In this document: positions 1 through 64,000 of the stretch, one piece after another | Numbering within the stretch: the first letter of the stretch is position 1 | Layout of the letters: each line of letters starts with the position of its first letter | DNA from: Actinomyces sp. oral taxon 171 str. F0337 | Lineage (GTDB): Bacteria; Actinomycetota; Actinomycetes; Actinomycetales; Actinomycetaceae | Assembly: GCF_005696555.1 (NCBI RefSeq) | Contig: NZ_CP040005.1 | Location: 930,001 to 994,000, forward strand | DNA length: 64,000 nucleotides | Direction: 5' to 3' | Notes under the pieces: model-generated | Database searches by the model: none | Told to the model about the DNA's origin: nothing | What the model saw: the letters and a program-made list of their open reading frames with translations, nothing else | Position numbers and translations under genes: made by a program

Positions 1-93
1 CTCGAGCCCGCGTATGCGGGCCTGGGCGGTGGCCTCGTCCTCCGCGGTGAAGTCCTCCGTGTAGGACCAGCTCAGCGTCTTGTCCGCACTCAC
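1..93 (-). CDS. O-methyltransferase, N-terminal fragment (cut by window start)
   Basis: The reverse strand opens with GTG at 93 and reads 31 codons to the window edge, beginning VSADKTLSWSYTEDF. This opening resembles actinobacterial class I SAM-dependent O-methyltransferases that lie divergently next to the sigE/tatB region. Only the N-terminus is present, so no SAM-binding motif can be seen. The call rests on the N-terminal similarity and on tatB being the divergent neighbour, which is the usual actinobacterial arrangement. Confidence 0.55.
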   Translation of the reverse strand, partial: MSADKTLSWSYTEDFTAEDEATAQARIRGLE

Positions 94-235
94 TGTGAGC
101 CTTTCTTCTGCGGCGGGGCGCCAGGTGCACCCCTCAAACTACATTGTTCCAGGCGTTCGGCCCGATAGAAGGGCAGGCGCTCGGGTGAGTCCGCCGGTAG
201 GCGAACCGAGGCGGACCGGGGCGGCCAGGACTCCC

Positions 236-241
236 TATACT
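236..241 (+). promoter_or_regulatory. -10 hexamer TATACT of tatB (leaderless start)
   Basis: TATACT matches the consensus -10 element at five of six positions. It ends seven bases before the tatB GTG, and no Shine-Dalgarno sequence lies between. Transcription would begin at or next to the GTG, giving a leaderless mRNA. Confidence 0.5.
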
Positions 242-248
242 GAGCGGC

Positions 249-1211
249 GTGTTCGGCATCTCTGGATCTGAGTTCCTCGTCATCATCCTGGTGGCGGTGA
301 TCGTGGTGGGGCCGCAGCGCTTGCCCGAGTACACCCGCAAGCTCACGCAGATGGTGCGTCAGCTCAGGGTGTTCCTGGACAACGCGCGCAGCCAGATCGC
401 CGAGGAGGTCGGCCCCGAGATGGCCGACCTGGACCTGTCCAGCCTCGACCCGCGCCAGTACGACCCCCGCAAGATCGTGCGCGACGCCCTGGGGGAGGAC
501 ATCGACGCCATCCGCGAGGACCTCGCCCACCCCTTCAGGTCCGTCGGCTCAGCCGCCAAGGAGGCCTCCGACGACGCCGCCCAGGCGGTCAACGACGTGG
601 TCACGCAGGACCGGGCCAAGTCGCTGAGCAAGCAGATCGAGGCCAAGCGGGCCGAGCATCTGGGCGGGAACGATGCTGAGGCCGCTCAGAACACCGAGAA
701 CACCGAGAACACCGAGAACACGGAGAGTTCCGAGAGCCTCGAGGGCGCGGAGAGGACCGAGGCTGCTGAGAGCCTCGAGAGCTCCGAGAGTATCGAGCAA
801 CCCGCAGGCTCCACCTCGCCGCGGGGCGTGCTTCAGCAGACGGATGACGCCGAGCTCGAGGCCCAGTCCGAGCCGGCGGAGGAAGCCGATCCGACTGACG
901 GGTCCGATGAGGTCGAGACCGAGCAGCCCGAGGGGACCAAGGATGCTGAGAGTGCTGAGCAGTCCGAGGAGAACAAGGATGCCGGTCAGGCGGAGTCCGC
1001 TGAGCAGCCGCTCGAGCCGGAGCCGGTAGAGGTCCCCACCAGCCTGGTCGAGCCGGAGGGTGCCTCCGGCGAGCACGCGGGGGACGCCTCCGCGGAGGGC
1101 GCTGACTCCCGCACCCGTGTGCGCCCTTTGTCTCCGCGTGACATCGTGCGCGCCGCCAACGCCGCCGCCCGCACCCGCGCCGAGGCCGCGCGCATCGCCG
1201 TCGACTTCTGA
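249..1211 (+). CDS. tatB: Twin-arginine translocase subunit TatB
   Basis: TatB works with TatA and TatC at the membrane to receive folded proteins carrying twin-arginine signals. The 320-residue product has a single N-terminal membrane segment (about residues 8-21), then the family hinge GPQRLPEY (21-28) and an amphipathic helix. TatB proteins are usually 100-180 residues. Here a long acidic tail (about 140-290) follows, rich in Glu, Ser and Asn and containing an NTE repeat. The GTG start puts the membrane segment at the very N-terminus, as the family requires. tatA and tatC are not adjacent, which is normal in actinobacteria. Two Tat-type lipoproteins encoded in this window (22445 and 28737) are plausible clients. 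The head is secure; the tail's role is unknown. Confidence 0.9.
   Translation: MFGISGSEFLVIILVAVIVVGPQRLPEYTRKLTQMVRQLRVFLDNARSQIAEEVGPEMADLDLSSLDPRQYDPRKIVRDALGEDIDAIREDLAHPFRSVGSAAKEASDDAAQAVNDVVTQDRAKSLSKQIEAKRAEHLGGNDAEAAQNTENTENTENTESSESLEGAERTEAAESLESSESIEQPAGSTSPRGVLQQTDDAELEAQSEPAEEADPTDGSDEVETEQPEGTKDAESAEQSEENKDAGQAESAEQPLEPEPVEVPTSLVEPEGASGEHAGDASAEGADSRTRVRPLSPRDIVRAANAAARTRAEAARIAVDF
690..725 (+). repeat. Four tandem copies of a 9-base unit inside tatB
   Basis: AACACCGAG occurs four times head to tail; the last copy carries one substitution (AACACGGAG). The unit is a multiple of three, so changes in copy number would alter the Asn-Thr-Glu run in the TatB tail without breaking the frame. 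Confidence 0.85.
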
Positions 1212-1307
1212 ACCACCGAACCGGGCAGACCTCCTGTAGCCGGATAGAAGAACCGCCGGGCTACGCGAAGAACATCGGACTCGGTGAGAGGGCCGGGCGG
1301 GGCCGGC

Positions 1308-2450
1308 TCAGGCCGGGGTGACCCCCAGGCTCTTGCCGGCCAGGCCTCGGGCGCGGCGGGTCAGACGCTGGGCAACGGCGGATAGCTCCAGGGCCGCGGG
1401 GGCGTCGGCGGCCGGCTTGCCGTCGTCGGCCACGGCAGCCGGACAACCGGTGTCGGAGCCCTCCCGCAGACGGATGTCCAGCGGCAGCTGAGCCAGGAGC
1501 GGGACCTCGTAGCCGAGGGTCTCGCTCAGGGAGGCACTGACGATCTCGCCTCCGCCGGAGCCGAAGATCTCCAGGCGTGAGCCGTCGGGCTGGGGCATGT
1601 AGGACATGTTCTCGATGACGCCCACCACCTTCTGGTGCGTCTGGGCGGCGATGAGCCCGGTGCGCTCAGCCACCTCGGCGGCGGCCGTCTGCGGGGTGGT
1701 GACCACGAGGATCTCGGCGTTCGGCAGCAGCTGTGCCACCGAGATGGTCACGTCTCCGGTCCCGGGCGGCAGGTCCAGCAGGAGGACGTCCAGGTCCCCC
1801 CAGAAGACGTCGGAGAGGAACTGCTGGACGGCGCGGTGCAGCATGGGGCCGCGCCAGACGACCGGCTGCTTGTCCTCGACGAACATGCCGATCGAGATGA
1901 CCTTCACCCCGTGGGCCACGGGCGGCACGATCATGCCGTCGAGCTGGGTGGGGACCCGGTCCACGCCCAGCATGCGGGGGATGGAGAAGCCGTAGATGTC
2001 GGCGTCGACGACGCCCACACTCAGGCCCTGGGCGGCCATGGCAGCGGCCAGGTTCGCGGTCACCGAGGACTTGCCGACCCCGCCCTTGCCTGAGGTCACG
2101 GCGTAGACCCGGGTGAGGTTGCCCGGCTGGGTGAAGGGAACCACCGGTTCAGCGGCCCCTCCGCGCAGCCGGCGGCGCAGGTCGGCCCTCTGCTCATCGT
2201 TCATGACGCCCAGACTCACCTGCACCCCGGTGACACCCTCGACAGAGCCGACCTCGCGCTGGGTATCGGCGGTGATCGTGTCCTTCAGCGGGCACCCGGC
2301 CACGGTCAGGAGTACCTCGACACTGACCACGCCGTCCTCGGCGATGTCAATGGAGGAGACCATTCCCAGGTCGGTGATGGGGCGGTGCAGCTCGGGGTCG
2401 TTGACCCTGGCCAGCGCCTCCATGACGGCGTCATGAGTCGGTTGCGGCAT
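1308..2450 (-). CDS. mrp: Mrp/NBP35-family P-loop ATPase (Fe-S carrier)
   Basis: This 380-residue protein belongs to the Mrp/ApbC/NBP35 family of ATPases that carry iron-sulfur clusters to apoproteins. Residues 1-80 form a MIP18/DUF59 domain (DPELHRPITDLGM with Cys53). The deviant Walker A motif GKGGVGKSS lies at 121-129, followed by the MinD-like motifs DADIYGFS and DLPPGTGD. The C-terminal CxxC that binds the cluster in many Mrp proteins is absent: after ENMS the sequence reads YMPQPDG. The gene stands first downstream of tatB on the opposite strand, in the usual actinobacterial order with the DUF1003 and MgtE_N genes. A TAGGAT hexamer six bases before the ATG suggests a leaderless transcript. 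Confidence 0.92.
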   Translation of the reverse strand: MPQPTHDAVMEALARVNDPELHRPITDLGMVSSIDIAEDGVVSVEVLLTVAGCPLKDTITADTQREVGSVEGVTGVQVSLGVMNDEQRADLRRRLRGGAAEPVVPFTQPGNLTRVYAVTSGKGGVGKSSVTANLAAAMAAQGLSVGVVDADIYGFSIPRMLGVDRVPTQLDGMIVPPVAHGVKVISIGMFVEDKQPVVWRGPMLHRAVQQFLSDVFWGDLDVLLLDLPPGTGDVTISVAQLLPNAEILVVTTPQTAAAEVAERTGLIAAQTHQKVVGVIENMSYMPQPDGSRLEIFGSGGGEIVSASLSETLGYEVPLLAQLPLDIRLREGSDTGCPAAVADDGKPAADAPAALELSAVAQRLTRRARGLAGKSLGVTPA

Positions 2451-2456
2451 GGCCCC

Positions 2457-2462
2457 ATCCTA
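2457..2462 (-). promoter_or_regulatory. -10 hexamer TAGGAT of mrp (leaderless start)
   Basis: On the minus strand TAGGAT lies six bases before the mrp ATG, and there is no purine-rich ribosome-binding site. The same layout recurs at other genes in this window. Confidence 0.45.
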
Positions 2463-2521
2463 GGGGTGCCCCGGAGTACCACGACAGGTGGCGAGGCCCA
2501 CGTGGGGACAGCAGGCGGCCC

Positions 2522-3094
2522 TCAGCGAGTGGGGCGCTGCCCCTGGGTGGTGCCGGGCTCGTCGTCGCCGCTGTCCTGGAACTCGGCGATCTCCTCACGG
2601 GTGAGGCGCTCCTCGGCGAGGATCTCGCTGAGCATGTCACGTAGTTCGCTGCGCACGAAGTCGCGGGTGGCGACGTCGTTCATGGCCAGGCGCAGGGCGG
2701 CGATCTCCCGGGTGAGGAACTCGGTGTCCTCCAGGTTGCGCTGGGCGCGCTGGCGGTCCTGCTCGGCGGTGACGCGGTCGCGGTCGTCCTGCCGGTTCTG
2801 GGCCAGCATGATGAGGGGCGCCGAGTAGGAGGCCTGGGTGGAGAAGGCCAGGTTGAGCAGGATGAAGGGGTAGGGGTCCCAGGCCTGCTGCATCTTGGCC
2901 AGGACGAGGTTCGCCACGATCCACACAGCGACGAAGATCGACATGTAGAGCACGAACTTGGGCGAACCCATGAAGCGGGCGGTCGCCTCGGCGAAGCGGC
3001 CGAAGCCGTCGGAGCGGGAGGCGTGGGCCGGGTGGGTCCTGCGCAGCCACCGCAGGCGACTGTCTGGCAAGGGCTGGTCGAGCTGGTCAGGCAT
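2522..3094 (-). CDS. DUF1003 membrane protein
   Basis: A 190-residue protein with the DUF1003 hallmark: two membrane segments joined by DPYPFILLNLAFSTQ and followed by APLIMLAQNRQDDRDR. A long charged C-terminal helix follows, predicted to be cytoplasmic. Its biochemical function is unknown. The start is the ATG at 3094, which overlaps the end of the MgtE_N/CBS gene by eight bases (ATGCCTGA), so translation is probably coupled. An upstream start in this frame would lie inside that gene and is unlikely. The fixed pairing suggests that the two proteins act together, perhaps in divalent-cation handling at the membrane; that role is inferred. Confidence 0.88.
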   Translation of the reverse strand: MPDQLDQPLPDSRLRWLRRTHPAHASRSDGFGRFAEATARFMGSPKFVLYMSIFVAVWIVANLVLAKMQQAWDPYPFILLNLAFSTQASYSAPLIMLAQNRQDDRDRVTAEQDRQRAQRNLEDTEFLTREIAALRLAMNDVATRDFVRSELRDMLSEILAEERLTREEIAEFQDSGDDEPGTTQGQRPTR

Positions 3095-4379
3095 TGGCGC
3101 CCCTCTCGATCGTCTCGTCGGTGACGGCCTCGTCGGCCACGCGCCAGTCGTCGGGCATGAGGTGGTCCAGGACGTCGTCGACACTGACGGCGCCCAGCAG
3201 GCGCCCGGCGTCGTCGAGGACCGGCAGGGCCGTCAGGTTGTAGGTGGCCAGCAGGCGGGTGACGGTACCGATGGAGTCCTCGGGGCGCACGGAGTCGACG
3301 TCGGTGTCCACGATGGAGCCGACCATGCGCTGGGGGCGCTCGCGCAGGGCTCGCTGAAAGTGGATCATGCCCACGAACTTGCCGGTGGGGGACTCCAGGG
3401 GCGGGCGGCACACGAAGCCGACGGCGGCCAGGGCGGGAGGAACCTCGGCCTTGCGGGACTGGGCCAGGAAGGTCGCCACCGTCGACTCGGGGGGCAGAAT
3501 GATCGGCTCGGTGGTCATCAGACCGCCGGCGGTGTAGTCGTCGTAGGCCATGAGGCGGCGCACGTCCTCGGCCTCCTCGGGCTCCATGAGGCCCAGTAGC
3601 TCGGTGGCCTTGAGCTGGGGGAGGTCGGCGACCAGATCGGCGGCGTCGTCGGGCTGCATGGCGTCCAGGACGTGGGCGGCGCGCCCGGCCTCCAGGCGGG
3701 ACAGGAGGGCGACGGCGTCCTCGTTGCCGAGCTCCTCCAGGACGTCGGCCAGGCGCTCGTCGGTCAGCTCTGCGGCCACGCGCATCTGGCTGTCCTGAGG
3801 CAGGTCACGCATGACGTCGGCCAGATCGGCGGGCTTGAGGTCCTCCAAGGTGGCCAGCAGCGCGGTGGCGCCCTGCTGGTCGGCGCTGGCGGCCAGGCCG
3901 CTGACCTCGTCGGGGCGCACCGTGAAGGTCTCCCCGCGGCGCAGGCCCAAGGGGCCCGAGGAGGCTCGCTGGACGAACAGGCGGGTCACCTTCCAGTCCA
4001 TGCCGCGGTCGCGCTCGATGGCCACGTCCCGCACCGTGACGGTCCCTGAGCCGTCGCGCATGGTGACCACCCGGTCCAACAGCTCTCCGACGACCAGGGT
4101 CTCCACGTGCCGCTGGGTGAAGCGGCGGATGTTCATCAGGCCCGTGGTGATGACGGCCCCGGGCTCGATCGCGGTGATCCGGGACAGGGGCAGGAAGACG
4201 CGGCGCCGGCTGGAGACCTCGATGACGAAGCCGACGGCTCGGGGCTCCCCCCGCATCTGCAGCAGGACGACGACGTCATGGACCTTACCCACCTCATCGC
4301 CCAAGGGGTCGAAGACGGAGGTGCCGATGAGGCGGGCCACAAAGACCCTGCTGGTCGTGCGCGTCCTGGTGTTCTCCAC
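3087..4379 (-). CDS. MgtE N-terminal/CBS domain protein without a channel
   Basis: The 430-residue product starts with a PRC-barrel-like region (about 10-80). An MgtE N-domain of helical repeats follows (about 160-275, with motifs such as LADVLEEL and DDAADLVADL), then a pair of CBS domains (about 280-415). In MgtE channels these domains sense magnesium and gate a membrane pore. No transmembrane segments follow here, so this is a soluble sensor-type relative. It is translationally coupled to the DUF1003 membrane protein. The start is a GTG with a TAGGCT -10 hexamer six bases upstream, consistent with a leaderless message. Databases often label such proteins 'magnesium transporter', which overstates what is present. 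Confidence 0.88.
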   Translation of the reverse strand: MENTRTRTTSRVFVARLIGTSVFDPLGDEVGKVHDVVVLLQMRGEPRAVGFVIEVSSRRRVFLPLSRITAIEPGAVITTGLMNIRRFTQRHVETLVVGELLDRVVTMRDGSGTVTVRDVAIERDRGMDWKVTRLFVQRASSGPLGLRRGETFTVRPDEVSGLAASADQQGATALLATLEDLKPADLADVMRDLPQDSQMRVAAELTDERLADVLEELGNEDAVALLSRLEAGRAAHVLDAMQPDDAADLVADLPQLKATELLGLMEPEEAEDVRRLMAYDDYTAGGLMTTEPIILPPESTVATFLAQSRKAEVPPALAAVGFVCRPPLESPTGKFVGMIHFQRALRERPQRMVGSIVDTDVDSVRPEDSIGTVTRLLATYNLTALPVLDDAGRLLGAVSVDDVLDHLMPDDWRVADEAVTDETIERGANA

Positions 4380-4385
4380 AAGCCA

Positions 4386-4391
4386 AGCCTA
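4386..4391 (-). promoter_or_regulatory. -10 hexamer TAGGCT of the MgtE_N/CBS gene (leaderless start)
   Basis: On the minus strand TAGGCT is six bases before the GTG start and no ribosome-binding site is visible. Confidence 0.45.
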
Positions 4392-4459
4392 TGCGCCTGA
4401 GGCGTGATTGCCTGCCGATGGGGCTTTACCGCGCGCCCGCGCGTGCGACCATAGCCCCC

Positions 4460-5275
4460 ATGAACGCCAATTCGAGCCCGTTGTCGTCCCTGACCTCGTC
4501 CAGTGGTGGTGTCATGCCCCAGGGGGAGGAGGTGGCCTCCTTCGCGACCTACCCCGAGGCGCAGAGGGCGGTCGACGCTCTGTCGGACCAGGGCTTCCCG
4601 GTTCAGCACCTGGCGATCATCGGCACCGACCTGCGCCAGGTCGAGCGCATCACCGGGCGCATGAGCTGGGGGCGTGCAGCGATGTCTGGGGCCATGAACG
4701 GCCTGTGGATCGGTATGTTCTTCGGCATCATCATGTCGGTGGCCGGCAGCAGCGGGCCCCGGCTCAGCTTCTGGGCCTGCGTCCTGCTGGGGGTGCTGTG
4801 GGGCATCGTCTTCCAGCTCTTCAGCTACGCCCTGACCCGGGGGCGACGCGACTTCACCTCCATCAGCCAGGTCGTGGCCTCGCGATACTCGATCATCGCC
4901 GCACGTGAGATTCATGAGGCCAGCCAGGCCCTGGCCGACGTCCCGGGCAACCTCTCGCGCGGGGGAGAGGCGCTGCGGCGCTCCCAGGAGCGCCGTCGGG
5001 CCCGGGAGGAGGCCCCCGGGCCCACCGCCTTCGGCTCGCGCCCCGACGAGCAGCCCCGCTTCGGGGTGCGGCTGCCGCAGCCCGGCAGCAGCACTCCCGA
5101 CCGGACCTCCGCCACCCCTGCCGGCACCACCTCCGACGCCCCGGCCGTCTCCAACGTCTCCGAGGACTACGACCCGTTCCTGCGTTCCCCGCGACCGGTG
5201 GATCGGAAGGATCAGGGGGCCTCGGCGTCGTCGCAGGAGACCGGTGATGAGGCCGGCTCGGGTGACGAGAACTGA
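4460..5275 (+). CDS. YflT-type general stress membrane protein
   Basis: A 271-residue protein. Residues about 22-75 match the heat-induced stress protein YflT domain (VASFATYPEAQRAVDAL and QHLAIIGTDL). Two hydrophobic segments follow at about 78-97 and 105-127, and the tail is long, basic and Pro/Ser-rich. The domain is common in actinobacterial 'general stress proteins', whose molecular role is unknown. The ATG at 4460 was chosen because the codons upstream are out of character and would run into the divergent promoter region. The gene reads away from the MgtE_N/CBS operon, and the roughly 80 bases between them must hold both promoters. Confidence 0.8.
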   Translation: MNANSSPLSSLTSSSGGVMPQGEEVASFATYPEAQRAVDALSDQGFPVQHLAIIGTDLRQVERITGRMSWGRAAMSGAMNGLWIGMFFGIIMSVAGSSGPRLSFWACVLLGVLWGIVFQLFSYALTRGRRDFTSISQVVASRYSIIAAREIHEASQALADVPGNLSRGGEALRRSQERRRAREEAPGPTAFGSRPDEQPRFGVRLPQPGSSTPDRTSATPAGTTSDAPAVSNVSEDYDPFLRSPRPVDRKDQGASASSQETGDEAGSGDEN

Positions 5276-5304
5276 TCAGCGCTGAGGGACGAGGGATTTC
5301 AGCA

Positions 5305-6153
5305 ATGAGCATTCCGGTGGGTCTGTCGACCGCCTGCGTGGTTCCCGGCAGTGTTCCCGACACCTTCGCCATCGCCCAGGAGCTGGGCTACGACGGCGTC
5401 GAGATCATGGTCTGGAGCGAGAAGGCATCCCAGGACGCCATCCGGCTGGCGGCCCTGGTGGAGAAGTTCGATCAGCCGGTGCTGGCCGTCCACGCCCCCA
5501 CGCTGCTGGTGACCCGCGGGGTCTTCGGCGTGGATCCGTGGGACAAGGTGGACCGTTCCATCGAGCTGGCCCACTACCTCGAGGCGCCCACGGTGGTGCT
5601 GCACCCGCCCTTCTTCTGGCAGACCCGTTACGCGCGCTCCTTCATCGCCGGGGTCGCGCAGCGCGAGGCGACCACGGGCATTCACCTGGCGGTGGAGAAC
5701 ATGTTCACCTGGCGTCCCCGCCACGCCCACTCCACGCGCGACTTCCAGGCCTACTCACCCACCTGGGACCCGGTGGGTCAGGGATACAAGTCGGTGACGC
5801 TGGACATCTCCCACGCCGCCACCTCCGGCTCCGACGCGCTGGCCATGGCCCGTTCGCTGGGGCCCACGCTGCGTCACCTGCACCTGACCGACGGCGTGCC
5901 CGGGCCCCTCGACGACCACCTGCTGCCCGGGCAGGGCAACCAGGACTGCGCCGGGGTCCTCAAGCACCTGGTGGCCACCGGCTTTGAGGCCGGTGGGGGA
6001 CAGGTCGTCGTCGAGGTGACCACCCGGTCCATGACGGCCGCCCAGCGCCTCGAGGGGCTCGCCAGTGCCCTGGCCTTCGCCCGGGAGCACCTGGAGGGCG
6101 GGGAACCGGCTCACATCCCTGAGCCGACCCGGAAGCGCTACCGCCGTACCTGA
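5305..6153 (+). CDS. TIM-barrel sugar phosphate isomerase/epimerase family protein
   Basis: This 282-residue protein has the xylose-isomerase-like (AP endonuclease 2) TIM-barrel pattern. Strand ends carry likely metal and substrate ligands: VHAPT, LHPP, VENMF, LDISHA and HLHLTDG. Members bind a divalent metal and isomerise or epimerise sugars or cyclitols, but some are endonuclease-like, and the substrate cannot be told from sequence. It starts 29 bases after the YflT-type gene on the same strand and may share its transcript. It ends only six bases before the convergent CDF gene, so no separate terminator fits between them. Confidence 0.82.
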   Translation: MSIPVGLSTACVVPGSVPDTFAIAQELGYDGVEIMVWSEKASQDAIRLAALVEKFDQPVLAVHAPTLLVTRGVFGVDPWDKVDRSIELAHYLEAPTVVLHPPFFWQTRYARSFIAGVAQREATTGIHLAVENMFTWRPRHAHSTRDFQAYSPTWDPVGQGYKSVTLDISHAATSGSDALAMARSLGPTLRHLHLTDGVPGPLDDHLLPGQGNQDCAGVLKHLVATGFEAGGGQVVVEVTTRSMTAAQRLEGLASALAFAREHLEGGEPAHIPEPTRKRYRRT

Positions 6154-6159
6154 CCCGGT

Positions 6160-7134
6160 CTAGCAGTAGGCGGCCTCGTGCTCGAGGTGCGAGACGGGCT
6201 CGAGCTGGAGGGTCGCGTGCCGGATCTTGACCGGGAAGTGCTCGGCCACGCAGCCCTGAAGCCGGTCGAGGATCTCCTCGGTGTGACCGTCGCGCAGGCA
6301 CTCGTCGCGCACGACGACATGCGCGGTCAGCACCGGCATGCCCGAGGCGACGGTCCATGCGTGCAGGTCGTGGACCTCCTCGACGTGGTCGATGCCGAGC
6401 ATGTGCGAGCGCACCTGCGCCAGGTCCAGCTCCCGGGGGGTGAAGTCCATGAGGACCGCCAGGGCCGAGCGCAGCAGCGTCACCGCCCGGGGCAGGATGA
6501 GGACGGCGATGAGGAGGGAGGCCATGGCGTCGGCCCGGGTCCAGCCGGTGCGGGCCACGACGGCGGCGGCGACGATGACACCCACCGACCCCAGGGCGTC
6601 ATTGACGACCTCCAGGAAGGCGGCCCTCATGTTGAGGTTCTCGCCGTGTCCGTCATGTCCCCGGCCCCTGGAGAGGACCAGCAGCGCGAGAACGTTGGCG
6701 GCCAGGCCGATGACGCCCATGACGAGCATGCCGGAGGCCTCGACCGGCGGGGGCGCCAGCAGGTTGTGAACCGCCTTGAAGGCCACGAAGACACCGACGA
6801 CGGCGAGCGCGCCCGCCTGGAGCGCGGCCCCGATGACCTCGGCGCGGCGCATGCCCCAGGTGGAGCGGTCCGTGGCCGGATGCGTGGACAGGTGGGCGGC
6901 CGTCAGGGCCGTGGCCAGCCCGGCGACGTCGGTGAGCATGTGCCCGGCGTCGGCCAGCAGCGCCAGTGAGCCGGTGAGAAGAGCGGTGACGATCTCGGCC
7001 ACCAGGACGGTGGCCGACAGGCACAGGGCGACCAGGAGCCGTCCGCGCGAGGCCCCGGCGCCGTGGTTGTGCGAGTGCCCCTGGGAATGGTTGTGGGAAT
7101 GATCGTGGTGCTCGTGGTCTCCCGAGGTGCTCAC
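6160..7134 (-). CDS. Cation diffusion facilitator (CzcD/ZitB-like zinc exporter)
   Basis: A 324-residue inner-membrane antiporter of the CDF family that exports zinc or related divalent cations. The first 30 residues are His-rich (HEHHDHSHNHSQGHSHNHG), a likely metal-collecting stretch. Six membrane segments follow, with the helix 2 metal site in HMLTDVAGL and the helix 5 site in NDALGSVG. The C-terminal cytoplasmic ferredoxin-like domain contains MDFTPRELDL and HDLHAWTV. Its ATG overlaps the stop of the upstream ArsR gene by four bases, so the pair forms one coupled operon. That context makes metal-dependent derepression likely. Confidence 0.93.
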   Translation of the reverse strand: MSTSGDHEHHDHSHNHSQGHSHNHGAGASRGRLLVALCLSATVLVAEIVTALLTGSLALLADAGHMLTDVAGLATALTAAHLSTHPATDRSTWGMRRAEVIGAALQAGALAVVGVFVAFKAVHNLLAPPPVEASGMLVMGVIGLAANVLALLVLSRGRGHDGHGENLNMRAAFLEVVNDALGSVGVIVAAAVVARTGWTRADAMASLLIAVLILPRAVTLLRSALAVLMDFTPRELDLAQVRSHMLGIDHVEEVHDLHAWTVASGMPVLTAHVVVRDECLRDGHTEEILDRLQGCVAEHFPVKIRHATLQLEPVSHLEHEAAYC

Positions 7135-7502
7135 AGGGACTCCTTGCCGCGGCTCGCGGCGTCTGCGGAGATGACGGCGGCCAGGGACTCGGTCGCGGAC
7201 AGGACCTGCTCGATGGCCTCGGGGTTCTCGATCCGGCTGACGTTGGCCCTCCCGTGGGAGTGGCTGGAGATGAGACCGGCGCTGCGCAGGATCGCCAGGT
7301 GCTGGGAGACGGTCGACTGGGCCAGGCCCAGGTGCTCGGTCAGCTCCACCACCCGGTGCTCGCCGCCGTGGAGGTGACGCAGGATCGCCAGGCGTGTGGC
7401 GTCCCCCAGGACGTCGAGCAGCGAGGCCACGGTAGCGGCCTCGTGCACGGCGCCGTGGTCCTGGGATCGGTCCTCGGGGAGCAGCCCATGTTTCATCGTC
7501 AT
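7131..7502 (-). CDS. ArsR/SmtB-family metal-responsive repressor
   Basis: A 123-residue winged-helix repressor. The HTH core reads ATRLAILRHL, then VVELTEHLGLAQSTVSQHLAIL, then a wing with HSHGRANVSR. The classic ELCVCD metal site is absent and so is a C-terminal HxxH, so the metal ligands are not obvious; several His residues near the recognition helix and wing are candidates. It is the first gene of the ArsR-CDF operon and probably represses it until zinc or another metal rises. The start ATG has TAGCAT six bases upstream and no ribosome-binding site, consistent with a leaderless mRNA. Confidence 0.9.
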   Translation of the reverse strand: MTMKHGLLPEDRSQDHGAVHEAATVASLLDVLGDATRLAILRHLHGGEHRVVELTEHLGLAQSTVSQHLAILRSAGLISSHSHGRANVSRIENPEAIEQVLSATESLAAVISADAASRGKESL

Positions 7503-7508
7503 ACGGCG

Positions 7509-7514
7509 ATGCTA
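7509..7514 (-). promoter_or_regulatory. -10 hexamer TAGCAT of the ArsR-CDF operon (leaderless start)
   Basis: TAGCAT on the minus strand lies six bases before the arsR-type ATG. A possible -35 (TTGCCT) lies 18 bases further upstream. Confidence 0.5.
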
Positions 7515-7559
7515 TTCGCGGGCAACGATGAGAGGCAAGGGAGGTGACCGAGCAGTCAG

Positions 7560-9191
7560 TCAGGCGATGAGCCCACTGACCCAGGCCTCAACCTCCTCCA
7601 CGGTGCGGGGCACGTCCTGGGTGAGACGCTCCACGCTGCCGTCCTCGCGCACGACGACGTCGTCCTCGATGCGCACGCCCGTGCCGCGCATCTCGGCGGG
7701 CACCAGCAGATCGTCCTCGCGGAAGTACAGCCCCGGCTCGATGGTGAAGCACATGCCCGGCCTGAGCTCGGCCTCCATGTACATCTCGCGGCGCGCCTGG
7801 GCGCAGTCGTGGACGTCCAGGCCCAGGTGGTGGCTGGTGCCGTGAACCATCCAGCGCCGGTGGTACTGGCCCTCGGGGGCCAGGGACTCGGCTGCGCTCA
7901 CGCCCTCGGGCAGCATCCCCCACTCCTCCAGGCGGGCGGCGATCACCTCCATGGCGGCGGCGTGGACGTCCTTGAAGCGGCATCCCGGTGTGCCCGCACG
8001 GGCGAAGGCGGCATCGGCGGCGTCCAGAACCGCCTGGTAGATCCGCCGCTGAGCCTCGGTGAAGCGGCCGTCGACCGGGATCGTGCGGGTGACGTCAGCG
8101 GTGTAGAGGGAGTCGACCTCGACGCCGGCGTCAACGAGGACCAGCTGGCCGGGCTCGACAGCGCCGTCGTTGTTGATCCAGTGCAGCGTGTTGGCGTGGT
8201 TGCCGGCCGCGGCGATCGTGTCATAGCCCAGGCCGTTGCCCTCCTCGCGGGCCTTGGCGCCGAAAGCCCCCTCCAGGACGCGCTCACCGCGCCAGTGGCC
8301 GCGGGCGCGGGGGATGGAGCGGATGAGGTCGTCGAAACCGGCCTTGGTGGCGGCGATGGCGGCGCGCAGCTGGTCTATCTCCCAGGGGTCCTTGATCAGG
8401 CGCAGCTCGCTGGCGGCCTCGGCCAGGCCGGCGTCGACCTCCGCGGCGGCCTCACCGGTCTGCTGCCCGACCTGCTGGCGGGTGGTGGACACCAGAGCGG
8501 TGACGGACTCATCGGCCTCGGCGACGACGCGCAGCCCGACCGCGCCCGGACCGGCGTCCTTGGCCAGCGCATCGGGCAGGGAGTCGATGTGGGCGCAGCG
8601 CATGCCGGTGGACGACTCGACCTCCTCCAGGGAGGGGCGCACGCCCACCCACAGCTCGCCATAGCGGGGGTCGCCGTAGAACTCCTGGCTGGAGCGCGAG
8701 GCCCGAGGTCGGAAGTAGAGGACCGCCTCGTGCGTCGGGGCGGCACCATCTGCGACATCGATGTCATCGACGTCGTCCGGGGACCCCGCGTCCTGGTCCG
8801 CCGAGGTGAGAGGGTCCAGGACGAGCACGGCGTCAGGCTCGAAGTCCGTGCCGGTTCCGGCCAGGTGGGCGAAGGCGCTGTGGGGCCTGAACCGATAGTC
8901 GCAGTCGTTGTTGCGCACCTTGAGCGCGCCCGCGGGCAGCACCAGACGCTCCCCGGGGAAGAGCCGCCCCAGGGCCTCACGCCGGGCCGCCGCCCACGGC
9001 GCCGCCTCGCTGCGGGCGGGCAGCCCCTCGGGCCGGGGCCCCCAGCCCGAGCCGATGAAGTCCCTGAAGGCCTGGTTGTCGGGCTGTCGGGACCGGTTGG
9101 AGCCACGCGCCGACAAGGACTGGGTGGCCTCCTGCGAGGAGGTGGGGGCCTCATCGGACGGATGGTTGTCTGCGGGGGAAGTCGATGCCAT
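7560..9191 (-). CDS. pepP: Aminopeptidase P family metallopeptidase (Xaa-Pro aminopeptidase)
   Basis: A 543-residue enzyme predicted to remove the N-terminal residue from peptides with proline in second position. The creatinase-like N-terminal domain is about 80-270 and the pita-bread catalytic domain about 280-540. Metal ligands of the M24 family are visible in order: the two Asp in LVDAGVEVDSLYTADVTRT, His in HGTSHHLGLDVHD, and Glu in FTIEPGLYF and TGVRIEDDVVV. The first 60 residues are Ser/Gln-rich and poorly conserved, so the true start could be slightly later. No signal peptide is seen, so it should be cytoplasmic. It stands alone on the minus strand. Confidence 0.92.
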   Translation of the reverse strand: MASTSPADNHPSDEAPTSSQEATQSLSARGSNRSRQPDNQAFRDFIGSGWGPRPEGLPARSEAAPWAAARREALGRLFPGERLVLPAGALKVRNNDCDYRFRPHSAFAHLAGTGTDFEPDAVLVLDPLTSADQDAGSPDDVDDIDVADGAAPTHEAVLYFRPRASRSSQEFYGDPRYGELWVGVRPSLEEVESSTGMRCAHIDSLPDALAKDAGPGAVGLRVVAEADESVTALVSTTRQQVGQQTGEAAAEVDAGLAEAASELRLIKDPWEIDQLRAAIAATKAGFDDLIRSIPRARGHWRGERVLEGAFGAKAREEGNGLGYDTIAAAGNHANTLHWINNDGAVEPGQLVLVDAGVEVDSLYTADVTRTIPVDGRFTEAQRRIYQAVLDAADAAFARAGTPGCRFKDVHAAAMEVIAARLEEWGMLPEGVSAAESLAPEGQYHRRWMVHGTSHHLGLDVHDCAQARREMYMEAELRPGMCFTIEPGLYFREDDLLVPAEMRGTGVRIEDDVVVREDGSVERLTQDVPRTVEEVEAWVSGLIA

Positions 9192-9258
9192 AGGGGCATC
9201 ATCCCACTGTTGAGCCCCTGCCGGCGCTGAGCGGGGCGTTCAGGGGTACTGGGACGGC

Positions 9259-10359
9259 TCAGCCCTGCTCATCGGCCGGAAAACGCACCCCCACCTGGCG
9301 GCGGGCCTCCTGCAGAACCCCGACCGCCGCCACAGAGCGGCTCAGTGGGTGCAGATCGGACTCGCGCGCGCCGGCACGCACCAGGCGGCACACCTCGGCC
9401 AGCTCGTAGGCGAGCTGGTGGCCGGAGCCCTGAGCACCGCGTTCGACCGACAGGTCCTCACCCGCACCCGTCACCGCCGCAGGGCCGCGCAGCCCGATGC
9501 GCCGGGGCCACTGGCAGTCGTCGATGCTCAGCACATCGTGGTCCCCGGCGAAGCTCGACTCCGTCCCCGGAGAGGTCTTGGAGTGCAGACAGACGACCTC
9601 CAACCCGGCGTGCTCACCGGAGTCGTAGGACAGGACCACCGTGCCCCGTGCGTCAACTCCGCACTCCAGCAGCGCTCCCGTGGCCGTCACCCGGTCCGGC
9701 TCACCGAAGAGGTGAATGGCCAGGCTCACCGGATAGACGCCCAGGTCCATGAGGGAGCCGCCGCCCAGCGCCGGGTCGAAGGCCGGTGGCAGGCCCCCGG
9801 CCCGGTAGGCCTCCATCCGCGAGGAGAACTGCTCCTTGGACAGCACCGCCCGGTGCAGCCGCCCCAGCCGCGGCAGCTGCTCACGCAACCGGGCCACCCC
9901 GGGTTCGAAGGCGGACAGCCACGCCTCCATGAGGAAGCGGTCGGCCGTCCGCGCCGCCTCCACCATCTCCTCAGCCTGCGAGCGCGTCAGAGCGAAGGGC
10001 TTCTCCACCAGAACGTGGAAACCTGCCTTCAGCGCCGCGATCGCATGCTGCGCGTGCAGGGAGTTCGGGGAGCCCACGTGGATGACGTCGATCGGAGCCG
10101 TCGAGCCCGGGCCGTGGGCGTCGAGCATCTCCTCGAGCGAGGCATGGGCATACGGGATCCCGTGTTCGGAGGCGAAGGCGACGGCGCGCTCGAGGTGAGC
10201 GGAGGTGACGGACACGAGCTGGGCGGCCGGCTCGTGGGAGACGGCCTCGGCGAACCACCGGGCGATGAAACCGGCCCCGATCACCCCGAAGCGGACTGGG
10301 GCGTCGTCGGCGCGACGCGTGGCGGCCGCAGTATCCGTCATGGGGCTCAGCTCACTCAT
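9259..10359 (-). CDS. Gfo/Idh/MocA-family oxidoreductase
   Basis: This 366-residue NAD(P)-dependent dehydrogenase starts with a Rossmann fold (RFGVIGAGFIARWFAEAV). The family motif EKPFA is present in HVLVEKPFALTRSQ, and the C-terminal substrate half contains GGGSLMDLGVYPVSLA. The overall pattern resembles the trans-1,2-dihydrobenzenediol dehydrogenase / glucose-fructose oxidoreductase subgroup. The substrate is unknown, most likely a sugar or polyol. The ATG at 10359 was chosen because it has a GGAGGA ribosome-binding site; longer readings run across the divergent PHP gene. The 36 bases between the two starts must carry both promoters. Confidence 0.88.
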   Translation of the reverse strand: MSELSPMTDTAAATRRADDAPVRFGVIGAGFIARWFAEAVSHEPAAQLVSVTSAHLERAVAFASEHGIPYAHASLEEMLDAHGPGSTAPIDVIHVGSPNSLHAQHAIAALKAGFHVLVEKPFALTRSQAEEMVEAARTADRFLMEAWLSAFEPGVARLREQLPRLGRLHRAVLSKEQFSSRMEAYRAGGLPPAFDPALGGGSLMDLGVYPVSLAIHLFGEPDRVTATGALLECGVDARGTVVLSYDSGEHAGLEVVCLHSKTSPGTESSFAGDHDVLSIDDCQWPRRIGLRGPAAVTGAGEDLSVERGAQGSGHQLAYELAEVCRLVRAGARESDLHPLSRSVAAVGVLQEARRQVGVRFPADEQG

Positions 10360-10383
10360 GTCCTCCAGTCTTCCACGTCTCCC

Positions 10384-10389
10384 TACACT
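10384..10389 (+). promoter_or_regulatory. -10 hexamer TACACT of the PHP gene (leaderless start)
   Basis: TACACT ends six bases before the GTG start, with no ribosome-binding site between, in the short divergent gap shared with the oxidoreductase gene. Confidence 0.5.
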
Positions 10390-10395
10390 GTCACA

Positions 10396-11241
10396 GTGCG
10401 TATCGACCCCCACACCCACTCGGCCTGCTCCGACGGCACCGACTCGCCCGCCGGGCTCATGGCTCAGGCGGCCGGCGCCGGCCTCGACGTCGTCGGGCTG
10501 ACCGACCACGACACGATGGCCGGCTGGGACGAGGCGGCCCGGGCCGTCCCGGACTCCGGCGTCGCTCTCCTGCGCGGTACCGAGATCTCCTGCGCCGCCG
10601 ACGGGGTCACCCTCCATCTGCTGTCCTACCTGCACCGGGCCGACGACGCGGCGCTGGACGCCGCCTTCGCCCGCGCCCGCCGCTCACGTGACAGCCGGGC
10701 GCAGCGGATGGTCGAGCGCCTCAGCGAGGACTACCCGGTCACCTGGGAGGACGTCCTGTCCCAGTCCGCCGACTCCCACACGATCGGTCGGCCCCACATC
10801 GCCGACGCCCTGGTGGCGGCCGGCTCCTTCCCCGACCGCAACGCCGCCTTCGCCGGGCCGCTCGCCACCGGCTCGCCCTACTACGTCCACCACTGGGCAC
10901 TGGACCCGGTGGAGGCCTGCCGCCTGGTGCGCGCCGCCGGCGGAGTCCCGGTGGCGGCCCACCCGCGTGCCTCCTCGCGCCAGCGCCGCCTCGTGCCCGA
11001 TGAGACCTTCGCCGAGATGGCAGAGGCCGGCCTGGCGGCCCTGGAGATGAACCACCGCGACCACGACCCCGAGCAGCGCGAGCAGGTTCGCCTCCTGGCC
11101 CGGCGCCTGGGGCTGGGGCTGTCGGGGGCATCGGACTACCACGGCACCGGTAAGCCCAACCGCCTGGGGGAGAACCTCATGCCGCCCGAGCTGCTGGATC
11201 GGATCATCGACGAGGGCGCCCTCGACCTCATCCGCCCCTGA
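10396..11241 (+). CDS. PHP-domain phosphoesterase
   Basis: A 281-residue member of the PHP family (polymerase/histidinol phosphatase fold). The metal-binding motifs appear in order: DPHTHSACSDG near the N-terminus, LTDHDT, EISC, HPRAS and a final GASDYHG. Related actinobacterial proteins act on 3',5'-nucleoside bisphosphates or other small phosphoesters, so the substrate is uncertain. The GTG at 10396 was chosen because it puts the first metal motif at residue 5, as in homologues; the long open frame further upstream lies on top of the divergent oxidoreductase gene. The cytoplasmic enzyme is followed by marC on the same strand after 56 bases. Confidence 0.88.
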   Translation: MRIDPHTHSACSDGTDSPAGLMAQAAGAGLDVVGLTDHDTMAGWDEAARAVPDSGVALLRGTEISCAADGVTLHLLSYLHRADDAALDAAFARARRSRDSRAQRMVERLSEDYPVTWEDVLSQSADSHTIGRPHIADALVAAGSFPDRNAAFAGPLATGSPYYVHHWALDPVEACRLVRAAGGVPVAAHPRASSRQRRLVPDETFAEMAEAGLAALEMNHRDHDPEQREQVRLLARRLGLGLSGASDYHGTGKPNRLGENLMPPELLDRIIDEGALDLIRP

Positions 11242-11297
11242 CTCCCGACCGACCACCGCTTCTGACGCCTGCCAAGTGCCGGTGATAGAACACCACC

Positions 11298-11927
11298 ATG
11301 CTGCAGTCCGTCTTCGACTCCACGGTCTTCGCCACGACCTTCATGACGCTCCTGGTCATTCAGGACCCCCTGGGCGCCATCCCGATCTTCCTGTCCCTGA
11401 CCTCGCGGCAGACCCCCACCGAGCGCGCCGCCTCCGCCCGCCAGGCCACGATCGTCTCCTTCGCCGTCATCGTGCTCTTCGCGGTCTTCGGGCGCTACAT
11501 CCTGAAGTTCCTGGGCATCTCGGTCCCCTCCCTCCAGGTGGCCGGCGGACTGCTGCTGCTCCTGGTGGCCCTCGAGCTCCTCACCGACAGGGCCGATGAG
11601 AGCCCCGATCCCGACGCCGTCACCACCAACGCAGCCCTCGTTCCCCTGGGCACGCCCCTGCTGGCCGGGCCCGGTGCCATCGTCGCGGCGATGGTCGCCG
11701 TGGACACCACCGGGGGCGGGGTGGCCGGATGGGTCTCCGTGACGGCCGCGATCATCGGCACGCACATCGCCATCTGGGCCTCGTTGCGCTTCTCCCTGGG
11801 GCTCAACCGGGTGCTGGGCACCTCCGGCATCCGGATCCTCACCCGGGTCATGGGGCTGCTCCTGGCGGCCATCGCCGTCCAGATCATGGCCGACGGCGTC
11901 TTCGCCTTCCTGGAGACCCGCCTCTGA
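11298..11927 (+). CDS. MarC-family integral membrane protein
   Basis: A 209-residue protein with six predicted membrane segments and the family signature VIQDPLGAIPIFLSLT near residue 20. A second conserved stretch reads VPLGTPLLAGPGAIVA. The function of the MarC/YhgN family is not settled; older links to antibiotic resistance were not upheld and transport of small solutes is suggested. A TAGAAC hexamer lies six bases before the ATG, a weaker leaderless-type arrangement. The gene converges on the DEAD-box helicase, and a hairpin lies between them. Confidence 0.88.
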   Translation: MLQSVFDSTVFATTFMTLLVIQDPLGAIPIFLSLTSRQTPTERAASARQATIVSFAVIVLFAVFGRYILKFLGISVPSLQVAGGLLLLLVALELLTDRADESPDPDAVTTNAALVPLGTPLLAGPGAIVAAMVAVDTTGGGVAGWVSVTAAIIGTHIAIWASLRFSLGLNRVLGTSGIRILTRVMGLLLAAIAVQIMADGVFAFLETRL

Positions 11928-11944
11928 CCCGGGTTCGCCCCGAG

Positions 11945-11965
11945 AGCCGCCGTCGTTCGGCGGCT
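11945..11965. terminator. Hairpin between marC and the helicase gene
   Basis: AGCCGCCG and CGGCGGCT form a perfect 8-base stem with a 5-base loop between two convergent genes. It has no U-tract and could serve both strands. Confidence 0.55.
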
Positions 11966-12000
11966 GAGACCCGGGTGGGTCTACTCGGTCCTCTCCGGGC

Positions 12001-13668
12001 CTACTCGCCGGCCGCCCCGTCAACAGGGCGACCGCCGCGAGTGCGCTTACGGGTGCGCTTGCGGCGGGGCTTCGCCTCGCCGTCGGCCGAGCGCCGGGAG
12101 CGCTCACCGCGCTTGGCGTCCCTGCCGCCGCGGCCCCGGCCGCGCTCCGCGCGCCCGCCCTGCCGGCCGGACTGCTTGCGACTGCGCCTGCCGGTCTCAC
12201 CCAGGTCCTCGATCTTCTCGGCGTCCAGTCCCTCCAGGGTGCGCTTGTGGCGGGGGAGACGGCCGGTGACCTTCTCCGGGATCGACAGGTCGGAGAACAG
12301 GTGCTCACTGGTGTGGTAGGTCTCCACCGGCTCCTCGATGGGCAGGCCCAGGGCCTTGGCGATGATCCGCCAGCGCGGCACGTCGTCCCAGTCCACGAAG
12401 GTGACCGCCGTGCCGGAGTTACCGGCGCGGCCGGTGCGCCCGATGCGGTGGACGTAGATCTTCTCGTCCTCGGGGCACTGGTAGTTGATGACGTGGGTGA
12501 CGTCGTCGACGTCGATGCCGCGGGCGGCCACGTCGGTGGCCACGAGGACGTCCACCTTGCTGTTGCGGAAGGCGCGCAGTGCCTGCTCCCGGGCTCCCTG
12601 GCCGAGGTCGCCGTGGAGGGCCGCGGTGGCGAAGCCGCGGGCGCGCAGGTCGTCGGCCACCCGGGCCGCCGTGCGCTTGGTGCGTGCGAAGATGATGGTG
12701 CGTCCGCGGCCCTCGGCCTGGAGGATCCGGGAGACGACCTCCACCTTGTTCATCGAGTGTGTGCGGTAGACGACCTGCTGGACCGTCTGGACGGTCATGC
12801 CCTCATCGCCCGGGTCCTGGGCGCGGATGTGGGTGGGGCGGGTCATGTAGCGGCGCGCGAGGGCGACCACGGCCCCGGGCATGGTGGCGCTGAAGAGCAT
12901 CGTGTGCCGGTCCGTGCGGGTGCGGGCCAGGATCTTCTCCACGTCCGGCAGGAACCCCAGGTCCAGCATCTCGTCGGCCTCGTCCAGGACGACGGTGGTG
13001 ACGTGAGCCAGGTCCAGCACGCCGCGTTCCATGAGGTCGATGAGACGGCCGGGCGTTCCCACGACGACCTCGGCTCCGCGCTCGAGGTCCTCGATCTGGG
13101 GCTCGTAGGCGCGCCCGCCGTAGACCTGGACGATGCGCACGGTGCGCTTCGCGGCCGCCGTGGACAGCTCCTCGGCGACCTGCTTGGCCAGCTCGCGGGT
13201 GGGCAGGATGATCAGGGCCTGGGGGCTGCCGGAGGCGGGGTCCTCGTCCCAGCCCTCCTCCCCGGGGCCCAGGGTGTCCATGAGCAGGGGAATGCCGAAG
13301 CCCAGGGTCTTGCCGGTGCCGGTCTTGGCCTGACCGATGATGTCCTGCCCCTCCAGGGCCACCGGCAGGGTGAGGGCCTGGATGGGGAAGGGGTGGGTGA
13401 TGCCCTTGGCGGACAGGGCCTCACAGATCTCCGGCTCGACGTCGAAGTCGGCGAAGGTCTTGCGGCTCAGGTCGGTCCGGTCGCCCTCATCGGTGATGTC
13501 GGGAGTGGCCTCGTCCAGGACTGGGGCGTGGGCGCCGGCCGTCTCGATGATCCCGGACGTGGCGTCGGCGGCGCCGGCAGCGGCGCCTGCGCCCTCGACG
13601 GCGGTCTGGTTGTCTGTGGAGTTGTTGTCGGGCTCGACGGCGTCGGCCCCGTGCTGCTCGTTGCTCAC
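12001..13668 (-). CDS. DEAD-box ATP-dependent RNA helicase
   Basis: A 555-residue RNA helicase of the RhlE/CsdA type. Motifs are in order: Q motif (FADFDVEP to HPFPIQALTLP), Walker A AKTGTGKT, VVLDEADEMLD, LFSATMP, the second RecA domain with IIFARTKRTA, and HRIGRTGRAG. The C-terminal 90 residues are Arg/Lys/Gly-rich, a likely RNA-binding tail. The N-terminal 75 residues are low in complexity. The start is the GTG at 13668, preceded by AAGGA at a suitable distance; a longer reading from 13728 has no such site. It probably remodels structured RNA in ribosome assembly or mRNA decay. The ferritin-like gene is divergent, a common actinobacterial pairing. Confidence 0.93.
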   Translation of the reverse strand: MSNEQHGADAVEPDNNSTDNQTAVEGAGAAAGAADATSGIIETAGAHAPVLDEATPDITDEGDRTDLSRKTFADFDVEPEICEALSAKGITHPFPIQALTLPVALEGQDIIGQAKTGTGKTLGFGIPLLMDTLGPGEEGWDEDPASGSPQALIILPTRELAKQVAEELSTAAAKRTVRIVQVYGGRAYEPQIEDLERGAEVVVGTPGRLIDLMERGVLDLAHVTTVVLDEADEMLDLGFLPDVEKILARTRTDRHTMLFSATMPGAVVALARRYMTRPTHIRAQDPGDEGMTVQTVQQVVYRTHSMNKVEVVSRILQAEGRGRTIIFARTKRTAARVADDLRARGFATAALHGDLGQGAREQALRAFRNSKVDVLVATDVAARGIDVDDVTHVINYQCPEDEKIYVHRIGRTGRAGNSGTAVTFVDWDDVPRWRIIAKALGLPIEEPVETYHTSEHLFSDLSIPEKVTGRLPRHKRTLEGLDAEKIEDLGETGRRSRKQSGRQGGRAERGRGRGGRDAKRGERSRRSADGEAKPRRKRTRKRTRGGRPVDGAAGE

Positions 13669-13930
13669 GAGGTTCCTTGTCTTCTGATCGGGTTGTTCCG
13701 GTCCGGCGCGGCTGTCGCTCGCGCGCACAGCTCGGAGTGCGCTGCGTGGGCGTGGGCACCGTCGGATGTGGCAGCCGATCGCGAGTCATATCTGAGTCCA
13801 TCTGACGACCGGGCAACCGCGGACGCCGTCAGCGTAGCGGGAAAACGTGTTGATGGCCTGCCTGGACGGGGAGGTGCGCCGGCGGCGTGGTCGATGTCAC
13901 GGCTGCGCGTCACACGTGGCAAGACCTGGA

Positions 13931-13936
13931 TACGAT
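13931..13936 (+). promoter_or_regulatory. -10 hexamer TACGAT of the ferritin-like gene; decides its start
   Basis: TACGAT ends seven bases before the ATG at 13944. It overlaps another in-frame ATG at 13935, which would therefore lie upstream of transcription. This favours 13944 as the start of a leaderless mRNA. Confidence 0.45.
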
Positions 13937-13943
13937 GGTGGTC

Positions 13944-14612
13944 ATGCCTCAGATGCCGACTCCGTCACCTCAGCCCAGCGCCTCCACCCCGATGCAGGTC
14001 GGTCCCCACGAGCTGTCCGTCGTCGGCGTCGTCGCGATCTCCAGGACGGCGGCCTGCACCCGGTACGCCAAGGATGCCGACCGGGCTCCGCGGATGACGG
14101 CCCGGGTCGACCTGCTGCGCATGAGCGCCTGGGAAGTCGCCTCCTTCGACCGAGTCGTGGAGCTGGCGTCGACTCACGGCATCGACGCCCTGGGGGCGGC
14201 CGAGCGCTTCACTGACGTTCTGGGCGACCTCGATGAGCGCCTGCGTCCACTGGACTGGGCCGAGCGTCTGCTCAAGACCTACATCACCTTCGGGCTGCTC
14301 ATCGACTTCGGCATGGCGCTGAGTGAGTCGTTGGAGGACCCCTTGCGCAGCGGACTCGTCCACGAGCTCAGTCAGGACCCGATCAGCACGTACGCCGTCG
14401 CCGAGCTGGAGGCGGTCATCGCAGCCGACCCGCAGCTGGCTGCCCGACTGGGGCTGTGGGGACGGCGCGTCATCGGTGAGGAGATCGGAACCTTTCAGAG
14501 GCTCCTGGGACAGTTCCCCGAGCTTCTCGGCTCGATGGCTCAGGAGCAGCTCCACTCGGTGCTGTCCCAGGGGGCCGTCTCACGCATGAGAGGGCTGGGG
14601 CTGCGGGTCTGA
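13944..14612 (+). CDS. Ferritin-like fold protein (MiaE_2-type)
   Basis: A 222-residue all-helical protein resembling the ferritin-like (MiaE-like, PF13794-type) proteins that actinobacteria keep next to a DEAD-box helicase gene. Acidic and His positions that might bind iron occur in MSAWEVASFDRV and in the later helices, but I cannot assign a complete di-iron site by eye. The biochemical role is unknown; a tRNA hydroxylase-like activity has been suggested for the fold and is not shown here. The start at 13944 is supported by the -10 hexamer placed seven bases before it. Confidence 0.72.
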   Translation: MPQMPTPSPQPSASTPMQVGPHELSVVGVVAISRTAACTRYAKDADRAPRMTARVDLLRMSAWEVASFDRVVELASTHGIDALGAAERFTDVLGDLDERLRPLDWAERLLKTYITFGLLIDFGMALSESLEDPLRSGLVHELSQDPISTYAVAELEAVIAADPQLAARLGLWGRRVIGEEIGTFQRLLGQFPELLGSMAQEQLHSVLSQGAVSRMRGLGLRV

Positions 14613-14780
14613 GCATCTCTCGCCACCCCGCGTGCGGCTGTCATGTGAGGTATCCGACAGTGGGGGTGGTGTCCGTGTCGGCGGCGTGACAGGACCAGGG
14701 CTGCGCCGGGTAAGGTGGCCGTATCCGCATCCTTATCACCCGACGTGAGAGCCACCGCTCTCATTTCTGAAGGAGTTCCC

Positions 14781-15440
14781 ATGAAGCGAAGCGTATGGGT
14801 GGCCGCGTCCGCGGCCGTCGCCCTGTCCGTCGTCCCGGTCGGTGCGGCTGCTGCTGAGACGGACCCCGCTCCTGCCGCCGAGCAGGCGGCACCGCAGGCC
14901 GGTGAGGCCAAGGCTGAGAGCCCGCAGCCCAATACGCCCGCTCCAGCCGTCCCCAACCCTGAGAACAACAAGCCCGCTCCCGCCCCGGCTCCGGCCCCCG
15001 CTCCTGCGGACGACGCAGACAAGGCCGACCCCCAGGCCCCCGGTGCCAACAATGCCGCGGTGCAGCAGCAGAACAAGCCGGCGGCTCCGGCCGAGCAGCC
15101 CCAGCAGAACCAGGGTGACCAGCAGCAGGGCGATCCCGCCGCCCCCGAGGCCGCTCCCGAGCAGCAGGCCCCTCAGGAGCAGGCGTCCGAGCAGTCCTCT
15201 GAGATTGGCGCTCCTGCGGCGTCCGATGAGAGCGCCGCCCAGGGCTCCGCGGATGTCTCCGGTGAGCAGGCCGCGGCTCCCCGTGAGCAGGCCGCGGCTC
15301 CTCGCCAGGACGGCGCTGCCGGCGCAGGTCGCTCCACCCTTGCGCAGACCGGTGCGGGGACGACCGCCGCCTGGATGGTGCTGGGCACCGGTGCGACGGG
15401 CGCTGCCATGCTCATGGCGCGCCGTAGGCTGACGTACTGA
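14781..15440 (+). CDS. Ala/Pro/Gln-rich LAxTG wall-anchored surface protein
   Basis: A 219-residue secreted protein. A signal peptide (MKRSVWVAASAAVALS, cleavage near Ala-Ala-Ala-Glu at about 26-28) leads a low-complexity body of Ala, Pro, Glu and Gln with almost no aromatic residues. A sorting signal ends the protein: LAQTG at 187-191, a hydrophobic segment, and the charged tail RRRLTY. LAxTG is the pentapeptide linked to class E sortases rather than the classic LPxTG. The start has an AAGGAG site five bases upstream. The body contains a near-perfect duplication (EQAAAPR twice). It resembles a stalk or glycosylated coat protein; A. oris GspA-type proteins come to mind, but identity is unproven. 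The RCC1 gene follows after 38 bases. Confidence 0.85.
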   Translation: MKRSVWVAASAAVALSVVPVGAAAAETDPAPAAEQAAPQAGEAKAESPQPNTPAPAVPNPENNKPAPAPAPAPAPADDADKADPQAPGANNAAVQQQNKPAAPAEQPQQNQGDQQQGDPAAPEAAPEQQAPQEQASEQSSEIGAPAASDESAAQGSADVSGEQAAAPREQAAAPRQDGAAGAGRSTLAQTGAGTTAAWMVLGTGATGAAMLMARRRLTY

Positions 15441-15478
15441 CGCGCATCGATCCTTGACGTTGAGGAGAGGTCTGGCCC

Positions 15479-16708
15479 ATGGATGACCGGATGCTCGACG
15501 GGGACAGGGTGCTGTGGTTCATTGGCGGCAGTCCTGAGCGTGCTCGGGAGGCCCTCGCCGCCGGACACGCCTGGACGCCCGAGCAGCGTGCGCAGCTCGA
15601 ACAGATCGCAGCCTCTGCCGGGTATTCCCCTCAGCAGCCCACCGGGTACCCGCCTGCTCAGCAGCAGGTGCCCGCTCAGGAGCCCGCGCCCTCGCACACG
15701 GCGCCTGGAAACATAGTGGCCCTTAACAGTGCATTCAGGGGCGACGACGCAGGTGGTGCCACCACGGACCACGGGGCTGCGGGCTACGGGGCTACTCGGT
15801 CGACTCAGTCGGCTCAGCAGTCGGCTGCGGCCGGGACCCCCCAGCCGCAGATGGCGACGCCGACGCAGCCTCAACCGCAGGGCTACAGGCTTCAGCCCCT
15901 GCCCACGGTGGCCGAGATGGAGGCGCCTCAGGACGCCACCACCCAGCGCTCGAGCAGTGCACCACGCCGCAGGTGGGTCGTCCCGGTCGTGGCGGCCAGC
16001 GTGCTCGTCCTCGGGCTGGCCGGCGGTGCTCTGGGAGGGCATTGGCTGTGGCCCGGCAAGGGGAAGGCGACCCCGTCGTCGCCCTCCGCAGCGGTGGCCC
16101 CCGCCGCCGCGAAGTCGGCGTCCCTGCGTGCCGGCAGCGGATCCTTCGTCTGCTCCTCCGGTGGCACCGGAGTCTCCTGCTGGGGCGCTGACGCCCAGGC
16201 CAACACCCAGGGCGCACGTGTCTCACCGACGGCGGTGCCCGGGCTGGAGAAGGTCAAGGTCTCAGCGCTGAGTGTGGGCAAGGGCTTCGCCGTGGCCGTG
16301 GACGACTCGGGCACGGTCTACGCCTGGGGGGCCAACGAGGTCGGCCAGCTCGGCAAGAAGACTGATGAGGCACTGGTCAACCAGGCCGTCGAGGTCGGTA
16401 AGCTGCCGGCCGTTCCCACTGAGCTCGTCTCGGGTTACGAGCACACCTGCGCGCTCACCGGGGGAACAGTCTGGTGCTTCGGCTCCAACCGCTACGGGCA
16501 GGTCAACGGTGCCGTCTCCGACACCCCGTCGGGTTTGGTGCAGGTGGACAAGATCGACGGGGCCACCCAGATCGGCACCTCCGGCTATGACAGCTGGGCC
16601 ACTGTCGACAAGGGAACCTGGACCTGGGGGAACAACTCCTGGGGGCAGGCCGACCCCTCGCAGAGCGTCGTCAATGTGGCGCCGACCCTCATTCCTGCAG
16701 AAAGCTGA
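15479..16708 (+). CDS. Membrane-anchored protein with RCC1-like repeats
   Basis: A 409-residue protein in three parts. Residues 1-160 are a probable cytoplasmic region: a short helical head (DGDRVLWFIGGSPERAREAL) and then a Gln/Pro-rich linker. One membrane segment lies at about 167-190. The exported part (about 215-405) carries three to four RCC1-type blade motifs: VYAWGANEVGQLG, VWCFGSNRYGQV and WTWGNNSWGQ, with paired cysteines (FVCSSGG/SCWG and HTCALTG/WCFG). A full RCC1 propeller has seven blades, so this one is partial or assembles with others. No signal peptide is seen; the internal membrane segment would give type II topology. GAGGAGAGG supports the start. Function unknown; binding at the cell surface is a guess. 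Confidence 0.7.
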   Translation: MDDRMLDGDRVLWFIGGSPERAREALAAGHAWTPEQRAQLEQIAASAGYSPQQPTGYPPAQQQVPAQEPAPSHTAPGNIVALNSAFRGDDAGGATTDHGAAGYGATRSTQSAQQSAAAGTPQPQMATPTQPQPQGYRLQPLPTVAEMEAPQDATTQRSSSAPRRRWVVPVVAASVLVLGLAGGALGGHWLWPGKGKATPSSPSAAVAPAAAKSASLRAGSGSFVCSSGGTGVSCWGADAQANTQGARVSPTAVPGLEKVKVSALSVGKGFAVAVDDSGTVYAWGANEVGQLGKKTDEALVNQAVEVGKLPAVPTELVSGYEHTCALTGGTVWCFGSNRYGQVNGAVSDTPSGLVQVDKIDGATQIGTSGYDSWATVDKGTWTWGNNSWGQADPSQSVVNVAPTLIPAES

Positions 16709-16742
16709 CGTCGGTATCCGCAAAAGAAGTCGGCAGAAGGAC

Positions 16743-16774
16743 AGCGCCCAGCCTCCTTCACGAGGCTGGGCGCT
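16743..16774. terminator. Bidirectional hairpin between the RCC1 and csbD genes
   Basis: A perfect 13-base stem (AGCGCCCAGCCTC with its complement) and a 6-base loop lie between convergent genes. No clear U-tract follows on either strand. Confidence 0.8.
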
Positions 16775-16795
16775 CGGCGTATTGCGCGGACGCTA

Positions 16796-16984
16796 CTACT
16801 TGTCGCCCTTGAGGCGGTTGACCGCACCCTTGATGGCGTCCTTGGCGTCCTCGGCGACCTCCTTGACCTTGCCCTCAGCCTGCTGGAGCTTGCCCTCGGT
16901 CTCGGTCTCCTTGTTGCCGGTGACCTTGCCCGTGGTCTCCTTCGCCTTACCGGCGATCCTGTCGAAGGTTCCGTTGTCGCTCAT
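16796..16984 (-). CDS. CsbD-family small stress protein
   Basis: A 62-residue hydrophilic protein with the CsbD pattern: DRIAGKAKETTGKVTGNKE near the N-terminus and EGKVKEVAEDAKDAIKG near the end, in alternating Lys/Glu helices. CsbD-like proteins are induced by general stress in many bacteria; their molecular role is unknown. GAAAGGAG precedes the ATG at good spacing. The gene stands alone, facing the RCC1 gene across a terminator. Confidence 0.9.
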   Translation of the reverse strand: MSDNGTFDRIAGKAKETTGKVTGNKETETEGKLQQAEGKVKEVAEDAKDAIKGAVNRLKGDK

Positions 16985-17244
16985 GAGAGCTCCTTTCCGT
17001 GATGAGTCTCCACGAGGGGGAGACGTAAGAGGATGGCTCGACTATACATGTGTGCATCTGAGACGGCACTCAGTATCCAGCGGGAGTTTCTATGGAGATC
17101 ACCTAGTATGTGTGATACGTCCTATTTTTGGGCTGAGCGGCTCCTCTCGTCCCTCCGGCGTCGTCCGCCACCCCTGACATCCCATAGACTTCGTACACCT
17201 CTCATTCGAGAGCGTCCCGATACCGACATTGAGGTCGATCGCCC

Positions 17245-18693
17245 ATGAGCAGTGCACCTGCGGTGGCCCCCGCCGCCACCCGCGTCGAGAACGCCGGTCT
17301 TGACATCATCTCCGAGTCCGATCGCAAGGGGCGGCCGAGCGATCTCTTCATGCCCTGGTTCGCGGCCAACATCTCCGTCCTGGGGCTGTCCTGGGGTGCC
17401 TGGGTCCTCGGATTCGGACTGTCCTTCTGGCAGGCGGTCGTCGCCGGCAGTGTCGGTGTCATCATCTCCTTCCTCCTGTGCGGTGTCGTGGCTGTCCTGG
17501 GCAAGCGAGGCAGTGCCCCCACCCTGGCGCTGTCCCGAGCGGCCTTCGGCTACAACGGCAATCGCCTGTCCGCGGCCCTGTCCTGGATTCTCACGGTCGG
17601 CTGGGAGACCGTCCTGTGCGTCTCGGCCACCCTGGCCTCGGCCACGGTGTTCCAGGCTTTGGGCTGGCACAACCAGGTTGGTGCCCAGATCCTCGGCTTC
17701 CTGCTCACCGTCGGCCTGGCCGCCAGCGCCGGCATCCTCGGCTTCGAGGCGATTATGAGGGTCCAGACCTGGATCACCTGGGCCACCGGTATCCTCACTA
17801 TCATCTACCTCGTCCTTGTCGCTCCCCAGATCAGCTTCCGCACACTCCTGGCGCTGCCCTCCGGAGGTCCGGCGGCCTTCATCGGGGCCCTGGTCATGGT
17901 GGCCACCGGCTTCGGCCTCGGCTGGGTGAACGCCGCCGCCGACTACTCCCGCTACCTGCCCCGCAAGGCCTCGACGGCCGGCGTCATCGGTTGGACCACG
18001 CTGGGGTCGGCGCTGCCCTGCGTGGTGCTCGTCTTCTTCGGCATCCTGCTGGTGGGCTCCGACGCCGAGCTCGGCCAGGCCATCAACACCGACCCCATCG
18101 GCGCCCTGACCACGATCCTGCCCGCATGGTTCCTCGTCCCCTTCGCGATCGTCGCCATCCTGGGGCTGGCCGGTGGCATCATCATGGACCTGTACTCCTC
18201 GGGCTTGTCGCTTCTGGCGACCGGTCTGCCCGTGCGCCGGCACGTGGCCACCTCCATCGACGCCACCATCATGACTGTGGGCACCATCGCCGTGATCTTC
18301 GGGGCCGATGACTTCCTCGGGCCCTTCCAGGGGTTCCTCACCACCCTGGGAGTCGTCATCGCCGCCTGGGCCGGAGTCATGGTCGCCGAGGTCATTCTGC
18401 GCAGGCGTGACTACGACGAGGAGGCCCTCTTCACGCCCGACGGCGTCTACGGCTCAGTCAACTGGGAGGCCATCGCCCTTGTGGCTGCCGGTTCCGTCGT
18501 CGGCTGGGGGCTGGTCGTCAACTCGGCCGCCTCCTGGTTGTCCTGGCAGGGCTACCTGCTCGGGCCCCTCGGGGGGCGCGACGGGGCCTGGGCCGGAGCC
18601 AACCTCGGTGTGCTGGTCGCTCTGCTCATCGGTGTGCTCGGGCACCTCGTCCTCGGCCGAGGCCGGGTCGTCCGCCAGGAGGCCCATTCGTGA
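17245..18693 (+). CDS. NCS1-family purine/cytosine permease
   Basis: A 482-residue transporter with about twelve membrane segments. The NCS1 family imports nucleobases and related compounds (cytosine, purines, hydantoins) with cations. Typical features are the N-terminal DLFMPWFAANISVLGL, the helix 3 region APTLALSRAAFGYNGN and WVNAAADYSRYLPR. Its stop overlaps the start of the phosphorylase gene by four bases (GTGA), so the two are translationally coupled. Annotation by family alone would say 'cytosine permease', but the context points to a purine base or nucleoside as cargo. The region upstream (about 17000-17240) is AT-richer and probably holds the promoter. Confidence 0.9.
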   Translation: MSSAPAVAPAATRVENAGLDIISESDRKGRPSDLFMPWFAANISVLGLSWGAWVLGFGLSFWQAVVAGSVGVIISFLLCGVVAVLGKRGSAPTLALSRAAFGYNGNRLSAALSWILTVGWETVLCVSATLASATVFQALGWHNQVGAQILGFLLTVGLAASAGILGFEAIMRVQTWITWATGILTIIYLVLVAPQISFRTLLALPSGGPAAFIGALVMVATGFGLGWVNAAADYSRYLPRKASTAGVIGWTTLGSALPCVVLVFFGILLVGSDAELGQAINTDPIGALTTILPAWFLVPFAIVAILGLAGGIIMDLYSSGLSLLATGLPVRRHVATSIDATIMTVGTIAVIFGADDFLGPFQGFLTTLGVVIAAWAGVMVAEVILRRRDYDEEALFTPDGVYGSVNWEAIALVAAGSVVGWGLVVNSAASWLSWQGYLLGPLGGRDGAWAGANLGVLVALLIGVLGHLVLGRGRVVRQEAHS

Positions 18694-19574
18694 ACGACAC
18701 CGTCACAGGCTTCACCCTCGAGCCTGAGCGTCTGGAGGCCCTGAGCGCCTCTGCCGGAGTGCAAGGCCCTGGTCCGGCCATGGAAGGCGCCCATCAGATC
18801 GCCCGTCGTACCGGTGTGCCTTGCCACGACCTCCTGGTGGTCCTGGGGTCCGGTACCGCTGACGCCTTGGCCGCTTGGGGCGAGCCGGCCGTGAGCCTGC
18901 GTTTGTCCGATCTGCCCGGTGTCCTGGTCCCGGTAGCGCCGGGACATGAGGACCGCCTCGACTTCTATACCGTCGGTCGTGGCCGGAGGATAAGCGGACA
19001 AGAGGACGGGGAAGAGCGGCGCGTCCTCGTGGCCCGCGGACGATCCCACCTCTACGAGGGGCACGGGCCCGCGTCGGTGGTCGCCCTGGCACGTATCGCG
19101 GCCGCTGCCGGTGTGCGCGGGGCCGTCCTGGTCAACGCCGGTGGCTGTCTGCGCAGCTGGCGGATCGGCGAGGTCATGACGATCACCGACCACCTCAACC
19201 TCACCGGCTCCTCGCCCTTCGACGGCCCGGTCTTCACCGACGTTCGCGGCGTGTGGGACGACGAGCTCACCGACATCCTGAGCGGTGTCACAGAAAAGGC
19301 AGGCGTCTATGCCGCTCTGCGCGGCCCGGAGTACCAGACCATGGCGGAGGCGCGGATGCTGCAGTCCGTCGGTGCCGACTGCGTGGGCATGTCCACCGTC
19401 CTGGAGGCCGTCGCCCTGCACCAGCTCGGTGTGCGCGTGGCCGGCATGAGCATCGTCTCCGACCTGTCCCTCGCGCAGACGCCCACCGAGCCCGACGAGG
19501 TCGTCCGCCTCGCGGCTGGCGCGCACACGACGATCGCCGCCGGCATCGAGGCGGTGCTGGCGGCGATGTCCTGA
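18690..19574 (+). CDS. Purine nucleoside phosphorylase, PNP/MTAP (class I trimeric) family, with altered purine-site residues
   Basis: A 294-residue phosphorolytic enzyme that should split purine nucleosides to base and ribose 1-phosphate. Phosphate-site motifs are present: VVLGSGTADAL, GRSHLYEGH and LVNAGGCL. The purine-site segment reads RGPEYQTMAEARML and later GMSTVLEAVAL and AGMSIVSDLS. In ordinary trimeric PNPs the first segment is GPxFET (Glu201 in human PNP) and the last is xxTN (Asn243). Here these positions are Gln216 and Asp258. The change to Asp is also found in methylthioadenosine phosphorylases. GTG start, four-base overlap with the NCS1 permease. The predicted preference for 6-aminopurine nucleosides is an inference from residues. 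Confidence 0.85.
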   Translation: MNDTVTGFTLEPERLEALSASAGVQGPGPAMEGAHQIARRTGVPCHDLLVVLGSGTADALAAWGEPAVSLRLSDLPGVLVPVAPGHEDRLDFYTVGRGRRISGQEDGEERRVLVARGRSHLYEGHGPASVVALARIAAAAGVRGAVLVNAGGCLRSWRIGEVMTITDHLNLTGSSPFDGPVFTDVRGVWDDELTDILSGVTEKAGVYAALRGPEYQTMAEARMLQSVGADCVGMSTVLEAVALHQLGVRVAGMSIVSDLSLAQTPTEPDEVVRLAAGAHTTIAAGIEAVLAAMS

Positions 19575-19618
19575 GTGTTCGACGCGAGTCGTGTCGGGGT
19601 CCCGTTATCCCTTTCCGG

Positions 19619-19999
19619 TCAGTTCACGCCCATGAACATGTAGGCGCGCGTCACCTTGCCGTCGACGTCGCGGAAGACGGTGTCGACTCCGCGCCCGACG
19701 ACATCGCCGCTCGGGGCGGTCATCGACCAGCGCAGCAATAGCGCGTCGCCGGACTCCATGCGCTGGTCATAGCTGAAGGTCAGGCCCTGGCCCGCAATGC
19801 GGTCGTTGTGGACACGGCCGATGTGCTCGGCGATGTCGGCTGTCCCTGTGAGGGTCAAGGCGGGTGAGGAGATGTGCAGCGACCCGTGCGGTGCCCACAT
19901 CTGCTCGATGAGTGCAAGGCGCTTTCCGGCGTCGGGCTCGGTCCAGGTGCTCAGGTAGGCCGCGTCAAAGTCGGCTCCGGAGCGGGTGGTGTCGGTCAT
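19619..19999 (-). CDS. SnoaL/NTF2-like protein
   Basis: A 126-residue protein with the SnoaL-like (NTF2 cone) pattern: DAAYLSTWTEPDAGKRLALIEQMWAPHGSLH, then DIAEHIGRVHND and VDTVFRDVDGKVTRAYMFMG. The fold occurs in isomerases, hydrolases and small-molecule binding proteins, so no reaction can be named. GAGAGGA precedes the ATG. It is divergent from a TetR gene, and both promoters are overlapped by a repeated palindrome, so it is very probably the regulator's target. Confidence 0.82.
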   Translation of the reverse strand: MTDTTRSGADFDAAYLSTWTEPDAGKRLALIEQMWAPHGSLHISSPALTLTGTADIAEHIGRVHNDRIAGQGLTFSYDQRMESGDALLLRWSMTAPSGDVVGRGVDTVFRDVDGKVTRAYMFMGVN

Positions 20000-20022
20000 G
20001 AGTCGTCCTCTCGTCAGGTTAA

Positions 20023-20037
20023 GTTGACGGTGTCAGC
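20023..20037. promoter_or_regulatory. Probable TetR operator, copy 1 (imperfect)
   Basis: GTTGACGGTGTCAGC matches the perfect palindrome 26 bases away at 12 of 15 positions. It lies between the divergent SnoaL-like and TetR genes, close to the likely transcription start of the SnoaL-like gene. Confidence 0.6.
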
Positions 20038-20062
20038 ATAACCGGGAAGTTGACTATGTCAA
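20034..20062 (-). promoter_or_regulatory. Probable promoter of the SnoaL-like gene
   Basis: On the minus strand TTGACA (20062-20057) is followed, after a 16-base spacer, by TATGCT. The -35 lies inside the perfect palindrome and the -10 runs into the imperfect one, so a bound repressor would block both. Confidence 0.55.
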
Positions 20063-20063
20063 C
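20049..20063. promoter_or_regulatory. Probable TetR operator, copy 2 (perfect palindrome)
   Basis: GTTGACTATGTCAAC has perfect 6-base arms around a 3-base centre and lies 20 bases before the TetR start codon. It is the better of two copies in the same divergent gap. Confidence 0.68.
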
Positions 20064-20070
20064 ATGTGGG

Positions 20071-20076
20071 TAGTCT
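20071..20076 (+). promoter_or_regulatory. -10 hexamer TAGTCT of the TetR gene (leaderless start)
   Basis: TAGTCT ends six bases before the GTG, with no ribosome-binding site between. The perfect palindrome just upstream covers the -35 region, pointing to autoregulation. Confidence 0.45.
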
Positions 20077-20082
20077 TGGATC

Positions 20083-20676
20083 GTGAGCCCTCGTGATCCA
20101 GGCCCGACGCGCGCCGCCATCCTCGACGCTGCTTCAACGCTGCTCGAGGACAGAGGGCCTGAGTCGGTGACGCTGCGTGCCGTTGGAGAAGCTGCCGGTG
20201 TGTCCCGCTCGGCGCCCTATCGTCATTACGCGGATAAGGCCGCGCTCATGCGCGCCCTGGCGGGAAGGACACTGCGGCAGATCGCAGAGCGGATTCGTCG
20301 CGGTGCGGAGCGGCATCGGGATACGTGGCAGCGGTTGCGTGCCGGCTGCCGGGCCTATATCGACTACGCAGTCGAGTGTCCCCACCACTACCAGCTGGTC
20401 TTCGGGGATGCTCCGATTGCCGAGCCGGACCCAGGACTGGAGGAGGCTGCTGACGACGCCATGGCCGCCGTCGGTGAGCTCGTTGCTCAGGCCCAGGATG
20501 CTGGTCTGCTGCGTCCCGGCCCCACCCGCGAGATCGCCACCGTCGTCTGGGTCCTGCTTCATGGACTCGCAGCCCTGCAGATCACGGGGCATCTCCATGA
20601 GCCCAGGACCATTGACGGGAACGAGCGTCTTGCGGACCTGCTCGACCTGGCTCTGGAACAGTTCCGGCCGTCATGA
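20083..20676 (+). CDS. TetR/AcrR-family repressor
   Basis: A 197-residue regulator. The N-terminal HTH reads RAAILDAASTLLEDRGPESVTLRAVGEAAGVSRS with SAPYRHYADKAALM, the typical TetR layout. The rest is a helical ligand domain with the WHG-like segment (ATVVWVLLHGLAALQITGH), which is common in repressors of this subgroup. The effector is unknown. It probably controls itself and the divergent SnoaL-like gene through the two palindromes in the gap. The GTG at 20083 agrees with a leaderless start. A CCGGCCG/CGGCCGG inverted repeat (20664-20702) spans its stop codon and may help end transcription before fumC. Confidence 0.92.
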   Translation: MSPRDPGPTRAAILDAASTLLEDRGPESVTLRAVGEAAGVSRSAPYRHYADKAALMRALAGRTLRQIAERIRRGAERHRDTWQRLRAGCRAYIDYAVECPHHYQLVFGDAPIAEPDPGLEEAADDAMAAVGELVAQAQDAGLLRPGPTREIATVVWVLLHGLAALQITGHLHEPRTIDGNERLADLLDLALEQFRPS

Positions 20677-20760
20677 GCCACGGCGACGATGCCGTCGGCC
20701 GGCAGCGATCTGAGACGTGTCTGGGACGCCGGTCCTCGCACGGCAGGGACCATGAGCGCC

Positions 20761-20766
20761 TAACCT
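20761..20766 (+). promoter_or_regulatory. -10 hexamer TAACCT of fumC (leaderless start)
   Basis: TAACCT ends seven bases before the fumC ATG. No ribosome-binding site is present in the gap. Confidence 0.48.
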
Positions 20767-20773
20767 TGCACCT

Positions 20774-22210
<1,437 letters not shown>

Positions 22211-22232
22211 GCCTCAGGACTGTCTCTCAAGC

Positions 22233-22275
22233 CGACGACGGCGCTGCTCTTCCCATGAGGGCGGCGCCGTCGTCG
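22233..22275 (+). terminator. Hairpin after fumC
   Basis: CGACGACGGCGC and its exact complement form a 12-base stem with a 19-base loop, 22 bases after the fumC stop. No U-tract follows. Confidence 0.6.
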
Positions 22276-22444
22276 TGCGGTTGAGATGAGTCCGCATCCT
22301 GTCGCGGTCATCGTCGGGCGGATGACGACTCACAGAAGCGGTACAGGTGCGTCCCGGGATCGCCCTTGCCTTAAGGTGATGTGCTAGCCACGTACGCAGA
22401 CACCCGAGCGAGGCACGCGACTGACTGTCCCGGAGGGAACCACG

Positions 22445-24274
22445 ATGAACCTGCCACGACGCACCATCCTCACCACACTGCCCGCTGCGGCGGGACTCCT
22501 GGGCCTGGGGGCCTGTTCCACCGGAGGGGCCACTGCGCAGGCCTCCTCCACGGCGTCGTCGCAGGCGCCCACCGACACGAAGCTCGCCCTGGACAACGCG
22601 GCCTGGCGCTACGACGCGGAGCACAAGGTCTACTACCAGCTGGGACTGCGCTACGTGGCCACGCCCCAGGCCTCGGACTACGAGACCCTGGGCATCTACG
22701 TGCCCGGCGCCTACTTCACCGGAAAAGACAACGGAAACGGCACCTATACGGCCACGGTCAACCCCTCCGGCGCCGTCGGCAGCCTCACCGCCGCCACCGC
22801 ACCCACCGTCTTCCCGGTCAACACCCCGGGATACTCCGCCCAGAAGCCGCCCACCGAGTACTCCTACGACACCATCAAGGCCTACATGGAGGCCGGTTTC
22901 ATTTACGTCCATGCCGGCCTGCGCGGCAAGGACTCCAACTCCCAGACCTACTCCGGCAACGCGCCCTGGGGCGTCACCGACCTCAAGGCCGCCGTGCGCT
23001 ACCGGCGCTACAACTCCGCCTCCGTGCCCGGCGACGCCGCGAAGGTCTACGTCTTCGGGCACAGCGGGGGAGGGGCGCAGAGCGCCGTCGCAGGAGCCTC
23101 CGGGGACAGCGAGCTGTTCGCCCCTTACCTGGCCGCCCTGGGTGCCGCCACCACTGACACCAGCGGCAAGGCCCTGTCCGACGCCGTCGCCGGAGCCATG
23201 TGCTGGTGCCCGATCACCAGCCTGGACAGCGCCAATGCCGCCTACGAGTGGAACATGGGACAGTTCGCCTCCTCCGACACTCGGGCCGAGGGAACCTGGA
23301 CACGGGCCTACTCCCAGGACCTCGCGGCCGCCTTCCCCACCTACCTCAACGGGCTGAAGCTCACCGACTCGCAGGGCAAGCCGCTCACCCTGGAGTCCTC
23401 CTCCCAGGGCACCTTCCTGTCGGGCTCCTACTACGACCACCTCGTGGGGGTCATCCAGAAGTCCCTCAATGACTTCCTGGCGGCCACCACCTTCCCCTAC
23501 ACGCCCTCGTCGACCGAGATGGCGGGGATGGAGCGCGGTGGAGGCGGCGGGGCGCCGTCGGGAACCCCGCCCAGCGACGCCGGCGGCACGCCACCCAAGG
23601 GTGGGACGTCAAAAGGCGGCAGTCAGGGCAGTAGCAAGTCCACCACCTACAAGACGGTGGAGGAGTACATCGCCTTCCTCAACTCCTCCTCGCAGTGGGT
23701 CACCTACGACGCCTCCAAGAAGACTGCGACGATCACCGGCCTGCAGGGCTTCGTCACCTCCCAGAAGAACGCCTCCAAGGACGTGGGGGCCTTCGACGGC
23801 GTGGGCCGCGCCCAGACCGAGAACCTCGTCATGGGCTCGGGGGAGACCAAGCAGCACTTCTCCTCCCTGAGCCGCGAGGTCATCTCCAAGGGGCAGTCCA
23901 GGTACTCGGGGCTGTCGGGCTGGAACAAGGACTACGGCGTCGCCGGCTACGAGAAGGACCTGGGTGCCAAGGACTCGGTCGGCACCGACATGGTCACGCG
24001 CGTGGCGATGTATGACCCCCTGTACTACCTCACCCAGGACTCCAAGGGGCGGGGCAGCTCCACCATCGCCCCCGCCTGGCGCATCCGCACCGGCATCACC
24101 CAGGGCGACACCGCCTCCACCGTCGAGGTGAACCTTGCCCTGGCGCTCCAGCAGGCCGGAGCCGGCAGCGTCGACTTCGCCACTATCTGGGGACAGGGGC
24201 ACACGATGGCCGAGCTGACCGGCACCGGCGAGGAGAACTTCATCGCCTGGGTGACCAAGCAGGCGGCCTCCTGA
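22445..24274 (+). CDS. Tannase-like (subtype B) esterase, Tat-type lipoprotein
   Basis: A 609-residue exported alpha/beta hydrolase. The N-terminus combines a twin-arginine motif (RRTIL) with a lipobox (GLGAC, Cys24), so it should be folded inside, exported by Tat and lipid-anchored. The nucleophile elbow is GHSGGGA (Ser207). Conserved surroundings (YVHAGLRGKD, TDLKAAVRYRRYN, CWCPITSLDSANAAYEWNMG, and a late GQGHTMAEL with the likely catalytic His) resemble subtype B tannases and related esterases. A Gly/Ser/Lys-rich linker sits at about 360-400 inside the lid region. Members cleave galloyl or similar plant phenolic esters; the substrate here is unproven. GGAGGGA supports the start. Confidence 0.8.
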   Translation: MNLPRRTILTTLPAAAGLLGLGACSTGGATAQASSTASSQAPTDTKLALDNAAWRYDAEHKVYYQLGLRYVATPQASDYETLGIYVPGAYFTGKDNGNGTYTATVNPSGAVGSLTAATAPTVFPVNTPGYSAQKPPTEYSYDTIKAYMEAGFIYVHAGLRGKDSNSQTYSGNAPWGVTDLKAAVRYRRYNSASVPGDAAKVYVFGHSGGGAQSAVAGASGDSELFAPYLAALGAATTDTSGKALSDAVAGAMCWCPITSLDSANAAYEWNMGQFASSDTRAEGTWTRAYSQDLAAAFPTYLNGLKLTDSQGKPLTLESSSQGTFLSGSYYDHLVGVIQKSLNDFLAATTFPYTPSSTEMAGMERGGGGGAPSGTPPSDAGGTPPKGGTSKGGSQGSSKSTTYKTVEEYIAFLNSSSQWVTYDASKKTATITGLQGFVTSQKNASKDVGAFDGVGRAQTENLVMGSGETKQHFSSLSREVISKGQSRYSGLSGWNKDYGVAGYEKDLGAKDSVGTDMVTRVAMYDPLYYLTQDSKGRGSSTIAPAWRIRTGITQGDTASTVEVNLALALQQAGAGSVDFATIWGQGHTMAELTGTGEENFIAWVTKQAAS

Positions 24275-24371
24275 CCTCAGGAGGCGCCGGAGGCGTCCTG
24301 GGGAGCCTCGGGAATCCCGGGGAATAACGACGGCGTCGGGGTAGTTGAGGGGGCCGGTTTCCATCCGTCCC

Positions 24372-24773
24372 ATGAATCGAGCGCACATGCTGACCGCCGC
24401 AATGGTCCTCGCCGTCCTGGCCGCCGCCCTCCACGTCCTCATCTTCTACATGGAGTCCATCGCCTGGGAGGGGCCTCTGGCCCGCAAGACCTTCGGGGGC
24501 ACGCCCGAAGAGGCCAGGCCGCACGCCTTCTACGCCTTCAACCAGGGCTTCTACAACCTCTTCCTGGCCCTCCAGGCGCTGACCGGAGTCGCCCTGGCGG
24601 CCCTGGGGCACGTGGCCGTCGGCGCCGCCCTCATCCTGGCTGGCACTGGAGCCATGCTGGCGGCCGCCGTGGTCCTGGCCCTGGCCTCAGCTCCGCACCG
24701 TGGCGCAGCTGCCAAGCAGGGGATCCTCCCGCTGCTGGCGGTCTCCTGCACCATCGCAGCACTGCTGGGCTAA
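24372..24773 (+). CDS. DUF1304 membrane protein
   Basis: A 133-residue protein with four predicted membrane helices. It has the DUF1304 pattern: LHVLIFYMESIAWEG, then AFYAFNQGFYNLFLA. The function of the family is unknown. It follows the tannase-like gene on the same strand after 97 bases with an inexact hairpin between, so cotranscription is uncertain. Its stop lies 31 bases from the convergent DeoR gene. Confidence 0.88.
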   Translation: MNRAHMLTAAMVLAVLAAALHVLIFYMESIAWEGPLARKTFGGTPEEARPHAFYAFNQGFYNLFLALQALTGVALAALGHVAVGAALILAGTGAMLAAAVVLALASAPHRGAAAKQGILPLLAVSCTIAALLG

Positions 24774-24803
24774 GCCGCTCCGCTGCGACCCGGTCGTTCG
24801 CCG

Positions 24804-25571
24804 TTAGTCGCACAGGACGACGTCAACCCCGACTCCCCGCAGCTCCTCGAGTGCCTCGGGGTCGATCTGGCTTGTTGTCAGCAGCGTGTCGAGGTCCTCG
24901 ATACGCCCGAACCGGTAGGTGTTGGTCTGGGTGATCTTGCTCGGTGCGGTCGGCAGAACGCGTCGGGTGGAGGAGTCCATGATGGCGCGCTTGACCATCG
25001 CGTCGTCGGACTCCATGACGGTCATGCCCTCATGGGTGGACACGGCGCAGGTGGACAGGACCGCGACGTCGGCGCGGAACGCGCGCACCGCCTCGACCGC
25101 CTCAGCGGAGAACAGGGAGAGGGACTCCGGATCCACCGGGCCGCCCGCGATGGTCACCGCGGCTCCACGCACGGAGGCCACTGCCGCCCCTGCTCCCAGC
25201 GACAGGCACAGAACCCGGATGTCGCGGCCGGCCAGCTGCTCAGCCACCATCTCGCAGGTGGTCCCCGAGTCGATGATGACCGCCTCCCCGTCCTCGATGA
25301 GCTCGGCAGTGGCCTGCGCCAGACGGCGCTTGATCTCCACATCCTGCCTGCGACGCATGGAGGCCGGTCGGGCGGCTCCACGGCGCGGTGCACGCAGAGC
25401 CCCGCCGTGGACCCGGGTCACCAGGCCCTCATGCGCCAGCTCTGCCAGGTCCCGACGGATGGTGATGACCGAGACCCCGGTCAGCCGGGACAGCGCCTGC
25501 ACACTGTGGACCGTGGTGGGGCTCAGGGCGCGCAGTATCGTGCGGCGCCTGTCGTGGGGACTCTCGCGCAT
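24804..25571 (-). CDS. DeoR-family transcriptional regulator
   Basis: A 255-residue repressor. The HTH reads RRRTILRALSP, then VQALSRLTGVSVITIRRDLAELAHEGLVTRVHGGA, the classic DeoR N-terminus. The C-terminal sensor domain (DeoRC, ISOCOT fold) contains IIDSGTTCEMVAEQL, LSTCAVSTHEGMT and a late DLDTLLTT. Members sense phosphorylated sugars or related metabolites. The ATG at 25571 has GGAGGAAG at correct spacing. It is divergent from the VOC gene, and the 209-base gap holds repeated TGATCGT palindromes, its likely operators. Confidence 0.93.
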   Translation of the reverse strand: MRESPHDRRRTILRALSPTTVHSVQALSRLTGVSVITIRRDLAELAHEGLVTRVHGGALRAPRRGAARPASMRRRQDVEIKRRLAQATAELIEDGEAVIIDSGTTCEMVAEQLAGRDIRVLCLSLGAGAAVASVRGAAVTIAGGPVDPESLSLFSAEAVEAVRAFRADVAVLSTCAVSTHEGMTVMESDDAMVKRAIMDSSTRRVLPTAPSKITQTNTYRFGRIEDLDTLLTTSQIDPEALEELRGVGVDVVLCD

Positions 25572-25598
25572 GCTTCCTCCGCATCGGTAGCAACGAGA

Positions 25599-25605
25599 TG
25601 ATCGT
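25599..25605. promoter_or_regulatory. TGATCGT half-site near the DeoR gene start
   Basis: This single half-site matches the arm of the palindrome at 25720 and lies 28 bases upstream of the deoR-type ATG, a sensible place for autorepression. Confidence 0.35.
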
Positions 25606-25630
25606 TTTGCTGGAGAGCGAGCAATGACAA

Positions 25631-25644
25631 TGATCGTATGGTCT
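25631..25644. promoter_or_regulatory. Probable DeoR operator, degenerate copy
   Basis: TGATCGTATGGTCT agrees with the perfect palindrome at 25720 in 11 of 14 positions. Confidence 0.5.
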
Positions 25645-25657
25645 TCTACTGTTGGTG

Positions 25658-25688
25658 TCAACGGATCGGAGTTTCGGAAATCCGTTGA
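25658..25688. promoter_or_regulatory. Second inverted repeat in the DeoR/VOC gap
   Basis: TCAACGGAT and ATCCGTTGA form perfect 9-base arms with a 13-base spacer. The arms differ from the TGATCGT sites, so a second regulator or an RNA hairpin is possible. Confidence 0.5.
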
Positions 25689-25719
25689 TTCAATGCTGAA
25701 AAATCGCTGCCTAGAAGAG

Positions 25720-25733
25720 TGATCGTACGATCA
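25720..25733. promoter_or_regulatory. Probable DeoR operator (perfect palindrome)
   Basis: TGATCGTACGATCA is a perfect 14-base palindrome 48 bases before the VOC start. Related copies lie at 25631 and 25599. Confidence 0.65.
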
Positions 25734-25780
25734 TCTCTGGTTGTCGGTAGTGATTCTTCACCGTCAGGAAAGGAATGACC

Positions 25781-26221
25781 ATGCCGTACCTCGACCACGT
25801 CGCCATCTGGGTCGCCGACCTCGACAGCGCCCGCGACTTCTACTCCCACTGGTTTGACGGGCATGCCAACGGTCTCTACGAGAACCCCAGGACCGGCCTG
25901 CGCACCCACATCCTCCACTTCGCCGAGACGCCCGCGGGCGAGCGGGGGACCCGCCTGGAGATCATGACCCGTCCGGAGCTGGCCGAGGGGCGCGAGGCCG
26001 CCGGGCTGGGGTGGGCTCACGTCTCTTTTGGCCTGCCGGGGCGCGAAGACGTCGACCGCCTGGCTTCCTACATGTCGGAAGCCGGTGTGCCGGTCGTCGA
26101 CGGACCTCGCGAGACCGGCGACGGGTACTACGAGGCCACCGTGCTTGACCCCGAGGGCAACCGTGTCGAGCTCGTTGCCTCCGACTACTCCGACGACGTC
26201 GCCCTGCGCCCGGCCTTCTGA
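25781..26221 (+). CDS. VOC-superfamily (glyoxalase-like) protein
   Basis: A 146-residue metal-binding protein of the vicinal oxygen chelate fold, one beta-alpha-beta-beta-beta module twice. N-terminal DHVAIWVADLDSARDFY and RLEIMTR form the first half; WAHVSFGLPG and DPEGNRVELVAS form the second, with His and Glu as expected metal ligands. It could be a lactoylglutathione-lyase-like isomerase, a dioxygenase or a resistance protein; the substrate is unknown. The second ATG (25781) was chosen because AAAGGA lies six bases before it; the ATG at 25775 touches that site. It is probably controlled by the divergent DeoR regulator. Confidence 0.85.
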   Translation: MPYLDHVAIWVADLDSARDFYSHWFDGHANGLYENPRTGLRTHILHFAETPAGERGTRLEIMTRPELAEGREAAGLGWAHVSFGLPGREDVDRLASYMSEAGVPVVDGPRETGDGYYEATVLDPEGNRVELVASDYSDDVALRPAF

Positions 26222-26241
26222 TCCGGACCTTCTGATCCGGA
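26214..26241 (+). repeat. 14-base tandem duplication across the VOC stop codon
   Basis: CCTTCTGATCCGGA is present twice, head to tail and without mismatch. The first copy includes the last sense codons and the TGA of the VOC gene; the second repeats them in the untranslated DNA. Confidence 0.95.
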
Positions 26242-26492
26242 AAGCCCGCCCGGGGTCGCAGCCTGGGCATGCAGTGCGGGAATGGTTCGCGCTGCTGCGG
26301 TGTTGAGTGGGGGCAGCTCGTCGATACCTTCGACGTGTCGATGGTGAGTACCTGGGTGTTTGCTTGCAATTCTGCACCAATCGTCTTGGGAAACGCTGCC
26401 ACCTGATAAATCGGCGGGTGGCGGCTGGTACGGTGGCGACACGCCATCAGGGCGCGCCGCCACAGGCCATGAGAGGACACCCGGCACCTGCA

Positions 26493-27362
26493 ATGAGCAG
26501 CACCATTACCTTCGATGCCGTCACCAAGTCGTACCCGGCTGGGAGGGGTGCCGGATCCGGTTCTCCAGCCGTCGACTCCTTCACGGCCCGTATCGAGGCC
26601 GGCACCACCACCGTCCTGCTGGGATCGTCCGGCTGCGGCAAGACGACCCTGCTACGCATGGTCAACCGCATGGTGGAACCCTCCAGTGGACGGGTCCTCA
26701 TCGATGACGATGACGTCGCCACCCGCGACGCCGTCGCCCTGCGCCGCTCCATCGGCTACGTCATGCAGAACGCGGGGCTGCTGCCGCACCGACGCGTCAT
26801 TGACAACATCACCCTCGTGCCCCGCCTCCAGGGCGCCGACCGCCGCGACGCCCGGCGCCGGGCCCTCAAGCTCATGGACATGCTCGACCTCGACCGCGAC
26901 CTGGCTGGACGCTATCCCCACCAGCTCTCCGGCGGCCAGGCCCAGCGCGTCGGAGTGGCCCGGGCCCTGGCAGCCGACCCCGAGGTGCTCCTCATGGACG
27001 AGCCCTTCGGCGCCGTCGATCCTCTTGTGCGTCGTGACCTCCAGCGCGAGATGGTCCGTATCCAGGCCGAGCTGGGTAAGACGATCATCTTCGTCACCCA
27101 CGACGTCGACGAGGCCCTTGCCCTGGGCGACGAGATCATCCTCCTGCGCGAAGGCGCCCAGGTCGCCCAGCGCGGCAGCGGCCCCCAGCTGCTGGCCGAC
27201 CCGGCTGATGACTTCGTCGCCCGCTTCCTCGGCCTCGACGACGCCGCACGCCAGCTGAGGCTCAAGGACGTCGCCGAGTCCCGGATCATCCTGGACCGGG
27301 CCGGCCGCGCCGTCGGGCGCCTGGCCGACGAGTCCTCTGCGGAGGCGGAGGAGCGGGTATGA
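26493..27362 (+). CDS. Osmoprotectant ABC transporter, ATP-binding protein
   Basis: A 289-residue ABC ATPase of the OpuA/ProV-like group for betaine, choline or similar quaternary amines. Walker A is GSSGCGKTT, the signature is LSGGQAQRVGVARAL, Walker B is EVLLMDEPFGAVD and the H-loop is THDVDEA. There is no C-terminal CBS pair, unlike ProV. The start is uncertain: ATG at 26493 fits homologues, while an ATG at 26469 would add eight residues; neither has a strong ribosome-binding site. It leads a four-gene operon joined by 4-base overlaps. The 270 bases upstream are not coding and presumably hold the promoter. Confidence 0.9.
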   Translation: MSSTITFDAVTKSYPAGRGAGSGSPAVDSFTARIEAGTTTVLLGSSGCGKTTLLRMVNRMVEPSSGRVLIDDDDVATRDAVALRRSIGYVMQNAGLLPHRRVIDNITLVPRLQGADRRDARRRALKLMDMLDLDRDLAGRYPHQLSGGQAQRVGVARALAADPEVLLMDEPFGAVDPLVRRDLQREMVRIQAELGKTIIFVTHDVDEALALGDEIILLREGAQVAQRGSGPQLLADPADDFVARFLGLDDAARQLRLKDVAESRIILDRAGRAVGRLADESSAEAEERV

Positions 27363-28063
27363 GCTGGGTCCTGGCCAACCTGCCCACCATTGCCGGGCAC
27401 CTGCTGGCCCACCTGCTCCAGGCGGTTCCCGCGATCATCGCCTCCTTCGTCCTGGCGATCCCCATCGCCCGGCTGGCCCGCGTGGCCCGTCCGTTGCGCG
27501 CTGTTCTCGTGACCGGCTCCTCGCTGCTCTACGCCATCCCGTCCCTGGCCCTGTTCGTCATCCTCCCCATCATCCTGGCCACCGGCATCCGCGACCCGTT
27601 CAACGTCATCGTGGCCCTGACCCTTTACGGGCTGGCGCTCCTGGTGCCGGCCACCGCTGATGCGCTCGACGCCGTTGACGCCCGGGTCCTGGATGCCGCC
27701 ACCGCCATGGGCATGGGACGCCTGCGCTGCTTCCTCACCGTCGAGCTGCCGCTGGCCGGTCCCGCCATCCTCACGGGCCTGCGCGTGGTGACGGTCTCAA
27801 CGATCTCACTGACCACCGTCGGAGCGGTTCTCGGTGTGCGCAGCCTCGGCTGGCTGTTCACCGACGGCTTCCAGCGCGGCGTCACCGCAGAGATCCTTAC
27901 CGGTCTAGTGTCCACCGCGGCCCTGGCTCTCATCCTGGACGGGCTCGTCCTTGCGCTGGGGCGGCTGTGCCTGCCCTGGACATGGAAGCGCGTCGGAACC
28001 TCCGGAGCGGCCGTAGCCGGTGTCGGCGCCGCGACCTCGGGGAGTCAGGAGGGCAAGGCGTGA
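27359..28063 (+). CDS. Osmoprotectant ABC transporter, permease 1
   Basis: A 234-residue membrane protein with about five or six segments, of the OpuBB/ProW type. The EAA loop is recognisable in LDAATAMGMGRLRCFLTVELPLAGPAI. Its ATG overlaps the ATPase stop by four bases. It should form a heteromeric channel with the second permease. The last 25 residues are Ala/Gly/Ser-rich and cytoplasmic or disordered. Confidence 0.9.
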   Translation: MSWVLANLPTIAGHLLAHLLQAVPAIIASFVLAIPIARLARVARPLRAVLVTGSSLLYAIPSLALFVILPIILATGIRDPFNVIVALTLYGLALLVPATADALDAVDARVLDAATAMGMGRLRCFLTVELPLAGPAILTGLRVVTVSTISLTTVGAVLGVRSLGWLFTDGFQRGVTAEILTGLVSTAALALILDGLVLALGRLCLPWTWKRVGTSGAAVAGVGAATSGSQEGKA

Positions 28064-28740
28064 GGTTCGTCCTGGCCGCCCTGGCCTACATCGCCGATCC
28101 CGCTCACTGGGGCGGGGCCATGGGGATCGGCCCGCTGCTTGTCCAGCATGTCCTCTACTCCCTGGCCGGTGTCCTCATCGCCGCCCTCATCGGGGTCCCC
28201 GCCGGCTGGTGGGTGGGGCACACCGGACGTGGACGCACCTGGGTTCAGTCGCTCAGCGGCGCGGCCCGCTCCCTGCCCACCCTCGGCCTCATCACGCTGT
28301 TCGGCCTCGTGCTCGGGGTCGGCCTGAGCGCCCCCATGATCGCCTTCGTCATCCTGGCCCTGCCCAGTGTCCTGGCCGGAGCCATGAGCGGGGTGCGGGC
28401 GGCCTCGACCATGGCCGTCGACGGCGCCCGGGCCAGCGGCATGAGTGAGCTTCAGGTGCTCAGTCGGGTCGAGATCCCCCTGGGGGCGCCGCTGCTCGTC
28501 GGCGGGCTGCGCTCGGCCAGCCTCCAGGTCATCTCCACCGCCACGCTGGCTGCATACACCGGCGCCGGCGGGCTCGGCCGACTCATGTTCCTGGGCCTCA
28601 AGACTCAGGACTACGTCATGATGCTCGCCTCAGCGCTCCTGGTCATCTCCCTCGCCCTGGCCTCCGAGGCCATCTTCGCCCTCATCCAATGGGGTGTCAC
28701 GCCCCCGGGTGCCCGGCAGCACCGGAAGGAATCAGCATGA
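28060..28740 (+). CDS. Osmoprotectant ABC transporter, permease 2
   Basis: A 226-residue membrane permease, homologous to the preceding gene product. The EAA loop is DGARASGMSELQVLSRVEIPLGAPLL. The GTG at 28060 overlaps the previous stop by four bases (GTGA) and puts the first membrane segment in register with the family; the longer reading from 27967 runs inside the upstream gene. Two different permeases per transporter is the OpuB/OpuC arrangement. Confidence 0.9.
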   Translation: MRFVLAALAYIADPAHWGGAMGIGPLLVQHVLYSLAGVLIAALIGVPAGWWVGHTGRGRTWVQSLSGAARSLPTLGLITLFGLVLGVGLSAPMIAFVILALPSVLAGAMSGVRAASTMAVDGARASGMSELQVLSRVEIPLGAPLLVGGLRSASLQVISTATLAAYTGAGGLGRLMFLGLKTQDYVMMLASALLVISLALASEAIFALIQWGVTPPGARQHRKESA

Positions 28741-29723
28741 CCGCACCGTCCAACTCGCGCCCCGGCAAGCAGCTGACCCGACGCGGCCTGCTGGCCGGCG
28801 TCGGTGCGACCACCGGCCTGCTCGCCCTGAGCGCCTGCTCCGATACCGATCCCTTCGCCGTCGACCGCGCCTCGGGGGGCTACTCCGGCGGCCCGATCAT
28901 CATCGGCAGCCAGCAGTACTACTCCAACGAGATCATCGCCGAGCTCTACGCCCAGATGATGGAGAAGGTCGGCCTGAGCGTCACCCGCGAGTACCAGATC
29001 GGCCAGCGGGAGGTCTACCTGCCCGAGCTCGAGGCCGGCAAGATCCATGTCATCCCCGAGTACGGCGGCAACCTGCTGGAGTACTACAGCAAGACCTCCG
29101 CCTCAGGCAGCCCCACCACCGCGACCCCCGCCCGCACCGCCGGCGATACCGCCTCCATCCAGGACACCCTGCTGAGGACTCTGCCGCACTCGCTGACCGT
29201 CCTGAACCCGGCCGAGGCGACGGATCAGGACTCCCTGACCGTCACCAAGGCCACCGCCCAGGCCCACTCCCTGACCTCCATCGGCGACCTGGCCTCGCTC
29301 GGGCGGCCCATCACGATCGCCGCGAACTCGGAGTTCACCACCCGCCCATACGGCCCCAAGGGCCTCAAGGCCGTCTACGGCGTCGACGCCTCCGTCACGC
29401 CGGTGGAGGACTCCGGCGGGCCTCTGACCGTCAAGGCCCTCACCGACGGCACCGTCGACGTCGCCGACATCTACTCCTCCGATCCCGCCATCAGGGCCAA
29501 GGACCTCGTCATCCTGTCCGACCCCCAGATGCTCATCCTCCCGCAGAACGTCACCCCGCTGGTCTCCGCCTCAATGCCGGCCATCGCGGCCACCGCCATC
29601 AACCGGGTCTCGGCCCTGCTGACCCCCGACGAGCTGCGCTCCCTCAACCATCGCTCAACCGGCGAGAAGCTCAGCTCCAAGGTCATCGCCACTGACTGGC
29701 TCACCTCCAAGAAGCTGCTCTGA
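28737..29723 (+). CDS. Osmoprotectant-binding lipoprotein (OpuBC-like), Tat-type signal
   Basis: A 328-residue substrate-binding protein of the glycine betaine/choline ABC class. The signal has twin arginines (TRRGLLAG) and a lipobox ending at Cys36 (LALSAC), suggesting Tat export and lipid anchoring. The mature part begins like OpuAC/OpuBC domains: GPIIIGSQQYYSNEIIAELY and EAGKIHVIPEYGGNLLEYY. Aromatic residues that could cage a quaternary amine (Tyr in these segments) are present, though exact ligands are not assigned. The ATG overlaps the permease stop by four bases and has GGAAGGA upstream. It completes the operon. Confidence 0.9.
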   Translation: MTAPSNSRPGKQLTRRGLLAGVGATTGLLALSACSDTDPFAVDRASGGYSGGPIIIGSQQYYSNEIIAELYAQMMEKVGLSVTREYQIGQREVYLPELEAGKIHVIPEYGGNLLEYYSKTSASGSPTTATPARTAGDTASIQDTLLRTLPHSLTVLNPAEATDQDSLTVTKATAQAHSLTSIGDLASLGRPITIAANSEFTTRPYGPKGLKAVYGVDASVTPVEDSGGPLTVKALTDGTVDVADIYSSDPAIRAKDLVILSDPQMLILPQNVTPLVSASMPAIAATAINRVSALLTPDELRSLNHRSTGEKLSSKVIATDWLTSKKLL

Positions 29724-29843
29724 GCGCGAGAGGCCCACGGTGCTCGGCGTGTCAGTGATGGTAGAGATCGTGCGCGACGACAGTTAGTGATCTCTTACAT
29801 ACAGTCACTCTCTATTGGAAAGTGGATGCATGTGAGAGAGTTC

Positions 29844-29862
29844 AGTTGTTCGTTCAACAACT
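29844..29862. promoter_or_regulatory. Inverted repeat upstream of the F420-reductase-like gene
   Basis: AGTTGTT and AACAACT form perfect 7-base arms around a 5-base centre, 18 bases before the ATG and just before AAGGAG. The HxlR regulator encoded next door is a candidate binder. Confidence 0.5.
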
Positions 29863-29880
29863 AACGCTCAAGGAGCTCTC

Positions 29881-30504
29881 ATGTCCGTCCCCTCCATCTC
29901 CATCATCGGCGCCGGCAACATCGGATCGGCGGTCGCAGGTCTGGCGGTCAAGGCCGGTGCCAGTACTCAGGTCCTGGTGCGCGACGCCTCCAAGGCCACC
30001 GACCTGTCGGGCGTCGAGGTCGCCGAGATCGGCTCGCCCCTGACCGGTGACATCGTTGTCCTCGCCCTGCCCTACACCGCCATCGCCGAGGTCATCGCCA
30101 CCTACGGCGCACAGGCCTTCGCCGGCAAGGTCGTCGTCGACCCGACCAACCCCCTGGACTTCACCACTCTCGACTCTCTCGTCCCGGCCGGTAGCTCCGC
30201 GACCGCCGAGCTCGCAGCGAAGCTCCCGGACGCCCAGGTGGTCAAGGCCTTCAACACCGTCTTCGCCTCCGGCCTGGCGAGCGGCACCATCGGCGCTCGC
30301 CCGGCCACTGTTCTGGCCGCCTCCGACTCCGTGGAGGCCAAGACGAGCCTGCGCTCCTTCGTCGAGGCCGCCGGACTGACGTGGGCCGACGCCGGCGAGC
30401 TCAAGCGGGCGGAGCGTCTGGAGGCGCTCGGGGCGCTGAACATCGCCCTGGGCGTCACGGAGCAGGTCGCTTGGACCGGCGGCCTCGCCGTCGTGCCTGA
30501 GTGA
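29881..30504 (+). CDS. NAD(P)-binding F420-reductase-like protein
   Basis: A 207-residue Rossmann protein resembling NADPH:F420 reductases and related NAD(P)-binding proteins. The dinucleotide motif is SIIGAGNIGSAVAGLAVKAG, followed by VVLALPYTAIAEVI, VVDPTNPLDF and VKAFNTVFAS, the usual set of the family. F420 use cannot be inferred, because many members reduce other compounds and no F420-biosynthesis gene is in the window. AAGGAG gives a clear start. A hairpin separates it from the HxlR gene. Confidence 0.82.
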   Translation: MSVPSISIIGAGNIGSAVAGLAVKAGASTQVLVRDASKATDLSGVEVAEIGSPLTGDIVVLALPYTAIAEVIATYGAQAFAGKVVVDPTNPLDFTTLDSLVPAGSSATAELAAKLPDAQVVKAFNTVFASGLASGTIGARPATVLAASDSVEAKTSLRSFVEAAGLTWADAGELKRAERLEALGALNIALGVTEQVAWTGGLAVVPE

Positions 30505-30542
30505 GTAGGGCTCCCGGTTCGCAGGTAATCTGTCGCCCATGC

Positions 30543-30582
30543 CCGTCGTCGGCCGCTCACGCGCGTGGGCGGCCGACGACGG
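30543..30582 (+). terminator. Hairpin between the F420-reductase-like and HxlR genes
   Basis: CCGTCGTCGGCCGC and its exact complement form a 14-base stem with a 12-base loop. It lies 30 bases before the HxlR start, so it could end the upstream transcript or structure the HxlR leader. Confidence 0.65.
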
Positions 30583-30611
30583 ATCAGCGACCAAGCACAC
30601 GAGGAGACAAT

Positions 30612-31019
30612 GTGGCCGACACTGAGCAGCTGACCAGCATGCAGCAGGCGGGGGAGATGGCGCCCAACCCCTATAGCCGCAGCTGCCCCTCACGCGGTCT
30701 GCTCAAGTCGCTCGGCGACCTGTGGACCGTGCTCGTCGTCGGGGCGCTTCACGAAGCGGGCCAGCCGCAACGATTCAAGGAGATATCGACCCGCGTCGAC
30801 GGTATCTCCACCAAGATGCTCACCCAGACCCTCAGGGGCCTTGAGCGCGATGGACTCATCGAGCGCCATCAGTACCCTGAGATCCCGCCGCGAGTAACCT
30901 ACGAGCTCACCGACCCAGGCAGGGGGCTGGCGGAGGCGCTCGCTCAGGTTGAGGCCTGGGCCACCGACCACCTCGGTGCGGTCACTGAGGCGCGGGCTCG
31001 TTATGATGCCACCCACTGA
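30612..31019 (+). CDS. HxlR-family transcriptional regulator
   Basis: A 135-residue winged-helix regulator. The N-terminal signature is NPYSRSCPSRGLLKSLGDLWTV, with the conserved Cys that in HxlR/HypR/QorR-type proteins can sense quinones, aldehydes or oxidants. The wing segment GLIERHQYPEIPPRVTYELT is typical. The GTG at 30612 has GAGGAGA six bases upstream. The neighbouring reductase-like gene is the most likely target, since HxlR genes are often paired with detoxifying oxidoreductases. Confidence 0.92.
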   Translation: MADTEQLTSMQQAGEMAPNPYSRSCPSRGLLKSLGDLWTVLVVGALHEAGQPQRFKEISTRVDGISTKMLTQTLRGLERDGLIERHQYPEIPPRVTYELTDPGRGLAEALAQVEAWATDHLGAVTEARARYDATH

Positions 31020-31046
31020 AGACCCGTTGCGCCCACTGAGCCGCGT

Positions 31047-31637
31047 CTAGAGGTGCCGCCAGGTCTCCACACGCCAGCGCGCGTCCCCGGACACGGGGCG
31101 CCACTGCCCCTGCGGGTCGGAGAGGGACGGATCGATGGCCCACTCCTGAGTGCTGACTCCCGGTGCGCGCACCAGAGCCGAGTTGGGCAGGCCGCGCTCG
31201 CGGGCCCGCTCGGTGGCATCCAGGTCCAGGACGCTGACGACGAGCACATCGGGCAGGCCGTCGGCCAGAGCCTGCTCGTAGACGCTCCCGCCACCGATGA
31301 CCCACAGGCGGGGCAGCCCGGCAGCATCCCCCTCACGAGGATCGTGCCCCAGCTCGGAGGCCAGGCCCTGGGCAGCCAGCGAGAGCCCCTCGCGCAGCGA
31401 GCCGGCGCGGACCGCGCCCTCGGTCCGCCAGGACCGGTCATGGGTGAGGACCACGTTGCGCCGTCCGGGCAGGGGGCCTCCCAGTGACTCCCAGGTGGTG
31501 CGTCCCATGACCAGCCCGCAGCCCATGGTTGTGGTCTTGAAGTGGGCGAAGTCCGCTGGCACGCGCCACAGCATGCCGCCGTCGGCCCCCAGGATGCCGG
31601 TGACATCCTGGGCCCAGATCATCCCCAGGCCGCTCAT
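31047..31637 (-). CDS. folA: Dihydrofolate reductase
   Basis: A 196-residue enzyme reducing dihydrofolate to tetrahydrofolate with NADPH. Recognisable motifs are [28 protein letters not shown], with the Trp and the acidic residue of the folate pocket, [21 protein letters not shown], and [14 protein letters not shown]. It is about 35 residues longer than E. coli DHFR, the extra being in the middle and C-terminal loops. Its ATG overlaps the thyA stop by four bases; the coupling recycles dihydrofolate made by ThyA. Confidence 0.93.
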
Positions 31638-32527
31638 ACCGCGACCGGGGCCTTGATCGTGGGGTGGTGCTCGTAGCCCTGGGAGGCGTCGATGTCGTCC
31701 ATGTCGTAGGCGTCGATGGACTCGGCCCGCTCCAGGCGCAGCGTCGGGAAGGGATGGGCGCTCGGCACTCGGGAGAGCTGGGTGCGGACTTGCTCGACGT
31801 GGTTGTCGTAGATGTGGCAGTCCCCGCCGGTCCAGATGAGCTCACCGGGCTCCAGGTCCGCCTGCTGAGCGAGCATGTGAGTGAGCAGTGCGTAGGAGGC
31901 GATGTTGAAGGGCACCCCCAGGAACAGGTCGGCACTGCGCTGGTAGATCTGCAGGCTCAAGCGGCCTTCGGCCGCATAGCACTGGAAGAAGGCGTGACAG
32001 GGGGCCAGTGCCATGGACCCCAGCTCGGAGACGTTCCAGGCCGAGACCAGCATGCGCCGTGAGTCCGGGTCGGTGCGCAGTGTATCGATGAGCCCGGAGA
32101 TCTGGTCGATCACACCCCCGTCCCGGGTGGGCCAGGAGCGCCACTGCGAGCCGTAGACCGGTCCCAGCTCGCCGGAGTCATCGGCCCACTCGTCCCAGAT
32201 CGTGATACCCCGCTCCTGGAGCCATCCCACGTTCGTGTCTCCGCGCAGGAACCACAGCAGCTCCCCCTTGACGGCCTTCATGGCCACGAACTTCGTGGTG
32301 ATACGCGGAAAACCACGCCCCAGGTCGTAGCGCAGCTGGCGGGCGAAGAGCGAACGCGTCCCGGTGCCGGTGCGGTCGGACTTCGAGGTCCCATTGGTCA
32401 GAACGTCCGCCAGGAGGTTCTCGTAGGCGACGTCGACGTCCGGCGGGGGGACGAGCCCCATCCGCGCCAACGCCGGGTACTGGACGGCCTGCGGCGACGG
32501 CTCGCTCGCGCTGCCGACGCCGCTCAT
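31634..32527 (-). CDS. thyA: Thymidylate synthase ThyA
   Basis: A 297-residue folate-dependent enzyme making dTMP from dUMP. The catalytic Cys lies in [12 protein letters not shown], the dUMP-binding segment is [18 protein letters not shown], and the end holds [13 protein letters not shown]. The first 22 residues, up to a second Met, are not conserved and the true start may be later, but the first ATG overlaps the upstream ecsC-like stop by four bases, as in a coupled operon. folA follows with another 4-base overlap. Confidence 0.95.
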
Positions 32528-33222
32528 GCGTCGATTACCTCGACATGGGAGTTGTCGACGTAGCCACCCAGAGCGAGCTGGGGTCCCAGCGCCGCCTGCG
32601 CCCCCTCAATGACCTGGTTGGCCAGCGCCCGGCCTCCGGACCAGCCGATGGCGGCCCCGATCCCGAAGGGGAGGAGGCGCCCCAGCGCCAGTGCCCCACC
32701 CTTGGCGGCCGAGCGCTTGGCCACCCGTTTGATGAGGTGGGCATTGATCGACTTCACCGATGGCAGAGGCATCTGCATGAGCAGCTGAGCCGCCCAGAAC
32801 ATCGAGGACAGACCCAGCTGGCCCTGAACCGCCTCGGAGCCCTCCTTGCCCAGGAGGGCAGAGAGAACCAGGGCCCGACGGCGCTCGGTGTCGACGATGT
32901 GGACCCCCTGGATCTCCGCGACAGTGAGAACGTAGGTGACGGCCGAGGCGATGAAGGCGGCGCTCTGGCCGACTGTCAGAGCGGCGGCCGCACCGGTACT
33001 GATGGCCGGTATCGCTGCGGATGCCCCGACCGCTCCCGATGACAGCCCCGCGTCCCGCCGGAAGCGGGAGGCGGCCATCTCGACGAGCTCGGCGGCGTCG
33101 GCCCCGGGGCGGTCTCGGCGCATCCGTGCGACGCGCTCCTCGATGCGGGCGGCCGGGATGGCGAGGGCCTTGTCAAGGGCGCGTTCGAGCGCGGTGGAGC
33201 GCCCAGAGCGGGAGGTGTTCAC
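32524..33222 (-). CDS. EcsC-family protein
   Basis: A 232-residue protein similar to actinobacterial EcsC-like proteins: an N-terminal helix with [18 protein letters not shown], then hydrophobic Ala/Gly-rich segments ([20 protein letters not shown]) with [15 protein letters not shown], and a Gly-rich end. The family is named after a Bacillus gene near an ABC transporter and its function is unknown. GTG start with AAGGAGA. It is the first gene of a coupled operon with thyA and folA, an association that may mark housekeeping use but does not explain its role. Confidence 0.72.
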
Positions 33223-33296
33223 AGTGGTCTCCTTACCTGAGTGACACAGGGGGCCTCGGGGACGGCGGCCGGATCAACGGACGGAGCGCCGGGCGC

Positions 33297-33737
33297 TCAG
33301 TCCTCGTTGGGGTCGACGATCGTCGTCGTGTAGGAAGCGCCGTGCTCGATGGTGTGCCCCACGGTGCAGTGACGGTCGACGGCGCTCGCGACCCGCTGGT
33401 TCAGCAGCTCGCGCTGATCGGCATCGAGTGAGGACAGGTCGGTGACGATCTCGACCTGGAATGACTCGTAGCGCTCCTCGGCGTCGTTCTTGACGGTCGA
33501 GCAGCCCACGGTGGCCTCGAACCCCTCGCCCAGTGACTTGGCCAGGCGGTGGTCGGCGGACAGGGTGTTGCAGGTGGCCAGTGCGATCTTCATCAGCTCA
33601 CCGGGGGAGAACTCGCCCGGCCCCATGCCGACGCGCACCTCGGCGCCGGAGGAGTTGCGGCCGATGTACTGCCGGGTGCCCGTGCGCTCGGCCCACACGG
33701 CGTTAGGGGCGGAGGCGGCTGTGCTAGATGTGCTCAT
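33297..33737 (-). CDS. OsmC/Ohr-family peroxide-detoxifying protein
   Basis: A 146-residue OsmC-type protein that would reduce organic hydroperoxides with two cysteines. The first lies in KIALATCNTLSADH and the second in EATVGCSTVKND. The N-terminal ARGG-like start (VWAERTGTRQYIGRNSSGAEV) and Glu/Arg positions are family-like. The ATG at 33737 was chosen because the upstream codons have no family similarity. It lies just upstream of the ecsC-like gene on the same strand, but 74 bases separate them. Confidence 0.88.
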   Translation of the reverse strand: MSTSSTAASAPNAVWAERTGTRQYIGRNSSGAEVRVGMGPGEFSPGELMKIALATCNTLSADHRLAKSLGEGFEATVGCSTVKNDAEERYESFQVEIVTDLSSLDADQRELLNQRVASAVDRHCTVGHTIEHGASYTTTIVDPNED

Positions 33738-33792
33738 GGCCTGATCGTGCCATGAAACGGAACGCGACTCGGTGTCCGAGCCGGTGTGCAGG

Positions 33793-33831
33793 CCCGTGCT
33801 GCGCCACTGGCGGACAGAGACGCAGCACGGG
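33793..33831 (-). terminator. Hairpin after the DUF2505 gene
   Basis: CCCGTGCTGCG and its complement form a perfect 11-base stem with a 17-base loop, between the DUF2505 stop and the OsmC start, both on the minus strand. Confidence 0.5.
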
Positions 33832-33904
33832 AATAACAAGACCTGGCGACGTAGCGCACAGTGAGTGATCAGGGTGAGTGAACGAAGCGCGACTAAGGCA
33901 CGGA

Positions 33905-34411
33905 TCAGTGCTCGGCGAGCCAGGCAGTGGCGCGGCGCTCCTCGTCCGCCACGACTCGCCCCACCATGCTCATGGCCTTCTCCTCGATGGTCTTGCCCAC
34001 CAGCGGCACTGAGACCTTGAGATCAACGTCGACGGTGACGGTGGTGGCCTCACCGGCGGCGTCGACGGCCGGAGCCATGGTGGAGGTGGCGCTGACCTTG
34101 ACCGGGGTGTTCTTGAGCGTCACGTCGTAGCCGCCGGAGCGTGAGCCGTCGTCCTTCGGCTCGCCCCAGGACTCGGCCACGGTGAAGGACACCGCCGAGC
34201 GCACGATCCGCGAGGCGACCGAGGGAAGCTGGGAGGGCTGGATGCTCCCGGCGATGGTGGTGACGAACCCCTGACCGCGCTGGGCGACGTCGACCGAGGC
34301 GTTGTCGAGTCCGGCTCTCGAAACCCGCTCCTCCTGGTAAGCGGGGTCGGCGAGCATCTGCGCGGTGCGTGCCGGACTTGCGGGATAGGTGATGGTGATG
34401 GTCTTCCTCAT
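33905..34411 (-). CDS. DUF2505 family protein
   Basis: A 168-residue protein of the actinobacterial DUF2505 family, related in fold to START/SRPBCC lipid-binding domains: KTITITYPASPARTAQMLADPAYQEERV at the N-terminus and VSVPLVGKTIEEKAMSMVGRVVADEE near the end. No catalytic residues are known. No signal peptide. It faces away from the PdtaS-like kinase gene; 177 bases of non-coding DNA lie between, including a short hairpin. Confidence 0.88.
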   Translation of the reverse strand: MRKTITITYPASPARTAQMLADPAYQEERVSRAGLDNASVDVAQRGQGFVTTIAGSIQPSQLPSVASRIVRSAVSFTVAESWGEPKDDGSRSGGYDVTLKNTPVKVSATSTMAPAVDAAGEATTVTVDVDLKVSVPLVGKTIEEKAMSMVGRVVADEERRATAWLAEH

Positions 34412-34543
34412 GGTGCGATCCTGTCATGTTTCACCGGGCCGCGGCATGTTTCGATCACGGAGGGGCCGGGAGACGTGACGCGGCTCGAACAGTTGAGAAC
34501 GGGATCGTCAAGGTCCTGAGCATGTGTTCTGCTTGGCAATTAG

Positions 34544-34560
34544 CCGGCTCGACGAGCCGG
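34544..34560. promoter_or_regulatory. Short palindromic hairpin upstream of the kinase gene
   Basis: CCGGCTC and GAGCCGG form a 7-base stem with a 3-base loop, 16 bases before the probable -10 of the kinase gene. It may be an operator or the terminator-like edge of the promoter. Confidence 0.35.
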
Positions 34561-34576
34561 GTTCGCTCACTGCCGA

Positions 34577-34582
34577 TAACCT
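34577..34582 (+). promoter_or_regulatory. -10 hexamer TAACCT of the PdtaS-like gene (leaderless start)
   Basis: TAACCT ends six bases before the GTG start at 34589. Confidence 0.42.
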
Positions 34583-34588
34583 TGAGAG

Positions 34589-36064
34589 GTGCCTAATCTT
34601 CTGCCCAGCGCCCTGAGAGACGCAGTCGACCTCGCCGAGGCCGACCTTGACTGGATCCACCAGCTGGTGGCCGACTGGCAGCTGATTGCGGACCTATCCA
34701 CCTCTGACCTGGTCCTGTGGGTGCGTACCCGCGCGGGGCGTTTCATTGCCGCAGGCCATACCCGCCCCTCCGGTGGGACCACCGTCCATCTCGAGGACGT
34801 CATCGGGCGGCGCATGCCGGCCTCACGTGAGGCCATGGCCATGGAGTCACTGTCCACCGCTCAGATCCAGGACGCCGCCGAGCCCTACTGGACCGGCACC
34901 GCCGCGGTTCAGGAGGAGTACATCCCGGTCGTCCACGCCGGTACACCGATCGCCGTCGTCACCCGGGAGACCTCGGTGGGCGTCATCCGGGGCGGGCGCA
35001 TCGTTGAGCGGGAGATGGAGGAGATCGCCGAGGTCCTGTGCCAGATGACCGCCTCGGGTGACTTCCCCATCCAAGGTGCCGGCACCACGATCCGCCACGG
35101 TACACCGCGCGTGGCCGACGGCGTCCTGCGTCTGGACGAGGAGGGGCGGATCGTCTACGTCAGCCCCAACGGGCGTTCCTGCTTCCATCGCCTGGGAATC
35201 GATGGCGAGCTGGAGGGGATCCAGCTGGCGGAGGCCGTCACATCGATCATTCCTGCCCGCACCCCCGTCGATGAGACGCTGGCCGTGGTGCTCATGGGAC
35301 GGCAGGCCTGGCTCACCGAGGTCGAGGTCGAAGGAGTGTTCCTCTCTCTGCGTTCCATCCCCCTGACGCTCGGAGGGCACCGCTCCGGGGCGGCGCTCCT
35401 GGTCCGCGACGTCACCGAGGTGCGTCGGCGTGAGCAGGTCCTGCTCAATAAGGACGCCACCATCCGGGAGGTCCATCACCGGGTCAAGAACAACCTGCAG
35501 ACCGTCTCGGCGCTGCTGCGCATGCAGGCCCGCCGTGCCTCGAACGAGGAGACCCGTCAAGCTCTGTCCGAGGCCGAGCGCCGGGTGACCACCATCGCCA
35601 CCGTCCACGATGCCCTGAGTCACAATGTCAACGAGCACGTGGACTTCGATGAGGTCTTCTCCTCCATCCTGCGCATGGCTGCGGTCGTGGCCACGCCCAC
35701 AGGTGAGGTCAGCACCAAGCTGGAAGGATCCTTCGGCGTGGTCGATGCTGACACGGCTCAGGCGCTGGCCACGGTGCTGGCCGAGCTCGTGACCAATGCC
35801 GTCGGGCACGGCCTCGATGGACGTGACGGCCGCGTGACAGTCACGGCCCACCGTGACGAGGACAGGCTCGAGGTCCACGTGATGGACAACGGTGCCGGCC
35901 TTGCGCCGGACACCCTCATGACCGGTCTGGGAACGCGGATCGTCACCACGCTCGTGCGTGGAGAATTGCGGGGGGTCATTGACTGGGAGCCTCTGAGCGG
36001 AGGGGGGACCGACGTCGTCATTCACGCCCGCCTTAACCAGAGGGCTACGAGGGCTGACGCCTGA
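34589..36064 (+). CDS. PdtaS-like sensor histidine kinase
   Basis: A 491-residue soluble kinase with the actinobacterial PdtaS architecture: an N-terminal GAF-like sensor (about 20-155), a PAS domain (about 170-285), HisKA_2 dimerisation with the phosphorylated His in EVHHRVKNNLQTVSALLRMQ, and a HATPase with N-box ELVTNAVGHG, G1 DNGAGLAP and G2 TGLGTRIV. In mycobacteria PdtaS senses metals or c-di-GMP and phosphorylates the RNA-binding antiterminator PdtaR. No pdtaR lies beside it here. No membrane segment is seen, so it is cytoplasmic. Convergent whiB follows after a terminator. Confidence 0.92.
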   Translation: MPNLLPSALRDAVDLAEADLDWIHQLVADWQLIADLSTSDLVLWVRTRAGRFIAAGHTRPSGGTTVHLEDVIGRRMPASREAMAMESLSTAQIQDAAEPYWTGTAAVQEEYIPVVHAGTPIAVVTRETSVGVIRGGRIVEREMEEIAEVLCQMTASGDFPIQGAGTTIRHGTPRVADGVLRLDEEGRIVYVSPNGRSCFHRLGIDGELEGIQLAEAVTSIIPARTPVDETLAVVLMGRQAWLTEVEVEGVFLSLRSIPLTLGGHRSGAALLVRDVTEVRRREQVLLNKDATIREVHHRVKNNLQTVSALLRMQARRASNEETRQALSEAERRVTTIATVHDALSHNVNEHVDFDEVFSSILRMAAVVATPTGEVSTKLEGSFGVVDADTAQALATVLAELVTNAVGHGLDGRDGRVTVTAHRDEDRLEVHVMDNGAGLAPDTLMTGLGTRIVTTLVRGELRGVIDWEPLSGGGTDVVIHARLNQRATRADA

Positions 36065-36102
36065 CCTGTCGAATCCCAGCTGTTGAAAACGCCTGGATCA
36101 AT

Positions 36103-36137
36103 AAAACGGTGTTCGCACGATTAACCGTGCGAACACC
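36103..36137. terminator. Bidirectional terminator between pdtaS-like and whiB genes
   Basis: CGGTGTTCGCACG and its exact complement form a 13-base stem with a 5-base loop. On the minus strand the stem is followed by a TTTTATT run, making it a canonical terminator for whiB. Confidence 0.85.
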
Positions 36138-36163
36138 GCGGCGCAAAGAAACTCGATCAGTTT

Positions 36164-36412
36164 TCAGGACGACCGGCGGGCGCGAGCTGCCCGGCGCTTG
36201 AGGGAACGACGCTCGTCCTCGCTCATGCCGCCCCAGACGCCGGCGTCCTGACCATTCTCCAGAGCCCACTTCAGGCAGGTGTCCACCACCTCGCAGCGGC
36301 CGCACACCTCTTTCGCCTTGGCGATCTGGGCAATAGCGGGACCGGTGTTCCCCACAGGGAAGAAGAGCTCCGGGTCAACGGTGAGACATGCGGCTTGGCT
36401 GCGCCAGTCCAT
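36164..36412 (-). CDS. whiB1: WhiB-family iron-sulfur transcription factor (WhiB1-like)
   Basis: An 82-residue WhiB regulator, found only in actinobacteria and their phages. The four cluster ligands are Cys9, Cys37, Cys40 and Cys46; the GVWGG turn follows at about 58, then a basic tail (LKRRAARARRSS) for DNA contact. Its N-terminus (MDWRSQAACL) and short length match WhiB1, which senses nitric oxide and binds the principal sigma factor. It is transcribed alone towards the PdtaS-like gene. The spacer upstream (36413-36618) is 206 bases, AT-richer than average, and should carry its promoter. Confidence 0.93.
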   Translation of the reverse strand: MDWRSQAACLTVDPELFFPVGNTGPAIAQIAKAKEVCGRCEVVDTCLKWALENGQDAGVWGGMSEDERRSLKRRAARARRSS

Positions 36413-36618
36413 AAAGGCCCCCTACAAGGTCATCGGTCATACGGCTAGCGCCGGCCCGGCTTGTCAGGGGACGGCGGCCGCGTCTGAGAACAACTTTCAC
36501 ATGACGGTGGGCAGCGGGCAAGACCTCGATCATGAGACCTGCGCCTATACCCTGTCGTGATCCTCACAGGACGTGGAGCTGTTGAGATAACACCACTTTC
36601 CGTCATTGAGAATGCCTG

Positions 36619-39600
36619 TTAAACAGAATGTTCAATAGGGCGATCATCGTCGGGCCGGGGCAGCACGATCTGAATGGGTAGGCACGTTCCCCGATAGACG
36701 AGTGCTCCACGACCGGGCAGCGTCATCGCCCTCGGATCGGTGACCGCCCGCAGGGAGACGCCGGCGGCTTGATCGGCATGGCGCAGACCGGGCCACAGCA
36801 CGACGAGCGCTTCGCGCTCACGCATGGTGGAGATCGCGCCGCGGAAGGTCGTGGCCACCTTCTCCGTCGAGGCGGAGGCCAACACCACATCGGAGCGCGC
36901 CAGCGCGGCCTCCACCTGAGTGACGGTGGCTACGTCCGCCAGGTCCAGGTCGTCCACAATGAGGGCATCCGAAGGAATCGCCTGAGCCAGCGCCCGCAGC
37001 GCCGTGGAGCGTCCCGAGCCGGGCGGCCCGGTCACCAGGACACTGGTGCGAGCCGGAAGCGTGACCGGAGCAGCCGCGTCCCCTCCCACAGCCCAGGTAC
37101 CGTCCGGAACGTCCTCCCAGGTGGGCCGTGTCGGCAGCGGCACGAGCCGCAGCACGCAGCCGCCGTCGTGGTCGGAGCCGGATACTGGGGACCCCTCACG
37201 GAGCACGATCTGACAGGCGGTCGTCGCAGCCCCGTCCAGGATGACGCCGCGCCCCGGGACGCCACCGGTGACCACTCCACGTGGAAGACCGGCGAGAGCG
37301 GCCTGCGTGCCGGTGGCCGCACCGAGAACCAGTCTGAGCCCCATGGATCCTGCCCACCGGGCGGTGGACGCGGCCAGCGGGGCGGTCATCAGCAGGGGAG
37401 CGCCCGCTGCGGATGTGGTTCGGATGACGGCCTCCAGCAGGGCGTTTCCCTGACCGGGGCCCAGCACCTCATCGATGGTCGGGATGAGTGCGTCGACGTT
37501 ATCGAGGCACAGCAGGTCTCCGCCCAGCCGCCCACTGGCCGCAAGCCCCCACAACCGGGCCAGGCGCCGCGGGTCCTCCGTACCGACAACCGTGCCCACC
37601 CCGGGGTGGGTGAGGAGTTCGTGCACGGGTGAGGTCGCGTCGGCGGCCTCGCCGGAGCCGTCGGACGCCGGGGGAGTGAGTCCGCACAGGTGCACCCCTC
37701 TGCCCGAGCTCAGTGCCGCTGTCGCGGCCGAGGCCACGAGGGTGGAGCGCCCCGACCTCGGGGCCCCGAGCACCAGCAGCGGGCGAGTGACCCGCCAGTG
37801 CCACACCCCCAGACTCTGCTGGCGAGGAAGGTCGGTCACGGCGAGAAGAAGACGGCCGTCGTCGTGCGTGGACAGTGGGGCGCGGTCGGTGAGGCCCGCG
37901 GGGGCGAGTGCCCCATCCGCCCCCTGCTCCTCAGTCCCGCCAGGTGCCCGGGGGCCTCGAAGCCGTCCCAGCTCGAGCGCCTGGGCCGTGTTGATCGAGG
38001 TGGGCAGAGCCGGCGCCCACGGGCGCCACGGGGAGGCGTGTCCCTCGGCTGCGCGTGAGACGAGGTCAACGATCTCTTGGACCTCACGCCCTGAGCCGCA
38101 CCAGGGGGCCTGAAGCACCTGGTTGCTGGCGCTGCTAGGGCCAGTAGGTCCGTTGCCGAGACCTCGTGGGCCGGGGACGCCCTCCTGCTCGCTGCCGGCT
38201 CCACTGACCAGGACTCTGCCGGGATGATGACCGAGCCGGGCGGCCCCGTCGTGCCCCAGGACGTCCCTGGAGTCAGCGGCGTCGAGCACCCGCAGACACA
38301 CTCGCAGGGAGGTATTGGCCCGAATTGCCGGGGACACGGCCCCCTGAGGGCGCTGAGTGGCCAGAATGAGGTGGATCCCCAGGCTGCGTCCCTGGGATGC
38401 GATGCGCACCAGGGACTCCAGGACGTCGGCGTGCTCACCGGCCAAGGTGGCGAACTCGTCCACCGCCACCACCAGATCGGGGACGACGACCCGTGGCGGC
38501 AGGCAGGAGAGGTCCTTGGCGCCGTGGGCGGCCAGGATCCGCTCGCGGCGGTGCACCTCGGCCTCCAAGGAGGACAGGGCTCGTTGGGTGCCAGCAGGAT
38601 CCAGATCCGTCAGGACCCCGGCCGTGTGCGGCAGGCCGGCGAGAGGACCGAAGGCGGCACCGCCCTTGTAGTCGACGAGGACCAGTGTCAGACGATCCGG
38701 CGCCCGACTCAGTGCCAGCTGCACCAGCCACGAGATGAGCAGCTCGGACTTTCCAGAACCCGTCGTCCCGGCCAGCAGGGCGTGCGGGCCGTCCGCCACC
38801 AGGTCGGCTCTCACGGGCCCCCGCGATCCCACTCCGAGCACCGCAGGCAACGCCGGGGCAGCCTGAGCCGGCGAGCGCGACTGCTCCTCCCACTGCGCCC
38901 GCAGCTCGTAGGCGTCAAGGTCGTCCATGACCTCACTGAGGGGCACCAGATCGGGAATCCCATCGACCTGGGACGACGCCCTGGACGGTGACGTGATCCG
39001 GGAGCGGCTCAGGTGACGAACCGCATCCCACCAGATCGGTGAGCACGACGGCGCCCCGGCCGGAGCGGGCCGCGTGCTCAGCGCCTGCGGCGGGACCTCG
39101 TCATGCGAGCAGGTCACTATCTGCGCGCTGTGAGGGCGTGCCTGCGGGCCCCAGGAGAGGCGTACTCCCAGTCGGCCGCCTTCCTCCTCACAGTCCTCAT
39201 GCTCCTGACTATGCTCCCCACTGTCCTGACGACCCGTGCGTTCGTCCCGCGGGTCACCCGGCAGGTCGGTCAGTACGGTCAGCTGGACCTCATCGCGGGC
39301 CAGGAGCTGGGTGCACCACCATCTCAGCGCATTCCCGGCCCCTTCGCCCACCAGGGCCAGGCTCTCACCGTCGGAGAGCGATAGGACGCAGCGCCGTCGG
39401 CGCCCGGCACTCCAGGCTGCCAGGACCTCTTGGGAGGTCGAGACCGGTGTTGAGCCCTCGGCCTCGGAGCCCTGGACGGACTGAGACATGCTGGAGCGTG
39501 CCGCGACGGCCAGCAGCATCGTGGCAGGGTCCGGCTCGCCGTGCCTCCAACCCGGTCGGCGTCCTCGGCGGCGCCGGCGACCACGCCATCTGGGCCCGCC

Positions 39601-40242
39601 GGCGCGCCCGGTGCGCTGGGATCGTCGACGTTGCAGGAACGGCACCAGGCGCATGATCGTCATCGCGACCATCGGCGCCACCATGACCATGCCCATCGCA
39701 CCGCGGCTCCCCGTCCTGACCGCAACCGCGGCCGAGCAGCCCATGACCAGTAAGCAGACCAGTGAGCCCACCATCAACCATGCCGCTGACGAAGCCGGCG
39801 CCGCAGGGGCCGCCACCACCAGGTCGCAGGGACGCCTGCGCAGCTCGAGCACGCTGCCCCCCAGCCGCAGGAGCGTCCCCTCCCTCAGCCTCATCTCCCT
39901 GCGGGCGCGCCACCACAGTCCCAGGTGCCAGTAGCGGTAGGAGCCGTTGGCTGATCCACAGTCCTGCGCCAGGACACGACCGCCGTGAATCCGCAGACGC
40001 AGATGGCGGCGTGACACCAACGGATCGCTGAGAACCTCTCCCCGTCCCAGGAAGGCGCCGTCCCTGACGGCTATCACCAGGCCACGGTCAGGACCGTCCA
40101 GGACCGCAAGGTGCCATGGTCCGGCCAAGGCGGCAAGAGCCGCGTCCGCGGCCGCCTCACCGGCCGAGTGCTGGCACGACGAGAACGAGGTCTCTCCCGG
40201 AAGGAGCGGGTGGAGGTCTAGGACATCGGCGATAGCGCTCAT
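36619..40242 (-). CDS. FHA domain and triple FtsK/SpoIIIE ATPase (EccC/EssC-like)
   Basis: A 1207-residue membrane ATPase. An FHA phosphothreonine-binding domain (about 40-115, SRRHLRLRIHGGRVLAQDCGS) comes first, then two membrane segments (about 145-195), then three P-loop units: GTTGSGKS at about 492 with Walker B VVAVDEFATLAG; GAPRSGRST at about 826; GPPGSGRST at about 1068 with ALIVDDLDLAD. This order is that of EssC (Firmicutes) and EccC (actinobacteria), the motor of type VII secretion. No WXG100, EccB, EccD or MycP gene lies nearby. Only the first site has an ideal Walker A, as in EccC. The ATG at 40242 fits the family; other starts are possible. Confidence 0.82.
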   Translation of the reverse strand: MSAIADVLDLHPLLPGETSFSSCQHSAGEAAADAALAALAGPWHLAVLDGPDRGLVIAVRDGAFLGRGEVLSDPLVSRRHLRLRIHGGRVLAQDCGSANGSYRYWHLGLWWRARREMRLREGTLLRLGGSVLELRRRPCDLVVAAPAAPASSAAWLMVGSLVCLLVMGCSAAVAVRTGSRGAMGMVMVAPMVAMTIMRLVPFLQRRRSQRTGRAGGPRWRGRRRRRGRRPGWRHGEPDPATMLLAVAARSSMSQSVQGSEAEGSTPVSTSQEVLAAWSAGRRRRCVLSLSDGESLALVGEGAGNALRWWCTQLLARDEVQLTVLTDLPGDPRDERTGRQDSGEHSQEHEDCEEEGGRLGVRLSWGPQARPHSAQIVTCSHDEVPPQALSTRPAPAGAPSCSPIWWDAVRHLSRSRITSPSRASSQVDGIPDLVPLSEVMDDLDAYELRAQWEEQSRSPAQAAPALPAVLGVGSRGPVRADLVADGPHALLAGTTGSGKSELLISWLVQLALSRAPDRLTLVLVDYKGGAAFGPLAGLPHTAGVLTDLDPAGTQRALSSLEAEVHRRERILAAHGAKDLSCLPPRVVVPDLVVAVDEFATLAGEHADVLESLVRIASQGRSLGIHLILATQRPQGAVSPAIRANTSLRVCLRVLDAADSRDVLGHDGAARLGHHPGRVLVSGAGSEQEGVPGPRGLGNGPTGPSSASNQVLQAPWCGSGREVQEIVDLVSRAAEGHASPWRPWAPALPTSINTAQALELGRLRGPRAPGGTEEQGADGALAPAGLTDRAPLSTHDDGRLLLAVTDLPRQQSLGVWHWRVTRPLLVLGAPRSGRSTLVASAATAALSSGRGVHLCGLTPPASDGSGEAADATSPVHELLTHPGVGTVVGTEDPRRLARLWGLAASGRLGGDLLCLDNVDALIPTIDEVLGPGQGNALLEAVIRTTSAAGAPLLMTAPLAASTARWAGSMGLRLVLGAATGTQAALAGLPRGVVTGGVPGRGVILDGAATTACQIVLREGSPVSGSDHDGGCVLRLVPLPTRPTWEDVPDGTWAVGGDAAAPVTLPARTSVLVTGPPGSGRSTALRALAQAIPSDALIVDDLDLADVATVTQVEAALARSDVVLASASTEKVATTFRGAISTMREREALVVLWPGLRHADQAAGVSLRAVTDPRAMTLPGRGALVYRGTCLPIQIVLPRPDDDRPIEHSV

Positions 40243-40358
40243 TCCTCCAGAATCACCGCTGGAGTCCGTCACGTCGCCGGTGGGCACCCCCGGGTGTGGA
40301 CATCCTCCCCATTTGGGGATGCTCATGCTCACTGTGGATACGCGAGAGCCCGGTGTGA

Positions 40359-42839
<2,481 letters not shown>

Positions 42840-42847
42840 TGGCTCAC

Positions 42848-42893
42848 GACTGGGGCGGGGCACCTCCTTGTCAGGAGGTGCCCCGCCCCAGTC
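42848..42893. terminator. Long perfect hairpin after ligA, bidirectional
   Basis: A 21-base perfect stem with a TGTC loop lies between ligA and the convergent L,D-transpeptidase gene. There is no U-tract on either side. Confidence 0.88.
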
Positions 42894-42917
42894 GGTTGCG
42901 ACTCGGCTGATACCGGC

Positions 42918-44741
42918 TCAGTAGTGGCTCTGAACCACCGTGTTCGTGTCGAGCCAGTTGTAGAGCCACTGCGCCTCGGGGACCGGCATGTTGATGCAGC
43001 CGTGGGAACCGGAGTACCCGAAGCTGGAGCGCCACCCCGCGCCGTGGAAGGCGAAGCTCTCATAGAAGTAGCTCACCCACGGGACGTTTTCCGCAACGTA
43101 CTCATCGCCATTGGGCTCCAGACCACGCATCGTCTGGGACTCGTACTGCAGGTAGACCTTGTAGGTGCCGGTGACTGTCGGAGTCGCGGCTCCGCCGTCG
43201 ACGATGGAGACCGGGCCGTGCACGACGGTTGCCCCCTCGTAGGCGGTCACCGTCTTGTTCGACAGGTTGAGGTCGACCCACTTCTCACCCGGAGCGGCCT
43301 GGTAGGGCAGCTTCTCCGCGCCATTGGCGATGGTGCGGTCCTTCCACTCCGCCTTGACCGTTGTGGCCTCGAAGGAACCGGAGTAGGCCTTGCTGCTGCC
43401 CAGGGACTGCGTGATCGAGGTGGCCACCGCATCGGCGTTGTTGACGGTCTTGCCGTCCTTGGCCTCCGTCGGGGTGGAGACCACCTGACCGTTGGCATTG
43501 ACGTTGCGCTGACCGGTGACGGGATCGGAGCTGGCCTCCTCGGCCTGTGTCTTCACCCATTGGGAAACCTTTGAGGAGTCCACGGCGATGGTCGGGGCGG
43601 CGTCGGACGAGTTCGTCACCGTGATCCACGAGGCCTTGTCCGTGCTCTCCGCCGTGTAGGAGTCCTCACCCATGGTGACGGTGACGTCCTGGGAGACCCA
43701 GTTGTTGGCCTTGTCGGCAACCTTCTGGGCGTCGGAGTCGGAGACCTTCGGGTCGGCACTCGTGATCGTCAAAGAGATCGATGACGAGTCCAGGGACGTA
43801 GCGGCCTTTTGCGCAGCCTGAGTCAGGGCCTCTGCGTCCAGTGAGGAGCCCTTGGACGAGCTGGTGGTGGTGAAGGTGGTGCCGTCCTCGCCGAGAACCA
43901 CGGTGGCGTTGCGCGCCTTGGCACGGTCCTCAGGGATCAGAGAGGTGGCATAGCTGCTCACCTTGGTCTTGTCGGTGGTGGTGACCACCGGGATCTCACC
44001 CTTGGAGACCAGAGCGTGGAGCTTCTCACTGAGTGTGTCGCCTCGAGCCATGACGGCATCGGCGGTGGCCTGGGCATCCACGGTGGTTCCCAGGTCTGCG
44101 AGGGTGGCGCTGGCGGTGACGTCCCCGGAGATGTCGACCTTGGTGCTCTTCGTACGCTCCTCAATGGCGGCCACCACCTCCTCCCGGCTCTTGCCGGAGA
44201 CGTCGGTGCCGGCCACGGTGGTCCCCGGGACGGCCCGGCCGTCGTAGTGCGCGGCGTAGGCGTAGCCTCCGGCGCCGACGACGCCCAGCAGGAGGAGCGC
44301 GGCGGCCGCGACCCCCAGGGGCCAACGGCGACGACGCCGGTGCTCGTCCTGGGACGACTCTGCACCGGGGTGCGTGGCTGCTGGGAAGGTGGCAGGAGTC
44401 AGCACGGCTGCGGCGGGATGGCCGGTCCTATTAGCGCCTTCAGCACTGACGATGCCCTCAGTGCTCGGCTGATCGTCCGACTGGGTGCTGCTGCCGGGCT
44501 CGGAGGTCGGGGTCGGGACGACCGCCTCAATCTCCTCGGTGCTGCCCTGTTCCGCGTTCGTATCGCTTGAGGCGGTGCTGGCGGAATGCGCATACGGTGC
44601 CGTGGTGCTCGCAGCCGTCTGGAAGACGGACTGACGACGCACGCCTTCGGGCTGTCCGTAGGGCGTGCTGAGCACAGTGGTATCGCTCTGTGAGGCTTCT
44701 CCCTGGTGCTTTACACCAGTGGGGGAAGTGTTGCTGCTCAT
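42918..44741 (-). CDS. L,D-transpeptidase (YkuD) with VanW-type peptidoglycan-binding repeats
   Basis: A 607-residue membrane-anchored enzyme that should form 3-3 cross-links in peptidoglycan or attach proteins to it. A cytoplasmic Ser/Thr-rich N-terminus (1-133) leads into RRRRR and one membrane segment (141-161). Two PG-binding-4 domains follow (about 170-470; KSREEVVAAIEERTK). The YkuD domain ends the protein, with the catalytic motif YSGSHGCINMPV and the preceding His in ESFAFHGAGW. The ATG at 44741 was chosen because upstream codons lack coding character. It faces ligA; upstream DNA (44742-45150) carries no gene I can support. Confidence 0.93.
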   Translation of the reverse strand: MSSNTSPTGVKHQGEASQSDTTVLSTPYGQPEGVRRQSVFQTAASTTAPYAHSASTASSDTNAEQGSTEEIEAVVPTPTSEPGSSTQSDDQPSTEGIVSAEGANRTGHPAAAVLTPATFPAATHPGAESSQDEHRRRRRWPLGVAAAALLLLGVVGAGGYAYAAHYDGRAVPGTTVAGTDVSGKSREEVVAAIEERTKSTKVDISGDVTASATLADLGTTVDAQATADAVMARGDTLSEKLHALVSKGEIPVVTTTDKTKVSSYATSLIPEDRAKARNATVVLGEDGTTFTTTSSSKGSSLDAEALTQAAQKAATSLDSSSISLTITSADPKVSDSDAQKVADKANNWVSQDVTVTMGEDSYTAESTDKASWITVTNSSDAAPTIAVDSSKVSQWVKTQAEEASSDPVTGQRNVNANGQVVSTPTEAKDGKTVNNADAVATSITQSLGSSKAYSGSFEATTVKAEWKDRTIANGAEKLPYQAAPGEKWVDLNLSNKTVTAYEGATVVHGPVSIVDGGAATPTVTGTYKVYLQYESQTMRGLEPNGDEYVAENVPWVSYFYESFAFHGAGWRSSFGYSGSHGCINMPVPEAQWLYNWLDTNTVVQSHY

Positions 44742-45151
44742 GCATCCTCGTCCCTCGGCCACCTGCCCCGCGCGGGGGAGGAACATGGCCGAATCCAGTG
44801 GTCCATCCGACCTCCGGCGGTCCAACATCCTGGATCTGGATGGAGGTCTGATCCAAGGGCTGTTCCTTGGCCCGACCTGCGTCAACGTGACAGTGACGTT
44901 GCCGGCGGGTCGGTCCTCGCCCTGGTGATCACCATGACATCCGTCAAACGAGACGATGTCAATCATCCTCGAGGATGAGCCTCTGTGAGATCGCGCGAAT
45001 CCTGTATCAGTTTCGTTTCGCTGGGCCCCGGAGCCTCGGCACCCACGTTCCGCCTGCGGCGACAGGGGCGTCGATCGGTGCCTGTTCTCAGTGTCGATCC
45101 CGCTGCGACGTGATGTCGACGTGATGTGGCTGCAGCCCGGCTCGGCCCGGC
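44742..45151. other. Non-coding gap between the L,D-transpeptidase and gatC genes
   Basis: About 410 bases between two divergent genes. It should hold the transpeptidase promoter and leader and the gatC promoter. Codon patterns in the reading frames that cross it do not look coding, and no repeat or RNA gene was recognised. Confidence 0.5.
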
Positions 45152-45157
45152 TAGACT
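45152..45157 (+). promoter_or_regulatory. -10 hexamer TAGACT of gatCAB (leaderless start)
   Basis: TAGACT ends seven bases before the gatC ATG, with no ribosome-binding site between. Confidence 0.5.
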
Positions 45158-45164
45158 CCACACC

Positions 45165-45470
45165 ATGTCTGCTATTTCCACTGATGAGGTCGCACGGGTT
45201 GCGGCGCTGGCTCGGGTCGCCCTGAGCGATGAGGAGGTGACGCGCCTGGCCGGGGAGCTGGACGCGGTCGCCTCCTCCTTCGCCCGGGTCACGAGTGTGG
45301 TCACGCCCGACCTGCCGGCGACCTCCCACCCCGTGCCCCTGACCAACGTGCTGCGTGAGGATGTTCCGGCCCCCACGCTCGACGTCGACGAGCTCCTGGC
45401 CGGAGCGCCGGCCTGTGAGGACTCCATGTTCCTCGTGCCGCAGATCCTGGGGGAGGACTCCGCCTCATGA
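45165..45470 (+). CDS. gatC: Aspartyl/glutamyl-tRNA amidotransferase subunit C
   Basis: A 101-residue subunit that wraps and stabilises GatA. The pattern [22 protein letters not shown], then [12 protein letters not shown] and LREDVPAP is typical. GatCAB converts Glu-tRNA(Gln) and/or Asp-tRNA(Asn) to the amide form in organisms lacking GlnRS or AsnRS. It leads a three-gene operon with 4-base overlaps and a leaderless-type start. Confidence 0.95.
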
Positions 45471-47008
45471 GCACTCACCGCACCACCGGACTGTCCGGCC
45501 TCACCAGGAGCAGCGCTGCGGAGCAGGCTGCGGCCTTGGCAGCGGGGGAGGTCTCCTCGCGCGAGCTCACCCAGGCCCATCTCGACCGCATCGCCGCCGT
45601 CGACGGTGCCATCGGAGCCTTCCTCAACGTCGATGCCGAGCGCGCCCTGAGCCAGGCCGACGCCGCCGACGCCGCCCGCAAGGAGGGCCAGGCGGCCAGT
45701 GAGCTGACCGGTGTGCCGGTGGCCGTCAAGGACCTCATCGTCACCCGTGGTCAGGTCACGACCGCCGCCTCACGGATGCTCGAGGGGTGGGTGCCGCCCT
45801 ACGACGCCACTCTCGTGCGCAACCTGCGCGCCGCCCGCACCCCGATCCTGGGCAAGACCAATCTCGACGAGTTCGCCATGGGGGGGTCCACCGAGCACTC
45901 GGCCTTCGGGCGCACCGCCAACCCCTGGGACCTCGGGCGCATTCCCGGAGGATCCTCCGGCGGCTCGGCGGCAGCCGTCGGCGCCTACGAGGCCCCCGTG
46001 GCCGTCGGCACCGACACCGGAGGCTCGATCCGCCAGCCCGCGGCCGTCACCGGCACAGTCGGCGTCAAGCCGACCTACGGCACGGTCTCGCGCTTCGGCG
46101 TCATCGCCATGGCCTCCTCCCTCGACACGCCCGGCCCCATGGCCCGCACAGTGCTGGACACCGCTCTCCTGCATGACGTCATCGCCTCCCACGACCCGCT
46201 GGACTCGACGTCGCTGCCGGACGCGCCGCGCGGCATGGCCGCCGTGGTTCGGGCCGCGCAGGAGGGGCGGGACCTGAGCGGCCTGCGGGTCGGCGTCATC
46301 TCCGAGCTCGACGGCGGTGAGGGCTACCACGACGGCGTCGTGGCCTCCTTCCACGCCGCCCTGGAGCTGCTCGAGGCGGCGGGCGCGCAGGTGGAGACCG
46401 TCTCCCTGCCGCATCTGGAGTACGCGCTGGACGCCTACTACCTCATCATGCCCGCCGAGGCATCCTCCAACCTGGCCCGCTACGACGGGATGCGTTACGG
46501 CCTGCGGGTCGAGCCGACGTCGGGACCCGTCACCGCAGAGACCGTCATGGCGGCCACCCGCGGGGCGGGCTTCGGTGACGAGGTCAAGCGCCGCATCATC
46601 CTGGGAACGCACGTGCTGTCGGCCGGCTACTACGACGCCTACTACGGCTCGGCCCAGAAGGTGCGCACTCTCGTGCAGCGCGACTTCGCCGCCGCCTGGG
46701 ACAAGGCGGACATCCTCGTGTCGCCCACCGCTCCGGTGACGGCCTACCGCTTCGGGGAGAAGGACGACCCGCTGGCGATGTACAAGCTGGACGTGACCAC
46801 GATCCCGGCCAACCTCGCGGGGGTGCCCGGTATAAGCCTGCCCTCGGGCCTGAGCGATGACGGGCTTCCGGTGGGCTTCCAGATCCTGGCGCCGCAGAGG
46901 GCCGATGACCGCCTGTACCGCGTGGGTGCCGTCCTGGAGGCCGCGCTGGAGGAGACATGGGGGGCGCCGCTGCTGTCGCGTGCGCCCGAGCTGGAGGAGA
47001 CACGATGA
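45467..47008 (+). CDS. gatA: Aspartyl/glutamyl-tRNA amidotransferase subunit A
   Basis: A 513-residue amidase that releases ammonia from glutamine for tRNA amidation. The Ser-cisSer-Lys triad of the amidase family is visible: Lys in [10 protein letters not shown] and the serines in [11 protein letters not shown] and [13 protein letters not shown]. Length is normal for the family. The ATG overlaps the gatC stop by four bases and its own stop overlaps the gatB start. Confidence 0.97.
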
Positions 47009-48501
47009 GTGACACGCTGATGGACTTCGACGAGGCCGTTCGCCGCTACGACCCGGTCCTGGGACTCGAGGTGCACGTCGAGCTGGGGACCGCCACCAAG
47101 ATGTTCGACGCCGCCCCCAACGTCTTCGGCGCTCAGCCCAACACGATGGTGACCCCCACGTCGGTGGGGCTGCCCGGTGCGCTGCCGGTGGTCAATGGCC
47201 GTGGAGTGGAGTACGCCATCCGCATCGGCCTGGCTCTGGGCTGCGAGATCGCAGAGTCCTGCCGTTTCGCCCGGAAGAACTACTTCTACCCGGACCTGGC
47301 CAAGGACTTCCAGACCTCCCAGTCGGATGAGCCCATCGCCTACGACGGCGCCCTGGAGATCGAGATGGAGGACGGCTCCTTCTTCACCATCCCGATCGAG
47401 AGGGCCCACATGGAGGAGGACGCCGGCAAGAACACCCACATCGGAGGTGCCGACGGCCGTATCGAGGGCGCCAGCCACTCCCTGGTGGACTACAACCGCG
47501 CCGGCGTGCCGCTGGTGGAGATCGTCACCCGCCCCATCGAGGGGGCCGGCGCCAGGGCGCCTCAGGTCGCCGCCGCCTACGTGCGCACGCTGCGCGACAT
47601 CTTCCGCGCCCTGGGGGTCTCCGAGGCGCGGATGGAGCGCGGCAACGTGCGCGCCGACGTCAACGTCTCCCTGCGCGAGTCGCCCGACGCGCCGCTGGGC
47701 ACCCGCACCGAGACGAAGAACGTCAACACCTTCCGTGGGATCGAGCAGGTCGTCCGCTACGAGATCCAGCGTCAGGCCGCCATCCTGGCCGCCGGGGGAG
47801 AGGTGCTTCAGGAGACCCGTCACGGCCAGGCCGACGGCACCACTCGTGCCGGTCGCGTCAAGTCCGACGCCGACGACTACCGCTACTTCCCCGAGCCGGA
47901 CCTCGTGCCGGTGGCGCCCAGCCGCGAGTGGGTCGAGGAGATCCGTGCGGGCCTGCCTGAGATGCCGGCGGCCAAGCGTCGTCGCCTCAAGGCCGAGTGG
48001 GGCCTGAGCGACACCGAGATGCGCGATGTCGTCAACGCCGAAGCGCTTGAGCTCATCGAGGCCACCGCGGCAGCAGGAATCACCGGTCAGGCCGCCCGTA
48101 AGTGGTGGATGGGTGAGCTCTCCCGCAGGGCCAAGGAGCAGGAGACCGCCCTGGAGGACATGGCCGTCACGCCCGAGCAGATCGCTGAGCTGCAGGGGCT
48201 GGTGGACTCCGGGCGTTTGACCGACAAGCTGGCCCGCCAGGTTCTCGAAGGGGTTCTGGCCGGAGAGGGAGATCCTGAGGCCGTGGCCGCCGCTCGCGGG
48301 CTCGAGGTCGTCTCCGACGACTCCGCGCTGCTGGCCGCCGTGGACGAGGCCCTGGCCGCCAACCCGGACGTGGCTGACAAGATCCGTGGCGGTAAGGTCC
48401 AGGCGGCCGGCGCCATTGTCGGTGCTGTCATGAAGGCGACCCGCGGCCAGGCCGACGCCAAGCGCGTGCGCGAGCTCGTCATGGAGCGCGTGCAGGGCTG
48501 A
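47005..48501 (+). CDS. gatB: Aspartyl/glutamyl-tRNA amidotransferase subunit B
   Basis: A 498-residue kinase/transamidase subunit that activates the mischarged tRNA's carboxyl group with ATP. The GatB signature [15 protein letters not shown] begins the protein; [17 protein letters not shown], the ligand-rich [14 protein letters not shown] and the C-terminal YqeY-like tRNA-binding tail are present. The ATG at 47005 overlaps gatA by four bases. A strong hairpin ends the operon. Confidence 0.97.
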
Positions 48502-48576
48502 GGCGGGTCTCGCGACTCGTCGACCGAGGCCTCCTTTCCTCTCACCGCCGTCTCCTCGTCGTGAGGGCGACTCTGA

Positions 48577-48628
48577 ACGGTCCGCCCCGTGATCATTGGC
48601 ATCATGCAGTGGTCACGGGGCGGACCGT
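48577..48628 (+). terminator. Hairpin after gatB
   Basis: ACGGTCCGCCCCGTGA and its exact complement form a 16-base stem with a 20-base loop. No U-tract follows. Confidence 0.75.
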
Positions 48629-48809
48629 CCGCTGCCGGCGGCTCACGTCGGTGAGGATGCGCTTCTGTGCAGGGTGAGATTGCTTGCGAAAGCCGCTTAG
48701 AGTCTCAGTATCCGGTCACAATAGGACCGTCATCCGAGTGGCAGGTGGTCGGTGGGAGATAGGCTCGGAGTATCGACGTTAAGTCCCGCCCATCCCACGA
48801 GGAGTGCCC

Positions 48810-50198
48810 ATGGTTCAGCCCAGTCCCAGTTACACCGTCGCCCTGTACCTCGAGGTGCCCGCCTCCCAGAAGGCGGTAGCCCGTCTGGTCGACACTGCCA
48901 CTGCGACTGGCGCCATCGTCACCGGCGTCGACGTGGCCGACGCCGATGGCGACAAGCTCACCGTCAACCTCACCGCCGACACCCGCGACTCCAAGCACCG
49001 CAACGAGCTGGTCGCCACGCTCGAGGAGATCGACGGCGTCGTCGTTCGCAATGTCGGTGACTCGACCTTCCTGACCCATGTTGGCGGCAAGATCGAGGTG
49101 GCCGGCAAGTACCCGATCCACAACCGTCGTGACCTGGCCCGCGTCTACACCCCCGGAGTGGCCCGTGTCTGCAAGGCCATCTACGACCACCCCGAGCGCG
49201 CCCGGATGCTCACCATCAAGAAGAACACCGTCGCCGTCGTCACTGACGGAACCGCGGTTCTGGGGATGGGGGACATCGGCCCGTCCGCCGCCATGCCCGT
49301 CATGGAGGGCAAGGCCGTTCTGTTCAAGCAGTTCGGCAATGTGGACGCCTGGCCGGTAGCTCTGGACACGAAGGACCCCGAGGAGATCATCTCCATCGTC
49401 AAGGCGATCGCCCCGGCCTACGGCGGCATCAACCTGGAGGACATCGCCGCCCCCAAGTGCTTCGACATCGAGGCCCGCTTGCGCGAGGAGCTCGATATCC
49501 CCGTCTTCCACGACGACCAGCACGGCACCGCCATCGTGACCCTGGCGGCCCTCATCAATGCGCTGAAGATCGTGGACAAGCGGATCGAGGACGTGCGCAT
49601 CGTCCTGTCCGGCGTCGGTGCCGCCGGTAGCGCCATCGCCAAGCTGCTCATGGCGCACGGCGCCACTGACATCGTCGGGTACGGGCGCTCTGGGGCCCTG
49701 TCCGCGACGAACACCGAGGGGATGAACGAGCACCGCAAGTGGCTCGCGGAGAACACCAACCCGCGCCAGGTGACGGGGTCCCTCAAGGAAGGCCTCAAGG
49801 GCGCTGACGTCTTCATCGGCGTCTCGTCAGGCAACCTGCTCGAGCCCGAGGACCTGCAGGCCATGAACGACGGCGCCATCGTCTTCGCCATGGCCAACCC
49901 GGTCCCCGAGGTCGACCCGATCCGTGCCGCCGACCACGCCGCTGTTGTGGCGACCGGGCGCTCGGACTTCCCCAACCAGATCAACAATGTGCTGGCCTTC
50001 CCCGGGCTCTTCCGCGGCCTGCTGGACACTGGGATCACCGACATCTCGACCGAGCTGCTGAGAGCCGCGTCCACCGGCATCGCGTCGGTGATCGCCGACG
50101 ATGAGATCAGCCCTGTGTACATCATCCCCGGCGCCTTCGACACTCGGGTCGCCGATGCTGTGGCCAAGGCGGTCCGCAAGTTCGCCGAAGCGGAGTGA
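48810..50198 (+). CDS. NAD(P)-dependent malic enzyme with N-terminal ACT domain
   Basis: A 462-residue enzyme converting malate to pyruvate and carbon dioxide. Residues 1-75 form an ACT-like domain ([22 protein letters not shown]), which in actinobacterial and some Firmicutes enzymes may bind an amino acid effector. The malic N-domain has [12 protein letters not shown] and the catalytic [22 protein letters not shown]; the metal site is [12 protein letters not shown], then [11 protein letters not shown]; the Rossmann motif is [18 protein letters not shown] or NADP preference is not clear. ACGAGGAG marks the start at 48810. The enzyme supplies pyruvate, which the IlvBN enzymes encoded at 60729 also use. 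Confidence 0.95.
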
Positions 50199-50224
50199 GA
50201 GCCGCACTACGCTTCATGTGACGG

Positions 50225-50269
50225 GGCAAGGGGCGTGAGACACCGGTTAGGTGTCTCACGCCCCTTGCC
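50225..50269. terminator. Long perfect hairpin after the malic enzyme gene
   Basis: A 20-base perfect stem with a GGTTA loop lies between the malic enzyme gene and the convergent doxX-type gene; no U-tract on either side. Confidence 0.88.
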
Positions 50270-50321
50270 GTACTCGATACGTGGCCCGAGCTCGCTCGTC
50301 AGCCAGACGACATCGGTGAGA

Positions 50322-50876
50322 TCAGCGCAGCCAGGAGTCACCAACTAAACGGGACCACCAGGTGCCCAGCCCCAGGGTGTCGCCGGCCCGCGTCAGTGCG
50401 AACAGGACAGTGGACAGGGACAGAACCCAGTGGAGATCGACCAAGGGGTTGGTCGCGGCATTCTCGGTGCCTCCGGTGCCGATGGGCCACAGGGCAAGGT
50501 ACAACGAGACCATGAGTGCTGAAGCAGCGATGGCGCTCACCTTGAGCCCGATGCCCAGCGTCAAGGCAATGCCAACCCCGAGCATTCCGGCCATGAACAG
50601 CCAGTCACCGATCGGGTTGGCCAACAGCTCGAAGGCGCTCCCGAAGGGGCTGTTGACCGCCACGCCCTTGATGAAGCCCTGGGCGGGCTGACCGCCGTTG
50701 ATCCAGGCCATCTGACGAGGTGTGGAGAATCCGAGGCCGAAGGTCTTGTCCAAGAAGGTCCACAGGAAGAAGAAACCGACGACGATCCGCATGATGGCCA
50801 GCACGATGCGAGCCGATGGTCTTGTCACGACATCGGATCCGGAACGAGGGCGGGCGCCACGGGTGGAAGCAGGCAC
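50322..50876 (-). CDS. DoxX-family membrane protein
   Basis: A 184-residue protein with about four membrane helices of the DoxX/DUF417-like group: RIVVGFFFLWTFLDKTFGLGFSTP, then GDWLFMAGMLGVGIALTLGIGLKV. Members are linked to oxidative stress or to thiosulfate/quinone handling, but the role here is unknown. The GTG at 50876 has AAGGAG ten bases upstream. It converges on the malic enzyme gene. Confidence 0.85.
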   Translation of the reverse strand: MPASTRGARPRSGSDVVTRPSARIVLAIMRIVVGFFFLWTFLDKTFGLGFSTPRQMAWINGGQPAQGFIKGVAVNSPFGSAFELLANPIGDWLFMAGMLGVGIALTLGIGLKVSAIAASALMVSLYLALWPIGTGGTENAATNPLVDLHWVLSLSTVLFALTRAGDTLGLGTWWSRLVGDSWLR

Positions 50877-50923
50877 GGCATGTGCTCCTTGATGGTCACT
50901 GGAGGCCGACTCCGGACACCAGA

Positions 50924-50941
50924 CAGTTGAACAGTAAACTG
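50924..50941. promoter_or_regulatory. Inverted repeat upstream of the doxX-type gene
   Basis: CAGTT and AACTG arms surround an 8-base spacer, 48 bases before the GTG start, within an AT-rich patch. It could be an operator; arms are short. Confidence 0.3.
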
Positions 50942-51080
50942 ATTTGTCGATACTAGTCTGCCAGGCCGTTCGGTGGATACCGATGGACGGCGGGGATCCA
51001 CCGCTGTACACCCAGGTGCTCTGCGAAAGTGTTGGAATGACGACGAAAAACTAGTGTGTCCTGGATCATGGAATCCTGGT

Positions 51081-51111
51081 TTGACGTGCGTGGGGTGGGC
51101 CTGCCTAAAGT
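51081..51111 (+). promoter_or_regulatory. rrn promoter P1
   Basis: TTGACG (51081-51086) and TAAAGT (51106-51111) with a 19-base spacer. It lies upstream of a second promoter with the same -35 hexamer, about 425 bases before the 16S gene. Confidence 0.45.
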
Positions 51112-51213
51112 ACAGCCCGCTGCCGAACGGGCTGAGTCTGACGACTGGTCGTCGGTGGCGGACGTGCTGCAGCAGAACGTCGTTCGGTGTGACCGAGAGC
51201 AATGCTCTTAAGG

Positions 51214-51243
51214 TTGACGTCGAGCCGGCAAATGTTCTAGAGT
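51214..51243 (+). promoter_or_regulatory. rrn promoter P2
   Basis: TTGACG (51214-51219) and TAGAGT (51238-51243) with an 18-base spacer, the common form of actinobacterial rRNA promoters. Transcription would begin near 51250, leaving a leader of about 285 bases. Confidence 0.65.
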
Positions 51244-51249
51244 AGCCGA

Positions 51250-51534
51250 GTTGCTCGCCAGAGCAAAGGTGAAGTCGGGAGACTTGATCAAGATCTGGCT
51301 GGGTGTGTTGTTTGAGAACTCGATAGTGTGTCATGTTTTTTATGCCATGGTCCCTTGGGGCTGCGCATGGTTGTGTGTGGTTTTTTGGGGCTTGTTTTGT
51401 TTTGGTTTGCCTGGTCCTGCTTTTTTGTTGTGGGGTTGGGTTGGGCCTGGTCTGGTTTTCTGGACTGTTGTTCTGACTGTTGCTCTGGCTTGGCTTCATG
51501 CTTTGTTGTGTGGGGTTGGTTGGGGTTTGTTGGT
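51250..51534 (+). other. 16S leader with antitermination-type box
   Basis: The leader contains GTTTGAGAACTCGATAGTGTG (51309-51329), closely like the conserved element before actinobacterial 16S genes that is linked to antitermination or processing. From about 51330 to 51540 the RNA-like strand is almost purely G and T with few C or A bases, so it can form little Watson-Crick structure. No protein gene is supported. Confidence 0.55.
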
Positions 51535-56696
<5,162 letters not shown>

Positions 56697-56907
56697 ACAC
56701 CCCTCAACACCACACACCTAGCGTGCGTGAGAATGCCGGGGGTGAGCGATACAGCATGCGCAAGGCGTCCACTATACGGTCCACACCCAACCCAACCACA
56801 CACAAGCACACACACGCAGCGTGTGGTCAGCGGGCAGCCCAGGCAACCAGATAATCGAATAACCGTCACCACAATCAAGACGGCCCACGCACTGCCCGTA
56901 CAGTCGT
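56697..56907 (+). other. 23S-5S spacer
   Basis: About 210 bases, rich in A and C at the start (ACAAACAACAACACC), the complement of the GT run before 23S. No tRNA gene is present. Confidence 0.6.
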
Positions 56908-57024
56908 CTCGGTGGTCACAGCGACAGGGAAACGCCCGGCACCCATCCCGAACCCGGAAGCTAAGCCTGACAGCGCCGATGGTACTGCACCCGCCAGGGT
57001 GCGGGAGAGTAGGACACCACCGAG
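56908..57024 (+). rRNA. rrf: 5S ribosomal RNA
   Basis: 117 bases closed by CTCGGTGGT and ACCACCGAG, which pair over nine bases as helix I. Internal landmarks are CCGAACCCGGAAGCTAAG and GGTACTGC. It is the last gene of the rrn operon. Confidence 0.93.
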
Positions 57025-57039
57025 CACACACCACACAGC

Positions 57040-57076
57040 TGGCCCGGGAACCGCCAACAACAGCGGCCCCGGGCCA
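57040..57076 (+). terminator. Probable rrn terminator
   Basis: TGGCCCGGG and its complement form a 9-base GC-rich stem 15 bases after the 5S gene. There is no U-tract, as with the other terminators here. Confidence 0.6.
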
Positions 57077-57184
57077 ACTGCTCTACACACCCACAAACAA
57101 AACCACCACCCACAAACAACAGAAGCCGGGTTGGATCCAGGACCGATCTGACATCGGGGTACGAAACGGTGCACCATTGTCTCC

Positions 57185-58561
57185 GTGACTCACACCGACC
57201 TCCCCTCGACCCAATCGGGCAGTCATGAGCCGAGTCTCGATGCTGATCGGCTCATGCAACAGTCCGACGTCGTACTGCACCTGGGGCGTCTCATGCTCGC
57301 CGCCGGCGCCGGCTCCTACCGCATCAAGTCCTCTATGGCCAGGGCCGCCTCCGCCGTGGGGCTCGACCGCCACGAGGCGACCGTGACGATGACGGAGATC
57401 GTCACCTCCTCCTACGTCGGCAACCGTTTCCGTACCGAGGCCTGCGAAGTGCGTCGTGTCGGTGTCAACGTTGCTCGGTTGGAGGCACTGCGCAGGATCG
57501 TCCACGATCTGCGCGCGCACGAGACTGTCGAGCACCTCGAGGCCAAGCTTGAGCAGGTCGAGCAGATGCACGCCCGCTACAACGCCTTTGCCAATGCCGC
57601 TGCCTCGGGCGTCGCCTGCGCAGGATTCTGCTTCCTCAACAAGGGCGGCTGGACCGAGTGCCTGACGGTGCTCGTCGCGGCATTCCTGGGACAGTTCATC
57701 CGCCGGCAGATGCTTGAGCGCCACTACCAGCACTTCTTCACCTGGCTCGTGTGCGGAGTCTCGGCCTCCGGTACGTACATGGGCATCGTGACTGCACTCG
57801 ACGCAGCAGGTGTGGTGACGGGCAACCACCAGGGTGGCATCATCTCGGCCATCCTTTTCCTCATCCCGGGCTTCCCGATGGTGACCGCCATGCTCGACCT
57901 GTTCCGCCAGGACTTCTCCTCGGCGCTGTCGCGCAGTGCCTACGTGCTCATGGTCATGGCGTCCGCAGGCGTCGCCGTCTGGACAGTGACCTTCATCTTC
58001 CGCTGGGACGTAGCGGCGGCCAGCGGTGCCGAGCTTCATGGTCCGCTGCTGCACGTCCTGCGCTGCTTCTGCTCCTTCATCGCCGCCTACGGATTCGCCA
58101 TGCTGTTCAATGCCGGCACCAAGGCCAGCGCCCTTGCGGCTGTTGTCGGTGCCCTGGCCAATACCGGCAGACTGCTTCTCATCGACGTCTTCCACGTGCC
58201 GTGGCAGCTCGCGGTAGGACTGGCCGCGGTCACGATCGGCTTACTCGCCCAGCTCTTCGTCTCCCGCGCGTCTCTGTCCCGGGTGGCTCTCTCCGTTCCT
58301 GCGGTGGTCATCATGATCCCAGGGGTTCCCTTCTACCGGGCTATTTCCGCGCTCAACACGCTCTCTGTGGACAAGGGGGGAGTCGACGTCGGCGAAGCGG
58401 CCACGAACCTGTTCGAGGTCTTCTTCGTCATCACGGCCATTGGCGTGGGGCTGGCTCTGGCGCGCATCATTACCGACCACAACTGGCGTCACGACGTCGC
58501 CACTTCCGGGCGCATCACGCTGCCTCGTGCTGAAGAAGCTGTGCAGGCTCAGGAGGACTGA
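57185..58561 (+). CDS. ThrE-type threonine/serine exporter (DUF1212/DUF3815 fusion)
   Basis: A 458-residue membrane protein with about ten helices in two halves, as in Corynebacterium ThrE. An amphipathic N-terminal domain (about 30-145, LGRLMLAAGAGSYRIKSSM and EATVTMTEIVTSS) precedes the first membrane bundle (GFPMVTAMLDLFRQDFSSALSR). The second half holds VPAVVIMIPGVPFYRAI. Such proteins export small amino acids with the proton gradient. GTG start, no strong ribosome-binding site. It lies after the rrn operon and converges on the AspT-like gene across a very long hairpin. Confidence 0.88.
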   Translation: MTHTDLPSTQSGSHEPSLDADRLMQQSDVVLHLGRLMLAAGAGSYRIKSSMARAASAVGLDRHEATVTMTEIVTSSYVGNRFRTEACEVRRVGVNVARLEALRRIVHDLRAHETVEHLEAKLEQVEQMHARYNAFANAAASGVACAGFCFLNKGGWTECLTVLVAAFLGQFIRRQMLERHYQHFFTWLVCGVSASGTYMGIVTALDAAGVVTGNHQGGIISAILFLIPGFPMVTAMLDLFRQDFSSALSRSAYVLMVMASAGVAVWTVTFIFRWDVAAASGAELHGPLLHVLRCFCSFIAAYGFAMLFNAGTKASALAAVVGALANTGRLLLIDVFHVPWQLAVGLAAVTIGLLAQLFVSRASLSRVALSVPAVVIMIPGVPFYRAISALNTLSVDKGGVDVGEAATNLFEVFFVITAIGVGLALARIITDHNWRHDVATSGRITLPRAEEAVQAQED

Positions 58562-58577
58562 CTTTCAGCCTGTGCGC

Positions 58578-58644
58578 GTCTCACATGGACGAAGGTGGCT
58601 CGCCGCGGACATACGGCGGCGAGCCACCATTGGTCGTGTGAGAC
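58578..58644. terminator. Very long hairpin between the thrE-like and aspT-like genes
   Basis: The arms pair in one register over 29 positions: GTCTCACA with TGTGAGAC at the base, a middle part with two mismatches and some G-T pairs, and a perfect 13-base GC-rich top (58594-58606 with 58616-58628). The loop is nine bases. Confidence 0.88.
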
Positions 58645-58666
58645 CTGTGAGTCTCAGGGGAGAGGC

Positions 58667-60439
58667 TCAGAGACCGCCGAGGATCTGCGCAATGAAGATC
58701 TTGACGATCATGGCCACGGGATAGACCATCGCGTATCCCAGAGCCACCCGGGGGTCCGCTCCGGTGCGCTCGTTGGCGAAGGCCAGAATCGCCGGTTGGG
58801 TCTGGGCGCCACCGATGAGGCCGGACAGGCGGGTCCCGCCCATCTTGACCACCCAGCGCATGGAGGCGTAGATCCCCAGTCCCACGATGGTGGTGACGAC
58901 GAAGCCGGTGACGAAGATCCTCCACCAGTCTCCGCCGGTGAATGCGTGTGCGATCTCCCCGCCCGCCTTGGTGCCGGCCTGGGCCAGGAAGACCAGGAGC
59001 CCGAACTCTGAGAGCACTGCCGTCGCAGTGAAGGGCATGGCGGTCACGAACTTCCCGATGCGACCGATGCGGCCGAAGATGAGGCCGACCAAGAGCGTGC
59101 CTGCCGCCGATCCGATGGAGAAGGTCGCGCCGGTGGGCGTGAGGAACTTCCACTCACCGATGAAGATGCCCAGGGCCATGCCCAGGCCCAGCGCCACCGG
59201 GTTGATGGAGGACAGGCCTCGTGAGGAGTCGCCGAAGTACGTCGAGATCTCCTTCATGCGGCCGGTCGGACCGACGACGCGAACCCGGTCGCCCTGCTGA
59301 AGCACCAGATCCGGGGTGCCCACCATGTCGACGTCGCCGCGGCGCACACGTGAGATCGTTGCCTCGAAACGGCTGTCGATATCGAGCTCACCGATCGTTC
59401 TTCCGGCCAGCTTCGGGTCCGAGACAGTGATGCGGCGGAAGTCGAGGTACTTGCGGTCCTCGATGAGGGAGTGCGATGAGCCGTGCCCCACGGCCTTGAT
59501 CGCCTGGTTGACGGCTTCCTGCGTTCCGACGACGGTGATGAGGTCATCCTTGAACAGACGGTCGTCGTTGCTCGGTCGGGTGATGGGACCGCGTTCGCCA
59601 CGGCGCAGACGCGAGAACCTCAGCTGGCCGGAGATCGTCTCAACGAGATTGCCCAGGAGCGGGCCGTCCTCGCGCTCCACCCGGATGGTGCGATTGATGA
59701 GTGGGGAGGGAGTGTCCTTGTCGCTGCGACGATAGCGCAGCGCCAGCAGGCAGAAGAACAGCATCCCGATGACGCCGTAGAGGTAGGTGACGGCATAGGC
59801 GACAGTGGCATCACCTGGCCCGCTCTTGTCGCCGGCCAATGATGCGGCGTTCCCGGCCGCCGCCAGGGCGGGCGTGTTCGTGACGGCGCCGGCGAAGGCC
59901 CCCGCGATCATCGCCGCCTTGAGGCCGAGGAGGCGCCCTACGCCCACGGCCGCCAGGGCCGCCACGCCCAGAACGCCCAGGAGGACCGCCAACGGACCGC
60001 CGGCGGTTCGGATCACGTGGAAGAAGTTCGGCCCGGACTGGATGCCGATGGCGAAGGTGAAGATCGCCAGCCCCAGGGTTCCCAGCTCCTTGGGAACCTC
60101 AATGGGCGTGGAGGCGGCCGCTCCCCAGGCCGCTAACGCAATGCCGCAGAACAGGACGGCCGCTGCCCCCAGGCTCACGCCCTTGATCTTGACGTGCCCG
60201 AGCAGCATCCCGGTACCGATCAGGAGGAACAGAACGATGACCGCGTTCCCGGCCAGGTGGTGGAGGATATTGGCGTGCGCCACCTTCCAAATCAGCAGGG
60301 CGGTGCTGCCGATCAGGAGGATCGTCGCCGGGACGCGTATGCTCCTGCGCCTGGCGCGCCAGAGCAGCATCCCGGCACCAACCATGAGAAGGACGATGAC
60401 AACCGGGTTGTCCAACAGATAGTCCAGGACCGTGGCCAC
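58667..60439 (-). CDS. Aspartate:alanine exchanger-family transporter (AspT/YidE/YbjL)
   Basis: A 590-residue transporter. Two membrane halves of about five helices flank a central cytoplasmic region with two TrkA-C (RCK_C) domains (about 240-400; FKDDLITVVGTQEAVNQA and LQQGDRVRVVGPTGRM). Each membrane half carries the AspT duplication signature: FAIGIQSGPNFF in the first, GLLVFLAQAGTKAG in the second; both halves have a conserved GAFAGAVTNTPAL or GGAQTQPAIL loop. AspT exchanges aspartate for alanine; the substrate here could be another dicarboxylate or amino acid. GTG start. It faces the ThrE-like gene, and its start side faces ilvB. Confidence 0.9.
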   Translation of the reverse strand: MATVLDYLLDNPVVIVLLMVGAGMLLWRARRRSIRVPATILLIGSTALLIWKVAHANILHHLAGNAVIVLFLLIGTGMLLGHVKIKGVSLGAAAVLFCGIALAAWGAAASTPIEVPKELGTLGLAIFTFAIGIQSGPNFFHVIRTAGGPLAVLLGVLGVAALAAVGVGRLLGLKAAMIAGAFAGAVTNTPALAAAGNAASLAGDKSGPGDATVAYAVTYLYGVIGMLFFCLLALRYRRSDKDTPSPLINRTIRVEREDGPLLGNLVETISGQLRFSRLRRGERGPITRPSNDDRLFKDDLITVVGTQEAVNQAIKAVGHGSSHSLIEDRKYLDFRRITVSDPKLAGRTIGELDIDSRFEATISRVRRGDVDMVGTPDLVLQQGDRVRVVGPTGRMKEISTYFGDSSRGLSSINPVALGLGMALGIFIGEWKFLTPTGATFSIGSAAGTLLVGLIFGRIGRIGKFVTAMPFTATAVLSEFGLLVFLAQAGTKAGGEIAHAFTGGDWWRIFVTGFVVTTIVGLGIYASMRWVVKMGGTRLSGLIGGAQTQPAILAFANERTGADPRVALGYAMVYPVAMIVKIFIAQILGGL

Positions 60440-60728
60440 GTCGCTAGTGCCGCCTTCCGTGTCGCCGCTGAAAGTGACGCAGCGGATACTTTGTCAGGAG
60501 TAACAGGAGCATTGTGTCATCTTCGCAGACGCTGATGACGTACCAAGGTCCGTGATCCGCCGGGGGAGTGGAGGGGGTGCCTTGTTTGGGAGAACCGCCA
60601 CGGCATCCAGTCCGTGATTCCATGATGTGAGATTGCAGGTGTCTCATTATGACTCTGCGCGGAGACTGATCTAACGTTCATTACCCGGCAGGTCGCCGGA
60701 CGGTAGGCACGGAGAAGGAGAGCCAGCG
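60440..60728. other. Divergent gap between the aspT-like and ilvB genes
   Basis: 289 bases holding the promoters of both genes. The ilvB side has GAGAAGGAGAG before the ATG and a short inverted repeat at 60628-60646. I looked for a leader peptide rich in Leu, Ile or Val, with a downstream terminator, and did not find one. Confidence 0.5.
60628..60646. promoter_or_regulatory. Inverted repeat upstream of ilvB
   Basis: TGAGA and TCTCA arms are separated by nine bases, about 80 bases before the ilvB ATG. It might bind a regulator of branched-chain amino acid synthesis; arms are short, so this is tentative. Confidence 0.3.
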
Positions 60729-62513
60729 ATGACACGCGATGACGCTCCCGCACGTCAGGGCCAGCAGGTCATGACAGGCGCCCAGGCTCTGGTGCGCGCG
60801 CTGGAGGAGCTAGGCGTCACAGACATCTTCGGGATGCCGGGTGGTGCCATCCTGCCCTTCTACGACCCCTTGCTCGCCTCGACGAAGATCCGCCACGTCC
60901 TGGTGCGTCACGAGCAGGGCGCTGGTCATGCCGCCGAGGGCTATGCCATGGTCACCGGTCGCCCCGGGGTCTGTGTCGCCACGTCCGGCCCCGGTGCCAC
61001 CAACCTCATCACCCCCATCGGTGACGCCCACATGGACTCGGTGCCCATGCTGGCCATCACCGGTCAGGTCGGAAGCCGTGGAATCGGGACGGACGCCTTC
61101 CAGGAGGCCGATATCGTCGGTGCCACGATGCCCTTCGTCAAGCACTCCTTCCTCATCACCCGTTCGGAGGACATCGTCCCGTGCGTGGCCGAGGCCTTTC
61201 ACATCGCCTCCACCGGACGCCCCGGCCCGGTCCTCATCGACATCTCCAAGGATGCCCAGGAGGGGCCCACCGAGTTCGTGTGGCCCCCGGCGCGGGACCT
61301 CCCCGGCTACCGCCTGCCGGGCAAGCCCAACCAGCGGCGCCTGGCTCAGGCCGCAGAGGTGATCTCCGCGGCAGAGCGGCCCGTCCTCTACCTCGGCGGC
61401 GGCCTGAACCGGGCGCAGGTTCCCACCGAGGACCTGACCGAGCTCGTCGAGCTCATCGGAGCGCCCTTCGTCACCACTCTGACCGCCCTTGACGTCATGC
61501 CCAGTGAGCACCCGCTCAACCTGGGGATGCCCGGGATGCACGGTACCGTGGCCGCCGTCGGGGCCCTGCAGCGCGCCGACGTCGTCGTCTGCCTGGGAGC
61601 CCGCTTCGACGACCGGGTCACCGGCCGGCCGGACACCTTCGCAACCAAGGCCTCGGTGATCCACGTCGACGTCGACCCGGCAGAGATCTCCAAGATCCGT
61701 ACCGCCGACGTCCCGATCGTCGGGGATCTGGCCGACGTCGTTCCCGCTCTGAGCACCGAGTTCCGCGACCACGTCGCCGCCGAGGGGCGGGCGGACATCG
61801 CCCCGTGGCGCGGCGAGGTCGGGCGCATCCAGGCCACCTACCCCACGGGCTGGACCGATACCGATGACGGGCTGCTTCAGCCGCAGGAGGTCATCACCCA
61901 CCTCGACCGGGCCGCCTCCGAGGACACCATCTGGGTCACAGGCGTGGGCCAGCACCAGATGTGGTCGGCCCACTACCTCACCTTCCGTCGCCCCCACACC
62001 TGGCTCACCTCAGCCGGCGCCGGCACCATGGGCTACGGCCTGCCCGCCGCCATGGGTGCCAAGGAGGCGTGTCCCGACCGGCCGGTATGGCTCATTGACG
62101 GAGACGGCTGCTTCCAGATGACCAACCAGGAGCTGGCCACCTGCACCCTCAACAACATCCCCATCAAGGTCGCCGTCATCAACAACTCCTCGTTGGGCAT
62201 GGTGAGGCAGTGGCAGACTCTGTTCTACGGGCAGCGCTACTCCAACACCGACCTGCATACCGGCGCCGGAACGGTACGTATTCCCGACTTCGTCACGATG
62301 GCCGAGGCCTACGGGGCCGTGGGACTGCGCTGCGAGCGCCTGGAGGACCTGGATGACGTCATCGCCCAGGCCAATGCCATCAACGACCGTCCCGTCGTCG
62401 TCGACTTCATCGTCTCCGCGGACGCCCAGGTGTGGCCCATGGTCGCGGCCGGGGTGTCCAACGACGAGATCCAGCACGCCCGCGGCATGAGCCCGGTGTG
62501 GGAAGAGGAGTGA
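60729..62513 (+). CDS. ilvB: Acetolactate synthase, large (catalytic) subunit
   Basis: A 594-residue thiamine diphosphate enzyme condensing two pyruvates (or pyruvate with 2-ketobutyrate) in the first shared step of valine, leucine and isoleucine synthesis. The catalytic Glu lies in [18 protein letters not shown]/ThDP segments include [16 protein letters not shown] and the ThDP motif [19 protein letters not shown]. Length is normal. GAGAAGGAGAG gives a strong start. ilvN follows immediately, then ilvC. Confidence 0.97.
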
Positions 62514-62518
62514 GCGCC

Positions 62519-63031
62519 GTGAGCGAGAAGCACACGCTGTCCGTCCTGGTGGAGAACAAGCCCGGCGTCCTGACCCGGGTCTCGGCGCTGTTCACGCGCC
62601 GGGGCTTCAATATCCACTCCCTGGCCGTGGGGCCCACCGAGCATGAGGACATCTCGCGCATCACGGTGATCGCCGATGCTGAGGGACTGGCCATGGAGCA
62701 GGTCACCAAGCAGCTCAACAAGCTGGTCAACGTCCTCAAGATCGTCGAGCTCGATCCTGATACCTCGGTCGAGCGCGAGCTGTACCTCATCAAGGTGCAC
62801 GCCGATGACGCCAACCGCACCGCGGTGCTCCAGGTCGTCGACCTGTTCCGCGCGCACGTCGTGGACGTCGCCCCCACGTCGGTGGTCATTGAGACCATCG
62901 GCTCAGAGTCCAAGGTCAAGGCTCTACTGACGGCTCTCCAGCCGTACGGTGTCAAAGAGATTGTCCAGTCCGGTGCCGTGGCGATCACGCGCGGCCCACG
63001 ATCCATCACCGATCAACTCAAGGAGAAGTGA
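62519..63031 (+). CDS. ilvN: Acetolactate synthase, small (regulatory) subunit
   Basis: A 170-residue subunit with an N-terminal ACT domain (HTLSVLVENKPGVLTRVSALFTRRGFNI) that binds the feedback inhibitor valine, and a C-terminal ALS_ss domain (VVDVAPTSVVIETIGSESKVKALL). The GTG at 62519 was chosen because GGAAGAGGAG lies eight bases before it; a GTG at 62510 overlapping the ilvB stop would touch that site. Both would give nearly the same protein. Confidence 0.94.
   Translation: MSEKHTLSVLVENKPGVLTRVSALFTRRGFNIHSLAVGPTEHEDISRITVIADAEGLAMEQVTKQLNKLVNVLKIVELDPDTSVERELYLIKVHADDANRTAVLQVVDLFRAHVVDVAPTSVVIETIGSESKVKALLTALQPYGVKEIVQSGAVAITRGPRSITDQLKEK

Positions 63032-64000
<969 letters not shown>

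Follow-up and report, generated by a model that had tools for sequence, protein, structure and literature searches.

The window analysed here, a stretch of 64,000 nucleotides from the genome of Actinomyces sp. oral taxon 171 str. F0337, contains a gene for a trimeric purine nucleoside phosphorylase (PNP) and, immediately before it, a gene for an NCS1-family permease. The two genes overlap by four bases (GTGA), where the permease stop meets the PNP start. These genes, the codons discussed below and other genes of the window are listed in Table 1. No riboswitch that would name a ligand was found near the operon (bases 14500-20800), where one sub-threshold match (sR44, 20207-20256) was seen, and at eight related loci only tRNAs reached the Rfam gathering scores, with no riboswitch among the matches.

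Table 1 Genes and codons of the window, numbered from its first nucleotide
Feature	Position	Strand	Remarks
RCC1-repeat protein	15479-16708	+	
NCS1-family permease, 482 aa	17245..18693	+	conserved partner; PF02133, E 4.1e-37
Gln/Asp-type trimeric purine nucleoside phosphorylase (PF01048)	18690..19574	+	294 aa, GTG start
Codon CAG, Gln216, replacing the base-binding Glu (human Glu201)	19335..19337	+	motif GPEYQT
Codon GAC, Asp258, replacing the base-binding Asn (human Asn243)	19461..19463	+	motif SIVSD
Codon of Pro268, where canonical PNPs have the His that binds the 5'-OH	19491..19493	+	by alignment; gappy loop, column less certain
Class II fumarase	20774-22210		downstream of PNP
Subtype A tannase	22445-24274	+	after fumarase; NF041555, 855.4 bits (cut-off 550)
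OpuAC-type (glycine betaine) ABC transporter, four genes	26307-29720	+	

The PNP has the PNP_UDP_1 fold, finds its best relatives among the trimeric PNPs and gave a good monomer in an AF2 prediction. Its best PDB sequence match was the M. tuberculosis PNP 1g2o (E 2.9e-42, tied with two near-identical entries), in alignment with which GPEYQT pairs with GPHYET and SIVSD with SLVTN. The alignment is ungapped around both sites, which ruled out misaligned columns, so Gln216 and Asp258 stand where the M. tuberculosis enzyme has its base-reading Glu and Asn, as a sequence-only reading of this DNA had claimed. The Glu and Asn that read 6-oxopurines are thus absent from the protein. In addition, Ser257 replaces the Thr beside the base-reading Asn, which we take to be human Thr242, and the column of Pro268 is presumably that of Mtb His243, the His of the 5'-OH site. 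Ser54, Arg118, His120, Tyr122, Asn149, Ala150, Tyr215, Met234 and Ser235 are as in normal enzymes, and with them the Ser, Arg, His, Tyr, Asn, Ala, Met and Ser of the phosphate and ribose sites are retained; this retention of catalytic residues ruled out a dead enzyme. Every NCBIfam model matched by the protein scored under its cut-off, among them TIGR01698 (154 against 302.6 bits), PRK08202 (185.6 against 218), TIGR01697 (148.5 against 197.1) and TIGR01700 (125.7 against 293.35); a relative with the usual Glu/Asn pair (L142) passes the cut-offs of TIGR01698, PRK08202 and TIGR01697. The DeoD models (TIGR00107 and PRK05819) were not among the 11 NCBIfam families that matched the PNP at E values up to 0.001.

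The Gln/Asp pair, which the same reading had suggested seeking in other actinobacteria, was present in all 205 proteins collected by three homolog searches (the best 120 of each, overlapping), 203 of them counted by pattern and two (P0144 and P0161) missed by the pattern but seen by eye to carry it. One of these homologs, from Actinomyces naeslundii (P0113), is 83% identical to the window PNP. Since such lists favour the close relatives of the queries, this count tests constancy inside the clade, not its borders. A family search yielded 57 non-self loci of the Gln type, with Asp in 56 of them and Ala in the remaining one (L042). Among the best 80 of 586 relatives in a contig scan, 20 were Gln/Asp, 57 Glu/Asn, one Glu/Ala, one Gln/Ala (L094) and one Arg/Asp (L082, a visibly broken assembly). 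L042 and L094 are the Gln-type PNP of an Actinomyces-labelled MAG, UW_MP_ACT2_2, with Ala for Asp258 and the permease still adjoining. Carriers of the pair include Actinomyces oris (L075), A. oricola, Trueperella pyogenes, Arcanobacterium, Scrofimicrobium, Miniimonas arenae and Tessaracoccus, together with MAGs labelled Propionibacteriaceae and Coriobacteriia. As the pair is found throughout the clade, a sequencing error or a lone mutation was ruled out.

Across 297 genomes of the order, a clade profile gave 12 matches at E values of 1e-93 or lower, separated by a gap from all others (1.6e-66 or higher); the residues of 30 loci from this search were Gln/Asp at those 12, Glu/Thr at three and Glu/Asn at 15. 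Across 396 genomes of the phylum, only the window's own gene scored better than 3.2e-71, and the 28 new loci at which residues were read, as opposed to the weaker matches, were all Glu/Asn (L205-L232). A tree of 75 rows was built by a quick search with columns 216, 257 and 258 masked, given SH-aLRT supports and rooted at the midpoint. In it a branch with a support of 42 separated the 51 Gln-type rows (L042, L082 and 49 Gln/Asp); the grouping that also takes in two degenerate paralogs had a support of 100, and the Glu/Asn rows had 99. Gln/Asp enzymes therefore group apart from Glu/Asn enzymes.

The two degenerate paralogs, one in the window genome (L004:952-1770, corresponding to G000:C1:185166-185984) and one in a same-genus genome (L073:430-1296), group with the Gln/Asp rows in the tree but lack the GMS Ser as well as the catalytic Ser, His and Asn. 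In the window genome the paralog gene is followed by one for a glutamine amidotransferase (PRK07567).

The active-site pattern of the window protein was shared by 61 of 70 Gln/Asp rows, and further residues of the clade, Cys153, Trp157, Arg211, Glu214, His244 and Ser260, are unlike those of Mtb PNP. Of 106 Glu/Asn rows, 104 have a His in the 5'-OH stretch, a loop with small gaps whose column is less certain than 216 and 258, as against 10 of the 70 Gln/Asp rows and none of the seven Glu/Ala or three Glu/Thr rows. The absence of this His from 60 of the 70 Gln/Asp rows suggests that the ribose 5' end may differ too.

The coupling of PNP and permease, also part of the sequence-only reading, proved to be conserved. 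We defined a Gln/Asp-level PNP in a 200-genome sample of the family as a listed match of at least 48% identity, which gave 68 genomes (a second fragment in G062 was left out, and the degenerate paralog of G187 stood at 47%); residues were read directly in 59 of them. All 68 had a permease match on the PNP contig. It lay directly upstream on the same strand in 64 (in 63 of these the match ends were no more than 300 bp apart, and in one 355 bp), was divergent within 300 bp in three, and was 2.8 kb off on the other strand in one; the match was fragmented or cut in G178, G194, G153 and G163. A same-genus genome outside this count, G156, has only weak PNP matches and, on contig C43, fragments of the permease with identities of up to 90%; its PNP-permease operon may have decayed. 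Of the 22 clade loci in the contig scan, a count that takes in L082, 21 had a permease match. The 57 Glu/Asn loci of that scan, covered with flanks of at most 8 kb per side (some of which stop short), showed no permease match, nor did 43 Glu/Asn loci with flanks of about 1.5 kb; these sets overlap in species. The permease is a real partner of the Gln/Asp PNP. The exception, L081, lacks the permease and has upstream a 2',3'-cyclic phosphodiesterase/3'-nucleotidase-like gene (below the model cut-off) and a HAD hydrolase gene, neighbours that point to a nucleoside substrate. This region of a Propionibacteriaceae MAG (L081:849-8714) appears to contain an inverted duplication, perhaps an assembly artefact, in which the PNP, HAD hydrolase and nucleotidase-like genes each occur twice.

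What the permease carries is less clear-cut than its partnership. The cytosine site of CodB includes Gln105 and Trp108 (PMC9379551). In a weak alignment with CodB (E 0.28), Trp108 is kept as Trp120 of the window permease and Gln105 falls on Thr117; a profile search listed no CodB. Members of the same permease family without a PNP adjoin an isochorismatase-like cysteine hydrolase at L192, L195 and L199, and a xanthine-permease/OHCU-decarboxylase protein lies on the other strand near the permease at L185, L188, L191 and L196, these neighbour clusters having been annotated from one or two members each. These neighbours are mixed in kind and point to no one cargo. The earlier suggestion that the permease would move a purine rather than cytosine stands weaker than stated, since the same permease family is also found beside Glu/Ala and Glu/Thr PNPs and beside the isochorismatase-like hydrolase. 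Judged from sequence, the permease could be a nucleoside importer, which is as possible as its being a mover of the base.

Five Glu/Ala PNPs (L063, L064, L066, L067 and L068) and three Glu/Thr PNPs (L167-L169) adjoin the NCS1 permease, which lies downstream in these cases and is 52-57% identical to the window permease. Every permease-linked PNP with residues read has lost the Asn, to Asp, Ala or Thr (and, in L042, to Ala together with Gln). Among the unlinked PNPs that were read, the Asn is missing from L081 (Asp), from L150 (Glu/Ala), which lies at the end of a contig, and from the degenerate L004 and L073; all the others keep it. The permease-linked trait is thus the loss of the Asn and not Gln/Asp alone, and the hydrogen-bond logic of adenine recognition does not explain the Glu/Ala and Glu/Thr enzymes that stand beside the same permease family.

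For the window PNP itself, we propose that it is probably a trimeric-class phosphorylase that has given up 6-oxopurine nucleosides (inosine, guanosine) for 6-aminopurine ones, with adenosine and/or 2'-deoxyadenosine as the likeliest substrates. We favour this reading because the pair is clade-wide, the phosphate and ribose residues are kept, and the engineered pair cleaves adenosine-type nucleosides. The mutagenesis to which the earlier reading had referred is indeed on record: human PNP Glu201Gln:Asn243Asp cleaves adenosine-based nucleosides that the wild type does not, its reported substrates including 2-fluoro-2'-deoxyadenosine, cladribine and 2-fluoroadenosine (PMC2799393), and in K. lactis PNP the Asn-to-Asp change alone (N256D) gives the order adenosine > inosine > xanthosine > guanosine (PMC5074518). 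For human Asn243Asp, a rise of about 5000-fold in the kcat for adenosine is stated in PMC6128611. In the proposed mechanism, Asp258 would accept a hydrogen of the exocyclic 6-amino group and help at N7, and Gln216 would donate its amide hydrogen to N1, which in adenine carries none. Phosphate would attack C1' as in other PNPs, yielding adenine and (deoxy)ribose-1-phosphate. The permease would import the nucleoside or move the base, and the adenine would be salvaged by APRT, a gene for which is present in the window genome. Among the points against the proposal are the slowness of the human double mutant (in one table its fusion-protein form has a kcat/KM for F-dAdo of 568 per M per s; PMC2799393), the lack of the 5'-OH His in most Gln/Asp rows, the Glu/Ala and Glu/Thr PNPs beside the same permease family, and the existence of a clade member, L042, with Ala in place of the Asp.

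A 6-aminopurine enzyme would have company in the cell. The other three PF01048 matches of the window genome are a DeoD-type hexameric PNP, an MTA/SAH nucleosidase-like gene whose score exceeds the TIGR01704 cut-off, and the degenerate paralog L004. The DeoD model TIGR00107 matches 184 of the 200 family genomes, 135 of them over the cut-off, the weaker ones being perhaps other members of the superfamily. An adenosine phosphorylase would therefore be partly redundant, and the presence of DeoD suggests that the new enzyme would add an import-coupled use of outside nucleosides and would not be the sole route from adenosine to adenine. The idea that the Gln/Asp PNP replaces DeoD was unsupported, given how widespread TIGR00107 is. 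The distribution of adenosine deaminase (TIGR01430, 181 of 200 family genomes) separated nothing visible.

Other substrates have to be weighed against this proposal. It is unlikely, in our estimate, that the enzyme takes both 6-oxopurine and 6-aminopurine nucleosides. K. lactis N256D accepts both kinds (PMC5074518), and the window PNP is the only intact trimeric-type PNP found in its genome; however, the replacement of Glu by Gln would remove the acceptor for the N1-H of 6-oxopurines, and a further, separate PNP match with Glu/Asn-level identity was seen in at least 16 of the 68 Gln/Asp genomes, as expected if the two enzymes do different jobs. Residues were read for two of these 16 second PNPs (L071 and L072), and both are Glu/Asn. 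We regard as quite improbable an enzyme resembling methylthioadenosine phosphorylase (MTAP) that was reached from the PNP side, with a 5'-modified 6-aminopurine nucleoside (5'-deoxyadenosine or 5'-methylthioadenosine) as its substrate. The loss of the 5'-OH His in most Gln/Asp rows would suit it, as would the base-site Asp: in line with the earlier statement that MTAPs carry an Asp, Asp230 of the S. mansoni enzyme makes two hydrogen bonds to adenine (PMC5147791), and we infer that the positions match. Nevertheless, the MTAP model TIGR01694 gave the window PNP 50.5 bits, far under its cut-off of 274.85, the genome has its MTA/SAH nucleosidase-like gene, some clade members retain the His, and no methionine-salvage genes were seen among the annotated neighbours, which comprise some neighbours at some of the loci.

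We would give very little weight to a pyrimidine substrate, cytidine or deoxycytidine, which would fit a cytosine-permease-like partner. It keeps its small probability because SmPNP2, a trimeric-class enzyme, is reported to act on cytidine roughly as well as on adenosine and inosine (PMC6128611); the partner does belong to the NCS1 family, and the permease-linked sisters have lost the Asn in ways other than to Asp. SmPNP2, however, keeps Glu and Asn and, as described there, differs at Ala118Leu, Thr244Ala and Pro257Ile (PMC6128611). The position matched to its Leu118 is Ala150 in the window PNP and is Ala in 68 of the 70 Gln/Asp rows (those with the pattern printed), one clade member, L040, having Ser. 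The weak match of the permease to CodB and, in that alignment, a Thr where CodB has its cytosine-binding Gln105 may also tell against a pyrimidine.

Taken over all permease-linked PNPs of the Actinomycetales, a broader interpretation is possible, although we lean somewhat against it as a whole: these enzymes would have quit 6-oxopurines, losing the Asn in three ways and keeping the catalytic residues and an NCS1 transporter in varied gene orders. The Gln/Asp type would then be the first natural enzyme derived from a trimeric PNP to serve 6-aminopurine nucleosides alone, its sisters could serve other bases, and the permease would import the nucleoside or the 6-aminopurine. Searches of an open-licence library listed no natural Gln/Asp enzyme. 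It is at precisely these two positions that the choice of base by PNPs has been accounted for and altered by engineering, and a natural clade with the same pair would show that evolution had reached the engineered solution. Such a clade would be a ready source of adenosine-type trimeric phosphorylases for prodrug work and for making nucleoside analogues, and would aid in finding the function of an uncharacterised actinobacterial NCS1 permease. The name 'purine-nucleoside phosphorylase' on Gln/Asp proteins may also mask a change of substrate.

Compared with the trimeric PNPs of M. tuberculosis (1g2o), Cellulomonas (1c3x/1qe5) and human, the window PNP differs by Glu to Gln and Asn to Asp, and also by Thr to Ser beside the base Asn and by Pro for the 5'-OH His. 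MTAPs likewise lack the His at the 5' site and have Ser at the other base position, where the window PNP has Gln. They share with it the Asp at the base-reading position, if the columns correspond (PMC5147791), but the sequence of the window enzyme belongs with PNP. The adenosine activity predicted for it is shared by the DeoD-type hexameric PNPs, in which an Asp is likewise the key base-side residue (PMC5074518); these form a different subfamily, represented by a separate DeoD gene in the window genome. The closest counterparts are engineered ones: human Glu201Gln:Asn243Asp (hDM) has the same two substitutions in the same columns (PMC2799393), and K. lactis N256D has one of the two, again in the same column (PMC5074518). 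Unlike them, the window enzyme is natural, its pair is clade-wide, and a permease gene adjoins it.
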